A stretch of 64,000 bases of DNA from Rhodocollybia butyracea. Lineage: Eukaryota > Basidiomycota > Agaricomycetes > Agaricales > Omphalotaceae. Location of the stretch: assembly GCA_015501585.1 (NCBI GenBank), contig JADNRY010000106.1, positions 1 through 64,000 of the forward strand. Reading direction: 5' to 3'. Of the stretch, positions 1 through 64,000 are shown in pieces. The number at the start of each line of letters is the position of its first letter. The first letter of the stretch is position 1. A program made the position numbers and the translations under genes. Under the pieces are notes generated by a model that was given only the letters and a program-made list of their open reading frames with translations, was not told where the DNA came from and searched no databases.

Positions 1-204
1 CTGATGGCCAGCGTTTCCAGTCTGTTGGAATATCCTATCTGGATGAGGAACACGCAGGGCATTCTACCCGCTAGTTCTCCTGGTTGAGTGCGCCATCACA
101 CCACTAGGATCATGTCCCGCCCTGCTCATTTACACATCTTGAGATGCCGCCATTGACCATGCACTGCAGTAGTGTAGGTACTATCCTTTTATATAGAACC
201 TGTA

Positions 205-1224
205 TTAGCCATATTCTATAATATGCGGGTTTATAGTTACCTTTGGCTTCTCTCTGGTGCGATTCTCTGTCATTGTTTCTAACCCCTTATGTAAATCATA
301 CGCAGGAATTTTGGCAATGCAATTGAAGTGTGGAACTGCCGAAGAGACATGAACGTACATGCCGATTGAGGGAGAACACAGTCCCCGGCCACCAATGACT
401 ATGAAGCAGCTTGTGTGCGTCGCAGAAGATTGGGCTGACATCCACAGAAATCAAGGTTGATTTCATGTATACCGTTGGTGTGCAGGACAGCAAAATCAGT
501 ATGCGCTGGCTGGGGAAGAAGACAAGCGGAGCCAGCTTTATGACCAAGCTGAATGCGAAGGCCCAAACTTTTGTAGAGTTCGGGTCCAGAACATGCTACC
601 ATCCCATTCCTATTATTTTTAGGCATAACCAATATCCAGGCAGGGCACAAACGCACCTCCATCCAGTGAAATGGCAAACACTGGTGCAATTTCCACCATA
701 CATTCCTTACATCTCATCCCTAATCCCGCACATTCTTCATCTGCACACCGAAACACTGGATCTGGCGATTTACAGCCTGCACAATTCTCTCCATTTAACC
801 CTCGCCCTTCCCCATAGAGCAAATCATCCAAAAATTCATCTCGTGCTGGAATAAAGGTGTATATCTCGGGCCTCTGAGGATATTCATTTCAGCAAGCCAT
901 ATATGTATATGAAACAGAGTCATACTGTTTTTGGACCCATGGGCTTGAGCTGCATGATGAGATCTGTAGCAGCATCTTCGAAGGTGCATCTTGGGAAATC
1001 TGAAGGGTTGAATTCAGTATATGAGAGAAGTTCTCTGTGTCTGCGGCAGCATCGAATGTGATCGTGTCTTCCTCTGGAAGGGTTGGTCCAAGCTCTGCAG
1101 GAACTGGGCGAGAACTTTGCAAGACTCGTCCCTGCGATGCGCTGATAGTGGTGGCAACATTAGGGCGTGGAGTGGATTTAAATAGTTTATTCTTGTTGCG
1201 CCCGTAGTTCATAATGACGGTCAT
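205..1224 (-). pseudogene. KDZ-family transposase N-terminal relic (CxC2 region)
   Basis: KDZ (Kyakuja-Dileera-Zisupton) transposases move DNA transposons in fungi. On the minus strand, pieces in different frames line up with the N-terminal half of basidiomycete KDZ proteins. A basic, low-complexity start (ATG at 1224) is followed by a CxC2-like cysteine cluster (NCAGCKSP, RCADEECAG, RCKECM near 700-790). Next come LGLRIQLGHKAG with HTNGIHEINLDFCGC (near 450-590), HWWPGT (near 385) and YDLHKGLETMTENR (near 270-300). At least three or four frame changes separate the pieces, with no plausible splice sites, so the gene is dead. The catalytic domain would lie left of 205 and is not recognisable in 1-204. 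It starts about 180 bp from, and divergent to, the TET/JBP-like gene. Family assignment is by motif memory, not by a search. Confidence 0.75.
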
Positions 1225-1401
1225 GGATGAGCAGTGAACTGCGATTGACTGATTGATAACAGAACGGAATAACTGAACCGGAACCCCGATCACACGGGCG
1301 CTCGATCGCTCGATCATTAGTTTTACGCCATACGGGCGTCTAATCGTTGTTCGTTGATCACTTTCAACCACAAGCAAGACGTTTCTTTCTCCACCGCAAC
1401 C

Positions 1402-3208
1402 ATGCCCGGTAAGTCATGTTTACAGATTTTTCCCTGCAATCCTCCCTTGCTATGCGCTCCCGGCCGTCACACGCGACCCAACAGCTCCAATGATCCTACT
1501 CCCTCTAGAGAGCAAGGTTCATCTCCTGGCTGTTGTGTCCATGCGACGCCGGAGCCTACAGGCCGATCTTTCTCTTGTTGTAGTCTAATCCTCATGTCAT
1601 TTTCTGACCCAACGTTCCCTCGACTTCTAGAGCCCGACAGCACTCCTTTTCACGCTCTCAAGTTGCAGATTGATCATTTTAATCTTGCGTCAGCTCTTCA
1701 GAACGACAACCGGGTTTGGATGGATGCCGAGGATAGAGAAGAGATTCTCGACGATGAAGATGTCGAGCTCGAGGATGTTTTTCTGGCCAAAGAAGACCTG
1801 GGTACCCCGGCTCTTGTTCCTCTTCCTCGCAACCCTCTTACAGCCTTACCTCCTGGCTCTCTCTCGCTCACGCCTTCCCCTACTTCTGTCAACTCAGGCC
1901 CTCGTTCCAAATCTCAGAAAAAAGAACCTTGCCAAACGCGTCAGGGAATGTGCCAAACGTTCTGCCGCAGCACAGGCTCGCAAATCAACCAGCGACCTTA
2001 AATCTTGCGCCATGAAGCACGCCCAGAGTGCCACCCCTGTTTCCCTCAGTGATTTTGACGCCTCCTCCCTCCCCGTTTCCTCTACCGGCTGGACAGGCGT
2101 CCGTTCGCTTTCCCAACTATCCTCCGGCCTTCAGCGAATCTGGCGCAACCTCTCCGTTCTCACCCAAACCGGCCTCAAGTTGCTCAACTGGGACGGCGAG
2201 GCTTGCATCGTTCTTGTCGACGCGTCCGATCGAATTATGGCGGTGCTTGGCGGTGTTCCGCCGGGTTCCAAAGGTCCAGAGTGGCAGTCCGTGCTGCAAG
2301 GGTTGAACGCAGCCCTCGCCAGATGCAGCGAAGGAAGTACCTTCACGAGTAAGGAGACCAGTCACCCTCGAGGTGGCTTTACTGCCCGAGCCACTGGCAT
2401 TGGGTACGGCGGCGGACGGCAGGTACCCGGGAACGTGAAAATCAGTGGCGAGGCCAACCAAGCCAAAATGCAAAAGCTGATGCTAGACAGCAACATGCTG
2501 CGGGTCGTCGGCTTTTCCAACTGTACGTTCTACGAATTTCTTCCTTTCCTTTTCGCTGAAAACTCCCTAGCTTTGTTTAATTCGTTCAGCCATAAAACGT
2601 ACTGCGAGTACAAAGAGACGCTCACCAATCATCTCACTAGGGATCCTCGCCTTCGTTCTACATCCCCCAGCACAGTCTTTGCAGCTACCACGGTAAACTT
2701 GGGCCCTCAGACCACCACTCCCCCCTCACATCGACGCCGGAAATCTCGCTCACGGCTGGTGCACCGATACAGCCGCAGGAGACTTCGACCCTGGCAAGGG
2801 AGGCCACCTCGTTCTCTGGAACCTCCGGTTGGTTATCTGATTCCCGCCCAGGTCCACCATTCTCTTCCCTTCCGTGCTCATAATTCACTCCAACATTCCT
2901 GTCTCCTCCCGTGAAACCCGGTACTCCATCATCCAATATTCTGCGGGGGCCTTTTCCGTTGGAGGAACAATGGCTGGTGCTCGGATAAGACCTGGTTTTC
3001 CAAGGCTTCTCCTGAGCAAAGGGAGCAGAGGGAACGCGAGCGGGTGCGTCGGTGGAAAGTTAACCTGGGTAAGTTCACCCAGTGGAGGGATCTAGTTGCT
3101 GGAGATTGGCAAGGGAAGAAGAGGACAGAGGCCGGCCTCGATGAACTCAGCGAGCTTAGCGATGATGAAGTCGATCTCCCTGTGTTGAAACGCACTCGTT
3201 ACCGCTGA
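1402..3208 (+). pseudogene. Decayed fungal TET/JBP-type 2-oxoglutarate/Fe(II) dioxygenase
   Basis: TET/JBP enzymes oxidise 5-methylcytosine or thymine in DNA; basidiomycete lineages have expanded families linked to KDZ transposons. ATGCCCG at 1402 splices (intron 1409-1630) to an acidic N-terminus. The catalytic part includes NLGPQTTTPPHIDAGN (HxD metal ligands, near 2735), GDFDPGKGGHLVLWNL, the distal histidine in IIHSN (near 2880) and ETRYSIIQYSAG (2-oxoglutarate arginine). It ends in a charged tail at TGA 3206. An in-frame intron fits 2523-2570. Lesions are one extra A in the A6 run near 1919, one extra C in the C6 run near 2730, CGA-to-TGA at 2838 (a CpG transition) and one lost G near 2947. 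All key residues are still legible, so inactivation looks recent. Alternative: an active relative with unusual expression, which is unlikely with four lesions. Confidence 0.78.
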
Positions 3209-3817
3209 ACGGACTTTTGTACACCCACCTTGTAACCTGTACTGTAACCCGTACTTTTATCACTATACACCCAACGCCTTCGTAGATCATTCTTTTAATA
3301 TACCGCTGTGTGAAATGCACATCGCTCACCTATAAGCAACTCTTAAGAACTTCAGATGTACTTGAGACGTTGAACCGCTTGTGAAGGAAACTTTGAGAAA
3401 TACAACTAGCTTGAAAACCCGCCTTTTTACTTACCTGATATGATGACGGCAAGCAGTAGTCAAACCACAATCCCTTCTGGTACTCACTCACTTGAGATAA
3501 GTAGTCACACTTGAGATAAGTAACTTGGTTATATTTAGGCATACAATCCCGTTAGCCTGATAAATACGATGTGTGAGTACAGATGCTTTAATAAATAACT
3601 TATGGGCTTCAAACTTGCTTTAAAGGTTGCTGGATAGGTGGGAGTCTATATAAGCTGCGATTACAGCGCACTGAGTTCACAATCGTTCATTAATCGCTGC
3701 TTCAAGGGGTTTTGTGGCGATCTTTCACCTAAATGGCTATCTTTCACCTTGGCGCTAAGATCACCTGGTTGCGTTTCACACCATCGTGTTTGAATCCTGA
3801 CCTTATCTTATCCCACC
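3209..3817. other. Intergenic stretch, nothing recognised
   Basis: Contains the 3' flank of the TET/JBP relic and the promoter side of the next gene model. A direct pair of the motif CACTTGAGATAAGTA occurs near 3488-3523. No coding signal was found on either strand. Confidence 0.5.
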
Positions 3818-4319
3818 ATGACAGGTAAGGCAAAACTGCAAAGTTGTTTCTTCCTACCAGTGCTTACTGATAACAGAACTTGAAATTCCTTATTTCACCC
3901 AACTTGAGCTGTGCGGAGTCCTTGAAGAAATACACCTTCGTCACGTTGGAATTGAAGAGAATGAAATAGAGGAATGTGTCAAGTTCAGGCGTATCCTTCG
4001 TCGTCGAAAGCACAAGCAAGAAAGTGACCATAAACTCTATCTATGGTTTGTCATGCAAGTATTCATTTCTCTTCATGTTTGACTTTCGAACAGAAAACAA
4101 GAAACAAAGCTGCAGCAAGCAAGAGCTCAGTATGCTCAGTCTCTATCGTTTAGTTTTTTTTCGGCTATTCTTTGCTTCGCTGACCGTCATTCACATAGGC
4201 AGCAAGAGCTTACCCTAGAACAGCAGTCAGAAAAAATCATGAAGCGTCGCCGTGCACAAGAGTTGTACAGGATGCGAAATCGGGAAGTATTGGCGGAAAA
4301 AGAACGAATCAGATGGTAA
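3818..4319 (+). CDS. Small hypothetical coiled-coil protein (uncertain exon model)
   Basis: Not recognised. ATG at 3818 followed at once by a GTAAGG donor gives an exon reading LEIPYFTQLELCGVLEEIH, then an Arg/Lys-rich stretch (RRILRRRKHKQ). A later exon after the acceptor near 4198 is Gln/Glu/Arg-rich (QQQELTLEQQSEK, MKRRRAQELYRMRNREVLA) and ends in TAA at 4317. The composition suggests a helical coiled coil. The middle junction (donor near 4042, acceptor near 4094) gives a TGA with the best splice sites, so either the model is wrong or the gene is broken. It may be the 5' part of the next gene, because an acceptor-like TTTTATAG lies just before 4600. Confidence 0.3.
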
Positions 4320-4602
4320 ATAAAAATGTTCAAGCTTGCTTCAAGTACGTTGCTTAACTCTTCCTCCCAGGTCTTCCAAAGTCGCTGCAAAACCATTGCA
4401 TTAATAGTTCTAGTTCGGCAGCCCAATTTTTATACTCTGTTAATAATTATGAAATCTATAAGTACGTTCTTCTGACATTCTGAGCTGCGTGGGAGAAGTC
4501 AGCTATAACGGCTTGCTTCATTGCCAGAGCGTTCCCTCTATGGTGTGTTGGCCAGGCTTCCTCATTTTTGAGATTGGCTAACTTTTGAGTGTTTTATAGG
4601 CC

Positions 4603-5458
4603 ATGCGAGGATGGCAGAGTGATATTTACTGGCTGCAGCTTGATGATATGGCGCAGACTAACGACGGGGACATAGTCCTTACCGATGCACGGCGGATCCC
4701 GTATTACGGGAAAGCAGAAAATCAAGGCAAGGAAGCATGGAAGTTTATAGTGGTGTGGAAGGGTATCCACATAGGAATATTCGATCAATGGTATGTTTGG
4801 TCTGCTTGCTCTTTTGACAAGGATTCAAGGATTGCTGAGCGTTTGCAGGTCCGACGCACACCCGAACGTTACCAATGTTTCTGGCAGTGGTTTCCAAAGT
4901 GCCAAAGGATGGCGTGCAGCACTGGAAATATTCCTTAGCCGACATCCCGAGGGGTATCCGGCACAGCGTGCAACCACGATCTTCCCAACCACACAAATCG
5001 ATGCTGCCTGGCCGTCAGCACCTCATATGCCGGTGCAAAGTCGAAGCTCTGCATCTTCGGTGTCGTCCTCTTTTCAATCCCTTTCTGAACCCAGAGATCG
5101 TTCCGCAGGCAGCCTGGAAGAGGAGTTCGCTAGCTCTCTTGTGCTCAGCACTGAGGTAGAGTCTACTCTCGATTCTAACTCTTCGGGTTCATCTTGCTAC
5201 CGTAAATCCCGTGAATCCCCGTTGGGAGATATTTATGCTGTAAGACAGCAGGGTTCCCCTGGCACCACTATCTATGCAAACAGGTTCGTCTCTGTGTGTT
5301 ATTTTCTGTTCCCTTTACTGCATAATTCTTCTAGAAACCAGGCTAAGAAAGCAGTACGCAAACGCCGTGCTGACGGAACACTGCACTCTGTGCGCATCAC
5401 CCCCTCACTCAACGATGCTTTCGATTTTGCAGCCTCTAGCAGCCGCAATAACCAGTGA
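4603..5458 (+). CDS. RNase H1 N-terminal (viroplasmin-like) domain protein
   Basis: The exon from 4603 ends in WKFIVVWKGIHIGIFDQW. It joins across intron 4791-4848 to SDAHPNVTNVSGSGFQSAK, then WRAALEIF. This is the pattern of the small RNase H1 N-terminal/viroplasmin domain (VxxGxxxGIxxxW, then F-S-A), which binds RNA-DNA hybrids or double-stranded RNA. A Ser-rich linker follows. A second intron (5284-5334) leads to a basic tail (AKKAVRKRR) and TGA at 5456. No catalytic RNase H domain follows, as is common in the many Agaricomycete proteins of this type. The true start may be farther upstream. The role is unknown; nucleic-acid binding is inferred from the domain alone. Confidence 0.5.
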
Positions 5459-5687
5459 GAGAGAGAGACCAGATTCATCTGGGTAAACAGGTTTGTACCT
5501 GCGTATATTATTTTCGGTTCCCTCGACATAACCCCAGGAGACAGGCGAAGAAAGTAGAAAAGTTGAGGGAGATTCTTCACCTCTATCAGCCGCAGTACCC
5601 GCTAGGTTACGAGTTATGGCCTTTGTGCAATATACATTTTTTTTCTGTATATTTGAGTATGACTTGAACCAGGGCATGAGCCAGGAT

Positions 5688-5975
5688 GTGAACCAAAGCT
5701 GGATTGAATTGTACATTAGGGAGAGGTAAGCAGTGCCCGGTAGTTCCTTCCTTCCCGGTTGACGTTACATTCTGTAGGTCCAAGGAAGGTCAGTGTGGAT
5801 CCTTCCTTCCCGGTTAACGTTACATTCTGTAGCTCCAAAGAAGGTCAGTCCATGAAATCGAATGTGAACCAAGGCTAAATTAAAACTGTACGTGAGGTGG
5901 AGGTAAGCAGCCCCCCATTTATCCTTTCCCGATTGACGCTGCATTCTGTAGGAGCAAGATGTCCAGCATTTGAAC
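5688..5975. repeat. Degenerate tandem repeat, about 178-bp higher-order and about 55-bp inner unit
   Basis: The block CCTTCCTTCCCGGTT, then ACGTTACATTCTGTAG and GAAGGTCAGT occurs twice (about 5741-5793 and 5800-5850), with a weaker third copy near 5928-5952. A larger block starting GTGAACCAA and ending GAGGTAAGCAG is repeated near 5688-5732 and 5866-5911. The surrounding 5459-6160 has no convincing gene. Confidence 0.6.
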
Positions 5976-7489
5976 GCTGTATGTGAGGGGGAGGAGCAAG
6001 ATGTTTGGACCGGAATGTCAGATGCAAAGGAGGTCAGTGGCGCCTGGTACCCTGGTATGATGTTCCCGTTCAAACTCCGTACAGATACTAGAGGTTATAC
6101 ATAGGTACTAGAACTTTACCGCGCAAACAGACGTTGTCCTGCATAGAAACCTCCTCCAAAATGCCAAAAGGAAAAACCGGAAACCCTCGAGGAAGGCCTG
6201 GCTGGGTGACAGGAAACAAACTTGTATATCTGGAACGTTACTTTACCGAGTGGAGAACAGCGCGGGAGGCGGGAAAAGTTGGGGAGTTTTACACTCTGAT
6301 GACCAAAAGGCTTTACGCTAAATTCGGGGAGCAAACAGCGAAGGGGGATGCAACAGATGAAACGGAAGATCCTGAAGACGAAGCGCTGGACATCGAAATG
6401 GACAATAAAACGGAGGAAGAGTTGAAGGAGTTCCAAGCCAATTTCAAAGACCGTCGAAAGGTATTTATCTCAAAATTATCATGCGTTGGTATTGACGTTG
6501 AGACATTTTTTGTTGTAGAAAGTTGGTGACTGGTTCAATGCACGTAATCGTCGCAGCAGCAAGGGAGAAGAAAATATTCTTTACTCTCTGTTTGAGCGTG
6601 TTGCAGAGGTACTTCCCAATGCTCCCCGTCGGCCCAGGGAGATGCAGTTCTACTCCTCCCTCTACTGGACTGAGAAGATTAAACCCGTCTATTTGGAAGA
6701 GAAAGCACGCTGAGAGAAAATCGCAATTGAGGCTGGGGAGAAAAGGCCAGCGACAATCAACATTGCTAACGAAGTGAGCAGAAAACTGTGGGCGGCTGAG
6801 CCAGAGGAAGTGCGGGTAGAGGTATGATTAATTTTGCACCAACCCGCTTGCTCTGACCACATTGGTGTAGGTCCGGAGATTAATCGAAGAGCACCATGCT
6901 CGCAATATGAAGGAATATAACTTCGCAAGGGATAACCCAGGGACTAAGACGGGCTCGGACTACTATCTGTATGTGTTTTTGTAATCCTTTCTTTCACATT
7001 ATTAATTTTTTTGAAGGGCTCTGGTAAGCTTGTCCGCATTGTTGCAGAAGCTTGTCGATGCTTGCCAGGACTATTTTGGCATGGCTACCTCGATTTTGCT
7101 GTGCGGACCAATTCCAGAGAGTGGAGGGAATGTAGAAGTACGAAGGTACATATTTCCGTAGTGCATATTTTATTTTGTTCGTCGTTAATATTTTCCTTTC
7201 CAGCCTTCACTCAGGGACAATTAAAGGCACTTCTACTACATGGCCAGATTTCGACCCAACAGGCTTTCAACAGGTTGAAAACCTCATGATAAAATTTGGG
7301 TTAAAGGTATTCAGTGAGTTCTTTCTTGTTCGCAAAAATATGTGATATGAAATGGAATTTAGGTGCGCAGGAATGTCGGGACCGAGCGCTCAGCCCCCAG
7401 GAGCTCACAGCGGCCCAAGAAGCACTTCGAGCTAAAGGAGTAGCAGAGAGTACAGGAACAAACGCCGACGAGGTTCATTCAATCGACTC

Positions 7490-8397
7490 GATGAGTGTAG
7501 CACCCAACATAGCTCATTCTGCTCATTCAACCAGCGTCGCATCTGACGCACCCAGAAAAGCCTCTTCCACCACCCTAGGTGCCCGTTCAACGCACCCCGT
7601 TCTTGGTAAAGCTTTTTCAACAACTGTTGCGCCCAATGCTCATTGTACACCCTTAGATGAAGTTTGTTCAACGAGTGTTTCGCCCGGCAATGCTCATTCC
7701 GCATGTTCCGACGAAGCTCATTCAACGAGTGCTTCCCCGATAATACTCATTCCACGCCTTCAGACAAAGCTCGTTCAACGTGTGCTGCACCCGGCCATCC
7801 CCGTTCCACACCCTCAGATGACGTTCGTGCAACAAGTGTTGCGCCCAATAATACTCCTTCTCCACCCTCAGACAAAACTCGTTCAATGAGTGTTGCACCC
7901 GATAATGCTCATTCCGCACCCTCAGCTGACGCTCGTTCAATGAGTGCTGCACCCAATAATAGTCCTTCTGCACCCTCAGACGAAACTCGGTCAATTAGTG
8001 TTGCACGCAATGATGCTCGTTCCACACCCTCAGGTGATGCTTGCTCAACGAGTGTTGCACCCGACGATGCTCCTCCCATACCTCATTCAACGGGAGCTGT
8101 ACCTGATGAGGGTCATCCAATGAATGTCACATCTTCCACGGCTTCAAACAAAGCTTGTTCAACAAGTGTCACACCTGACAACACTCGTTCCACTCCTAGT
8201 GGATCTTGTTCAACTGACGTTGCACCCGATGGATCCCATGGAGCAAGTGTTACGCCCGTGGAAGCTTGTTTAACGAGTGTTACACCTGACGAAGCTCATT
8301 CCGCCCCCAGTAACGGCCGTTCAACGAGCACCGCACCCAGCGGGGCTTGTTTGGCCATCGCAGCAGTTGGCAAGGTTCATTCTGAAGCCAGCGGAAC
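7490..8397 (+). repeat. Coding minisatellite, about 54-bp (18-residue) unit
   Basis: A run of imperfect 54-bp units encodes an 18-residue Ser/Pro/Thr-rich repeat of the form S-x-S-V-A-P-D-N-x-H-S-x-P-S-D-x-x-R. Clear units include TSVAPNNTPSPPSDKT and MSVAPDNAHSAPSADA. The array continues beyond the inserted LTR (STSVVPSDAHS near 9463). A one-base loss near 7735 moves the later units into another frame. Such linkers are expected to be disordered. Confidence 0.75.
8393..8397. repeat. Target-site duplication GGAAC, left copy
   Basis: GGAAC immediately precedes the LTR start and is repeated at 9457-9461 immediately after its end. A 5-bp duplication is standard for LTR-retroelement integration. 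Confidence 0.9.
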
Positions 8398-8573
8398 TGT
8401 TATGACCCGATTCTACACTATAGGCATATACACACTCTTTTTTCATTTATTAACAACCACTACTATCATTAATATTTACCACTTAACATACATTCATTAC
8501 TTATCTTCTCAACACAACTTGGGATAATGCTGCACATTACCATAGAAGCTGCAAAGACCCTTCCACACAGTAT

Positions 8574-8752
8574 TGACTCATTATTAGTCAACTCCGGTTC
8601 CACTAAATGACTCAATATCAGTCATCCATGACTCTACTGAATGACTCAACATCAGTCATCCGCAGTCCCGCTTAAATGACTCAGTAACAGTCATTGCACA
8701 CCATTCCACAGTCATGCTGACTAATCCGCAGCATTTCTGCAGTTATGACTCA
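8574..8752 (+). promoter_or_regulatory. Array of TGACTCA (Gcn4/AP-1-type) sites in the LTR U3
   Basis: TGACTCA occurs at 8574, 8608, 8642, 8677 and 8746, with steps of 34, 34, 35 and 69 bp. Several are followed 5-6 bp later by AGTCA, forming imperfect palindromes such as TGACTCAATATCAGTCA. TGACTCA is the established consensus for fungal Gcn4/AP-1-type bZIP factors. The array sits 50-230 bp upstream of the LTR TATA box, the expected place for activator sites. Binding itself is inferred. Confidence 0.65.
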
Positions 8753-8798
8753 AATCTAGTCATTCCGCAGCATTTCCTAACTAGTACATATTAAACAG

Positions 8799-8805
8799 TA
8801 TATAA
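8799..8805 (+). promoter_or_regulatory. LTR TATA box (TATATAA)
   Basis: TATATAAGG lies after the TGACTCA array and before the hairpin array, consistent with the U3/R boundary. Transcription would start roughly 30-70 bp downstream. Confidence 0.6.
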
Positions 8806-8906
8806 GGAAGCCAGATTTACCAATGTACAGTAGACGTATTATTTTCTTAAATCCAAACCCCCACTTGTTTGCTGTTATCACTTGTGTGAATCACCAGACC
8901 AACTCA

Positions 8907-9262
8907 TTGTATCTTGTTGAGCTATCTCCAAGCTACAATACACATTTATACATCTTGTTGAGCTAACTCCAAGTTGTATCCACTAACATTCACCTGTTGA
9001 GCTATCTCCTAGTGAATACTTCTTTAATTGCCACTTGTTGAGCTATCTCCGAGTTGCAACTTCCTATTACTTGTTGAGCTATCTCCGAGTACTAGACACC
9101 ACACTCATCATTACTTGTTGAGCTATCTCCAAGTATTAGACACCACACTCACTACTACTTGTCGAGCCATCTCCAAGTATTAGTTCTGATTCATATTACT
9201 GCTTGTCGAGCCATCTCCAAGGGTAATCTTATTATTATTTGTCGAGCTATCTCCAAATAATA
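8907..9262 (+). ncRNA. Array of nine RNA-hairpin repeats with a conserved 12-nt loop in the LTR leader
   Basis: The loop TTGAGCTATCTC (late copies TCGAGCCATCTC or TCGAGCTATCTC) occurs nine times at about 40-nt steps. Flanks differ but pair: ATTGTATCTTG/CAAGCTACAAT, ATACATCTTG/CAAGTTGTAT, ATTCAC/GTGAAT, TTGC-ACTTG/CGAGT-GCAA, TACTTG/CGAGTA, TACTTG/CAAGTA (twice), ATTAC-CTTG/CAAG-GTAAT and TTATTATTTG/CAAATAATAA. Compensatory changes (C-G to T-A) and G-U-type pairs occur. This is what selection for a stem-loop in RNA would leave. The region lies downstream of the LTR TATA box, so it should be transcribed. Function is unknown; Gag binding, packaging or translation control are possibilities. Confidence 0.7.
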
Positions 9263-9456
9263 ACTTCTGTGAGTTTCATATTACAAACTAGTTACTAACT
9301 TTACTTGAGCCTAGTTGTTTGAGTATATATTTTTTGCCTAGCGGTTTCAACGAACGGAAAGGCTTGCTCTATAATCTCATTAATTTCTCTTATCATTTTT
9401 ACTGCCGAGTTACGTACTGTGAAGGTTTGGACGAGACTATTGATCAAGTCATAACA

Positions 9457-9461
9457 GGAAC
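9457..9461. repeat. Target-site duplication GGAAC, right copy
   Basis: Direct repeat of 8393-8397. Joining the host sequence at this point restores the codons ...A-S-G-T-Q-S-T-S... of the interrupted gene. Confidence 0.9.
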
Positions 9462-10467
9462 CCAGTCAACAAGTGTTGTGCCCAGCGATGCTCATTCAGT
9501 AGCACCAAACAAAGACATGGTATCAGAGGATATTGCCTCTCTGGATAGGGAATGGCCTATGGCAGAGTTTCCAGAATGGATTCAAAAATTTTACAACGTT
9601 TTCCGGCCCACCGTTACCTGGGATACGCAATGGTTTGACTGTATCAAGCTTTATCTAAAGTTTGAACATAAGCTTGGGTACGAGGAGAGCTGTGGGAAGA
9701 TTCCTCTGGCTCTCAGACCTCCTCAGATTGCGGCGTGGTTCAAGAATCGTTGGAATCCCCAAAGGATGATGAAGGTTTGGACTCCTGAGATTGGCTCAAG
9801 GTGGCATGAAGAGTGGTGGACTTATTGGCGCTCAATCCAGCCGCAGGGTCGGGTGCAGAAAAATAAGCTTGTACGTCCAGAGTCTCTTGATTGGAATAGT
9901 CTTCGAGACAAGGGAGGTGTTGATGGATTTTTGTTGATCATGCTCACCCTCCTTTGGTGGGGTCATGATACACATAGTGGAAAGTTGCGAGACGAGCACC
10001 CAGCAAACTTTGAAGATTGGCGTTTAGCTGTAGCTGATGTCTGGTATGTCTTGGACAGTATCATTGCTCATGGGGTGAAAAAGTCCAAAGGGAAGGTAAA
10101 GCGTAAATATATTGAGATTGAAGCAGCAGAGGACAATGTAGGGTCTGCTCCTGGACGTTCCACTCGCCGCCGACGTAGTGCTCAGGGATCACGGGGGCAG
10201 GAGTAAAGGACTTGAGTGTGTTTTGTTATATTTTGGCGTGCCGATTTAACTCAGATAATTTTTGTGATGATTCAACTCAGAGTTCTTAGTGTCCAGATTT
10301 GATTTGATATTTAATAATTTTTCTTCTTCATACACCAATTTAGTACTGTTGCAGACGCCTACTTGCTATACATATGATCTTAGGCCTTAGAGGGCTCAAC
10401 TTGGATTACACCTTGAGAGTACATATTCTGTGTCTCTATCTTGGATTCCTGTTGTTGGGTCACATAT

Positions 10468-13372
10468 GCAGGCCAATAAATAGTATGCACCTGTCTGAGG
10501 GGGGTATTTTAAACCCCCCAACAGTGGCAGTATCATGCAAATATGGTAATAATCAATTCCCACCCAGATACATAGGCCAATATATAGTACATACCTGTCT
10601 GGTGGCAGTATCCTGCAAATACAGTGATAATCAATTCCCACCCAAATACGCAGGCCAATATATAGTACGCACCTGTCTGAGGGGGTATTTTAATCCCCCA
10701 GCAGTGGCAGTATCCTCCAAATACAGGGATAATCAATTCCCACCCAAATACGCAGGCCAATATATAGTACGCACCTGTCTAAGGGGGTATTTTAATCCCC
10801 CCAGCAGTGGCAGTATCAGCGAAATACGGTAATAATCAATTCCCACCCAAATACGGAGGCCAATATATAGTACGCACCTGTCCGAGGGGGTATTTTAATT
10901 AGCGCAGTAGGGGCAGTATCATCCAAATACGGTAATAATCAATTCCCACCCGAGTACGCAGGCCAATATAGAGTACGCACCTGTCTGAGGGGGTATTTTA
11001 ATTACCCCAGTAGTGGCAGTATCATCCAAATATGGTAATAATCAATTCCCACCTGGATATGCAGGCCAATAGCTAATACGCACCTGTCTGAGGGGTATTT
11101 TAATCCCCCCAGCAGTGGCAGTATCCTCCAAATACGGTAATAATCAATTCCCACCCAAATAGGCAGGCCAATATATAGTACGCACCTGTCTGAGGGGGTA
11201 TTTTAATCCCCCAGCAGTGGCAGTATCCTCCAAATACGGTAATAATCAATTCCCACCCAAATACGCAGGCCAATATATAGTACGCACCTGTCTGAGGGGG
11301 TATTTTAATCCCCCCAGCAGTGGCAGTATCCTCCAAATATGGTAATAATCAATTCCCACCCAAATATGCAGGCCAATATATAGTACGCACCTGTCTGAGG
11401 GGGTATTTTAATCCCCCAGCAGTGGCAGTATCAGCCAAATACGGTAATAATCAATTCCCACCCAAATAGGCAGGCCAATATATAGTACGCACCTGTCTGA
11501 GGGGGTATTTTAATCCCCCCAGCAGTGGCAGTATCAGCCAAATACGGTAATAATCAATTCCCACCCAAATAGGCAGGCAATATATAGTACGCACCTGTCT
11601 GAGGGGGTATTTTAATCCCCCCAGCAGTGGCAGTATCAGCCAAATACAGTAATAATCAATTCCCACCCAAATAGGCAGGCCAATATATAGTACGCACCTG
11701 TCTGAGGGGGTATTTTAATCCCCCCAGCAGTGGCAGTATCAGCCAAATACGGTAAGAATCAATTCCCACCCAAATAGGCAGGCCAATATATAGTACGCAC
11801 CTGTCTGAGGGGGTATTTTAATCCCCCCAGCAGTGGCAGTATCAGCCAAATACGGTAATAATCAATTCCCACCCAAATACGCAGGCCAATATATAGTACG
11901 CACCTGTCTGAGGGGGTATTTTAATCCCCCCAGCAGTGGCAGTATCAGCCAAATACGGTAAATAATCAATTCCCACCCAAATACGCAGGCCAATATATAG
12001 TACGCACCTGTCTGAGGGGGTATTTTAATCCCCCCAGCAGTGGCAGTATCCTCCAAATACGGTAATAATCAATTCCCACCCAAATACGCAGGCCAATATA
12101 TAGTACGCACCTGTCTGAGGGGGTATTTTAATCCCCCCAGCAGTGGCAGTATCCTCCAAATATGGTAATAATCAATTCCCACCCAAATATGCAGGCCAAT
12201 ATATAGTACGCACCTGTCTGAGGGGGTATTTTAATCCCCCCAGCAGTGGCAGTATCAGCCAAATACGGTAATAATCAATTCCCACCCAAATAGGCAGGCC
12301 AATATATAGTACGCACCTGTCTGAGGGGGTATTTTAATCCCCCAGCAGTGGCAGTATCAGCCAAATACGGTAATAATCAATTCCCACCCAAATAGGCAGG
12401 CCAATATATAGTACGCACCTGTCTGAGGGGGTATTTTAATCCCCCCAGCAGTGGCAGTATCATCCAAATACGGTAATAATCAATTCCCACCCAAATAGGC
12501 AGGCCAATATATAGTACGCACCTGTCTGAGGGGGTATTTTAATTACCCCAGTAGTGGCAGTATCATCCAAATACGGTAATAATCAATTCCCACCTGGATA
12601 TGCAGGCCAATAGCTAATACGCACCTGTCTGAGGGGGTTTTTTTAATCCCCCCAGCAGTGGCAGTATCCTCCAAATACGGTAATAATCAATTCCCACCCA
12701 AATACGCAGGCCAATATATAGTACGCACCTGTCTGAGGGGGTATTTTAATCCCCCAGCAGTGGCAGTATCCTCCAAATATGGTAATAATCAATTCCCACC
12801 CAAATATGCAGGCCAATATATAGTACGCACCTGTCTGAGGGTATTTTAATCCCCCCAGCAGTGGCAGTATCATCCAAATACGGTAATAATCAATTCCCAC
12901 CCAAATACGCAGGCCAATATATAGTACGCACCTGTCTGAGGGGGTATTTTAATTACCCCAGTAGGGGCAGTATCATCCAAATATGGTAATAATCAATTCC
13001 CACCTGGATACGCAGGCCAATATATAGTACGCACCTGTCTGAGGGGGTATTTTAATCCCCCCAGCAGTGGCAGTATCCTCCAAATACGGTAATAATCAAT
13101 TCCCACCCAAATACGCAGGCTAATATATAGTACGCACCTGTCTGAGGGGGTATTTTAATCCCCCCAGCAGTGGCAGTATCAGCCAAATACAGTAACAATC
13201 AATTCCCACCCAAATACGCAGGCCAATATATAGTACGCACCTGTCCAAGGGGGTATTTTAATCCCCCCAGCAGTGGCAGTATCATCCAAATATGGTAATA
13301 ATCAATTCCCACCTGGATACGTAGGCCAATACCTAATACGCACCCCAGCTGAGGGGTATATTAATGCCCCTA
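10468..13372. repeat. Satellite array, about 28 copies of a 102-104-bp unit
   Basis: About 28 near-identical units run from 10468 to 13372. Landmarks per unit are GCAGGCCAATATATAGTACG, CACCTGTCTGAGGGGG, TATTTTAATCCCCC, CAGCAGTGGCAGTATC and AATAATCAATTCCCACCC. Length varies mainly through C5/C6 and G4/G5 runs; the second unit is about 79 bp. The first and last units are the most diverged, as usual for array edges. Open frames across the array are by-products of unit lengths near a multiple of three and are not genes. Each unit can form a G5/C5 hairpin. Confidence 0.95.
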
Positions 13373-13464
13373 CAAGTTTACTGTACAGTAGCTTACTGGG
13401 TTTATTATCATAATCTCCACAACAGGTACTGGGGGTATTTAAATAATGCTACTGAAGCGGCTGC

Positions 13465-13976
13465 TTAAGCATAGTAACTACGGTTAGTATCCCGCTCAGC
13501 ACTACAACCCATCTCTATCTAAATAACAGGCTAATCCTGTGTCAGATTCACCTTGGACACATTTTCTGACAAGTATAACCCAGTTGTGGCTAGATTTGGC
13601 TCATCCTCACCTTAAGCGTAGTAACTACGGTTAGTATCCCACTCAGCACTACAACCCATCTCTATCTGAATAACAGGCTAATCCTGTGTCAGACTCACCT
13701 TGGATACATATTCTGACCCGTATAACACAGTTGTGGCTAGATTTGGCTCATCCTCACCTTAAGCATAGTAACTACGGTTAGTATCCCCTCTGCACTACAA
13801 CCCATCTCTATCTGAAGAACAGGCTAATCCTGTGTTAGATTCACCTTGCACTCATTTTCTGACAAGTATAACCCAGTTGTGGCTAGATTTGGCTGATCTT
13901 CACCTTAAGCGTAGTAACTACAGTTTGTATCCCACTCTGCACTACAACCCATCTCTATAGGCTAATCCTGTTATTT
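13465..13976. repeat. Second tandem repeat, about 3.5 copies of a 147-bp unit
   Basis: Units begin at CTTAAGC-TAGTAACTACGG (near 13465, 13611, 13759 and 13906) and contain TCAGCACTACAACCCATCTC, ACAGGCTAATCCTGTG and CCCAGTTGTGGCTAGATTTG. The unit is unrelated to the 103-bp satellite, which ends about 90 bp upstream. The last copy is truncated within the first half of the unit. Confidence 0.9.
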
Positions 13977-15175
13977 GGGTATTCAGGTGGAGGTATGTGA
14001 AAGGTGCTACAAAACAACCTAAGAAAAACACTACCACACCTTACCAGACCATCAATATGCAAGAGAGCGAGGGCGGGTTGTCAGAGATTCCCTGAGGGAA
14101 AGTTTGATATTATCGGAGGTATGCACGCGGTTGCTCCAGGTTCAAGACCATTGCATTCACATGGGTAACTAAGCTTCGACAACTCTTAGAACTGAGTCGA
14201 GGGAAGCCTAAGTCATCTGTTAAAACAGACCATGGATAGTGTATTGTATCATGTCAGGCTCTCAGACTTGTTGCATGGTACTGTTCAATAGGTTATGAGT
14301 AGTCTTTCCAGTCTTGTATTAGCTTATTGCTTGAGACCATTAGAAAATATAAATTTTATTGATCAAAATTGGAGAAAATATACTCATTTATCTAAATTAT
14401 TTTTGCTATGTGGCTGTACTGGTTTAGACCGGTTTAAACTGATTCTTTGTGGTTCACTTTTTTTCTGAGATTTTGATGAACCATGAACTGGACCAGGTTT
14501 AAATCATGGACCGGTCCATCTATCATCAGTTCATTTTGCGGTTCAGTTCAGTGCAATTCATCAGTTTTTTGCAGTCCATTGAAATACACCTTCAAACCCT
14601 ACGATTGAGTGCTAAAAATTAGTGCTCAATCGCTGTGAGCTGTCTACAATGCAAAACATTTGTAGCAGCATATATTTACTTCAAGCTATAGTATGAAATG
14701 GTAGTGAACAGTTATAATGTAATGTTTTATGCATATAAGTATTATAAAACAAAGACTTACAGATAAGTAACTATTAATATTAATCAGTATACTTTAGTGT
14801 ACTTGGCAGGTCAGACAAGTACCTGCAGGTATACTTGCACAAAGACTTGCGAGTCAGTGACCTGTTTCCCACGGGTCAAGCCTTTTGGCCATGGCTACTT
14901 GCACCACGGGTCGCAAGTATACTTGACCCGGACTTGTGGACATCTCTACTTCTCACACTTGACTATTGTCAAGTATCTCATATTGTGGAACGATGATCCT
15001 CGGAACAAGCGCAAGGACTTTTTTAACATGGACAGGGAGCCACAAAGCAAGTGTTTTGCTTGTGGGCATAGCTGTGAGTGTGCTTAGAAGGGACCTGGAA
15101 GCTTTAAAGAGAATGTAATGATTTAGGTATAAAGAGCATGGACTATAAAACTGTAAAGTAAAGGTTACTACTCAA
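13977..15175. other. Gene-free stretch with short palindromes
   Basis: No coding signal. It contains TGGACCGGTCCA (14507-14518), repeated GGTTTA/GGTTTAAA words around 14425-14500, and the inverted pair CGATTGAG...CTCAATCG (14602-14632). CAAGTATACTTG-type words recur near 14836-14935. The last two groups look like ends of small DNA elements, but no target duplications could be fixed. Confidence 0.45.
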
Positions 15176-16932
15176 TTAATTCTGCGACTGCATTGCTTGA
15201 TTTTTGCCATGATATCCAAACTTGTCACTAAACTCATCCCCAAGTTCATGACAAACCTCAGCAGCAACTTGTTGGTCACAGGCCTTCCGCTCATTCCGAA
15301 GCTCTGCATCAATGGTGGCAAAGCTCAAATGGCTGTTGGTTTTATAATCATAATACTTGGCCCAGAAAATGCTTTCTCCGAGAGACTTGTATGCCTCAAC
15401 AACAAACTAGATTATAGTCAAAGTTCAGATTTACTAAGCTTAAGAGACAACTGCACAATAAAACATACCTTCCATTTGCTCCACTTAGCCTTGGTACCCT
15501 TCCAGCATTGATCACCTCCATATTTGTATGCTGCCTCCCAGAGACAAATCAGGATTCCATGGCCTTTGATTTTGAGGTAATATTTCTCAGCGTTGAATGC
15601 AGGATCCGTGTCATCCCACATGCATACAAGCTTTGAAATGTCATCTGCAAAGGAGACAAGAACAGGGTTGGGCAAATTGGAGGGGAAAAACTCAATGCGG
15701 GTACTGTTTGTGAGCATGATCACTTTCAATGTGCCAGAGGCAATAACTGATGTAGTTGGCACTAGTAGCAGAGAAGACACAAGACCTTTGTAAACAGGTG
15801 CCAATAGTGGCAGAGAACCTGGTGTGGCCATCAGGGTTGAATGCAGCGGTGAATGAGCATGAGTCGATGTCAGTGGTACACTATCCAGATCACTGAATGG
15901 TAAAGATGATTCCAGCATTGAAGTCAATGGCAACTCCATGTGAGCAGGTGGCGCTGAGAGCCAGTTGTTGATTATTAGCCAATGAGGCCAATGTTTGATG
16001 GTGAAGCACTGCTCCTGATACTGCAGTGGAGTTACTGACCTCACTGAGTAGAGCAGGCAATGAATGATAGGGAGTAGATCCCCCAGTTGCACAAAAAGCA
16101 AGGATCGTGTCAAGTTTTTCTTCAATTTTCTTGTCACAAGCAGCCTGATATTAACGGGATTAGCAAAGAGAAAAAAAATTTATAGATGCAACAAAAGCAT
16201 AGAAAAAAAAGCAATTGGGGAGTGATGGGCTTATGCTTATGATTCAGTTCACATACCGGAGTAGGGAAAAGCAGTTCAATGTTCTCAATCTCCCAGGGGG
16301 TCTGGAAGTCAGTAAACTCCTGCACAATCTCTGCAGCCTGATAGAGTAGAGGTGTTATTCAGTACAATAGGAAAGAGTGAAGAGGGTATTGGAAACATAC
16401 CCAATCCAATACATCTTGCTTTTCTTGAGGTGTACACATGCCCTTTGATCGTTGAACAGAGCTCAGTGTTTGAGCAGCACCAAAAAGTTCATCCCAGTGT
16501 TTAGCATATGCGCTTTTCTTCTTTGGCTTCTTTCCAGTGGCGATACCGCTGTTGGAATGGTTTTCAAGACTTTGACTACCTTTGTGAGATTGTCATGCAC
16601 CAGGTTTTGTCCTGAAAGCGATGGTCAGATCTCTGCTCATGCATTGGAAGGCAACTTACAGATTCCATGGCTCTGTATCCAAACTATAAGCCTTCAGACA
16701 TTCTTGCAACACAAGCTTCGGTCCACTGCACGGCTGGCCAAGTGAGCGGCAAAGCTCTCTCAGCTCACAGACCTTCATATCCATACTGAGGGCAAGGGAA
16801 GAAACCAATCATGAGCAAATGTTCCTGAAGGAAAGACAAAACTGGAGAGAAAACTTACACTTTGGCATTGAACGTACTGCCATCTTTGTTCAGGAATGTA
16901 AATTCCTCACACTTTGAGTCCAGAGCAATCAT
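15176..16932 (-). CDS. SAP-domain dispersed Agaricomycete protein (copy 1, possibly decayed)
   Basis: ATG at 16932 (MIALDSKCEEF) splices to a SAP-type DNA-binding motif (MDMKVCELRELCRSLGQ, then SGPKLVLQECLKAYS). A basic patch follows (KKPKKKSAYAKHWDELFG), then KGMCTPQEKQDVLDW and EFTDFQTPWEIENIELLFP. The conserved C-terminal block includes DDISKLVCMWDDT, GHGILICLWEAAYKYG and WKGTKAKWSKWK. After an intron near 15420-15480 come FVVEAYKSLGESIFWAKY, RNERKACDQQ and a stop at 15176. This family is common in Agaricomycetes and uncharacterised. SAP plus basic patch suggests a nuclear DNA-binding protein. The region 15870-16140 and the junction near 16560 change frame without good splice sites, so this copy may be inactive. 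Confidence 0.55.
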
Positions 16933-17427
16933 GGCAGACCACGAAAGGCAGTGGCCAAAGTAAACAACCAGTGAACAGCGGTAAATGAATCTGAGAACAG
17001 CGAGAGAAAAGATTAAAGCAGCAAGAAACGCGTTGAGCGCAAGAGAGGTGGCAGAGACAGCAGAGACAGAGCAGGGCTGGCAGCTGACAGTGCCAATGTA
17101 AGCGCCGTGAGGACCCCATTGGCTATGGCGACGATTGAGTGGGGTAAGCTACCAAAAAGGGCATAAAAAGATTAGTGGGGGGAGCAAAGAAAGCCATTTG
17201 GGAAAAAGAAAAGATAACGGCAGGGTGTGGCGAATCACACACAATATGAGACGCTGCGGTCATGACCAGGCGACGTTGATGAAATCAAATCCGATGGGCC
17301 CGGTAACTCCAGCGTGACTCTAATGTCTCTTTCCAGAGAGAAGTCAGCTGAGCAATCAGTTTTGCTTGCCAATGGTTTATCCAGTGGTCCGGATGTTAGT
17401 TCTCCCCCAGAGTGCATGCCAGTGCGG
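16933..17427. other. Gene-free flank of SAP-family copy 1
   Basis: Promoter side of the minus-strand SAP-family gene. No further gene is recognised on either strand. Confidence 0.4.
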
Positions 17428-17633
17428 AGTGTTAGAGTTTTGGTGCAATATCCAACTCAGCCATACAACAAAACATCTGACTCTGAGAGTACTACCATGT
17501 AGTAGTATCTCAGATCCTATGTCCCTCGGATGTACTCGAGTAGCCGGTTATATGCTGAGTGGGGTTTTGGTGCAATATTCAACTCAGCCATACAACCAGG
17601 CTGAGTTGGATATTGCACCAAAACTCCAACACT
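17428..17633. mobile_element. Foldback/MITE-like element with 35-bp inverted arms and an internal hairpin
   Basis: A 35-bp arm at 17428-17462 is the inverse complement of 17599-17633 (34 of 35 match). A third copy of its 26-bp core at 17564-17589 pairs with 17599-17624 (25 of 26), with a 9-nt spacer. The shared core includes GTTTTGGTGCAATAT and CAACTCAGCC. So one arm is present twice in direct and once in inverted orientation. Flanks (GTGCGG and TTCAAT) show no target duplication, so the boundaries are provisional. Confidence 0.65.
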
Positions 17634-18600
17634 TTCAATACAATTTTCCCCTGCACGTTTGCTAGGGCTTCCTGCTATAGATCGGAGTGAACCTTAACCT
17701 TATTCGACGGATTCTTTCATTCACTCCAACAGTTCAACAAGTCCAACAAGTCAATTCATTTCCCCTGCCCGAAAATTAACTTATAGCAGCCACTGCCAGA
17801 TATCTCCGCGCAGTTTTTATGGCTGTATTTAAATTTTATATGGGTGCTATACTATGTGTGCCTTGTAGAGGCAGAATTTAGCACTCATTCATATACTGCT
17901 GAATCCTAAAATGTAAAAAGTAGTGATTTTTGCTTTATCCATGCTGGCCAGAAGCTGCCAGCCGAAAATCTGTTGTACCATATACTGTATACTGTACCGT
18001 GAAGGCTTATTTTTGCTAATTTTACTGGCTAAACCATAGTCCTGAGCTTGAGTAAGGATGCTTATGCCCTGGGTCCCAGCAGCTCTGGGTGTCCAGAAAT
18101 CTGAGGGTTCTGGCCTAGTAACCCTTCTGAGTCATGGAGACATAGCTCAATCAGGCCAGGTCTACAGTACAATGTCCTTGCAACTTGCTGAGTGTCCTCT
18201 GTGGAAAGTACTTATGGGTATTAGAGTACTAGTAGCTCAGTCGGTACTATTAAATTAAATCAACTACTGATAATTGAGTACCTGTTAGAGTAAGTTCAGC
18301 TGTGTAGTGTACAGCCTGAGTGTGACTGCACTAGTGAAGTAAAGTAAATGTATGTGGAATTGATCTCACTTGGATCTCACCTCAGTTTTGCCTCAGTTGG
18401 TAGTAAATCAACTGGGGGAGTCTGGGGCACTTGTACTAAGTGGAAGTCAGTGGAAGTAATACCAGCTGTACAGTAGCCTTATAGTAAATGTTGTCTGTAC
18501 AGAAAAACAAAAAGTCAAAGAAGTATGTACATACTGCAGAGTACACTTCTACAATAGGATATGTTCACATTGAGATAAGTTTTCTATAATAAATGCTAGG
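17634..18600. other. Gene-free stretch
   Basis: No coding signal or clear repeat seen. Rich in GTAC/AGTACT words, like 20,000-23,000. Confidence 0.4.
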
Positions 18601-19059
18601 TTATTTCCACTTGCGAGTGTGGGCCACCGCGCCAAGCGTGTGGCAGGTACGAGTCTGGTTGAACACATTGGCAGGGGAAAGAGGCTGATTGGAGATCTCC
18701 ATGCGCAAGGTAATCGCCGAAACATGGGAAGGGAGCTGGTTTCTGACAAAGGTGAGGAGTCGGGACACAAAGAGAGCGCAAGTGGGTTCAAACAAGAACG
18801 CCATGGATTGAACATTTGGGGCATGCTGGAGAATTTCACTGATGCAATTACCGGTGGTAGTGGAGCCAAGCGGGAAGGCTCGGGTAAATGAGAAAGAAAA
18901 CTTGACATAAGTCAAAGTGTTTGCAAAATTCCCCGTGATAAGAGAGTGAGAACAAATAGCGCGATGGAAGCTGGCGACTGCTCTGGTTGAAAAGATATTG
19001 ACCTGCTGGAATATAAGCGGAGGCAACACAGCAGCAAATGTCCGGCAAACCGTAAGCAT
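18601..19059 (-). CDS. Possible F-box/LRR-type protein fragment
   Basis: A 152-residue minus-strand frame begins MLTVCRTFAAVLPPLIFQQV, which resembles the end of fungal F-box motifs followed by LRR-like helices. It continues with SHVSAITLRMEISNQ and stops at 18601. No complete F-box or further exons could be joined; neighbouring minus frames at 19252-19756 may be remnants of the same gene. Weak evidence: the frame may be chance. Confidence 0.22.
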   Translation of the reverse strand: MLTVCRTFAAVLPPLIFQQVNIFSTRAVASFHRAICSHSLITGNFANTLTYVKFSFSFTRAFPLGSTTTGNCISEILQHAPNVQSMAFLFEPTCALFVSRLLTFVRNQLPSHVSAITLRMEISNQPLSPANVFNQTRTCHTLGAVAHTRKWK

Positions 19060-20009
19060 GGAAAGGAGCTCTTTTCATTTGGAAAGATGCTGAAGTTCGA
19101 GGGCGCTGCTATCATTCAATGGAACACAAGTGATGTCAAATGAAGGATTGATGTAGAAAGCAACATATATTCACAAAATTTTGGTGGTGAGCTTGGTAGG
19201 CACTATGAAAGAAAAATCAGTGCGAGGAATGCGAGAGATACCTGAATACACTCACAAGAAGTAAAGGAAGGCATTTTGCCTGAGGTTAGAAAGGGCAGTA
19301 AATATCAAAGTTGTCGATGGAACCATTAAATACACCAAAAGAGGCAGCGCATGCACTTCAACCACTGCCGACAAAAAGTGAAAACCCGAGGAAGTAAAGT
19401 GCGGGGGTACAAAACAGGAAGTAATGAGATATATATAAACGCTGTGTGGCAAAAAAAGAATCCACTGCACTGAGAATTTGTGTGTGCATGTAAGAGACAG
19501 AACTGCAGCGGTGTTTAATGCAGGAAAGAATGTCAAGAGGATGGCTCGGTATCAGTCAGATGCATCAATGCGCTGGGTAAATGTGGTTGCACTGCCACAC
19601 AGTAAGCGGTAGGATGCAAATAAAGAGAGTAAGTGGCGCACAACAAGGAAATAACAGGCAAGTGGGAGCTTCGAAAAGTGCAGTGAGAAGCGTTGTTGTT
19701 GAGCGCTTGAGTGCTGAAGGTAAATTCACAAAATCACATGACAGGCGCTTTGACATCCCAAATAAGGCGAAACGATTCTGCTTAGCTTAATTTGGACGCC
19801 ATCAAAACCAATCGGGACAAAATTCCCACGCGAAACCGGCCATAAGGACAAGCCTTCATTACATTCAGGACTCGTAATGATTTTATGAGTACTGTCTGTA
19901 GTGCAATGAGAACAAACTTATTTACAGTAAGCTAAAGCTGCCGACTTCGTTAGCATAAGTAAGTATAGAGAAAGCAGATAAGCTCGCCTCAGAGATAAGA
20001 GAACACTGA

Positions 20010-20064
20010 GGGAATTGCTACGATCGAAGTACTTAACAGTGTTAAGTACTTTGTAGCAATTCCC
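20010..20064. repeat. Long near-perfect hairpin
   Basis: GGGAATTGCTAC (20010-20021) pairs with GTAGCAATTCCC (20053-20064), and AAGTACTTAACA (20027-20038) pairs with TGTTAAGTACTT (20040-20051). The two 12-bp stems are separated by a 5-nt/1-nt internal loop and closed by one base. It is probably the tip of a foldback element. No gene is seen in 19060-20009 or 20065-20960. Confidence 0.8.
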
Positions 20065-20960
20065 TACAAGACTAGCAACTTGCGCAAGTAGTAAAAGAAC
20101 ATACTTCCACACATCCGATCGCGCATAGACTATGAAGTAAAAAAAATTCGGCTAACGGAAATCAATGTGCCATGCGGTGAGTTGCTTTGCCCACCGTATA
20201 AGTTGTGTTCCATGATGTCATGCGATTTTAGTGAAATAGGGTGGCATCATGCATATTCACCCTTTGGAATATGCTGAAGGTTGGCTAAAGGACTGGGCTC
20301 TAGCGTGTCTTCATGGCAGCCTAGGCTACACTATTTACTAGATTGGATGCCATTTCCACATACATTGTACAAGTTATGTGTTTATTATTTGATTAGAATA
20401 AATTTGAATACTAACCCCAACTTTACATGAACAGATATTGTTTGCAGCCCATTTTAACCAAGCATGCTACTCGTAGGTGCTCACTTGGACCTCTATTAAT
20501 GTTTCCATATGAATCGGGAGATGCAGCTGATCCTTTCAACCTTTATTTTCTCTTGAGTGCTCAGCAAGCCCTCAGTCATTATACACTTGTGTGGCACTAC
20601 TGAGAGTGAGTTTACTTATTGTTATACCAATACTCTTACTAATACCTACCTATACTTACAGAGTTCACAAGAGTAGTGGCAGTAACACAGAATAGATACT
20701 AGACTACCAGCACTACCTTCTGATGGTAAGGTGCAGATTATCCTGTTTCTGAGAACAATTGAACATGGAAAGTTGCAACCAATACTACTTATATGGACAG
20801 TATTGTACTGGAAAACTCAGATAAACACATGAATAAGTCAGAAGTACTACTAGACGAGGACAGTGTGCCAGAATGCTGACACAGCTGTGCATTTAATATG
20901 TATCTATCTCATCACTTTCATGGTTGAGCCAAAAGCTTTGACCGTGACCTAGGCGCATTG

Positions 20961-21060
20961 TATGGAAAGCCACCTCGGATCAAGATTTTTGACGTAGCCG
21001 AACTGATGTTGCCAAATCGGGACATGGACCTCGGGCACCCATTATAATTATGTAAATCTA
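20961..21060 (+). repeat. Left terminal inverted repeat
   Basis: Matches the inverse complement of 23488-23600 over about 100 bp. The core includes CACCTCGGATCAAG, GACGTAGCCGAACTGATG and GGACATGGACCTCGGGCAC. Confidence 0.85.
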
Positions 21061-23487
21061 ATTCAATTTATTTATCACCGCTGTTCCCATTGCTCTGTTC
21101 TCGGACGAGAAGTTAAATGCCCTTAGCTACTTAAGAGTACAAGGCTAAGTACTCTATGTATGCCTCACGTGAGAGTGTGTACCCATTAGTAGTATAGGGC
21201 TCTTCACCATATGTAACGTATACAGTACGGAGATTTTCTCGTCTCCTATGGTACAGTACAGGCAAAATACGGCTGTATTCCGTATACGGACTGTACCTTA
21301 GGTTCACTCGTGACAATGAACTCCTTTGCCCCCAAATATGTGGTGAATGGTATTATTTTTGCATGTATCAAGGGCTTAAGGTTCTTATTCTGTGCTTCTC
21401 CTGTTTCAGAATTGCAAGAAAAAGTCGTTATACATGCGTGTGATGATGCGTCATATACGGCGTAATACAGCGTAACGGTATGGTAAAATGCAGCTCATTC
21501 GAAGGTCTTACGGTACGGAAGATTTCCTGTAACTTACAGCCGCACTCCGTAGGCTACAAATACGGTGACAAGCCCTAGCCCATACTATTCAGTGCCGTCA
21601 GAAATAATAAGTAATCACACTGCACTACTTGGACTCCTATTATAGGGGCTATCAGTTCTGGGGTTTCCAAATATTTGGTTAAATCTAAAGTCATAACAAA
21701 GTCATAATTGCTACCATCTTGTGTCACTATTGAAACTAAACTAGAAAAATCTGTGGCATCTCAGTTTTATTCTAGTTTCCAAACAAAAATCTTTATATCC
21801 TGGAGTCATTCCTCTCCCTGGCAGTACCTTTTACCAGTGAGCCAGCGACAAAATGTAAAACACAAATAAGTATGGCCTCAGAAGTGTGCAATACAACCAA
21901 CTCGTATTGAGAACGGTAAGTACCTGTAAAACGCGAATAAGTACGGCTACATGTATAAGCGTAAGTACGAGTTCCACAGATACATAGATAAAGTAAATGA
22001 CTGAGGGGAAACGACGACGTGTCCTGAATATATAAGTAAATGCACAAAACTGCCAAGTCATAGAAAGGCACTCGGATAAATGAGATACGTAGGTTAAATA
22101 AAAGAGGCAAGGAAAAATGAAGCTCCCCACCGGAGGATAAATTAAACCAGGACCGAAACACGTCCCATCTACGTCGGAAGCAAAAGGCGGGCAGGCCTCC
22201 TCTTCCCATAGTACTCCCTTCGACACAGAACAGCTGCTTAATACATTGCTGTGACCAATATGGCAAGTATGGCAGTCTTGTACATGCTGCCCAGTGCCAG
22301 TGAACTGCCACATGGCTTGCTGAACTACATGCACAGTTGTTCATGTAGCACGACTTGTACTACACCCACAAGGACATACTTATTTCAATAAACCATTTAT
22401 TCAATCTGAAATTCTTGCTTGTATTTAAAGGATGAATTACTTAGGAGTAGCTAGACAGACTCTCTCACTAGAAAACCTAACTATTCTCACTCAGAAGACT
22501 TTGGAATTTGCTTTGAAAAGCTAGGCTTTCCCTCCTTGAATACTTAGATCAGAATTGGTTCAAGCGTAGGCACGAGCTAAGCTCGGTTCAAGAGCCCAAA
22601 TGGTACCGAATACATTGAACAAGTATGTGACAAACACAGACTTTCTAGCCAAGATATCATTAAGGGTAAGTACTCTGGCTGAGTCCCACTCTAATCCCAA
22701 GCTCATCAGGAGGAAATCTGAATTACTCACATCTGACTCAGAATTGACCTTGAATTGTTCACCCGTCTAGATTTCTATCTAGTATGTTTCAAACTTCTCC
22801 CTTACATCAGTGCCCTCAGTTGATTACAGTCAAGTGTACTTACTTCTGAAGGCTTGTCTTGGGGTGAGTTTAAGTAACTTTACTAGTAGGTAATCAGAGC
22901 CTGTTACTTATACAAGTATGACTCATTCTACAGGTACTACTAAGTGCAATTTAATCCAGTAGATTAACACTCAAGTGTACTACTGAGGATATTGTACTTA
23001 CTTATTCCATACTACATAGAAGAATCATGAATGGAATCTGGAAGGCTGGCCTATGCTTGGAATCTCAATAGCAATGAGGTTTGATTTCTGGTACAGAGAA
23101 AGAGTTGTTAGCTCTTCTTGAATCTCTGAATCATGTTCGTCGACCGAAGGAGCCCCTAGATCATCTCTAACATCAAACAGCAATAAATCCCGGGCCTGGG
23201 TAATCAATTCAGTGGCAATTCTGTACTGGCTCGAGCTGACCTGAATATTGTGCTTGCCTCCTAATGAGCCCTTGATGAACTCAGCACTCAGGTTACAAGT
23301 GGTAACCTCAAAAACAGGTAAAGGGGGATGGCAACATGGTCACTGGCACAGTTTACTTTGCACGGTCACGACCATCTTTTACGACACCGCCGTGACCGTA
23401 TATGAGGCAGTAGTATACTCTGCTGTTAATTTGCAGCGTGTTTAGCATTTTTTCTCAACCGACGGCGTACCAATGGATAAATAGTAA

Positions 23488-23600
23488 TAGATTTACATAA
23501 TTGTAACGAGTGCCCGAGGTCCATGTCCCGATTTGGCAACATCAGTTCGGCTACGTCAAAAATCTTGATCCGAGGTGGCAGGCCCTTCTTGCTTTCCATA
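23488..23600 (-). repeat. Right terminal inverted repeat
   Basis: Inverse copy of 20961-21060 carrying a 12-bp insertion (AGGCCCTTCTTG) about 10 bp from its outer end. Confidence 0.85.
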
Positions 23601-24509
23601 GCATTGAGCCTCGCAGTTGAGCCTAGCCGTCATGCAACGCTTTCCTGGGCAGAGCCAAGTTTGAGCCAGGCCTCAGCCAGCACATCGCTGGCAGTCGGCT
23701 TGGTACCTATCGGTGAACTTCAATCATTGTCGTTGTACAGTACATAAGTGGATGTTAAGTATTATGTAACAATCAAAATTTTGTAACTCGAGCGCCTGGA
23801 ACGAGTTTCTTCGCTAACTACAAGAGGGCTAGCCAGGCTAATTTTGTCCGAAAACTGCCATAAGTAGACTCTTTCATTAGTATGTTGTTTATGCATACAA
23901 AAAAATACCGATACCCAGTATTGCGCGCTAGCTTTCTGGTACCCACCCTCACTGCTTTACTTGCATCACCAATGGAGCGCATCGTCGTGCATATCCAACT
24001 CTCAAGAGGTTGAGCGTTGCCTGCCCCGTAAATAGACGACACGGAATCCGGATTGTAATGTTGTGTTCATCGCAAGCGAGCTCAGACTGTAAGTACTCTT
24101 TGGAGCCATTGTGGACTGAAGCTTAGCACCAAACTCGTAAATGTCTGCATGCAGACAAAAAACTTACTTGTCTTCATGATGGTTTCTCATCTCTGGAATC
24201 GAAAGCTCTGCAGAGCCTGTCTGTAGGCATACAGCAAAGCCATGAACGTATATAAAAGTTTCGCTCGGGGATCCGGCCCTGGTTTTGGAACACCTTTTCA
24301 CCTCGGACAAAAAACTCCAGCTGTCGAAAGAAGTGCCTCTGGAGTTATCAGATGTTTTACTAAATTGGGATAGCTCATAATTAGCCGTTTCTACAAGGCC
24401 GAAGTTCAATACCACACAATCTTCTCTTTGTCGTTATATTTGCTCGCTGACCTGCGTCTCCCGCCACCACCGCCACTTAGATATATGGTCCCTGGGAATC
24501 AAAGGTATT
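23601..24509. other. Gene-free stretch, weak minus-strand exon-like frames
   Basis: A minus-strand frame at 24164-24415 ends at a GTAAGT donor with an acceptor only 23 nt away. It resembles no family I know and is not called as a gene. Confidence 0.3.
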
Positions 24510-24589
24510 AAAGGTAAGTGGCTACGATGAAAGGTAAGTGGCGACAATGAAAGGTAAGTGGCGACAATGAAAGGTAAGTGGCGACGATG
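24510..24589 (+). repeat. Four tandem 20-bp repeats just upstream of the recombinase gene
   Basis: Four units of AAAGGTAAGTGGCGACAATG (variants GGCTACGATG and GGCGACGATG) end 79 bp before the ATG at 24669. Each contains GGTAAGT, a perfect splice-donor word. They may be promoter or 5'-leader elements. Confidence 0.85.
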
Positions 24590-24668
24590 AAAGTTTACTT
24601 AAGGTAACTTTTCGTCGTCCAGGCTCATTTCTCGACCCACATTCCACTCTCATCTACTCTCTTTCACG

Positions 24669-26483
24669 ATGCCATCCACCAAGAGAAAATCCTCGGACTC
24701 TCAAGCTAAAGTATTTCGTTTGTTGAAGGGAGTTGACTAATGACTGACCGGGCCATTAAAGACGAACAAGAAGCAAAGAAAAACATCCGCAGAGCGAACC
24801 CCGTTCGCTAACGTGTCCAACTTGTTATCTGACAGCCTGGAGAGCTTGCAGGCTATCGTGTCCAAGTTGTTATCAGACGACGTCGCAGATTTAGAAGCCG
24901 GGAAAAAAATAGAAGAAGATGCCAGAGAGCCTGTGGATGACCCAAAGGCCGACGAAGCGTATGAAAATGCGAAGGATATCTTGGAGTCGCTTTCTAGAGA
25001 TCATACGGAAGAGGCTCTCGGCTTGTCCTTTGATCTGGTTCTCATCGAGGTACACCCGGATACGCATAAAACCTACATGAGGTATAAGTATGGCGATTGG
25101 TAGTGAGAGCTCTTCTGAATACTCCTCAGGTTAACGGAGCGTTTCAATGAGTGGTTGGTCAAACGACGATACCGTATGCAGGGTACCAATGTCTTCAACC
25201 ACGCAGCCAGGGCGTCCATGCCCTACTTGATCATACTCTGGATACACGAATGGTGAGCTGATATATCTGGATAAACTCATGTTCGCCGCTTAATAAATAC
25301 AGTTGCGATGAGGTGACATTGGAGTTGCAACCAAAGCCAGAAGAGACCCAGATTTGCTCATTTTCGACGGCCATGAAAATGAGAGCAGCGCTTACTTATG
25401 GCTTCAGCCGAGATCTGAGAATCGGTAAATCCCACTGGACATACGACGTCAACAGCGGATGGAGAGGTAATCCATGTATGTCTGACCATGTCAGGCGATA
25501 TATGGGTGGACTTTCCCGTCGCAAGGTCCGAGATTCATTCATTCTTTGAAATCACTTTCAGTTAATCATCTTGATGGCAGGCAGCAGCTGGAGATAGCCC
25601 GGTCAGCTCCGCAGCTTTAAGCATTCAAATGTTGCTTGCGATGTGGAAACATAAAAATGATTATCTCCAGAGGGTGTACTCAACCCCCAACCACGACTTC
25701 GATCACCCTGAAGACGCAAATGACTGGGGAGGTATTCTGAAACGTATCGCTGGATATACAATAACTCTCACAGGGTTTAAGTTGCTGTTCCGAGGTATAG
25801 ATGTACTCAAGCTGAGAGTAGAGAACCTGTACTTTCATCCGCACCGAAAGGACCACCTTCATATATGTCCTTGCACCCGAAAATCAAACCAACATGGAAG
25901 TAAGTCGTAAAAATCCGAGATTTGAATGCTACTTATTTTCTTCGCATGTTAATTAGAAGTTGATGGCTTCGATGTCTATGTTGAGATCGACAATGGAAAG
26001 GAGGGTATATGTCTTTGTAGAGCTTTGCGCGACTGGCTCAAGATCTCGGGAATCAGGAAAGGCTACCTCTTCCCCAAAATCTACGGCTTCAACAAGCTCG
26101 GCGACTCCGAAACTCGCATGGTACGTACTTATTGAAATTATCGAAGGCCCAGGATATAACGTACCACCTAGGACCAAAGCGAGTATCTGACCCTGTTCCG
26201 GAATATGCTTGTGGACATAGGGGAGGATCCTAAGCTATATGGGGTTCACGCACTGCGGAGGGGTGGATGTCAATGGATGTTTCGAGATTGTAGGATGTCA
26301 CTTCCGGAGGTTTTGAGCTGGGGAAGCTGGAGTCCTAACCTCACACACGCCATCATTTTGAGGTACCTAGTATCAGATACTGATATTCTCCAGCGGCCCC
26401 GCTCTTCCTTTTTTGATCCCTGGGCCCAATTAAATGGGGATGAGTGTCGCTCTTGTCATCGTAGATGTTTTTGTGCACACTAG
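24669..26483 (+). CDS. Crypton-like tyrosine recombinase, apparently intact
   Basis: Tyrosine recombinases cut and rejoin DNA without target duplication; fungal Cryptons carry one as their only gene. ATG at 24669 (MPSTKRKSSDSQAK) splices to a basic then acidic N-terminus. Further exons give RLTERFNEWLVKRRYRM, a helical core-binding region (SIQMLLAMWKHKND) and the catalytic domain. The proposed residues are Arg in LLFRGIDVLKL, HxxR in YGVHALRRGGCQW, Trp in SWGSWSPN and nucleophile Tyr in ILRYLVSDTD. A Cys-rich tail (CRSCHRRCFCAH) ends at 26483. All junctions, including introns 24711-24761 and one of 51 nt near 26121-26171, keep one open frame. It has been spared the lesions of neighbouring mobile genes. 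No GCR1_C domain was recognised, so 'Crypton-like' is tentative. Confidence 0.72.
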
Positions 26484-27338
26484 TTGTTGTATGATTATTG
26501 CTGCAGTTTTCACTACATACTAAGGGTCACAGCCCTCTATTTTTATTGGCCTGGTTGTTGTGAGTTCAGGTGGCCCTTGGGAAAGGTCGAAAGCATTTTC
26601 CGAGCGTCTCTATCGAAGTTGGACGGGGAGGGAATCCCAGGTTATGCACAGTCTACAATACAGAGCGGGTTAGACCCTTGTTTCTGAGAGAAGTAAGAGG
26701 TTATTGATCCTGGATGTAGTCCCAAGGACGCCTGAGGTACAGTACTTGGATGTGCTCAAGTTCTTCCAGGTGGGACTATCCACCGTTTCTATTCAAAACA
26801 CCTTGCACCCAAAGTACAGGGCAAACCTTCCTTGGGGGCCATGTATCTAATTAACGGTTTTAGTGCGAATATAGTCTGCGCTGCGTTTCTTGCCTTGGTT
26901 GAATTCGAGGTACAGAACGTGGTCTAGTTCTGGGGGCGAAAGTGAACTCTACATATCTGAATTCGAAGAACAACACTGGGAAAAGCGTCAAGTTTGAGCT
27001 CGCGACATGACATCGTCTTTATATCGTCTTTATGCTAGGGATGTCTAGGTCCACACAGTAAATGTTCCTTGAGATGTTCCATAGCATTCGGGAGATGTAA
27101 TAAGAGCGTAAGAGAAGGAGTGTAACAAGTAGTTTTGACTACGCACTCAGTTTCTGTAAGTACAGTAAACGGGGACTCGACGACGAGGACGAGGACTCAG
27201 AGGAGTGAGGTATTGTTACTGTACATTACGATGGGAGATGCAAGGCGTGTGCACGTGAAAATAAGCGCTGCGATAATTAATAAACACCCTAGTACTTTTC
27301 GTCTCACATACAATATCCATATCCATGCATCTATCTAC
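26484..27338. other. Gene-free stretch between recombinase and SAP-family copy 2
   Basis: No coding signal, tandem repeat or inverted repeat was recognised here. Confidence 0.4.
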
Positions 27339-28828
27339 ATGACAAAACCAAAACCATTGAATTTCGATGCTCAGGACGAGAAGGTGTTATTTCCTTCAAT
27401 AGAAGGAGGCTTTGAGGTAATAGACTTGTGAGTATGAGTAGTAGCCCCTCTTTTACTTACACGTTGGGCCTAAACAAGATATCAGAACCCAATACGATGC
27501 CAAAAGCTTAGGTCAGCTATGCAAACAATACAATCTTCATTCCAAGGGGCGTGGGGGCCAAGGATACCTTAATGCTTTGAGAGAGTTTTCCAAGAATCCC
27601 ACTATGACAACCGGGTAAGCTCGTGATGCTTTCTGGTCTGTATACTAGTAACAGTGAAATTAGCGCGGCGAATGTTGTGCGGAAAAATCATCTGGGTGCA
27701 CAAATCACCAGTAAACCTCCAAAACGACAAACTCAGCTTTCGAAGAGGCGTGACGCATTGACTTCACGCCCTTCCGACACCCCTGGAGTTCTGGGTCGAG
27801 GGGTAGATCTAGAGACCTGGGTCTGTCTCTGGGTGCATCAATACCTTAAACTCTCATCTAACAGTATGCAGATTTCAGGGATCGATCGTCTTGAATACGA
27901 GTTATGCGCGACCAAAGGATTGACGCCAGGGACATATACAAACATTCGTTTGTCACCTCAAACCAGGATTGACCCCAATTTCAAACCCGCTATGGGTACC
28001 CTTGCCGAGCTTACCCCCTCTACTATCCAGACAACTCCTGGGCCATCCTCAATCGTTGCGTATCCTTCTATCAATCTTTCCCCCCCGCCAATTTCCCAGC
28101 CCCCAAGGTCTTTTGTCACGACTGTACCTTTAGAAGTTACCCAGGCGCCATTGTTTAGAATTAATGATTCTAAATCATCTGCTACTAGCGTCTTCCCAAC
28201 TTTACAGCCTGCAATTTCTTCGCCAACGTTACTCCTACGCTTGGCAGGTAATCAATGCCTGAATATTTCTCATACGGACATTCCGGCTACGCCCATTGTA
28301 CGATTTGGGAAGTGTATCACAGTATACGTACAGCGGCTTGCCTCCATATGGGATGACAATCTGATCAGCTGGAACCCAACGTATTGTCCAGTAGTTGTTC
28401 GAGGCGTACCAATCGCTGCAAAATACTGGCCAAAAATATTCAAACACTCCCATCGGTGGTCACACGCTTTTCGTACTTTGTGGTTATCATGGAGTGTAAG
28501 TCGTCCGTTGATCTTAGACCGAACAACTCAATGATCATTGTAGTATCTGATGGCAGAACTTGAAACTTTTGAATACTCGTTGCCACGATTTTGGCAAGTA
28601 TACAGTCATTGCACCAAACTTCGCGAAATTCATGACATTTTGCGCAAAAAACGGCAAGACAAGGAACATTCACTGTTTCTACAAGCTCAAAATGACTATT
28701 CAGAGAATCTCTCGTCAGTATTTTCCTATCGTAAAGGCAGTGAGCATTTTGTTTGCAGAACGCCAAAGGGTATTGCAAAGAGGTTGCAAAAGTTGCAGGG
28801 AGTATCTTCGAACAGCATGGTTTGTTGA
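27339..28828 (+). CDS. SAP-like dispersed Agaricomycete protein (copy 2)
   Basis: ATG at 27339 (MTKPKPLNFDAQDEK) splices to TQYDAKSLGQLCKQYNL then GGQGYLNALREFSKN, a SAP-like helix pair. A long Pro/Ser-rich linker follows. The C-terminal block includes QRLASIWDDN, RGVPIAAKYWPKIFKHS and FRTLWLSWS. After an intron starting GTAAGT near 28497 come YLMAELETFEYSLPRFW, REIHDILRKKRQDKE, VFSYRKGSEHFV and IAKRLQKLQG, ending at 28828. This is the same architecture as the minus-strand gene at 15176-16932 (WDD motif, aromatic block, FW, RxxR, F-x-Y-R/H), but diverged. The frames join cleanly, so this copy may be functional. The role is unknown; nuclear DNA binding is inferred from the SAP-like motif. Confidence 0.55.
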
Positions 28829-28882
28829 AATAACTCAGTGATAATATATTCAACTTGATTTGATGCGGCACGTTGAATTTAG

Positions 28883-29975
28883 CGAGCAACGTGCGGGCTC
28901 CGTGTGAGTGCGTGCGAGCCCCCGGGTGCGAGTGTGTGCGAGCGTGTGCGGCGATGCGAGCAGAGTGCGAGCACCTCTGACTTGTCACCTCTTGTCACAT
29001 AATAGATTTTCTTATAACAGAATTGTCTATTGGAACGAACGCCTTTTATTATGGGTACACACCCAGACCAATCTACTAACCCGAGTAGAACCCAGCACTT
29101 CGCGTCTGATGACCCCGTATTTTCTGTTCCAATTCTTTCCCGACTCTTATTCTGACAGCCCCGATACTTCCAAATGGTAATAACAATGGTATTTCACCGC
29201 TACTCCTACAAGGTAGCTACTACATAGTACTGGAACGTGCCACTATTGAAAGTGAAGAGATATAGCTAGTCAATGGCTAGTGAAGACAGCCTAAAAACCT
29301 ACATTGTGCACCACATATCATGGTCAGCGATGTGAAAAACAGAATCAACTTCATGTAATACCAGAGTGTATATATTTATTGCTTGATGAATGAAGCTCAA
29401 GACTGAAGTTACTTATGCTGCTTACAATGAGTATAATAGTGTCACTCGGGACACGTGCGTGCCATATACAAGGTGCGAGACAATATTGCGGGTGTGCGGG
29501 CAAGTGTGAGCCAATATTGCGGGCGTGCGGGACAGTGCGAGCCAATATTACGGGCGTGCGAGACAGTGCGAGACAATCTGCGAGTGTGCGGGTCAAGGTG
29601 CGGGAGCAAGTGCGGGTCGCTAAAAGTAAGTGCAAGTATCATCCGTGAGCATATATGCCAACTACAAGTCAAAGTTGAGTCTATTAAAGCCAAAGGTGTT
29701 GAAGATATTGCTACGGTTCCTTATAGGAATGTACACTGTGCGTACTTAGGTGCAATATCCTGGTAGTTTCATAGTGGATTGTCAATTAGACTGTCAACTA
29801 CTAGTAAACTACATATGTAACATATAGTCAGATACCTAATCTCCTATATTCAGTGAATGATAAATACTTGCACTTGACTTGCACTTAATAATTATAGTTA
29901 TAATAATAGAGGCTCGCAGATCCCGCACCTGCACACTCTCGCACGGCTCGCATGCTCGCACCCGCTGCTCGCAAA
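28883..29975. mobile_element. GCGAG/GTGCG-rich repeat element with inverted-looking ends
   Basis: Dense GCGAGC/GTGCGGG words occur at 28883-28975 and, in reverse orientation, at 29910-29975. The end TTAGCGAGCAACGTGCGGGC resembles the inverse complement of the right end (TTTGCGAGCAGCGGGTGCGA). Between them lie AT-rich DNA and a tandem block at 29472-29590. Subterminal clusters of a short motif are known in hAT-type elements. No target duplication was found, so both extent and class are tentative. Confidence 0.45.
29472..29590 (+). repeat. About four 31-bp tandem repeats
   Basis: Units of the form GCGAGCCAATATTGCGGGCG followed by TGCGGGACAGT repeat about four times, with the last unit shortened. 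Each carries a CCAATATT core. Confidence 0.7.
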
Positions 29976-29990
29976 AATCACCCTCCCGAT

Positions 29991-30719
29991 TTGATGTAGC
30001 TGACTACGTGCTAAATTCGAAGTGCATTGAGTCGCAGCAAAATTTCAGCCCCCAATCCCACAATCAGGTTTTGTGCTGTGTTGTGGTGAATGAACATCTT
30101 CGTCACTAAATCGTTGCACTTATCAAACTGCAAGCCTGGCCTCATCTATAGCAAGGTCAACCCGCAAGGTACAAGTAGAAACTGTGGGTGCACGGCATGA
30201 TTCTATGTTAGGTACGTGCGATGTCAAGATACTTAATGGCCCGGCCCCCCACATCACTGAGCGAGTGTATCGACGCTGGCAAGTCTAATAGTAATGATAA
30301 AAACTTAAACTACTTAAGTTGCACCGTGACTATGATAACATTAACTCAAAGTAGAGTCATTTTTTCTCATTGGCTCTTGAACCTGACATGGTTTGGAAAT
30401 ACTTTCCAAAATTCAAGTTTTACGAGCTTATTATAAAAATATCAATATTCCAGATACAGCTACATCAATGTATTACGTATGGCGGTCTCTTGAGTCTTGT
30501 GTGAAGGCAAAGCAACTGTTATTTTCATACAGAACTAGTATAGATAGAACTAGTTTGTGATAAAGAAAGCCATGGCTCTGGAACCCGGTTGATTCGGGAA
30601 GAGGATGCAGCTGATGTTGAGTTGTTAGAGACGTGCACGCGGGCGTTGGTCACGGTGGATTTTGGCACTGTATATCAGGAGTGAGCATGACGAATACTGG
30701 AAATAAGAGGTTTAATATT
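29991..30719. other. Gene-free stretch
   Basis: AT-rich; nothing recognisable on either strand. Confidence 0.35.
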
Positions 30720-31656
30720 TCACCAATATTGGAGTACGTCGGAATTCCATCTACCCATTACTTTCACTGTGCTTGCAGGAACACCGGATCGGAGGTAGTT
30801 GGTCGCGCCGCCAACACGGAAGGAGTGAGCACTAATGTGAGGAACGCCCTGCTCCCCCCAAACCATGTGGCAAACCTCCATGAAACGAACTCTGGTCATG
30901 ACCTGGAGAGCATCATTAGGGTCTCTATACGAGAACAATGGATGCTGTGGCTCGAGACGATTGAAAAAGATGTGGTCAACGAGGGCATCGTTTGCGTTAA
31001 CGGCTTTAGTGCTGGATCCGGGAATCACCACTTCGCCTCGTGATTTAGGAAGCTTCAAGCGTCTTGTGCCGTCAATTTTTTGAAACGCTGAGGGAAGATA
31101 CCGTGGGATGAGAGGTTGTGTTGAACCTTCGCATATCAGATGAGTTCGGGAGCGGCTCACTAGGCCTCATCTGACCTGCCCACAAACATTTTGCTGCAGC
31201 TGCAACACATGAATGGAGGCCATTCCTGCCTGAAAGGTCAAGGCCGTTATGTAGAAGAATGATATGCTCTTCTTTGACCAGAATCCTTTCGGCAGCAGGA
31301 GGCAGATACTTTAATAGACGGCGACTATGCAGGTCCTTTCCGTTGCGATGAATGAAGCCATTTCGAACATGCCAATCATCTACAGCTGATAAGTAGGAAG
31401 CTGCTGTGCTATTTTCTACATCGCGGGAAAGCGAAGCTGCATACGCAGAATATAATTCTTCTGAAGCAGGAAGCGACCGAGTAGCAGAGAGACCTCTGTT
31501 GGAACACCAGGTTAGATAATACCAGATTTGGTGACAGCTGTTGCGGGTAGTGCACACAGCTAACATGGGTTGGGTATCATCGCTGGGGGCTAAACAGGAC
31601 GGCGGAGAGTTCATAACGACGAGCTTTGTTGAAGTACAAGATAAAGGGTGTCTCAT
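30720..31656 (-). pseudogene. Second tyrosine recombinase (DNA breaking-rejoining type), frameshifted
   Basis: The minus-strand frame from 31656 has the core-binding region of the Agaricomycete recombinase family (YYLTWCSNRGL, ASLSRDVENSTAASYLSAVDD, WHVRNGF, AAAAKCLWAGQMRPSE). The catalytic end lies in another frame: KLPKSRGEVVIPG, PLFSYRDPNDALQ, ISAHSFRVGGATNYL (HxxR), MGRWNSD (Trp) and LQYW (Tyr), stopping at 30720. The frames meet at an A6 run near 31077-31082, where one fewer A would restore continuity. It is unrelated in detail to the Crypton-like gene at 24669. No flanking repeats were recognised. Confidence 0.7.
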
Positions 31657-34189
31657 TTTGTGATATCAAAATGACGTAGTTTGCTACAACCACGTGTGGC
31701 TCATGGTACTACTTACAATTATTGTCCGGGTGTTTGTGGACATCTGAAGTACCCGAGGAGGAACAATAGATCTGTTTGGCGTGTATATTGCGCGGTTCAG
31801 CAGAAAGGAGGTTAACTCGGCCGTTGTGTATTTTTGCTAACACCAGGTCACTGAGATTTTGCACGCATGCCAGATCATTCATACACAATCAGTATCTAGC
31901 ATCAACCTGGCGGTCGCAACGCCGGGTATCTTTATATATGGGCCGGAAACGGTGAACATTGGTATCCAGTAATTCATTCGCTATGACGGGGACTAACAGG
32001 CCTTGAAAGGTTCTGCCAGGGTTCTGCTGTGCGCTGCTGGTGGGTTGTTTCTCTAATTTACATGACCTTACGGTTTCAACGTATGACATCTGATTGCTGT
32101 TCCTGGGGACCTGGACAAAATCAGCAATTGTCAGCGGTGTCTTGATCTCTATGTTGGAGAAAATGAGCGAAAATGAACGACGGAGTCGGCGAATGGAGGC
32201 TCACTGGTACGTTGAATTATGGTGTCCGTTCTGTAATTTCACTCAAGCTGGTTTCTCTTCTCAGGTAATCCTTAGTTGCTTAAATTCACTTGCTTGCTTA
32301 AATGACGTCGCAGAACTCCAAAAGCTGGACCTCGATCCAGCTTAGTCTCTCAATTTACCTCTTTTTATTCCTTGATGCCACTACGAAACGTACAAGGCGC
32401 GGTGGGCAGTTCAGCTAGGTTACTTATATGCACTACAACGTGGTCGCCAATCGATTTTCCCCCTGGGCCTTAACCGATTGACTAGTACATCGTTATGTTT
32501 TCTCTAGCTCAAGATATGTCTTTAATACACTAGTTAACCTAGGCGTTATCTGACAGCCCACAATGAAAGCTTGGTCTAGATCTCTTTTTAATTCTGGAAG
32601 CCTTATGTTGACGGATTTGATTATTTTGGTTATTGTTCAAATCGTTCGCATCAGATTATTCATTCAGGGACTGACTCTATTTGCCTTTAGCCAACCTAAA
32701 TCAGCGACTTTTCATCGATGAAGGAACAGTTAGATTTCAGTCATAACATGGCTCCTCGGGGCTCTGAACTGGCCGTGCGTTCTTCAGGCGGTGTTGGAAC
32801 TTCAGGTTTACTACAGGGGTTGAAGGGGGTTGAAGTGTACGCATCATGGGCTGTATAACTTAATATGAATCCGACGTAGTTTTTTCTTCACTGAGCAATA
32901 CATTTTCAATGCAATACACCGAGAAAGCGTCAAAGGCGAGATCTGCGTACAGTAAAAGGAAACTACTGCCACACCTTCTGAGCACGACAATCTGTGATTG
33001 CCCTTATAAGGTACTCACTGGAGAGCCGAAAAGTGACAAGTTGAACAATGCGGAACGTATTTTGAAACGTGAGGATGAAAGAAAGAAGGTGGTAGTAGGT
33101 GTAGTGGAGTGGAAGGTGTGTTGGAGAAGAACCTGTGATGTCAAACAGCTGTAAAAATCTCTGCTAGCGAATTAGCGCCCTTACTGTTCATTCCGCGCTT
33201 ATAATCGAGCCCGCTTATGAGCGCCACCATCTTGCTCATAACCTGCTCATAATGCCGTGTTTGGTGCTAGGCGCTTATGTTTCTGTGTTTCTTCTCCTGA
33301 CAACTACAGAGGCCATCGTTTCCGACTTCTTTATTCACTTTACCTACTCATTCCTAGAATCAGCGACACTTGCTATAATTCAGCTTGGATTTTCCACCTG
33401 TAGTATGAAAGATTCGCTCTCCCAATCTATGGGCGAAACTTTTCAACCAACTCAACCAGTGCTAGCTGCGGGCCCTCATTATGGAACTACTTAGTTCTGG
33501 ACCTATCTTCCGGTTGTTCTAAAGAACACGAGCTCATTTAAAGGTGCGCTCTTTTGCAGTTTACGCACATGGGTCGCTTATAGTTTGCTTCCTTTAGTTT
33601 CTTTATATCTTGAGGTTTCGCCAGCCTCATTCCAACGCCCGCCGTCTTACGCCCGTGTAAAAACAGAACAACGCATAATTCGCTTTGCTACCCCGTCCCT
33701 ACCCCACAATAAAGAAATCAGCACATTCTCAGGCCACGTCCACGCTCATCCCCATGGGCGTGTTCTCATCCACATCTAGTGCTCGATTTTCTTGTTTGGC
33801 TGAGAAGAAACTTTCACAACGACCCTCGGTAATCATGCACCTACCTTTCAAGCTTATGCTTGAGGAAGCAACTTCTGATGGGCACGAGCGCATGGACTCC
33901 TGTGGCGCGCTCTCGTCCTCTCCCTGAGCATCGGATGTGTTTAACAGGAATTCGAAGACGGCGGAGAAGGTAACGCCTCTTGATTACTATTTATTGATGC
34001 TAAGTGTTTTTGACAGGTGTGATTTCAATCCTATCTGCTGCGACCAACGGCCTTACTATCATCTGGACTTGGAGGTGACTCCAAGTACTACTACTATACC
34101 CAAGTCTTCCCCTCAGAAATGTAGATACGGGTCAGGATAGCCCTACGAAGAAGGCATTACACAGTGCCACGACTTCCGTCGGCTCATTG
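31657..34189. other. Long stretch without a recognisable gene
   Basis: Several short frames on both strands, for example minus 31889-32089 and plus 33252-33494, show no motif or exon pattern. No tandem or inverted repeat stands out. Confidence 0.35.
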
Positions 34190-34860
34190 AGACCCTATGC
34201 TTAACCCTGCAGCCCTTGGACGGCGATGAGGGGGCGGGACATTCAAATTTGGAGGTCTATGGGTGCGGGAGGCATGCCTCCAGGTGGATCGGGATTCAGT
34301 CCCAGTTTCCGAATGCATATTCTCCGACTTGTCCTGGATTCGTTCCGCATTCACCACTCGGCGGAGATGCTTCACCTATGGTTTTCGGCGGAACATCTCC
34401 TTACTTCGACGCAGGACGTAACGGGACTTCGCCGATGTATTCACCGACATTTTCTGCTTTCAATCCCACGTCATCTGCCTTCTCACCGACTAGTCCCCAT
34501 CGTTCTTGCCGACTTCCTCTCGCCATAGCCCGTAGTCTCCCTCGTTCAGCCCACCTCACCGCGGTATCCACCAACAGGTCAGTCCTGCGTTACCACGATG
34601 TACAATGCATCTATTTTTTTCTTTACTAACTTTATGCTTCTACTTACAGGCTCTCCTAGCAAGTATTATTCCTATTCCACTGAGTTTACTATTGTTTGAG
34701 GTCTACTCGTTAGCTTGTGAGCATTGACCGTTTTTCTCCGCCGTGAATATGCGTTGATTATTACATCTGTAGCCCCTGCGCAAATGTCTCCGTCATCTCC
34801 CAGGTATTCACCAACCTCTCCTATCTTTGCCCACCTCGCCGCGATATTGTGCGTATAATA
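34190..34860 (+). pseudogene. Decayed fragment of RNA polymerase II largest subunit (RPB1) C-terminal domain
   Basis: RPB1 ends in YSPTSPS heptads that recruit mRNA-processing factors. Across three frames this stretch reads GDEGAGHSN, GGMPPGGSGFSPSF, NAYSPTCPGFVPHSP, GGTSPYFDAGRNGTSPMYSP, NPTSSAFSPTSP and SPSFSP, then MSPSSPRYSPTSPIF and PTSPRY near 34782-34850. This is the order of the basidiomycete RPB1 pre-CTD linker followed by degenerate heptads. Frame shifts and a TAG break it repeatedly. A GTCAGT...TTACAG interval with CTAAC, near 34577-34650, looks like a retained intron, favouring a DNA-level duplication over a retrocopy. The rest of RPB1 is absent, so the working gene should be elsewhere. 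Confidence 0.65.
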
Positions 34861-35645
34861 TATCGCCTCTTCATGTCTGGCAATTGTTGACGACTTCGTC
34901 TACTCCCGCACAGCAGTCGACTTCGAGCCTTCAACACAGTCCTGTATCCCCACTGACTCCAAAACCGACTGCGCAGCCCCCCGTACCGCCACCACGGTTG
35001 GAAACTACGACTGTAATCGAGGCGGACACGTCATCCTGCAAGGCTTGAACCTCGTCCTCGAGTTCCCTCCCGGCGCCACAGCTATACTACCTCCAGCGCC
35101 AGTACGCCATTTCCACACCCCTGAACAAGGATGAGAACCCCGCATTGCACCCGCATTTCTACCCAGCAGGATGCATTCGTCACCGGTTGGAGCACCAGGA
35201 TTTTGAAGGGTTTTGAAAAGCTTGGCCTCAGCGCAGCTGTCGCCGGAGTTTGGACTTGAAAACCTTTTGTACCCTAGAGCAGTTGAAAGCCCGGCCAGGC
35301 TGGTAGACATCGTTTGTAACTCAGTTCTTGCTCTATTTGAAATGCTACTGGTGCTATTTGAAATCTAGCGCTGGTAAATGATCTACTTCGCTCTCGAGGA
35401 TTATGCCCGCGCATGGAAGCGGATAAAAACAGCCACAGCTAGCGACAAACACCCTATATTTGCAGTATACATAAGGGACGCTACACAGCGAATACTTATA
35501 GCCCTAAACGTTCCTAGAATGGTAGCGAGTGAACAACGGCGTGAAAAACGAATCCGAACGTTGTAAGTAGGAGACTATGGTACGGGCCTGGATGCCTCCC
35601 TCGGTATGCTACAGAAATATCAGCGAGTATTCTTTAACGGCAAGA
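34861..35645. other. Pro/Ser/Thr-rich remnant and gene-free DNA
   Basis: A frame to 35048 is Ser/Pro/Thr-rich (SPVSPLTPKPTAQPPVPPP). It may be the tail of the RPB1 fragment or chance. Nothing further was recognised to 35645; a short frame at 35378-35566 has no known relative. Confidence 0.3.
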
Positions 35646-36842
35646 TCAACTAGAAGTACCCACTGCCCAATCATTTTTTCCTTGAAGGAGCTGCCAAATT
35701 TCGAACAAAAAGTAATCCCTATCGTCCTTTCCTGCGTCCCGTTTCCTTTTATTTGACCTATGGGTGACCATTTCCTTATACTTTCCCTTTTCAACGAGAA
35801 ACGCTGACATCGCGGCATATTCCGGGTTGATACGATCTTCGGGTAGGATTTCCGTGAAGTCGTCTTCGTCTTCTCGGTCGTCTTCGCTGATAGGGGCGTC
35901 AGATTCAACCTCAGTCTCACCTTCTCCGTCCGTATCTTGAGCACCGACCGCCTTCCCCTCTTCATCCTGTCTGTGTAGGTCTCGGCTGTGGTTATCAGCA
36001 GGTGAGATGTCAACCTCGACCTCGCACCTCCCCTCGCCACCTAAATTCCAGGCATTGACCGCCTCCTTCTCCTTTTCCGGGGGGTCCCGGTTAACCTCGA
36101 CCACGCAACGCCCATCGCCGTCTGATTCATGACCACCAATCTCCTTCTCATCTTGGTGACTGCCATCAGGACTAGGGAGTCAGCCGCGATCTCACACTGC
36201 CCTCGCCTTCGTCCGGGGCCCGAGTATCAAACACCTCCTCCTCCTGCCTATAACGTATCGCGTGCAGTTTGGTGAGATCGTCCTTGCGTGCATCTTTTGC
36301 CTCGTTCTCCGGTATGGGTTCCAGTTCTGCCGCATGTTCGACGTTGGGCTTGTCACCCTCATGGCAAAGCGGTGAGCAGGTCGCAGAAGTCGGGGCTGTA
36401 GCCGAGAGAACGTTATACGCATCCTTGTAAGCAAGGTAAATTTTCCTTTTCTTAGCCGCGGCGGAATTTGAACCCTCTGGAGGACCTTTATCAAGGTGGG
36501 TCTGTATATTTGAGAGCGTCAGATGTTTTGCGCAATCTTTTTTCCGCACGGCTCCGCTGTTTAAAAGACTTAGTACTTTGTTGACGAGATTAGAGGGACA
36601 TGGCTCGCACTACTGCTTAGAACTTCCTAAATAGAAAACTTTCAACGACTGAATTGAGGATTTATCGTCCTCTGGAGCAGCAGCCCTGAATGTCTCTTCT
36701 GAGACGACCTATAGGTATAGATTGATTAACAAGCGTGATAGGAAAAGAAAAGACGGACCTGCGCAGGATAACGGTTTGAAATAATCACCACGTCGCCGAC
36801 GTTGAAAAATACGCGCGTCTTCAGTTTTTTTGGCGGAGGCAT
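35646..36842 (-). CDS. Hypothetical acidic protein, probably broken
   Basis: Not recognised. ATG at 36842 (MPPPKKLKTRVFFNVGD) splices at CAG/GTCCGT to VVSEETFRAAAPEDDKSS. An in-frame TAG follows near 36613, then DCAKHLTLSNIQTHLDKG, which recalls the C-x-HLD core of Rad18-type UBZ4 zinc fingers but lacks two of the metal ligands. After a further frame change near 36180 comes a Glu/Asp-rich part (GEGETEVESDAPISEDDRED) with a basic patch (RSNKRKRDAGKDD) and a stop at 35646. One stop and one frame change suggest a pseudogene. The UBZ4 resemblance is weak. Confidence 0.3.
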
Positions 36843-37788
36843 AGCAGCGACGATGGCGGAGCTTAACAGAGCTTAACCAACCTATTGACAAATACGCCGG
36901 CCTTGAGCGCTTAAGCGATCAACGTTCAGTAAGTACTTGGTTCAAAAGGAACTTATACATCAAATGAATACTGGTGAACCCAGAAGGGCATTTGACGGAG
37001 CTGTGTTTCGCGCACACGATTTTGATTTGAATTCCCTTTCCAACGATATTGGGCGAGCAGAAGATATCGTCTGCATCGTGAACGTTCGTGGTCTTGTTCG
37101 TGGTAGTTCGTGGTAGTTCGGTATACTGTTCTGGTTTCGAGCTTTCTAAATTCCAATCGTTTGCGCATTCAAAGCCCCGATATCATAATCAGTGATAACA
37201 ATTATGATTAAATATAAGCCTCCCTGAAATCCGGGCCGCATATTCAGCAAACAGGTAGTACCGACACAGGTTCAAAAGTAACGTGCCAGAACCGTAATAC
37301 TCACAAGCAAATTCAACGCACAGACTACTCCTAATATTTCATGGGAGTCGGAGTCAATCAGAGTACGTTAGAACCGCATGTACTTATATCATGTAGTGCA
37401 TTAACACAGACAAGACGGCGGCTTAAACATATAGATTCTCAATATTGTAAACACTGGAAAAAGATTCAAAGAGGAAACAAAAAAGAACGAGGACGAGCTT
37501 GGAAAGAATGTTAAAGACAGATATGCCCTCTCCAAGTACTCACACTCAGTTTTATAAATTTAACGACCGTTCGACACTACGAAAATTGCGGCTGAAGCTC
37601 AGCATGGGCTTATCGCTCAGGTGATCAAGAACATCATCTTCTTACACCTTCTCGATACGACGATTAGCTATTGACATACTCAACACAAGACGATTCCGTA
37701 GTTCGGAAATTTGGAAACATGGCGTCTCACACAAAATTCCCTCAGGAACATCGATTTGGATTTCAAGTAAGTTATAAAGTTATGCGCC
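36843..37788. other. Gene-free boundary between accessory and gene-dense regions
   Basis: Only small repeats of GTTCGTGGTA (near 37085-37117) are visible. Confidence 0.4.
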
Positions 37789-38396
37789 TCAGAACGTAGC
37801 CGGACAAAGCCCAAACTTCGTCCGCAAAGCATCAACCTCCTCTTGGCTATTCAAGCATCCTGGACGCACAGGTTTTTGACGAAGTTTAAAAGCTGTAGAA
37901 TATGAGGCATACGAACATGAAGACCTATTAAATATACTCACCCCCGTCAATAATGATAACACCCTCAATCTCTTCCTTCTCCCTCTGTCTTTCTCTTTTT
38001 TCCTCTTCTTCCAGTAGTACCTCCCACCTTGGGCGTAGTGAGATTCTCCCTCTTGGACTCCTGACAGCAGTCAAGGCGTCAGGATCTTCCTGGTGCTCTT
38101 GAGGGCTCCAGCGACCTCCGCCGTTCCGCCGACATATTTCAGACGGCTGGTTTAATGGGTACCCAAAAAGTGGGTGACTGGGTTCAAGGGGTGATGATGG
38201 GGGGTGATACCGATGTCTGGAAACAACTGGTCGATGGCGTTTCCTTCTGGCCGCTGAGTGGTAAACTTTCAATTCGATTTGATCTTCAACTAAGATGGGA
38301 GCCTCTGAGCATTTAATATCGCACAATCAGTTAAGGCTTACCAGTGTTCTGGGGTTTGAAATAAGAAATAAGGTTGTCAAGGATTTTTCTGTGCAT
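37789..38396 (-). CDS. Hypothetical fungal protein, intact
   Basis: No known domain recognised. ATG at 38396 (MHRKILDNLISYFKPQNT) joins across intron 38304-38340 to EAPILVEDQIELKVYHS. A basic, Pro-rich middle follows (RRKRHRPVVSRHRYHPPSS), then a charged helix (LLEEEEKRERQREKEEIEG). A last exon after an intron near 37870-37945 reads FKLRQKPVRPGCLNSQEEVD and ends at TGA 37789. Three exons in one open frame with good splice sites argue for a real gene of about 180 residues. No secretion signal or membrane segment is visible. The helix may form a coiled coil. Confidence 0.5.
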
Positions 38397-39117
38397 CGTG
38401 CTTCACTCGACACAATGCGAGGGTTGAGTATTTGAATGGTTCTAGTTTTATGCAGAAGTGACTATATTCACGACGAAGGAAGCCTCTACTTACTGATCAT
38501 CCTAATCAAGAATCACCTGAATGTACCTGAAGTTGCAAGTAATGGATTCACGTTACGGTATGAGAAGTTCGCATCAAACCCTCATTCTTATTGAGTGGAC
38601 ATGATCGGGTCACATTCTTGAAACAAGATCTCGATGGGTAGGCTTGCTTGGGCTGTGTACGTGCAAAAACGTCGATGGCGGAGGTGCACACAGAGGAAGC
38701 ATGAAATAATAATGTGTAGTCAGAATATGATTATTGATGCGCGGCGTCCGACGGTCACACTGAAGACTCTCGCTGGATGGGAATGTAATGTGTACCATCC
38801 ACTGAAATACCAAGTTCCAAGTCAACTTCTGTACACTGTTCATTTCAATCAAAACGTAGGGTTTCAGTGAATCACCGCAAGGTTCAATGAAAATAAAGAG
38901 AGCGGAGATTTTCACATGATATCCGTGGAGATCAAGATCCGCGATACGAGCGCCCACTAACCGACGTTGCTGAGGTGTCAAGCCTGCAAGTCGAGGATAC
39001 TGACGGTTGGTGGAACTTTACGGAATCGGGTTGACAGAATATATCAGCTCGCGTGAAGGTGAGCACACAGAGTCAAGGAAAATTCTGCCGCTAGCCAGCA
39101 TTCCAAATCCTTGATTG
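38397..39117. other. Intergenic stretch, possible minus-strand exon
   Basis: A minus-strand frame from 38981 begins MTPQQRRLVGARIADLDLHG, which looks exon-like and is followed by GTGAAA. It could be an upstream exon of the gene ending at 37789 or a separate small gene. Not resolvable from sequence alone. Confidence 0.3.
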
Positions 39118-39970
39118 ATGCAAATTCCACCTTCTACTGCGATCCAACAGCATCAACACTTTCGCAGAGGCGATGAGTATTGGGATGATATCTGCAGACA
39201 CATGCATGAGATGGAGGTTTGTTACCCCGTTCACTCTTTTGCTGTGGTTTGGTAATCCCACCTTTACTCAGAGGTACACCATGGGCTCGACTCAATCCAT
39301 GGATCAACAGCCCGAAATCCATTGGGACATGCGTCCCTTTCTGATCGACTTTCTGGTCGAAATCCATCTGAGCTTCCGCCTGCGCCCCGAGTCACTTTAT
39401 CTCGCTCTCAACATTGTTGATCGCTATGTCTCCCGCCGCATCGTTCTCATCAAACATTACCAGCTCGTCGGCTGCGCGGCGCTCTGGATTGCTGCAAAGT
39501 TTGAAGACTCCAAGGAGCGCATACCAACCGTGCAAAGCCTTGCACAGAAGTGCCACAGCGCGTACGAAGAGTCTGCGTTCATCCAGATGGAAGGCCATGT
39601 CCTTTCGACCATCCAATGGATGCTCGGTCATCCTACTGCAGAAGCCTGGCTAGGGCTTATATCTTGTCTTGAAGAGGCCAAGGTACAGCATGTCGCGCGT
39701 TTCCTCATGGAGATAACACTCTACTATCGTGATTTTGTCAAGTATACGCCCTCCTCAATCGCTCTAGCAGCGTTGGCCTTGGCTCGCCTTCTTTGCGGAA
39801 AGCCTGCAAAACTCTGGGAGGAGACTGATGAAGTATTGGAGATAGTGGATCTACTTGACATGCGCGTAAAGCGCATCGACAATTTGTCCAAAATGCTTGT
39901 CAAGAAGTACTCGTATGTGTTCTACTCGAGAGCGGCGGTGTTCGTTCGTCAATATTACCTTCAAAAGTAG
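39118..39970 (+). CDS. G1-type cyclin (short form)
   Basis: Cyclins bind and activate cyclin-dependent kinases; this type acts at G1/S. ATG at 39118 gives MQIPPSTAIQQ, then EYWDDICRHMHEME. Intron 39217-39271 joins to RYTMGSTQSMDQQPEIHWDM. The cyclin box N-terminal fold follows: RPFLIDFLVEIHLSFRLRPE, LNIVDRYVSRR and YQLVGCAALWIAAKFED. The second fold includes QMEGHVLSTIQWMLGHPTAE and TPSSIALAALALARLL. It ends at 39970 after 265 residues. The MRxxLIDFLVE motif and KFED match cyclin-box landmarks. Known fungal G1 cyclins usually have longer N- and C-terminal tails; here both are nearly missing, so this may be a truncated paralogue. The frame is fully open, so it is probably functional. Confidence 0.85.
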
Positions 39971-40626
39971 TTTTATGTATATTCAATATTCAATCAAGTA
40001 CCTTGTCGCTTGCAACAGCCACAAAGCTGCGAGTATTTTGAGGATATATCTGCGCCTTTGCACTCTTGAACAAGGAGTCGACAACAAAGAAGGTATTTAC
40101 TCCATAGGCATGTATGTGATGTTGGCTTGAACAAATCTACTTAAACGTATCCGAGTTTACAAATAATTTGCACGGCAAGCTCTGAAATCATGAATATAGC
40201 TACGACTCGGACGGTGGTCGTCTTGTACCTTCCATTTGCTTTGGGCTCCCAGTATCGCTTTCAGAGTGTTTTCCAGCCTGTTCTAACACTTACTCCAGAA
40301 TCGGACGTGACTCAAAGGTGATGTCAAACCGCGACAAAGATAGATTGAATTCAAGACCTCCGACGGTTGAGGCACATGTAATTTTTAACAAGAAAAGCCC
40401 AAAAATGAAATTCCCCGCAAGCCGAGCCATAGAAAGTGAAACACGGGAGTCCAGGTCCTGCCAGTAACTAGTCAAGCTCATCTCTAGATGCGGAAAAAAA
40501 CGGACACACAGCAAGGGGAGTTTGGTGGCGTGGGTGGCAAATATGGCTCGGCTTCGGTTGCCACCATGGCAATCGCCTCCGGTACTCTTTTCTACGAAAG
40601 TTCAGTATTGGGGCAAGGGATTTGAC
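39971..40626. other. Convergent intergenic region
   Basis: 3' flanks of the cyclin and the minus-strand DUF6534 gene. Nothing else recognised. Confidence 0.4.
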
Positions 40627-42582
40627 TCAATGACTAACCCTTCCAAGAGATACGACACTCGAGGACATCATCCCTAGCCTTTTCAGGAGACTCGTGTCCC
40701 CCTCCAAGTCTAAAAACGACTGGTCTTCGTCACTCGTATGGATGCCTCCCAAAGCGCGTATCCCGGCTCGAGCGTTCAGAGTGGCAAGGAGCGAGTTGGT
40801 GTACACTACATTTGAATAAGGAGAACTGTATCAAAGAGATCGAAAAACAGCACTTACAACGCCCCATACAGAAAAAAAACGATATATAAACAAAAGTGGC
40901 AGGAAATACCAAGATCTTTCAACCAGTTGTCAGTGAAATGAATTTGTTAGGGGTCCGTTCAAGCTTACCGAAACCAAGGAGGCCATAGCGCAAATACTGC
41001 AGTATGGTCGTTTGCAACTACGATCAAGTCATTAAAGTAAACGCCATACTCACCTCGTGAGAGCACCCGTATTGACTGCGAAAAGGGTCTGAAGAAATGA
41101 TGGATGTGGAGGTTTGAGGAAAGAGACAATTGGACCCACAAGTTTGTTAATCATCGTATCCGAGCTGTGTAAATCATGATAGATTAGGTCACGAACTTCT
41201 TAATCCTAAAAACGAACTAGACTGGCTTTCGAAACCCGGTCTTGGAAGTCTGCAGTAGATATGCCAGAGAGCTAGCAATAAGGACATCTCCAGCAGCCGC
41301 AAGCACATTGACGGCGATTGACAGTCCCTAACGATAGAGAAGGAAGGGGTTATGAGAGTCGTTGACATTGATAAGCAAAGCAAGTCAGCTTACTTTCAGA
41401 TGCACGGCGAGCTCGACAAAAGTCCGAATACGTGTTAACCTTTGGGAGCCGTCATTGCCGAGGTCAAAGGAAATACCAACGTCAAACCTACGCTATAAGA
41501 GCATATGCTTTAGTCATGGAATAATTTAGCGTCAAATACAGCCGAGCTTGAGAAAGACTCCACATACCTGTGATACAGCCTATGATAATGTAGGCAAAAA
41601 GCCTCAACACAATGAAGAAAGCGAGTCATGATGACAGCTTACCGAGCTCGGAAAACACCAGGGTCATCTAGCAATAGATGATCATCAGTAAAAACAAACC
41701 TTTGAGGAACAAACGACGTACCACGAACGCCGTGAGCCATATATTCGAATTGCTGACTGAAATAAGGCCAATGTTTCATCAGAAGGTGAGAAGATTGGAA
41801 GGGAATATTGAGTCGCACGTCTCCAAATTCTCCATGACAAAAAGCTGAAGCAAGCGATGAGATAGAACACGTAGTGATAATATCCTCACCTTTGTACAGA
41901 AAAAGCGATGAGTCCCTGGTGAAAAAAGCCCACTCAGTCGCAGCCAATCAAATAGCTTCGGAACTACTCACATTGACCAGAACTTCCACCTGGATATGCG
42001 GAAGCACTGAGCGATAAGTGTAGAGCATTAAACACTACATCAACGTACCAAGAGGCTCCTAAAATTGTTCGTTCAAGTTTGGACGTCATAAAAGCGTAGT
42101 CAAAATACACACCACACCACAGTCTTGAGCTCGTCAGGCTTATCATATCCAGTAATGACGTAAACGTACACTGCGAGCACAATCAGAGGCGATCAGGTGA
42201 ACTACATCGAGACCTCCGTACGAGTATGGCATATTAGTCCCTGATGGGAAAAGTCGAGGACGATGATAAAAAGGACCTAGATGTCGAGAGTAAGCTGAAA
42301 GCCCAAGTGTGAGGTTAAGTTGAAGGCGTTGAAAACTTACAAATACTCGCATTGCAACCGGATCTTGTGCATTATTGTTTGAGAAGTAATGCAGTGACTG
42401 GAGCACAGAGACTGGGCGCGATAAGATGTGACGACGGAACACCAGCTCTCAAGATCTCACCTCCAAGCAGGAAACAGGCGAATGCGACACCTATAAAAGC
42501 TGCTCCCATCCTATCGAGAAGAGAGAATTGAGCGAGTCGTTGCAGTAAAACAGTAACCTCACGTGTTGTCAATGCTAGCCAT
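40627..42582 (-). CDS. DUF6534-family multi-pass membrane protein
   Basis: ATG at 42582 (MASIDNT) joins to MGAAFIGVAFACFLLGG, the typical DUF6534 start. Helices and loops follow in small exons: SVLQSLHYFSNNNAQDP, VLFIIVLDFSHQGLICHTL, YVYVITGYDKPDELKTVVW, SLLVEVLVN, GLIAFSVQSFLSWRIWRR, LSIAVNVLAAAGDVLIASSL, LQTSKTGFRKSDTMINK, TLFAVNTGALTR, CMGRLYTNSLLATLNARAG and a cytosolic tail ending SLGRVSH at 40627. About seven membrane segments are expected. The family is highly multiplied in mushroom genomes and has no proven function; the fold looks receptor-like. At least a dozen introns of about 50 nt all keep the frame, so the gene is intact. Confidence 0.8.
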
Positions 42583-44138
42583 GTCGTTGCAGTCTCAAGG
42601 GGTGATCGATAAAGTGCTGCTTGAAACCGCAGAGAGAACAAGTTTTAAGTAGAGTCCACGAGGAGGGTAAGTGCCTCCGATGTAATACATGGGATTCCAG
42701 AAGACAGAAGACACTGAAGTCCAGAAACTAACGGCGAAAGCTGCCGCTTCTGAACGTTCTGAACCTCCAATTGAATGGTAGCGTGGCGGCGTAGCACAAT
42801 ATGCCATTTCAATCCCATCAATCTGCTGAACGTTTCTGAACTTTGAATATTTAAATGCTTGAATATTGCTGCATGCAGCACACGGTTCCATTTCCGTCGC
42901 TGGCTTGCCGCTCTCACCAGCGAGTTGGCTAAGGGAGCTCCGAACACAACCAAACAACAGTGATTCAGTATGGTCCTATGGACCATTGGCGGAGGACGAT
43001 TTGTGCTACCGGCTGGCTTTTGTTGATGTCATATGTACTGCTACTCTCCGTAAGTACTGAAAGCCGAAAGGTATGAAGAACCGCATTGCGCAAGATCAGT
43101 CAATTGAATCACTCCACTAAACCTCTAGTTAACGTCGAACGCCTACCGCTTTTGAGGACGGCGGATACCGGGCACCCAGGCACATGAGTAAAAGCGCCAC
43201 ATCTGCGCCACATCTGCATTGAGATGGGACAGTCATTTCTGGTCATTTTCACGTGCCGGACTGTCATTTCTTCGAGAGAAGACACAATTCCTGGGGAGGG
43301 GAAAGTGAGGTGACATAAGATTCAGGAACTCGCCGAAATTTGCATTGCAGCAAAACGTGTTGGTGCGATACCACTCTGCATCAGGAAGCTGCCGGGGAGG
43401 TGATTGGGGTTGTGTCACCACAGAGAAGACGGGCTGCCGCCGTGACCTGCGTGAGGCACCGCACTGGAGAGGTCTTAATTGTACCCAACTCTTGTAAATT
43501 GATCAATTAACTCTATCTCCATACTACTGCTAGTGAGTCTTCAACGTCTGAAGTGCTATAAGCCTCTATCTCTACCAATATCATCAATCTCGATTCCCTT
43601 CAACCTTTCATCCTCAAGGCCTCAAGCACGCTCCAGCATTTCCACCGTATTTTCAGAGGCATATCAGTCCAATTTGAGCTGGGAATCATATTCAGCATTG
43701 AGGCGGAGACGACATTCCTTGCGCTTTGCGGTCCTTTGTTAAAGGTTTTTGAAACTGTCCAACGAAAGTGACACTGGGATTCGGCGGCGTCCTTGAATTA
43801 TAACATAGGGTATTTCGCCCAACGCCTGCTGCAAATGCGTGGACATGAATACGTCTTTCATTCCTTGATGCTGGGGCATAATTCTGGCGCTGTCAGGATC
43901 GCGACCTTGTTTATGCTATGTGGATTCCAGAGCCTGATAAGATGAAAGTGGGAGTCGGAACGGACGTGGAGGACTTATCGTGATTCATATTGTAAAACCT
44001 TGTCGTACCGTGATCTTCCGTGACTTTCCGGTCGCCGAATATTGCCGAAACCTCCAAATTCCTTTCCTTTTTCCTTCTGAAAAGTTCGTTTTGCATCCCG
44101 CCCCTGCTACTTAATACCACTCACGTTCGCTTCAGGAC
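42583..44138. other. Divergent intergenic region
   Basis: Upstream regions of the DUF6534 gene (minus) and ATP synthase subunit d (plus). A plus frame at 43533-43742 and minus frames at 42645-42986 have no known relatives and are probably chance. Confidence 0.4.
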
Positions 44139-44933
44139 ATGGCATCTAAAACTGCCGCCGCGGTGGTTGTGAGTACCCTTCTAAAGCGAAAAGTCAATAG
44201 TTTGGATATTCACATTGGTCAGGACTTCACCCGCATCTACACTTCTCTGGGTCTCGGAAAGGGTGTGTTATCTACTTGTGTTATTTAAATCCAATGTAGC
44301 TGACAAAAGTGTCACTACAGAGACCATTGCTGCCCTCCAAGCTTTCCGCAAACGTCACGGTGAAGCCCAGCGTATACAAGCAACCTACGCCAGCCAGCCA
44401 ACCACTGTCGACTTTGCCCACTACCGCTCTGTATTAAAGAATAAAGCTATTGTCGATGAGGCTGAAAAGCTACTAAAGGACTTCAAACCTGTCACTTACG
44501 ACGTTAGCGAACACGTCAAGGCGATTGAGGCCTTCGAGACCAAGGCCGTGCGTCCCTACCTTTCACGTGAAGAAGCTGCTGAGGAACAAATTTTTCTAGG
44601 TTGCAAAGGCAAAGGAGACAGAGGAGAAGATCGATGTCGAGCTAAAGGAGCTGCAGGCAACTCTGGCGAACATCGAGGAAGCACGTCCTTTCCAGGACCT
44701 AACTGTAAACTTCAATTGACCTGTGCTAGTGAACTTTTTCTAACCCCTGTACTACAGGTCATGGACATTGGCGAAGCTCACCCTCGTATAATCGAGACCG
44801 TTGAAACTATGATGAAGAAGGGCAAATGGACTGTACCCGGTAAGTGCAGTTGTTTCATTCTGCCAAAGGCTGGCTTTCTTACATTGCAAACGTAGGCTAC
44901 AAGGAGAAGTTTGGTGACCTCAATCTCTTGTAA
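44139..44933 (+). CDS. ATP7: Mitochondrial ATP synthase subunit d
   Basis: Subunit d is part of the peripheral stalk of the F1Fo ATP synthase in the inner mitochondrial membrane, keeping F1 from turning with the rotor. ATG at 44139 gives MASKTAAAVV, then DFTRIYTSLGLGK and ETIAALQAFRKRHGEAQR. Next are QPTTVDFAHYRSVLKNKAIV, AEKLLKDFKPVTYDVSEHVK, VAKAKETEEKIDVELKELQ and PFQDLTVMDIGEAHP, ending KEKFGDLNLL at 44933. About 173 residues, the usual size. Five introns, including one that skips an in-frame stretch (44548-44598), give a clean frame. No cleaved presequence is obvious, as in other fungi. Confidence is high because the whole length aligns by motif. Confidence 0.93.
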
Positions 44934-45851
44934 TCTGTTGTTCGCATAGAGATCCCCTGCTACAATAGATAAAATATGAAACCATCTCATCTGGCGAGTT
45001 CATCTATGCGGGTACTCTTGAAGCAATTCTCGGAAATCCTCCAGCCCTCAAGCTCTACTTATCATGGTTCTGCGTTCAACTGTTGAAGAGTCATTGTGAG
45101 GTGTTGCCACGCCCCGTTGGGACACTGACTGGAAGAAGACGTCAAAACCTCACGGGCGATGACCTCTTGTCTATCATTGAAAGGCCCGGTTGCATATGTG
45201 CTCTCAGTGCGGTATCTATGTTAGAAGAATGTGCTTGCGCGATTTCTTCCGGATGGGGCGACCGATTCTGACCTCAATCTCCCACCACCGAAAACGAGAA
45301 CATAGAAAGCATTTTGCATTTGAATCTTCGTTACCTACCACTATGCTTTTGTTAAAAAAGCATACTGTGGATGTTGTCCCTCCCTCGATGGACTTTCTCA
45401 AAAGAGGACACTTCTTCAATTCCAAACGCTGGACTCCTGCATCATATTTTGCTGGGCCAGAGATTATCTGACGAGGTCAATTCGAGCTCTAAGCTCAGGC
45501 CTCCACTCATCATCGGCCACTCTAACGCCCCATTAATATTAAACTGCGTTCGTTCTCGAAGTTTACTCAACAATTAAGTATGATCCTCAGGTCGCGATAT
45601 AGTTATTTGATTGATCTTGTCTGCGCTTGTGCATTTTCATAAGGGTTACAAAGTTACTCTGAAGCACTTTCAAGCTCAGCAACAACCTCTTCCCCAAAAA
45701 TTGTATCCTAAAATTTTCTCAAGTACTTCCAATTTCATCTCGAAGCATCAAGCAGTCTTCACGTCCCACCGAGCACAATTTCAATGTAAAGATATTTTTG
45801 GGTCAACCTACATAATCGCTTTGTACTAATACATTTCCACGTTTTGATCAT
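44934..45851. other. Convergent intergenic region, unexplained short frames
   Basis: Frames at 45083-45271 and 45190-45471 include a CSQCGIYVRRMC motif that recalls a zinc-binding pair, but no exon structure supports a gene. Confidence 0.35.
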
Positions 45852-48098
45852 CTAACATTGCTTCGCATATGTACCAGAAGAGGCGCTTCCATCTCCCTCC
45901 TGCAATTTACCGTGAGTGTGCTCTGATTTGGATGAACTGGAATGACCATGACCCAGTGCATTCAATGCGTGCATCGGAGAATCAGCCTTGGTAAGCTCCT
46001 CGGTGATTTCGATGAGATCAGTGACAAGACGGTCGACGAGCTAAAGTTTGGAAATCTTAATCCCCTGTTACTTTATCCGAAACTGTACAGGCTTACCATT
46101 TCGGTCATGTTCTCGCGGACCACGACACGCAGGATTTCGACTTGCTGGAGATCAGGAGCGAGCTCGTAGTTGGGGACGATCCAGCCCTTGCTTCTAAGTA
46201 AGACTTGGATCCTTCGGGGTACCATTAAGGAGTGTGCATATTAGTATAAATAATAGGACTGACCATTTTTGCTGAATTTCCGGATACTGCTTCTGGAAGT
46301 TATCCGAGAACCGGAACGAAACGACAGGCAACCCGGGCTCGTAGACCTGGTGAGTGACGATTGTTATCAACTTCACTAAAAAGAAATGAGCTGCCTTACG
46401 TTCACATCGTCCTCCATGCCAACAACGTCTTTGATAGCAGCCTCAACTCCCGTCTTCTTCCTATGAATGTCACTCAAGACCGTATAGTACCCGCTCTTCT
46501 CCAAGGCTCGACTCAGGACCCTCGCATTACGCAAGTCATCAAGAGCTACGTTACGGTAACCTTCAAAGCCCAGGTGAATGAGATTGAAGTACTGCGCAAT
46601 AATCGGCGCAGCAGGACGAGAAAAGTTGAGGGAGAAGGAATACTCGACTGATCCAAGATAATGCAGTTCAAAGATCAGATCTTTTGGGAGATGGGCCTTG
46701 TCTCTCCAGACGACCCAGCCAACACCGACATCTGCATCAGGACATGTTAGACTAGTTGAAAATCACAGATGGTTACGATTTACATGCTAATCCGAATTTA
46801 TGGCCAGAAGTGTTGATGGAAACTACACGGGGAAGCTTGAAATCCCATTCAAGCTGGGGAGTAGCGAATGGTGCGACAAACCCTCCCGACGCGCCGTCCA
46901 CTGAAGCAATATCAGTATTAAGGCTACAGTCTGTGGCTCGACGCTTACCATGGATTGGTACAAAATTGCCAGTTTTAGCCTCGTACTCGTCGAGCAAGTC
47001 GGACATTTCCTTCACGGGCTCGTAATGACCTATGTTCATTGAACATGAGTACTAGTCCCGACATAGTTGGCAGACCCTATCTTCACCAGTGTAAGTCGAT
47101 CCAAGAATGACCTACGAACATTGATGAGTGGATCACAAAAAGGCAATGCGGATTCCAACTCACAAAGACACCAATAGTGTTCTCGTCGACAAAGTCCATG
47201 GCCTTTTTGGGATCGAGGCGGTACTTGCTCTCGACGGAGATTGGGACAAGACGACATTCCACATCAAAGTATCGGGCAAACTTTTCGAGAGCGACCTGAG
47301 CGTTTGCGCCCATAACAATGTTGGGTCTATACAGATCGGATTAGGACGCGACACGGCACTGGTAACACGATTGCCGTACCCTGGTTCGTGAATGCTTTTA
47401 CCAGCAGCCTTTCGCTTGTCCTGCCAAATACGCTTCATAGCAAGACCTCCGAGTTGGATGGCTTCAGAAGAGCCGGTGGTCGCGGTCCCGATGGCCTGTT
47501 TTGCAGACGGCGCGTGCCACAAATCAGCGAGAATGGAGACGCAACGAGTATGCAAGTGTTCTGCAACAGATATCAGACTGGATAGAGACTAAACAAAATG
47601 GTAGGTACGTGTTGCGGGGTACTCATCGGTATCGATGAGGTTTTTCGTCATATTCTCTTGCATGAGCTTGTCAGCTTGTTCTGGCATCCATGTATGGACG
47701 AAACTCGCGAGGTTAAGGATGGGCGAACCATCTGTGAGTCGAGTAAATATTTGAGATAGTGACAGTGTGGGATGAATTACCTAGAGCGAGCTCATCGTGA
47801 ATAAGCTGGTAAGCAGCATCGGCATCGATACCCTTTGATGCGATGTGATATTTGGGAATAGGCTCGGTGCCATAGCGAGCTCCATACGAGTGGTGGATAG
47901 TGTTGGAATCGGTCCCGGTAAGCTTGTGGTGTTTGGATTTTTTATCCTGTAAAATGAACGTTGTTTATCTCTTGATCAGATAACTTTAGCTGGACCTACA
48001 TGAGAGTCTTGCATGAGACGATCGGCATTGACGTGCTGAAAGGTGAATGAGAAGATATACAAGAAGAAAATCTTAGAGAGTACCTTTGAGAGAGCCAT
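45852..48098 (-). CDS. GAD1: Glutamate decarboxylase (PLP-dependent)
   Basis: Converts L-glutamate to GABA and CO2 in the cytosol, the entry to the GABA shunt and part of oxidative-stress tolerance in fungi. ATG at 48098 gives [17 protein letters not shown]. Then come [72 protein letters not shown] and [15 protein letters not shown] (the conserved aspartate of PLP enzymes). The PLP lysine is in [17 protein letters not shown]. Further on are [16 protein letters not shown] and a C-terminus ending TYAKQC at 45852. All exon junctions are in frame. It diverges from the bestrophin-like gene over 485 bp, a region that should hold both promoters. The gene symbol follows yeast usage. Confidence 0.92.
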
Positions 48099-48583
48099 GG
48101 TGGTTGAGAGCAAGTGTTGTTGGTAGTGAGATGTTTTATATCCTCAGGCCGCCCATGTATTATTATATGTCGTCATCAAGTGTTCCCAAAATAGAAATAT
48201 CCAATAAACTTATAATAGACTAAGTTAGCAACGCACATATCATCGTGCATCATAAGCCCCATATTCTGGGCCACAATCTGGGGTGTTCTTTGGAACTTTT
48301 CGTGCTCCAATTGAACCAATTCACATAGCAACGTGTATAGCTAGTGCCTCAAGGTCTCTCAAGGTACCCGAGATCTAGAAAATCATAAGAGAAAAGCAGG
48401 CAAGTCACTGGACGAGACAGGCCTAGCTGAACGATCAAGAAAGATCCAAGGGTAATGGGTTTGAGGAGCAAAGAGGCAGCTGCTCCTGGAGACTATTCAG
48501 AACTCAATGACGCGAGAACAAGGCACTTAGGCGCTGAATTGACTTTTGGCGCTTAAAGAGGCTATGGTCCGTCATCGCTCTTA
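48099..48583. promoter_or_regulatory. Divergent promoter region between GAD and the bestrophin-like gene
   Basis: 485 bp between two start codons on opposite strands. TTATTATATG lies near 48160 on the GAD side. No named operator was recognised. Confidence 0.4.
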
Positions 48584-50507
48584 ATGTCTTCCTCGATGTC
48601 AGGGACAACTGGGAGTGCCAAGCGCTCTCTAACCTCTATGCTCCCATCTCTTAAGGTAAGTAGGATACTATCACAACTTTTCTTTCTTCTTCTACTCAAC
48701 ACACACTGTCAGCCAAAAAGGAAGCATCTCCGCAAGGTCAGTACATCAAGTGCAGCTTTTTCTCTTCTTTTCATTATCAAACGTCATTCATAGTACTCCT
48801 GGCTCCCTGATGTCTTCCGAATTAAAGGCAGCGTATGCGATACTTCCAAGTTGCACATCTTCTACGTTCCCTCAAATTCATTCGCAGGTCGTCAAACGCA
48901 TTTTCTGGCCTGTCACGACGAACACCTTGTTTGCTACGGCTATCGCATATGCATGGTCCCAAGGGTATCGTGTTGTACTGACCAATTCAATCGTGCCTTT
49001 GCTCTCTGTTGTCGTACGTGCTCTTTCAAGCTCACATTGCTCTGGGACCAACAGTATTTAGGTTGGTTTGATTTTGGTGTTCAGGTGTGTTGCTGCAAAT
49101 TACGCGTCTTATTCAAAATTAAACTATATTCTAGGAATGGGTGCGTGAATTGGATGGACTTTTAACATCAAATCCTACAATAATGCTGCAGGAGCTCATA
49201 TGACCGCTTTTGGGAAGGCCGCAAGTCCTTCGCTAGTGTGACTTCCAACGTCCGCAATCTCTCTCGGCAAATATGGGTCAACGTTGCTCCCCAGCCGGCA
49301 GATCAAGAACCCCTAAATAAGAAAGGCAAAAATCTTACGCTAACAGCATCTCAACTTTATCGTATCAAGTCTGAAGCACTGCATCTCTGTCTCGCCTTTC
49401 CCTTTGCTGTAAAGCACTATCTCCGCGGCGAAGACGGCCTTAATTGGAGTGACTATCAGGATGTTCTACCAAAAAATTTCGCGCGTTTTGACGAAATTGG
49501 GTATCAAAAATCAAAGACCGACTTGACGAACTCGTATCAGTCTATCACTACGGTCAACCACTCTAGTGGACGAACATCACCAGATTTAGGTAAAGGTGAT
49601 GCTACCAAACGCGTTCGTCCCAAGCGCAGCAAACAGAATCTTGCCGGTCAATCTACACCGCTCCTAGCTGACATGCACCGGACTGTGGAATTCCGCCCTT
49701 TTGCTGATAATGTCTCTTTGCCTCTACCCCTGATGTAAGGAGTTTACTCTCATCTTTCGTTCTAGTCACGTTCTAGTCACTCATACATTCTACCAGTATT
49801 GCCCATGAACTCTCACGTTTGCTATTCTTCTTCAGGCGAGAGGGCCTGTTGGAAACTGTCGGTCCCGCAGGAACCAATGCTATGAATGGCTTGTAAGCAC
49901 CTCCTTTACTCACTCTTGGAAAAAATAACGTTTGCAGAGTCCAGAGTATGGTTGATAATATGACTGCCATGGAACGAATAGCCAACACCCCAATTCCTAT
50001 ATCTTGTACGTGTCTCTTAATCACTCCATCCGTCCTTACTCATGTATCCTTCAGATGGTATTCATTTGAAGCAATGTGTAACTCTCTATCTGTTTGCTCT
50101 TCCGCTGACACTGGTCAACGACCTTGGTTGGATGACCGTCCCTATCGTGACTGTTGTCGCGTTCACTTTCATGGGCATAGAAGGGATTGCCGATGAAATA
50201 GAGATGCCTTTCGGTATGGTTTTTCTGTGTTTGTTATTTGACTATGCAACTGAAAATTCCAGGTAACGACCCCGCTGACCTGCCACTTGGTGAGTTCACA
50301 GAGGTCTGCGTCTAATTCATCTATAGCTCAAATATCCTCGTTCAGATCGTTACTGTCAAGATTTGAAAGAAGAGATCTTGTACGTGTAACTTGTCGTAGC
50401 AATGGCATGCACCTCCCCGCTCATCGTTCTGTAGGTATATGATCGAAAGGCTTCCAGAGTCCGGAGAAGGAATATACGGCTACGACGATGGCGAAGGAGA
50501 TGATTGA
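48584..50507 (+). CDS. Bestrophin-like (UPF0187) membrane channel protein
   Basis: The bestrophin/UPF0187 family forms anion channels. ATG at 48584 (MSSSMSGTTGSAKR) is followed by a 24-nt exon (PKRKHLRK). Then come YSWLPDVFRIKGS, VVKRIFWPVTTNTLFATAIA, NSIVPLLSVVVGLILVFRNG and SSYDRFWEGRKSFASV, the family signature. Later parts are IKSEALHLCLAFPFAVKHYL, a hydrophilic loop (KRVRPKRSKQNLAGQ), NGLVQSMVDNMTAMERIANT, YGIHLKQCVTLYLFALPLTL, VTVVAFTFMGIEGIADEIE and MPFGNDPADLPLD. It ends in an acidic tail at 50507. Four or so membrane segments are visible. A 6-nt micro-exon at 49135-49140 is needed to read the signature. Ion and location are not predictable. Confidence 0.87.
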
Positions 50508-50575
50508 CATGTTTACGCGGTTTTTGACGACTTCACGATTTGGTTATGAACAACATACATAATTTAAATCTATAG

Positions 50576-51566
50576 TTACTGGAATTCTGGTAAACAGAAC
50601 TCTCCGGGTCCGTAAGGCTGGAAGAATGTTGGTTTCTAGTATTAAAACGGATAAACGATCATACCTTTGTTGTAAGAGTAGTGAGTCCAGCCGAGTTCTC
50701 GCTTGTTTGGCGTCCACTCTGGGGACCAGGTTTGGGCTTCTGACCTTTTGCAAAAGCACCCAGTATCGATTTGGTAGTCGCGGGAGTCAAGTCCTCCTGC
50801 ACAAGATGATAAGGTAATGCAAAACATGAAAGAATAGCGCAGGAACTCACATAAAAGTCATCCCCAACAACCATCATCGGAGCGTTACTGCAAGCACCCT
50901 GACATTCAACCTCAATAACGGTAAACTTGCCATCCTTCGTTGTCTGTCCCGGTTTAATCCCGCCCAGTTCGCTACACACGGTCTTCAGGATTTCGCCAGA
51001 GCCTCGAAGCGCACACGGAGTGGTTGTACAGACTTGAACAAAGTTTTCGCCAATGGGTTCCCTATACAAGGTTTGAAATTGCCAGGAGAGAACATCCGAG
51101 GGTATACGTACCGGTTGAACATGGTGTAGAAAGTCGCGACCTCATAGACTCGCATGGGAGGCATTTCCAGAAGATTTGCAACATAGTTCATCACACTGAT
51201 ACTGGTCCAGCCTTTATTCTGCCTTTGCCCGAGATCAAGGAGAGGAATGACAGCAGCCTTTTTGTACTGTGGGGGATAACGCTTGATGATTTCTTGTGCA
51301 CGCTTCATATTGGCGGCATCGAATTCGAATGGAATCTGAGATGAGATGAGAGAACGGTATAGCCTGGCAATTTGGTTGCTGAATTGACCTTTGGGTTGTT
51401 ATACGGTGTGTCCCGGTGCTACGGAATGTCCAGTGAGTGTTTAGACGAAGATTTTGAGCTGACTTACAATGAATAAGGCATCAGAACGTCTCGAGCAGGT
51501 GGAAGATATAAACCTCTTTGCAGAGAGAGTTCTGTGAGAGACCTGCCGAGGAAGCCTTGCAAGCAT
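50576..51566 (-). CDS. NADH:ubiquinone oxidoreductase 24-kDa subunit (NDUFV2 type)
   Basis: This subunit sits in the N-module of mitochondrial complex I and holds 2Fe-2S cluster N1a. ATG at 51566 begins a basic, Ser/Arg-rich mitochondrial presequence ([19 protein letters not shown]). Then follow [50 protein letters not shown] and [18 protein letters not shown]. The cluster ligands are in VQVCTTTPC (C-x4-C) and [15 protein letters not shown] (C-x3-C). The C-terminus ends [14 protein letters not shown] at 50576. About 260 residues, the family norm. Introns are in frame. It shares a 132-bp divergent promoter with TAF10. Confidence 0.94.
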
Positions 51567-51698
51567 TTTGTGAGGAAGAAGGACAGACTGTAGAGCCAAT
51601 TCACTTGACACGTGATCTCAACGCTCTTGCTTTTGCTTTTCACCACGTTCAATACGTTCAAAGTTTGAGCTATCCTACGCGCTTTATTTCTACTTGAA
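51567..51698. promoter_or_regulatory. 132-bp bidirectional promoter with CCAAT and CACGTG boxes
   Basis: The start codons of the complex I subunit (minus) and TAF10 (plus) are 132 bp apart. CCAAT lies at 51596-51600, the consensus of the HAP/NF-Y complex that controls respiratory genes in fungi. CACGTG (51609-51614) is a bHLH E-box. Use of either site is inferred. Confidence 0.55.
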
Positions 51699-52306
51699 AT
51701 GTCGAACACGCCGATTCCTTATCCTTTGCCTTCCGACGTTGGCCAATCACAACCAATTGCGAGCTCATCATCTGGCCCAGCAGCCTCATCGTCAACAGCA
51801 GGGATATCAGGGACAGGGCAATCACGACAAGAGGCCGAAGATGCACGAAAGGACAGGACATTGGCGGAGTTTATGCTCATGCTGGACGATTATGAGCCAC
51901 TGGTAAATGCGTTCAAAGCGAGCCGGATGAACTAAAAGACTAACGATACTTAGATTCCAAATGAAGTGACGGATTACTATCTTCAGAAAGTTGGCTTCGA
52001 GTGCGAGGACCCAAGATTGTGTGTCCCTTTTGATTCCGCTTACTATCATCACTAAACTCTTTTTACAGAAAACGTCTTCTATCTCTCGCTGCCCAGAAAT
52101 TTGTTTCTGATATCGCTGCTGATGCCTTTCAACATGCTCGAATTCGGACGAATGCTGCTGGAGGAAGAGCAAGGACCAATCAGCCTCTTTATGGTGGCCC
52201 TGGTTCATTAAAGGACCGAACACGGACAACACTGACGATGGACGATCTGAGCGCGGCGCTGCAGGAGTATGGAATTAACGCGAGGAAGCCTGATTATTAT
52301 CTTTAA
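51699..52306 (+). CDS. TAF10: TFIID/SAGA subunit TAF10
   Basis: TAF10 is a histone-fold subunit shared by TFIID and SAGA, needed for RNA polymerase II transcription. ATG at 51699 gives MSNTPIPYPLPSDVGQSQ and a Ser/Gly-rich linker. The TAF10 domain follows: RTLAEFMLMLDDYEPLIPNE, VTDYYLQKVGFECEDPRLKR, LLSLAAQKFVSDIAADAFQH, TTLTMDDLSAALQEYGINAR and the conserved end KPDYYL at 52306. Two introns (from the GTAAATG after CCACTG, and from the GTGTGT after AGATT) keep the frame. About 169 residues. A loop insertion rich in Ala/Gly/Arg lies between helices, as in other fungi. Confidence 0.94.
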
Positions 52307-53733
52307 TATGGCCATGGTTGGTGTTCTGTATCCAGACTTTAGATTTGTACTGATGATTCGTAGAACGATATGTAGACCTGGTTCACAGTTGCATGTATAT
52401 ATATATATTATTTTCTGAAGGTCTACTTGTCGAAGTGCTCAAGGAAAACATCATCCACGTTCTGTCTGTGGTTGAGAGGACTGTCTAATCGTTTGTGCAG
52501 TATTTCAGTGCCTCGAGCCGCGAGAATTGGGGCCTCGGGAGCCTCAGTCTCTGCTTGGTCAGCTACACTACTAATGATCAAAGTGTGTACATGCACTGAG
52601 TTTTCTTGACTTCCTCGCTCGTGTCTTGAGTACTACCCCATTTTTGACAGCTCCTATCTTTTCAATATTCAGTTTTGTACCAGATTGATCATAACGCTCT
52701 TCAGCAGTCCCCGGAGAAGGACCAACGACTATACCAGCGTCCTAACCCAGTTGTCACATTCCTCTTTCGGAGTCAGAGAACCTGATTATTGTGTTATGAC
52801 CTAGAAGGAACACTAGCTCCGATATTGAAGTCGTTTCTTTGTTGGCTATCTGTTACAGTTTGTCTTCTTGCCAAGTCATTGGGCGATGCGAAAACTAACG
52901 AGTCATCTTGGCGACTGGGTATGGCGTTTCGTAGGTACAGCTTTGGCATTTCTGACTTTGTAATACCTTGTTTACTTTATTTACTACACCCCAACTCAAC
53001 GTCTTAATATCTTGATTAGACTTGAGTTTCTTGATCGCCAAGATTTTCCATGATTGAGTCAACTGAGGTACCTTGGTCGCGGAAGGGTCGAATGGGTAAA
53101 GTCTGCGCTATGGTGGAATCGTTGTTGATTTGGCCGGATCCTTGCTGAGCGTCGAAATAATTTTGGAGGGATGGTTTGGACCACATCGAAAGGTAGAAAT
53201 CGAATTCGCTCTTTTAACCAGTTGTATTAGCTGCAGATGTATTCCTTTGGGTGCGTTAATACAGATTGAAATGGTTGCTCTGATTGCTACAAGTATTTAT
53301 GCGCGCAGTGCTGGCATTCGACATTGAGCTGCACATATTATCAGGAGGACAGCAAAGTTACTGCGGTAACTTGAGGCAGTGAATGCGCAGACTCTTGCGG
53401 CTTGCCAAGTCCTGTAGTGCTTGGCCCAAAAAAACAATTCGGTCGAATTCTCTAAAGAAACCTGGCTAGAATTGTGTGAAAGAAAGTCTAAACTCAAAGT
53501 TCGCCACGCTATATTTCCTTGGATAAATATCGATACCACTCAGGAGGAGCAAATGTGGAGGCTGATTACGTCATTTGCACAGCTAACTGAATTTGGCAGG
53601 CAACGGCGGTAACGCTGTTGCTCTTGCCTTGTTTTTCTTATAATCTGACTTTTTAACGTTTCTACTTCTATTACAATACCGGAATCTCAATAGTGCTGCT
53701 AAAGAAGCCAAGAAAGTCAAGAAAGCCAGAATA
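52307..53733. other. Long intergenic region before chitin synthase
   Basis: 1.4 kb without a supported gene. Short plus frames (52427-52609, 52789-53007 and 53130-53327) have no motif. It includes (AT)n near 52396-52408 and probably long regulatory DNA of the chitin synthase gene. Confidence 0.45.
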
Positions 53734-56700
53734 ATGTCTCGTTACCCAGAGGTTTATTGTTTCTTTCACAATTCATGTTCATGAAATTTAACCCCTCATC
53801 GTATTTAGGCCGACGAAGCTCAGCATGGACATTACAACGATGGATATTTGCCACACTCAAGTGGAACACCTTCTCCTTACGAACATTACGAACAGCCTCT
53901 TGCTCAGGCTTCTCATTTCGATCCATACGCTCCTCCTGCCGGCCATTATGCTCAGCCACCAGGTTCAACTTTTTACGGAGGTCCCGTAGATGCTTACGGT
54001 GCTCCTATACATTCTCCTCCGCCTCCCAATTTTCTGCCTCCTCTCGGTGCCCCAGTCCACACTCCCCAGACACATGACTACTTAACCTCTCCTCCTCCAC
54101 CGCCTAATGCCTATCATACCCCCTACGCACTTCACGATGATGGCTTCAACTCCCGCCCCTATGCTGATGGTCTGTGCGTCTCTACTATAAGATGTAGGTA
54201 TGTTGATAACCGTCTACAGATGAACCACAATCCCTTGGAGACGAAGATGGTGATATTCCACTCCTGAGACGGGACTCCCGGAGTAGTGGCATGGGTATCA
54301 CAATTCCTGACCATAATCCCACCGGAGGTGAATATGCTAGCGGTGGTTTAGGTGGTGATTTTGTCAACGTCGATGCTCCTATACCAGGAGCGTACAATCG
54401 AGATTGGGAAGACGAAGGCGGCGAAAATCACAATATTAAATATGGAAAAATTCCTCAGAGAGTACCTCGACGGTACAAGACAATCAAGAAGGTCGAGTAA
54501 GTATCTCATCACTTGCATCTTCCCCTTTTCTTTGACTCTGGTTCTAGACTCTTCCATGGCAACTTTGTCATTGATTCGCCAGTGCCGACAAAGTTGCTCT
54601 CATTATCAGGTCTTCCTGCGGATACCGCAAGCCTTGACAGGGAGTTTACTCACATGCGTTATAGCGCCGCTACCTGCGATCCCAATGATTTCAAAGACAG
54701 CGGGTCAGTAGCACTTCTGTTTTCTATGTCTGTCTTAATCTCCTCTTTCTCCAGATTCACCCTCCGTCAAGTCCATTACGATCCACCACGTCGAACGGAG
54801 CTGTTCATTGTTTTGACCATGTACAATGAAGATGAAGTACTTTTCACGCGTTCAATGCAAGGTGTATTCAAGAATATCGCTCATCTTTGTAAACGTGATC
54901 GGAGTAAAACTTGGGGTAAAGATGGCTGGAAGAAAGTCGTCGTTTGTATCGTTAGCGATGGGCGAACAAAGGTAGATTTAACCTGTTGAAAATCAGGAGG
55001 CACGTAGTGATTGGGGGTCATAGATTAACTCGCGAACTCTTTCGGTCATCGCAGGAATGGGATGCTACCAGGATGGTATCGCCAAGAACTTCGTTAACCG
55101 TATTCCGGTGCAAGCCCATGTATATGAATACACTACACACAGTAAGCCTTTACCTATGTTTTGCTGAAGCGACGTATCGACGGCCGTTGCAGTTTCAATC
55201 TCCCCGTCATTAAAGATCGAAGGTGCCGAAAAGAATCATGTACCGATTCAAGTGATCTTTTGCTTGAAGGAGAAGAATCAGAAAAAGGTTCGATAATCTG
55301 TTAGTTTGACTTTCATCGCTCTCATATCCGTCATAGATCAATTCCCATCGATGGTTCTTCAACGCTTTTGGACCAGTCCTCAATCCTAACGTCTGTGTTC
55401 TACTTGATGTTGGTACGATGCCTGGGCCTACAAGTATCTACCATTTGTGGAAGGTAAGTTTTCAAGTAATCAATATTCGTTGTATTTTTAATCCCCAACT
55501 CACAGGCATTCGATATCAACTCCAACGTCGGTGGCGCCTGTGGTGAGATCGTTGCTCTCAAGGGTAAATTAGGTGTCAATCTACTCAACCCATTGGGTTC
55601 GTGTTAAACGTTCTACTTTCACCTTCGGTCTAACATTATTTTCTAGTTGCGGCTCAAAACTTTGAGTACAAGATGTCCAACATTCTCGATAAACCTCTAG
55701 AATCTGTCTTTGGATACATTACTGTCCTACCGGGTGCATTCTCTGCATATCGGTACATCGCATTACAAAACGATGCCAAAGGCGAAGGCCCGTTGCAAAA
55801 GTACTTCTTGGGTGAAAAGATGGTAAGACCGTCCTGCTTTTGCATATGTTTGTCTCGTGCTTAATCACCTTATCTAGCATGGTGCAAACGCAGACATATT
55901 TACTGCAAACATGTATCTTGCTGAGGATCGTATTCTCTGTTGGGAGCTCGTTTCGAAGCGGGGCGGTAGTTGGATTCTACACTACGTCAAAAGCGCGTAC
56001 GCTATTACCGATGTTCCTGATCAGGTACATCTGTTCTTTACTTCCGGTGGAACAAACCCGCTTACCGCTTTCACAGGTTCCGGAGCTGATATCTCAACGT
56101 CGTCGTTGGCTCAATGGTTCTTTCTTCGCCGGTGTCCACTCGACTATTCACTTTTACTACATATACCGGAGCGCACATTCCTTTATTAGGAAATTTTGGA
56201 TTCATGTAGAAATGGTCTATCAGACGTTCAATCTAATATTCAGTTGGTTCGCACTGGTAAGTCCAGAATCTGGAGCGCAATTCTCCCAAGCTGATTACTC
56301 TATGTAACAGGCCAACTATTACATTGCTTTCACTATCCTTTCTCAATCTCTGGAAGATACGCAGTTCCATCTTGGCACTGGTATCAAAGTTGCCAATGCC
56401 ATTCTCAACTACTTTTACCTCGGCTTGCTCGTTATGTGCTTCTTGTTGAGTTTGGGAAACCGACCCCAAGGTAGTAAAAAGGCCTTCACCATGGCGTTAA
56501 TTGGCTTTGGATTCATCACAATATACATGACGGTACTTGCTGAGTGTTCAACGTTAACGCAATCGCTCATCGGTTTCTCATAGGTTGCTGCGGTCTTGCT
56601 GGTTGTCGACGGGATAAAAAATCTTGAAAACACATCGGGGCCACTTACTCTTAATAGCTTATTCACGGATGCTATCTTCAGAGATATTGTCATCAGTTTG

Positions 56701-57499
56701 GCGGCAACATATGGTCTCTACTTCTTCGCGAGCATACTTTTTGTGAGCATTAGCTGTTACTGTACACAATTTGCAAGCTGATACTTTTGTCTTTCAACAG
56801 TTCGAGCCGTGGCATATGATTACCTCCTTTGTCCAATACTTGCTCATGGCTCCCTCTTACATTGCCGTGCTCAATGTCTACGCCTTTTCCAACGTCCATG
56901 ATATCTCATGGGGTACGAAGGGTGACAACAAGGTGTCCACAGACCTTGGTGTCGTTGAAGTGAAGAAGGACGGTAAAGGTGGTAAAGACATGGTCGAAGT
57001 GAGTGTGCCCACAGAAGAGAAGGATATCAACGCTGCATATGAGGACGCGTAAGTGAAGTTTTCCTCAATTTCAACGAATTGTACTCAATTTCCGCCAAGA
57101 CTACATGTCCTTCGTACCAAGGCTCCCAAAGCTGAAGAGAAGATCGACGAAGCCACCAAGCAAGAGGATTACTACAGAACTTTCAGGACGAATGTTTTGT
57201 TGGCTTGGACTCTCAGCAATGTATGTTTCTCTCACTCGGTCATCATTTCAAACCTCATGATATGTTTATAGGGCCTGCTGGCTGCCATTATCACGGAGGC
57301 CAACGCTAATGCAGCCACTGCCGGTGCAAATAAGTCTGTGACAGGCTATCTGACTTTCTTGTTGTTCTCGGTCGCTGGTTTAGCATGTCAGTTTTTCTCG
57401 ACTGAACCATAGATTAGTGCTGATATGTTGTTGTTTTCAGTTGTCCGCTTTGTGGGATCAACGACCTACATGGTTGTGAGATTGTTCGCTGGAGAGTAG
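53734..57499 (+). CDS. Chitin synthase (class I-III group)
   Basis: Makes chitin from UDP-N-acetylglucosamine at the plasma membrane. ATG at 53734 (MSRYPE) leads to a Pro/Tyr/His-rich N-terminus ([19 protein letters not shown]). The chitin synthase N-domain follows ([19 protein letters not shown]). The catalytic domain includes [104 protein letters not shown] (catalytic EDR) and [14 protein letters not shown] (QRRRW). Multiple membrane segments follow, ending VVRLFAGE at 57499. More than a dozen short introns are all in frame; about 900 residues. No myosin motor domain, so not class V/VII. The exact class needs a tree. Confidence 0.93.
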
Positions 57500-57780
57500 A
57501 CTGGCTCACTGGTGCAGCGCATGGTGGCTCATTGGACTCGAACATTCCCTCTTCTCCAGTGGTTATATAAACTTTATTCTCTCTGTCCCTGTCTTGCTTT
57601 CTTTAATTATAATCATATTTGTATGTACGTATCTTAACGATACCTTACTGTCTGTGATGATAAACAAAGTGGAATGTACGCCTCAATTTCAAAGCATACT
57701 TGTACGTCTCGGATTCCAATAAGCTAGAATGATAAATATGGTAGGATACGCTCTATGTACTGTCTATATACAACACGCCC

Positions 57781-60685
57781 TCAAAGTTTTGCTTTAGGTG
57801 ATCGTTGCTTATTCCACGCCTCAGCCGCAACCTTTCGAAGCTCTGTCTTGATGATCTTGCCAGAAGGTGTGTGGACTAAATTCTCTTTAGATGATCAACT
57901 CGAGTTGGAGGTTTGAAAAACGCACCGAAATCCTCGTCTCTCACCAAAATCATTACAGGAACCGCAAACTTGGGCAAGCTGGGTAACATTTGTTAGAGAT
58001 GATAGCGAACGCAAGAGAAATCGCTTACCGTTTCCTGGCCAGTTCCAGTAAAGCGTCCGAAGACACTTTGCCTCGGAAGGCCGGCTTCACAGTAACAATT
58101 GCCGTAACGAGCTCTCCAAGCTTCTCATCTGGCACGCCTACGGCCGCTGCTTCTAAAACTCCTTCATTCTCGTAGAAAACATTTTCGACGGCAACAGAAT
58201 CCTGTTACTGGGGTCAGGAAATAGAATTGTCTAGTTCTGTGAATGGACTGACCACATTCTCTCCCCCTGTAATCCACAAGGTCAATCACAATGACTTTCA
58301 GACAACGAGATTCACAAACCACGAATGATAATGTCTTTGAGTCTGTCTTTGACATACAGGAAACCCTCATTATCAAGGTACCCCACATCACCTACACACA
58401 TTGTCAGCTATATCTTTGCCTGCTTATATGTGAGTACTCACCTGTCTTGAGCCAGCCATCGTGCGTGAGAGCCTAGAAAATATTTAAATGTTGTGACTGT
58501 GCTGGTCAAAATCAAAGCATACCTGGCTGGTTGCAACTGATGTCTGCGTTAGTACGAACAAGAACAGATGCTCAAATCTGACGTACCTGGATCGTCCCAG
58601 TATCCTTTCATAACTATAATACGCAAGCTTTGGGGCTGCAGCCGAACAGATAACATTACCACTCACTATTAGGTCCTCGTAGCCAAATTTCGCCAGCTGT
58701 TCCGGTGGGACAGGCCTTGTCGTCCGTCACAATCATGATGTCGCTGACCGGTAGGGCACGACCGCTAGGACCAACATTAGTGAAGTTCGAATTCCAGAGT
58801 GAAAAATGGGTACCAGCTATCAAGTCGTGCTTCGTAATCTTCCCCACCTGCGACGGAATGTCAACTCAGGATATAATCACTCCAGAGGGGACATACCGAA
58901 ACCAACAGTTGTTGCATTGCTCTCTGTCAAACCATAGGCCTGGGTACTGAAAATTGTTCAGATAGAAAATAATAAAGGATGGGATGTAGCGGCCTCACAT
59001 GGTTGCCGTAGGGAACGCCTTTTTGGCTCGCGTTGCCAGAGCTGCGGAAACAGCAGAGCCCCCATACATGATTCCTTGAATAGGTGCGCCCGATGCTGTT
59101 GGGCTATCTGCTAGATCCGCAATAGCAGAAGGGACACTGTAAGCACATGCTCAGCCTAACGCTCAATGTATGAAAGTTGAAAGACTCTGTTCACCCTCCG
59201 GTTAATCCAATGTTTTCCTCCCGGACCAATCTTCAATATTAAACTTGTTAATGTTTGAAAAGGTTGGAATACAAGAAATGTTACCTAGATGCTATAGCGG
59301 GTGATGGTGAGAAAGCGGTCAATGATGGCACCAGGATGACACTTTACCTTCATCAACGTTCCACTTGCGCATCAGCACCAATTTGAATCCCATGATAGCT
59401 CCGCCCAACTGTAAAGCGTAAGTTTCGAAACTTACATAATTGTACTGTGTCAACTTACTATAAACGAGATACCAGTGACATGGAAGAGAGGAGTCGGTAA
59501 CAAGATGCCCGGCTGTGGGCCCGGAGGAGGACCCGCATTTGCAAGACTATCACCTCGACGCAACACAGCTCTACTGCGTCCAACGAGAGCCTGGTCAATA
59601 ATTAGTATCCTGTCTAGGAAAGGACGAATTGATTAGAATTCACGTTCGGCAAGGTGGATAGAAAGGCTCGTTGTGTGCTAAGAACACCCTCTGTAGACGA
59701 GTGATCAGAGAAAGCGACGGAGAAAGAGCATTACAAAAGGCATACTAGGTAACCCGCTAGTTCCAGAGGTAAAAACGATCGTAGCGTTATCTTCGGGGGT
59801 TACCTTGGGATCTTCTTTCAGTATCTTGGTACAATCACCCGTATAGTTTTTCAAAACTGAACCCCAGTTGTCCATCCCAGGCCACGATCCTTGGGGACTT
59901 TCCAAGACAGCAACACCATTGGATTTGAGCTCAGGGACAAACGAAACAACGATGTCAGCCCGCTCAGGGTCTACAATGATCAATGTGCATTGAGTTTTAA
60001 TCAGACAGTGCTTGAGCGGTTCCGCGGGTAGCCAACTGAGGCTCATTCAGTGTTCGGGAACGCCACGGAAGAGATCATGACATACGCATTGACCAAGACA
60101 GACACAGCACCAATGAGGTCTAGAGGTCGAGTGGTTAACATGCGAAGAAAGGGTAAAGGGTAATAACTCACGACAGGCCCAAAAAGTTATGAGGAAATCC
60201 GGGTAGTTGCGGGAGCAGATGGCGACTCGGTCACCTAGTATACGCACCAGTTGGATTGAACGAGAGAAGGAGGCAATTGTTCGGATACGTACCTTTCTTG
60301 ACACCATAGATATCACGAAAAACGCTCGCAGCCTTCGCAACTCGTTCATTTGCTTCACCAAAAGTAAAGCGTTGGTTCTCGAACACCACATATGTTTTGT
60401 CGCGGTGAAGCTGCACGGCGCCCAGCCAGAACATCCGGATAGAGGGCGGGAGATTCTTGTAAACGCGTTGTACAAGACCATTAATCACCTTCGTCGATGG
60501 GCTAAGACTATTAGAGTTTTACATCGAAGGAATGAAAGCCTACGCGTGTCTCAATCTCATGCAGATTCCCCGGTGCACATAGTAATTCTTCCACTAGGAC
60601 AACCATCAAAAACCTAAGAATTGCAGATAGCACCAGCCATACCTTGCGCAAAATCGCGTTTGGGCTGCCAGTGAGACACAGACAT
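57781..60685 (-). CDS. AMP-forming acyl/aryl-CoA ligase (4CL/long-chain type)
   Basis: ANL-superfamily enzyme: activates a carboxylic acid with ATP, then transfers it to CoA. ATG at 60685 (MSVSHWQPKRDFAQ) joins to VEELLCAPGNLHEIETR and VINGLVQRVYKNLPPSIRMF. Motifs in order are VVFENQRFTFGEANER, DRVAICSRNYPDFLITFWAC, NATIVFTSGTSGLPKGVLST (P-loop, split by an intron), [80 protein letters not shown] and HTPSGKIIKTELRK (catalytic lysine). It ends SPKAKL at 57781, without a clear peroxisomal signal. About 560 residues. More than ten introns are all in frame. The substrate (fatty, coumaric or other acid) cannot be read from sequence. Confidence 0.88.
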
Positions 60686-61179
60686 GGAGTAAGCGTAGTA
60701 GGTTTAAGGTAGTGTAACGGGGGTGAAAGTTGTGAATGAACGAGTATAAAACTAGAGAGCAAAGCGACTTTCGATTACTCTGGGTCGACGTCCATTCATT
60801 GCGTCTCTGGTCCGTTTTGGTATGATATAGATGATTACGGATCTGATTACGGAACCGGATAGACAGGGGCAGATTAGATATAATATTGGATCTACATTCT
60901 CCCCACCACAGGTACGTTTCTCCGAAGTGGCTTCGGAAGAATTCACTTTTACTTCCGACCCACAGGCAGGTTAACGTGTAATAGTACGGATAATCCTGCT
61001 ATCCAATATCCGTCAAAGTCAAAGCATAACCACCCTGGGCCCTTCGCAGTACCAAATCAGAAACCTTTGGTTCAGTCTGACAGCTAAGTAACACTCAATC
61101 TAACATGGAGATCGCTTATCTTGAATATGCAAGGACAAGTGAGCCGAGAAGTCACTGGCTTGTTTTCGAAATTATCTGC
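60686..61179. other. Intergenic region
   Basis: Contains the promoter side of the CoA ligase. TCCGAAG-TGG-CTTCGGA (60921-60937) is a 7-bp inverted repeat. Direct GATTACGGA words occur near 60832-60852. Confidence 0.4.
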
Positions 61180-62631
61180 TCAACCTTTCGTTGGGTCGCC
61201 GGCGAATGCCAGACGTCGGGCTACTGCACTAGTAAAACGAGTATATGAACGCTTGCTGGGCACACCCGGAGCGTCCCCAGCCAAATCGTCGCTAGTGACG
61301 GATGATGCTCCGCTGCAGGAACCTTGCTTTTCTTCCAGCATCTGTTTCACATGTCCCAGCACAAGCTGCTCCACTGCTATCAGAACATCTTCATTGAGAG
61401 AGGTAGGAGGGCACCACACATGGTAACGCGAGTGGTTTCCAGGCAAATGAAGTTTGACTGCCTTCCTAGTCTCTAGGACTGTTACTAGATGCCGGCAGAC
61501 AGGACAGCACTTCTTCGCTACTCCAATGACATGTTCCTGCAAGAAGTAATCAGCGGAACAACCAGCGAGGTTGCATGCAGAGCATACCGTGCCCTTGGGT
61601 ATGGACCGAAAATCAAATTCTTCTTGATTCTTCGGTGCAGTTGGATACACAAGAGATGCGAGAAGTCCAGCTTCGCAGTGCACATGACCAGTGCTTCTGG
61701 CGATTGTGTCCCTCACATTCTGTATGTCGTCCTGGTGTTCTTCAAGACCCCAAAAGCTGATAGCACTGTCTAGGCTGGGTTCAACAGGCCGATCTTCAGG
61801 AAGATCTATAATGTGTACATCCAATGTCATTCCTTCAGATCGAAGTATCGATGAGATACCAGCTTATCAACAGTTGTGATCCATGCGCAAATCCCATCGA
61901 TTGCACGGAAAAAAAGTGAACATTCAGGGAGCGGCGGGTTGCTATCTTTATCAACTGTAAGAACAAGAGTATGCTGAGGTCACAAAACTAACCAGACATC
62001 GGTGTCATCAGAACATCTTCCAGTTGCTCATCATCATATTCACCTCCAGGTTTCATCTTCACTGAAACACAAGGTATCAGTACATGGGCAAAAACATACT
62101 TTGACTAGACACGTACATCGGAGATTTCCTAGATAATCGTCAAAGCGATTGATAGTCCACAGCTGGGAGGGGACATGGTGAATACATTGGCGAAGAACGT
62201 GTAGGTCAATTAACAACTGTTCTGGGTTCTGCTTATCTAAGCTTTCCCCAACAAGACGGAGAACTTCAAGGATCAGGTGGATCCATTGTAGGAACGACGA
62301 TGAGTCCAGCAGGAATCTGATGTGATCTGCGTTTACAACTATTGAAGGTATAGTCGTTCGTTTTTGAATGAAATTGGAAAAAAAAGCTATCCCACGGTAA
62401 GATACGTGTTTCGAATGTGAATGTTGGAAGGGCGGTTGGCAATGATTCAGCCCAGAAGAGGAAGTCTTGAGTATTTTGTAGATAAACCTTTTGGACCTCT
62501 TTGAAACGAAAATGTATTTTTGGCATGCAGTTTGTCGGGAAAAAATGGAAAGCGTTGGTTTTGATATCGTTGTTGTGAAGGTTGAGGGGGTCCTTGGTAA
62601 GTTCAAGCGCCGTATGACGCAAAACACACAT
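61180..62631 (-). pseudogene. OTT_1508-type deaminase-like gene, frame-damaged
   Basis: The family has a cytidine-deaminase-like fold (HxE plus CxxC zinc site) and is expanded in fungi; substrates are unproven. Downstream parts are clear: IHLILEVLRLVGESLDKQNP, RLKMKPGGEYDDEQLEDVLM, SLFFRAIDGICAWITTVDKL, TLDVHIIDLPEDRP, GHVHCEAGLLASL (HxE), IGVAKKCCPVCRHL (CxxC), NHSRYHVWCPP and a stop at 61180. Frames change near 61860, where one base is missing, and probably at the A8 (plus-strand) run at 62378-62385. The introns between those points are normal. The start near 62631 is uncertain. Either a recent pseudogene or a misassembled active gene; HxE and CxxC are both present. Confidence 0.6.
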
Positions 62632-62645
62632 GGCTTGACGGACAT

Positions 62646-63560
62646 ATGAGTGAATTGGAATTGGAATTGATTACACGGCCCATTCAGCCTCAGCTGAAAG
62701 CAGTCCCCCGAAGGGAACTAGCCGGTCCCTACACCAGCACAGGCAGCGAGCTCGACTCTCATGGAGAAGGTAGACTGCGAGGCCGATGCAGGGATGTTAG
62801 CAAGGCCAGGTACATAAGTACAAGGCTAGCTGTTACGATTACCTATCTACAGCTCAATGGAGCACATTCTGCCCTAATGAAAAAGAGGGAGGGAGCTAGG
62901 GCAAAACCAGGTCCCCAGGCAGGTGTAACCGCACTGTGGCCTTAATGGCTCCTGGGCGGCTTCCTGTGCTATCCCTATTTGCACAAGTTACCAAATCCCA
63001 CGCAACCAGTGGCGAAACCGGCGCACCAGCACCCTAGGGTTTTATGTGAACGTAAGGAGCATTCATACACTATCAGAATCCCCCCAACCTCTTTGTAAAC
63101 AAACTGTACCCTTGTCACTCCAGTCGAAGGACAAATCGGTTATGAGCAAGCGAGGAGTGTCCCCATTAATGAGCTAAACAGGGGGTGAAGGTCTGTTATA
63201 GGGAATGCCTATAAAATATGGCAGTCCGTGCAAAGAGTTGTAAATTCTGCCAACTCGAAATAATTCCAAGAGAGTGAGTGGCTCAAGAGAGGAGAGCTTT
63301 GGGAGGGAGGAGCAGGCCACCAGGAGCCACAGCAGATGATTGAAGGGTGGGAGATCAAAATGACCCAAGGACAAGCCAGCCTCTGTTCAGTTTTAACACT
63401 CACTTTCAATCTGATAATTTCAGATGGTAGGGCTGATGTATCAGAGAACTGGGAGTGCCAACAGTAATGGGAGGGATACAGAGGCTGTAGCCAGGTAGAA
63501 GGGCGTAAATCTCAAACCTGGAGTATCACAGGTCCATGGGATGAAGAATCCGTAATATCG
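62646..63560. other. Gene-free stretch between deaminase relic and copia element
   Basis: No supported gene. The plus frame 62646-62945 and minus frames 63174-63409 show no motif. Confidence 0.35.
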
Positions 63561-63568
63561 GAGGCGGC

Positions 63569-63824
63569 ATGTCGTATGTAACGCTTTGGCATCACCATAT
63601 GCAACTCCGGAGGTTCAACCACGGACTTACAAACACATATACGGACTTACTAATAGTGTATATATTTATTAGTGATCATTAGATAGTACTTACTACGCAT
63701 ACACGGACATGTAGATACTCCGGCACACTTATACTACAGTACTTAGAGTATATAAGCTGTATCGAGCTCTCTCCAATATATTCATCTTACATTCTTACAC
63801 TCTCTTAAAGTCATCTACCACAAC
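63569..63824 (+). repeat. 5' LTR of a Ty1/copia element (left boundary approximate)
   Basis: AGTATATAAGC near 63748 gives a TATA box. The LTR appears to end at ACCACAACA (63824), followed by a leader beginning GGTTATGGGCCCC, a typical primer-binding/leader context. The left end is guessed from TGTCGTATG at 63571; the 3' LTR is outside the window, so no comparison is possible. Confidence 0.4.
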
Positions 63825-63936
63825 AGGTTATGGGCCCCGGCCTTTACTGAAATTGCTCGTTGTTCACTATCTGCATCACTCTTCGACAAATCACTAAACT
63901 TGTACTCTTCCCCATTTGCACCCATCACATTTCATT

Positions 63937-64000
63937 ATGTCAACGGAATCCACTTCCACTTCCACTTATCGGATCGACCCCCTTCACGGCGCCACTAATT
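63937..64000 (+). CDS. Start of a Ty1/copia gag polyprotein (runs off the window)
   Basis: ATG at 63937 reads MSTESTSTSTYRIDPLHGA. The Y-x-I-x-P-L-x-G motif is the usual N-terminus of basidiomycete copia Gag, normally followed by N-Y-x-x-W. It lies about 110 bp after the inferred LTR end, as expected. Only 21 residues are visible, so coding capacity beyond the window is unknown. Confidence 0.6.
   Translation, partial: MSTESTSTSTYRIDPLHGATN

Follow-up and report, generated by a model that had tools for sequence, protein, structure and literature searches.

A tandem array of hairpins with a near-constant loop in the predicted leader RNA of a Tf1-like chromovirus from Rhodocollybia butyracea

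Introduction

Retroviral psi consists of several stem-loops in the 5' leader of the gag-coding RNA, which are bound by Gag, and single-stranded RNA viruses such as MS2, STNV and picornaviruses contain many packaging stem-loops that are read by the capsid protein. Among LTR retrotransposons, the closest described systems are those of the Tf1/sushi group (Tf1, Tj1 and Tosmo), which are Ty3/gypsy elements with a chromodomain whose RNA 5' end is complementary to the PBS inside the 5' LTR, according to the accessible parts of the sources (PMC7175516, PMC4600332, PMC10085805). The accessible text on Tf1 describes the first 11 nt of the RNA as a self-primer (PMC7175516), and the leaders of the group are described in the available part of a further paper as forming a "pretzel" of three duplexes (PMC10085805), the second of which joins the LTR sequence after the primer to the sequence beside the PBS. 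For Ty1 and Ty3, cis-acting packaging and priming signals lie near the 5' end of the RNA and the proteins can act in trans; the packaging sequences are called "not clearly defined", and no repeated hairpin with a single loop is described in the accessible text (PMC4974528).

Here, we analysed a window of 64,000 nucleotides from the basidiomycete Rhodocollybia butyracea (contig JADNRY010000106.1, positions 1 to 64,000), in which an LTR carries nine hairpins in tandem. Compared to the Tf1/sushi group, the element shares the chromodomain-containing Ty3/gypsy type, the complementarity of the predicted RNA 5' end to the PBS and, in predicted folds, a second duplex, but its match to the PBS covers 12 nt instead of the 11 in Tf1, our folds contained no third pretzel duplex, and the accessible parts of the papers on that group do not mention hairpins in a tandem array. 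Like psi as treated in the accessible literature, the array places a number of hairpins in the leader at the 5' end of an RNA that codes for gag, but psi has few and individually distinct hairpins, whereas the array repeats one loop 5 to 12 times. With the dispersed signals of single-stranded RNA viruses, as far as the available parts of the sources describe them, it shares a common loop on variable stems; those signals are spread over the genome, whereas the loop-core matches in a full copy of the element are found in the LTRs only.

The preliminary description of the locus knew of no named element like this array, and our searches agree: a comparison of positions 8398-9456 with Rfam 15 gave five matches at E values up to 10, all far below the gathering scores, and a scan of IMG/VR with a 16-mer gave 21 single matches and no array. 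No such array was described in the literature searched, which consisted mostly of papers available without subscription. Accordingly limited to these sources, we regard the arrangement as an array as new, and the signal as belonging to a known kind, the signals in the leader RNA of LTR retrotransposons that prime themselves.

Results

The array-bearing LTR and its copies

The array is part of a solo LTR flanked by a target duplication (Table 1). The genome search with this LTR, as proposed in the preliminary description, yielded at least 56 matches among those listed, 23 of which were nearly full-length at 93% or more, and a pattern for the loop core occurred 2907 times in the 95.6-Mb assembly, compared to 0 times for the reversed control. 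A full copy was found as a pair of LTRs 10.6 kb apart (C481). Separate open stretches of this copy code for gag with a CCHC zinc knuckle, protease (domain matches mostly below curated thresholds), RT, RNase H, integrase, SH3_Tf2-1 and a chromodomain, and the order of RT, RNase H, integrase, SH3_Tf2-1 and Chromo is that of a Ty3/gypsy pol with an integrase chromodomain. The array-bearing element is a Ty3/gypsy chromovirus. Matches of the loop-core pattern in both stretches of this copy were confined to the LTRs. Two other copies, C1 and C705, have a shorter length; among the frames searched, one ORF of C1 matched gag, the second C1 ORF and the C705 ORF matched nothing, and an RT match was absent from both copies. 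The best 120 of 6385 RT relatives included, among those with names, the Agaricomycetes Trametes, Armillaria, Lentinula, Pisolithus and Termitomyces, together with a powdery mildew, a frog and a bacterial metagenome bin.

The three copies represent subfamilies which share 60-71% identity in U3, 95-99.5% from the TATA box to the LTR end, and 71-88% in the aligned internal parts, with the exception of 36-bp end pieces at 94-100%. The conservation between subfamilies therefore spans the whole of R-U5, of which the hairpins are just a part, and may result from sequence exchange during strand transfer. Site diversity by class within the family showed few differences in 15 aligned copies.

Other repeats were observed in and around the LTR. 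U3 contains five palindromes, all imperfect, with the pattern ATGACTCA..AGTCAT, which we take to resemble GCN4/AP-1 sites, and in the C1 subfamily their place is taken by ATGATATCAT/ATGACATCAT repeats (regions concerned: 8573-8763 of the window and L061 480-800). The promoter repeats change between subfamilies and the leader stays. The LTR splits an ORF rich in 54-nt repeats (7634-8072 and 9457-10206), whose repeat motif picks up again past the LTR. Further downstream, 27 copies of a 103-bp tandem unit with 93% identity (10602-13370) precede a second tandem repeat, in which a 147-bp unit occurs 3.4 times (13464-13958).

Table 1. Positions of the LTR, its predicted signals and the nine hairpins in the window
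Feature	Position	Strand	Remarks
Solo LTR holding the array	8398-9456	+	read directly from the window sequence
Target duplication GGAAC	8393-8397 and 9457-9461		direct repeats flanking the solo LTR
TATA box, predicted promoter	8799-8806	+	TATATAAG; start-to-start distance to the downstream primer 12-mer, 33 nt
Predicted RNA start and self-primer	8832-8843	+	exact PBS complement in C1, C705 and C591
Predicted closing duplex, 5' arm	8852-8859	+	pairs with 9424-9431
Hairpin 1	8906-8939	+	loop core from 8917
Hairpin 2	8947-8980	+	loop core from 8958; loop variant, A at position 9
Hairpin 3	8986-9019	+	loop core from 8997; mismatched beside the loop
Hairpin 4	9027-9060	+	loop core from 9038
Hairpin 5	9063-9096	+	loop core from 9074
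Hairpin 6	9107-9140	+	loop core from 9118; short stem, folds to the inner six pairs only
Hairpin 7	9151-9184	+	loop core from 9162
Hairpin 8	9195-9228	+	loop core from 9206; asymmetric internal loop; T-A pair replaced by A-T in copy C14
Hairpin 9	9231-9264	+	loop core from 9242; ten perfect pairs
Predicted closing duplex, 3' arm	9424-9431	+	pairs with 8852-8859

Layout and pairing of the hairpins

The nine near-constant 12-nt loops at steps of about 40 nt, as first described, were all recovered at 8906-9264, with a start-to-start spacing of 36-44 nt. The loops (n = 9) have a mean identity of 91% and vary at three positions only, and the outer arms of different hairpins are just 40-46% identical. 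With its own partner arm, the array forms 76 of 90 possible pairs, compared to an average of 63.6 over all 362,880 reassignments of the right arms, of which 54, including the real one, equalled or exceeded this total. When only the six outer positions were counted, 42 of 54 were paired versus a mean of 30.4, and 102 of the 362,880 reassignments were as good. The description of flanks which pair with each other and differ between copies thus holds in its main part, but most of the nine stems contain an internal mismatch. The single hairpins are weak, with energies of -6.4 to -10.0 kcal/mol. Folding of the sense strand gave a z-score of -3.33, which none of 100 shuffles matched, versus -1.73 for the antisense strand, with 5 of 100 shuffles as good.

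Among the copies, the length of the array ranges from 5 to 12 units, which fits a multivalent signal better than a fixed geometry, and some units are plain 44-nt tandem duplicates. Two loci (L065 and L066) contain fused hairpins consisting of the left arm of one unit and the right arm of the next; these look like deletions between identical loops, and their arms pair badly.

Stem changes within the family

An alignment of 34 distinct hairpins (A1), related by duplication, was hand-picked from 139 stretches. Its paired cells amounted to 88.7% versus 78.6% after shuffling, its double-changed cells to 48 versus 14.1, and its covariation score to 0.324 versus 0.158, each value being reached by 0 of 500 shuffles. 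Neither the count of base pairs showing a double change (6 versus 4.9) nor that of further pair types (15 versus 16.4) exceeded the shuffles, and sliding the structure by 1-3 columns lowered the pairing to 34-50%. Because the rows of this alignment were chosen by hand, it is biased, as is the sister alignment A2 (see below), for which the search required pairing. We also counted all 89 distinct array hairpins of the fetched loci with no pairing filter. Here, 725 of 890 positions were paired, compared to a mean of 645.7 and a maximum of 676 in 1000 whole-arm shuffles. The preliminary description had named a lack of covariation as speaking against its proposal; the unfiltered set showed 89 double-changed cells, compared to a mean of 28.5 and a maximum of 55. 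These recounts, together with those of the sisters, agree with the results from A1 and A2.

Exchanges of C-G for T-A had also been offered as a sign of structure. However, many of the C/T and G/A differences among copies of one hairpin position are located at CpG and look like ordinary decay. The convincing evidence comes from comparisons between hairpin positions, from comparisons between lineages, and from hairpin 8 of copy C14 (row L047), where a T-A pair has become A-T in a clear double swap. As far as sequence comparison can tell, the matched changes in both arms of the stems show that RNA pairing is kept. The ratio of G-U to A-C combinations (28 to 5) was rejected as a strand test and judged weak, because 20 of the 28 lie at the two loop-side pairs exposed to CpG decay; the ratios were 8 to 5 for the outer eight pairs and 5 to 1 in the sisters.

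Arrays in sister lineages

Based on at least 119 RT matches listed, we took 13 stretches where the 3' LTRs of relatives were expected. The C471 stretch was left out and rejected as a sister lineage, its LTR being a solo insertion of the window LTR family. Four of the 13 (L073, L082, L097 and L100) contain arrays of 3 to 6 hairpins with a different loop and stem, one of them partly at 41-nt steps, and the RTs of these lineages are 75-77% identical to that of the window family. In L072, L074 and L096, an LTR-like start or promoter was recognisable without such an array, so the array is not essential to the whole group. No LTR was identified in the remaining six stretches. Neither an LTR end nor a PBS was found in L095. 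Five more stretches picked by primer sequence gave four further arrays of the same sister types. L105 was rejected as an LTR. The sister loops differ as a block from that of the window family and vary more among themselves.

The search requiring pairing gave 23 sister hairpins (A2), of which 21 were distinct. Their paired cells amounted to 94.0% versus 80.1% shuffled, with 22 double-changed cells versus 5.7 and a score of 0.386 versus 0.126, again with 0 of 500 shuffles reaching each value, and here, too, pairs with a double change (4 versus 3.3) and pair types (8 versus 7.3) did not exceed the shuffles. The slid structures showed no double change; the slide by +3 pairs at 80%, with 5 pairs left. 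In 32 sister stretches chosen by the loop motif alone, including matches that are no hairpins, 137 of 192 outer positions were paired (shuffles: mean 108.2, maximum 125) and 31 double changes were counted (mean 13.1, maximum 25). The proposed conservation of RNA pairing is supported by an excess of double-changed stems over shuffles in both the window family and the sisters.

An extra hairpin of the form ACTTA-YTG...CAR-TAAGT was observed upstream of the arrays in L073, L082, L097 and L100. It is bulged in some, reads CTG/CAG in two lineages and TTG/CAA in one, and lies outside the counted set A2.

Promoter and ATG-free leader

From the predicted RNA start to the LTR end, the window copy contains no ATG in 625 nt (9.1 expected), and none of 20,000 simulations was free of ATG. 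Likewise, no ATG precedes the gag ATG in C481 (657 nt, 9.9 expected) or C1 (703 nt, 10.7 expected), and C705 has its first ATG at +652. Among the sisters, four leaders with lengths of 393-525 nt contain zero ATG versus 6.0-7.4 expected, a result obtained in 7 to 48 of 20,000 simulations. The opposite strands of the leaders have 5-13 ATG each, and U3 of the window has 8 in 393 nt (5.8 expected). The ATG-free leaders support transcription in the sense direction and scanning by ribosomes; judging from this pattern, ribosomes probably cross the array, which may equally have a role in translation.

In this family, a distance of 9 nt separates the last upstream ATG from the predicted start at 8832. 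The corresponding distance in three sisters is 60-148 nt from the start, which is thus only loosely bracketed there. Because the start is bracketed by the upstream ATG and the ATG-free leader, in line with self-priming, the array appears to be part of the transcribed leader downstream of the TATA box, as originally proposed and as far as the sequence can tell. In C481 and C1, it lies between the predicted start and the gag ATG, a location like that of psi.

Predicted self-priming and fold of the leader

The PBS, located one base inside the 5' LTR of C1, C705 and C591, is the exact complement of the 12-mer at the predicted RNA start (Table 1); in C481, this 12-mer has one change in the 5' LTR and none in the 3' LTR. 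Exact junctions of LTR end and PBS occur 50 times in the genome, compared to 0 for the control. When both stretches were shuffled, 0 of 20,000 trials gave a 12-nt match; with one side shuffled, the result was 0 of 5000 in one run, and an earlier run of 5000 reached a maximum of 14. Based on this complementarity, the element is predicted to prime itself like Tf1, with an RNA starting near 8832 whose first 12 nt would pair with the PBS.

The window copy is a solo LTR without a PBS of its own. In folds of the C1 and C705 leaders, primer and PBS paired with probabilities of 0.73-1.00, and a second duplex of TCCAAACC with GGTTTGGA, the closing duplex of Table 1, was predicted at 0.85-0.99, these two being the duplexes predicted in the leader folds, with no third of the pretzel type. 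Of the loop-closing pairs of the hairpins, 8 of 10 reached 0.55-0.98 in C1, with two hairpins at 0.08, and 9 of 9 reached 0.47-0.99 in C705; in hairpin 3, the next two pairs after the loop-closing one were at 0.00 in both copies. The models thus place the array inside a predicted loop closed by the primer:PBS pairing plus the second duplex. Five sister leaders were folded without a PBS; in three of them the 5' end formed long-range pairs with the LTR tail at probabilities above 0.5, and in two it did not.

The sister PBSs contain a different 12-mer, and for 15 of 16 listed junctions the same strand carries an exactly complementary primer at 389-521 nt upstream, a count which relies on the 16 one-mismatch junctions listed and on a gap fixed at 1 nt by the query. 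The first pattern used for the sister PBS had 0 matches in the genome; the second, allowing up to two mismatches, had 114 versus 113 for the reversed control, so its total count carries no signal. Primer and PBS have changed together between the lineages, as did the stems.

Discussion

We consider the structure of the array as solid and its arrangement as new, and infer its function from them. Our best explanation, tentative and held at somewhat less than an even chance, is that the R-U5 region of this chromovirus, which is predicted to prime itself like Tf1, carries an array whose pairing is kept and whose loops are putative docking sites of Gag for packaging. The array would act as a multivalent signal within the loop closed by self-priming, where several Gag or nucleocapsid units may bind the loops together and keep RNA that is packaged and primed apart from RNA that is translated. 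Each lineage would use its own loop, the stems being free to change as long as they pair. Because the loops are nearly fixed within this lineage, different in the sisters and variable in number, a loop-specific partner encoded by each lineage fits best, and Gag would be the likely one. Relatives coding for gag only may keep the array so that a complete element can carry them; the finding that C1 and C705 keep R-U5 at 95-99.5% identity without an RT match counts for this reading. Speaking against it are the conservation of R-U5 as a whole, which could be explained by strand transfer, the lineages L072, L074 and L096 that lack such an array, the ATG-free leaders in so far as they suit a role in translation equally well, and the two of ten C1 hairpins that are predicted to form poorly (0.08). 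It appears rather doubtful that all parts hold together as a new cis-element, in which a loop serves as the password of each lineage and is read by Gag, packing and priming occur together and gag-only parasites ride along.

Alternatively, a host RNA-binding protein may read the loops, or the hairpins may slow scanning ribosomes, to control translation, export or stability of the mRNA. This agrees with ATG-free leaders, which look as though ribosomes scan them all the way to gag, and with weak single hairpins (-6.4 to -10.0 kcal/mol) that ribosomes could pass; however, a host protein would be expected to select one loop genome-wide, whereas two related lineages of this genome use different loops, and we consider this explanation unlikely.

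It is also quite unlikely that the array is a structural spacer whose local hairpins shorten the leader and prevent misfolding, helping the 5' end to reach the PBS, with loops that no protein reads. The position inside the loop closed by primer:PBS and second duplex in the C1 and C705 folds and the variable number of units would suit such a spacer, but it needs no constant loop, whereas the loops are the most constant part and differ between lineages as a block.

An annealing of the loops to other RNA, either by kissing dimerisation or to a tRNA or another part of the element, is improbable. The loop shares 10 nt with the antisense strand of a tRNA-Lys gene near an LTR (L024 1068-1143), in the region of its D arm, but the sister loops do not match the sequence of this tRNA, the one compared, so tRNA annealing was rejected as a conserved function. 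Kissing of loops, which the preliminary description had listed as dimerisation, is not favoured and was likewise rejected together with pairing elsewhere in the element, since Watson-Crick pairing between loops extends over no more than 3-4 consecutive positions and sites elsewhere in C481 with at least 9 contiguous pairs number 3, compared to 1.4 plus 1.9 after shuffling. Finally, a mere by-product of tandem duplication or homogenisation of an inverted repeat at the DNA level with no use as RNA, as might be suggested by the plain 44-nt duplicates and the 95-99.5% similarity of R-U5 between subfamilies, is highly improbable in view of double-sided stem changes that still pair, two lineages with different loops, the loss of ATG on the sense strand only and the better folding z-score of that strand.

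Returning to Gag as the reader of the loops, packaging would be tied to self-priming by the position of the array inside the predicted priming structure. The marks by which Ty1 and Ty3 package their own RNA are described as unclear even in yeast in the accessible part of the literature (PMC4974528), and the array is relevant to that problem: a repeated, lineage-specific loop which occurs naturally in 5 to 12 units would represent a small and directly testable packaging signal.
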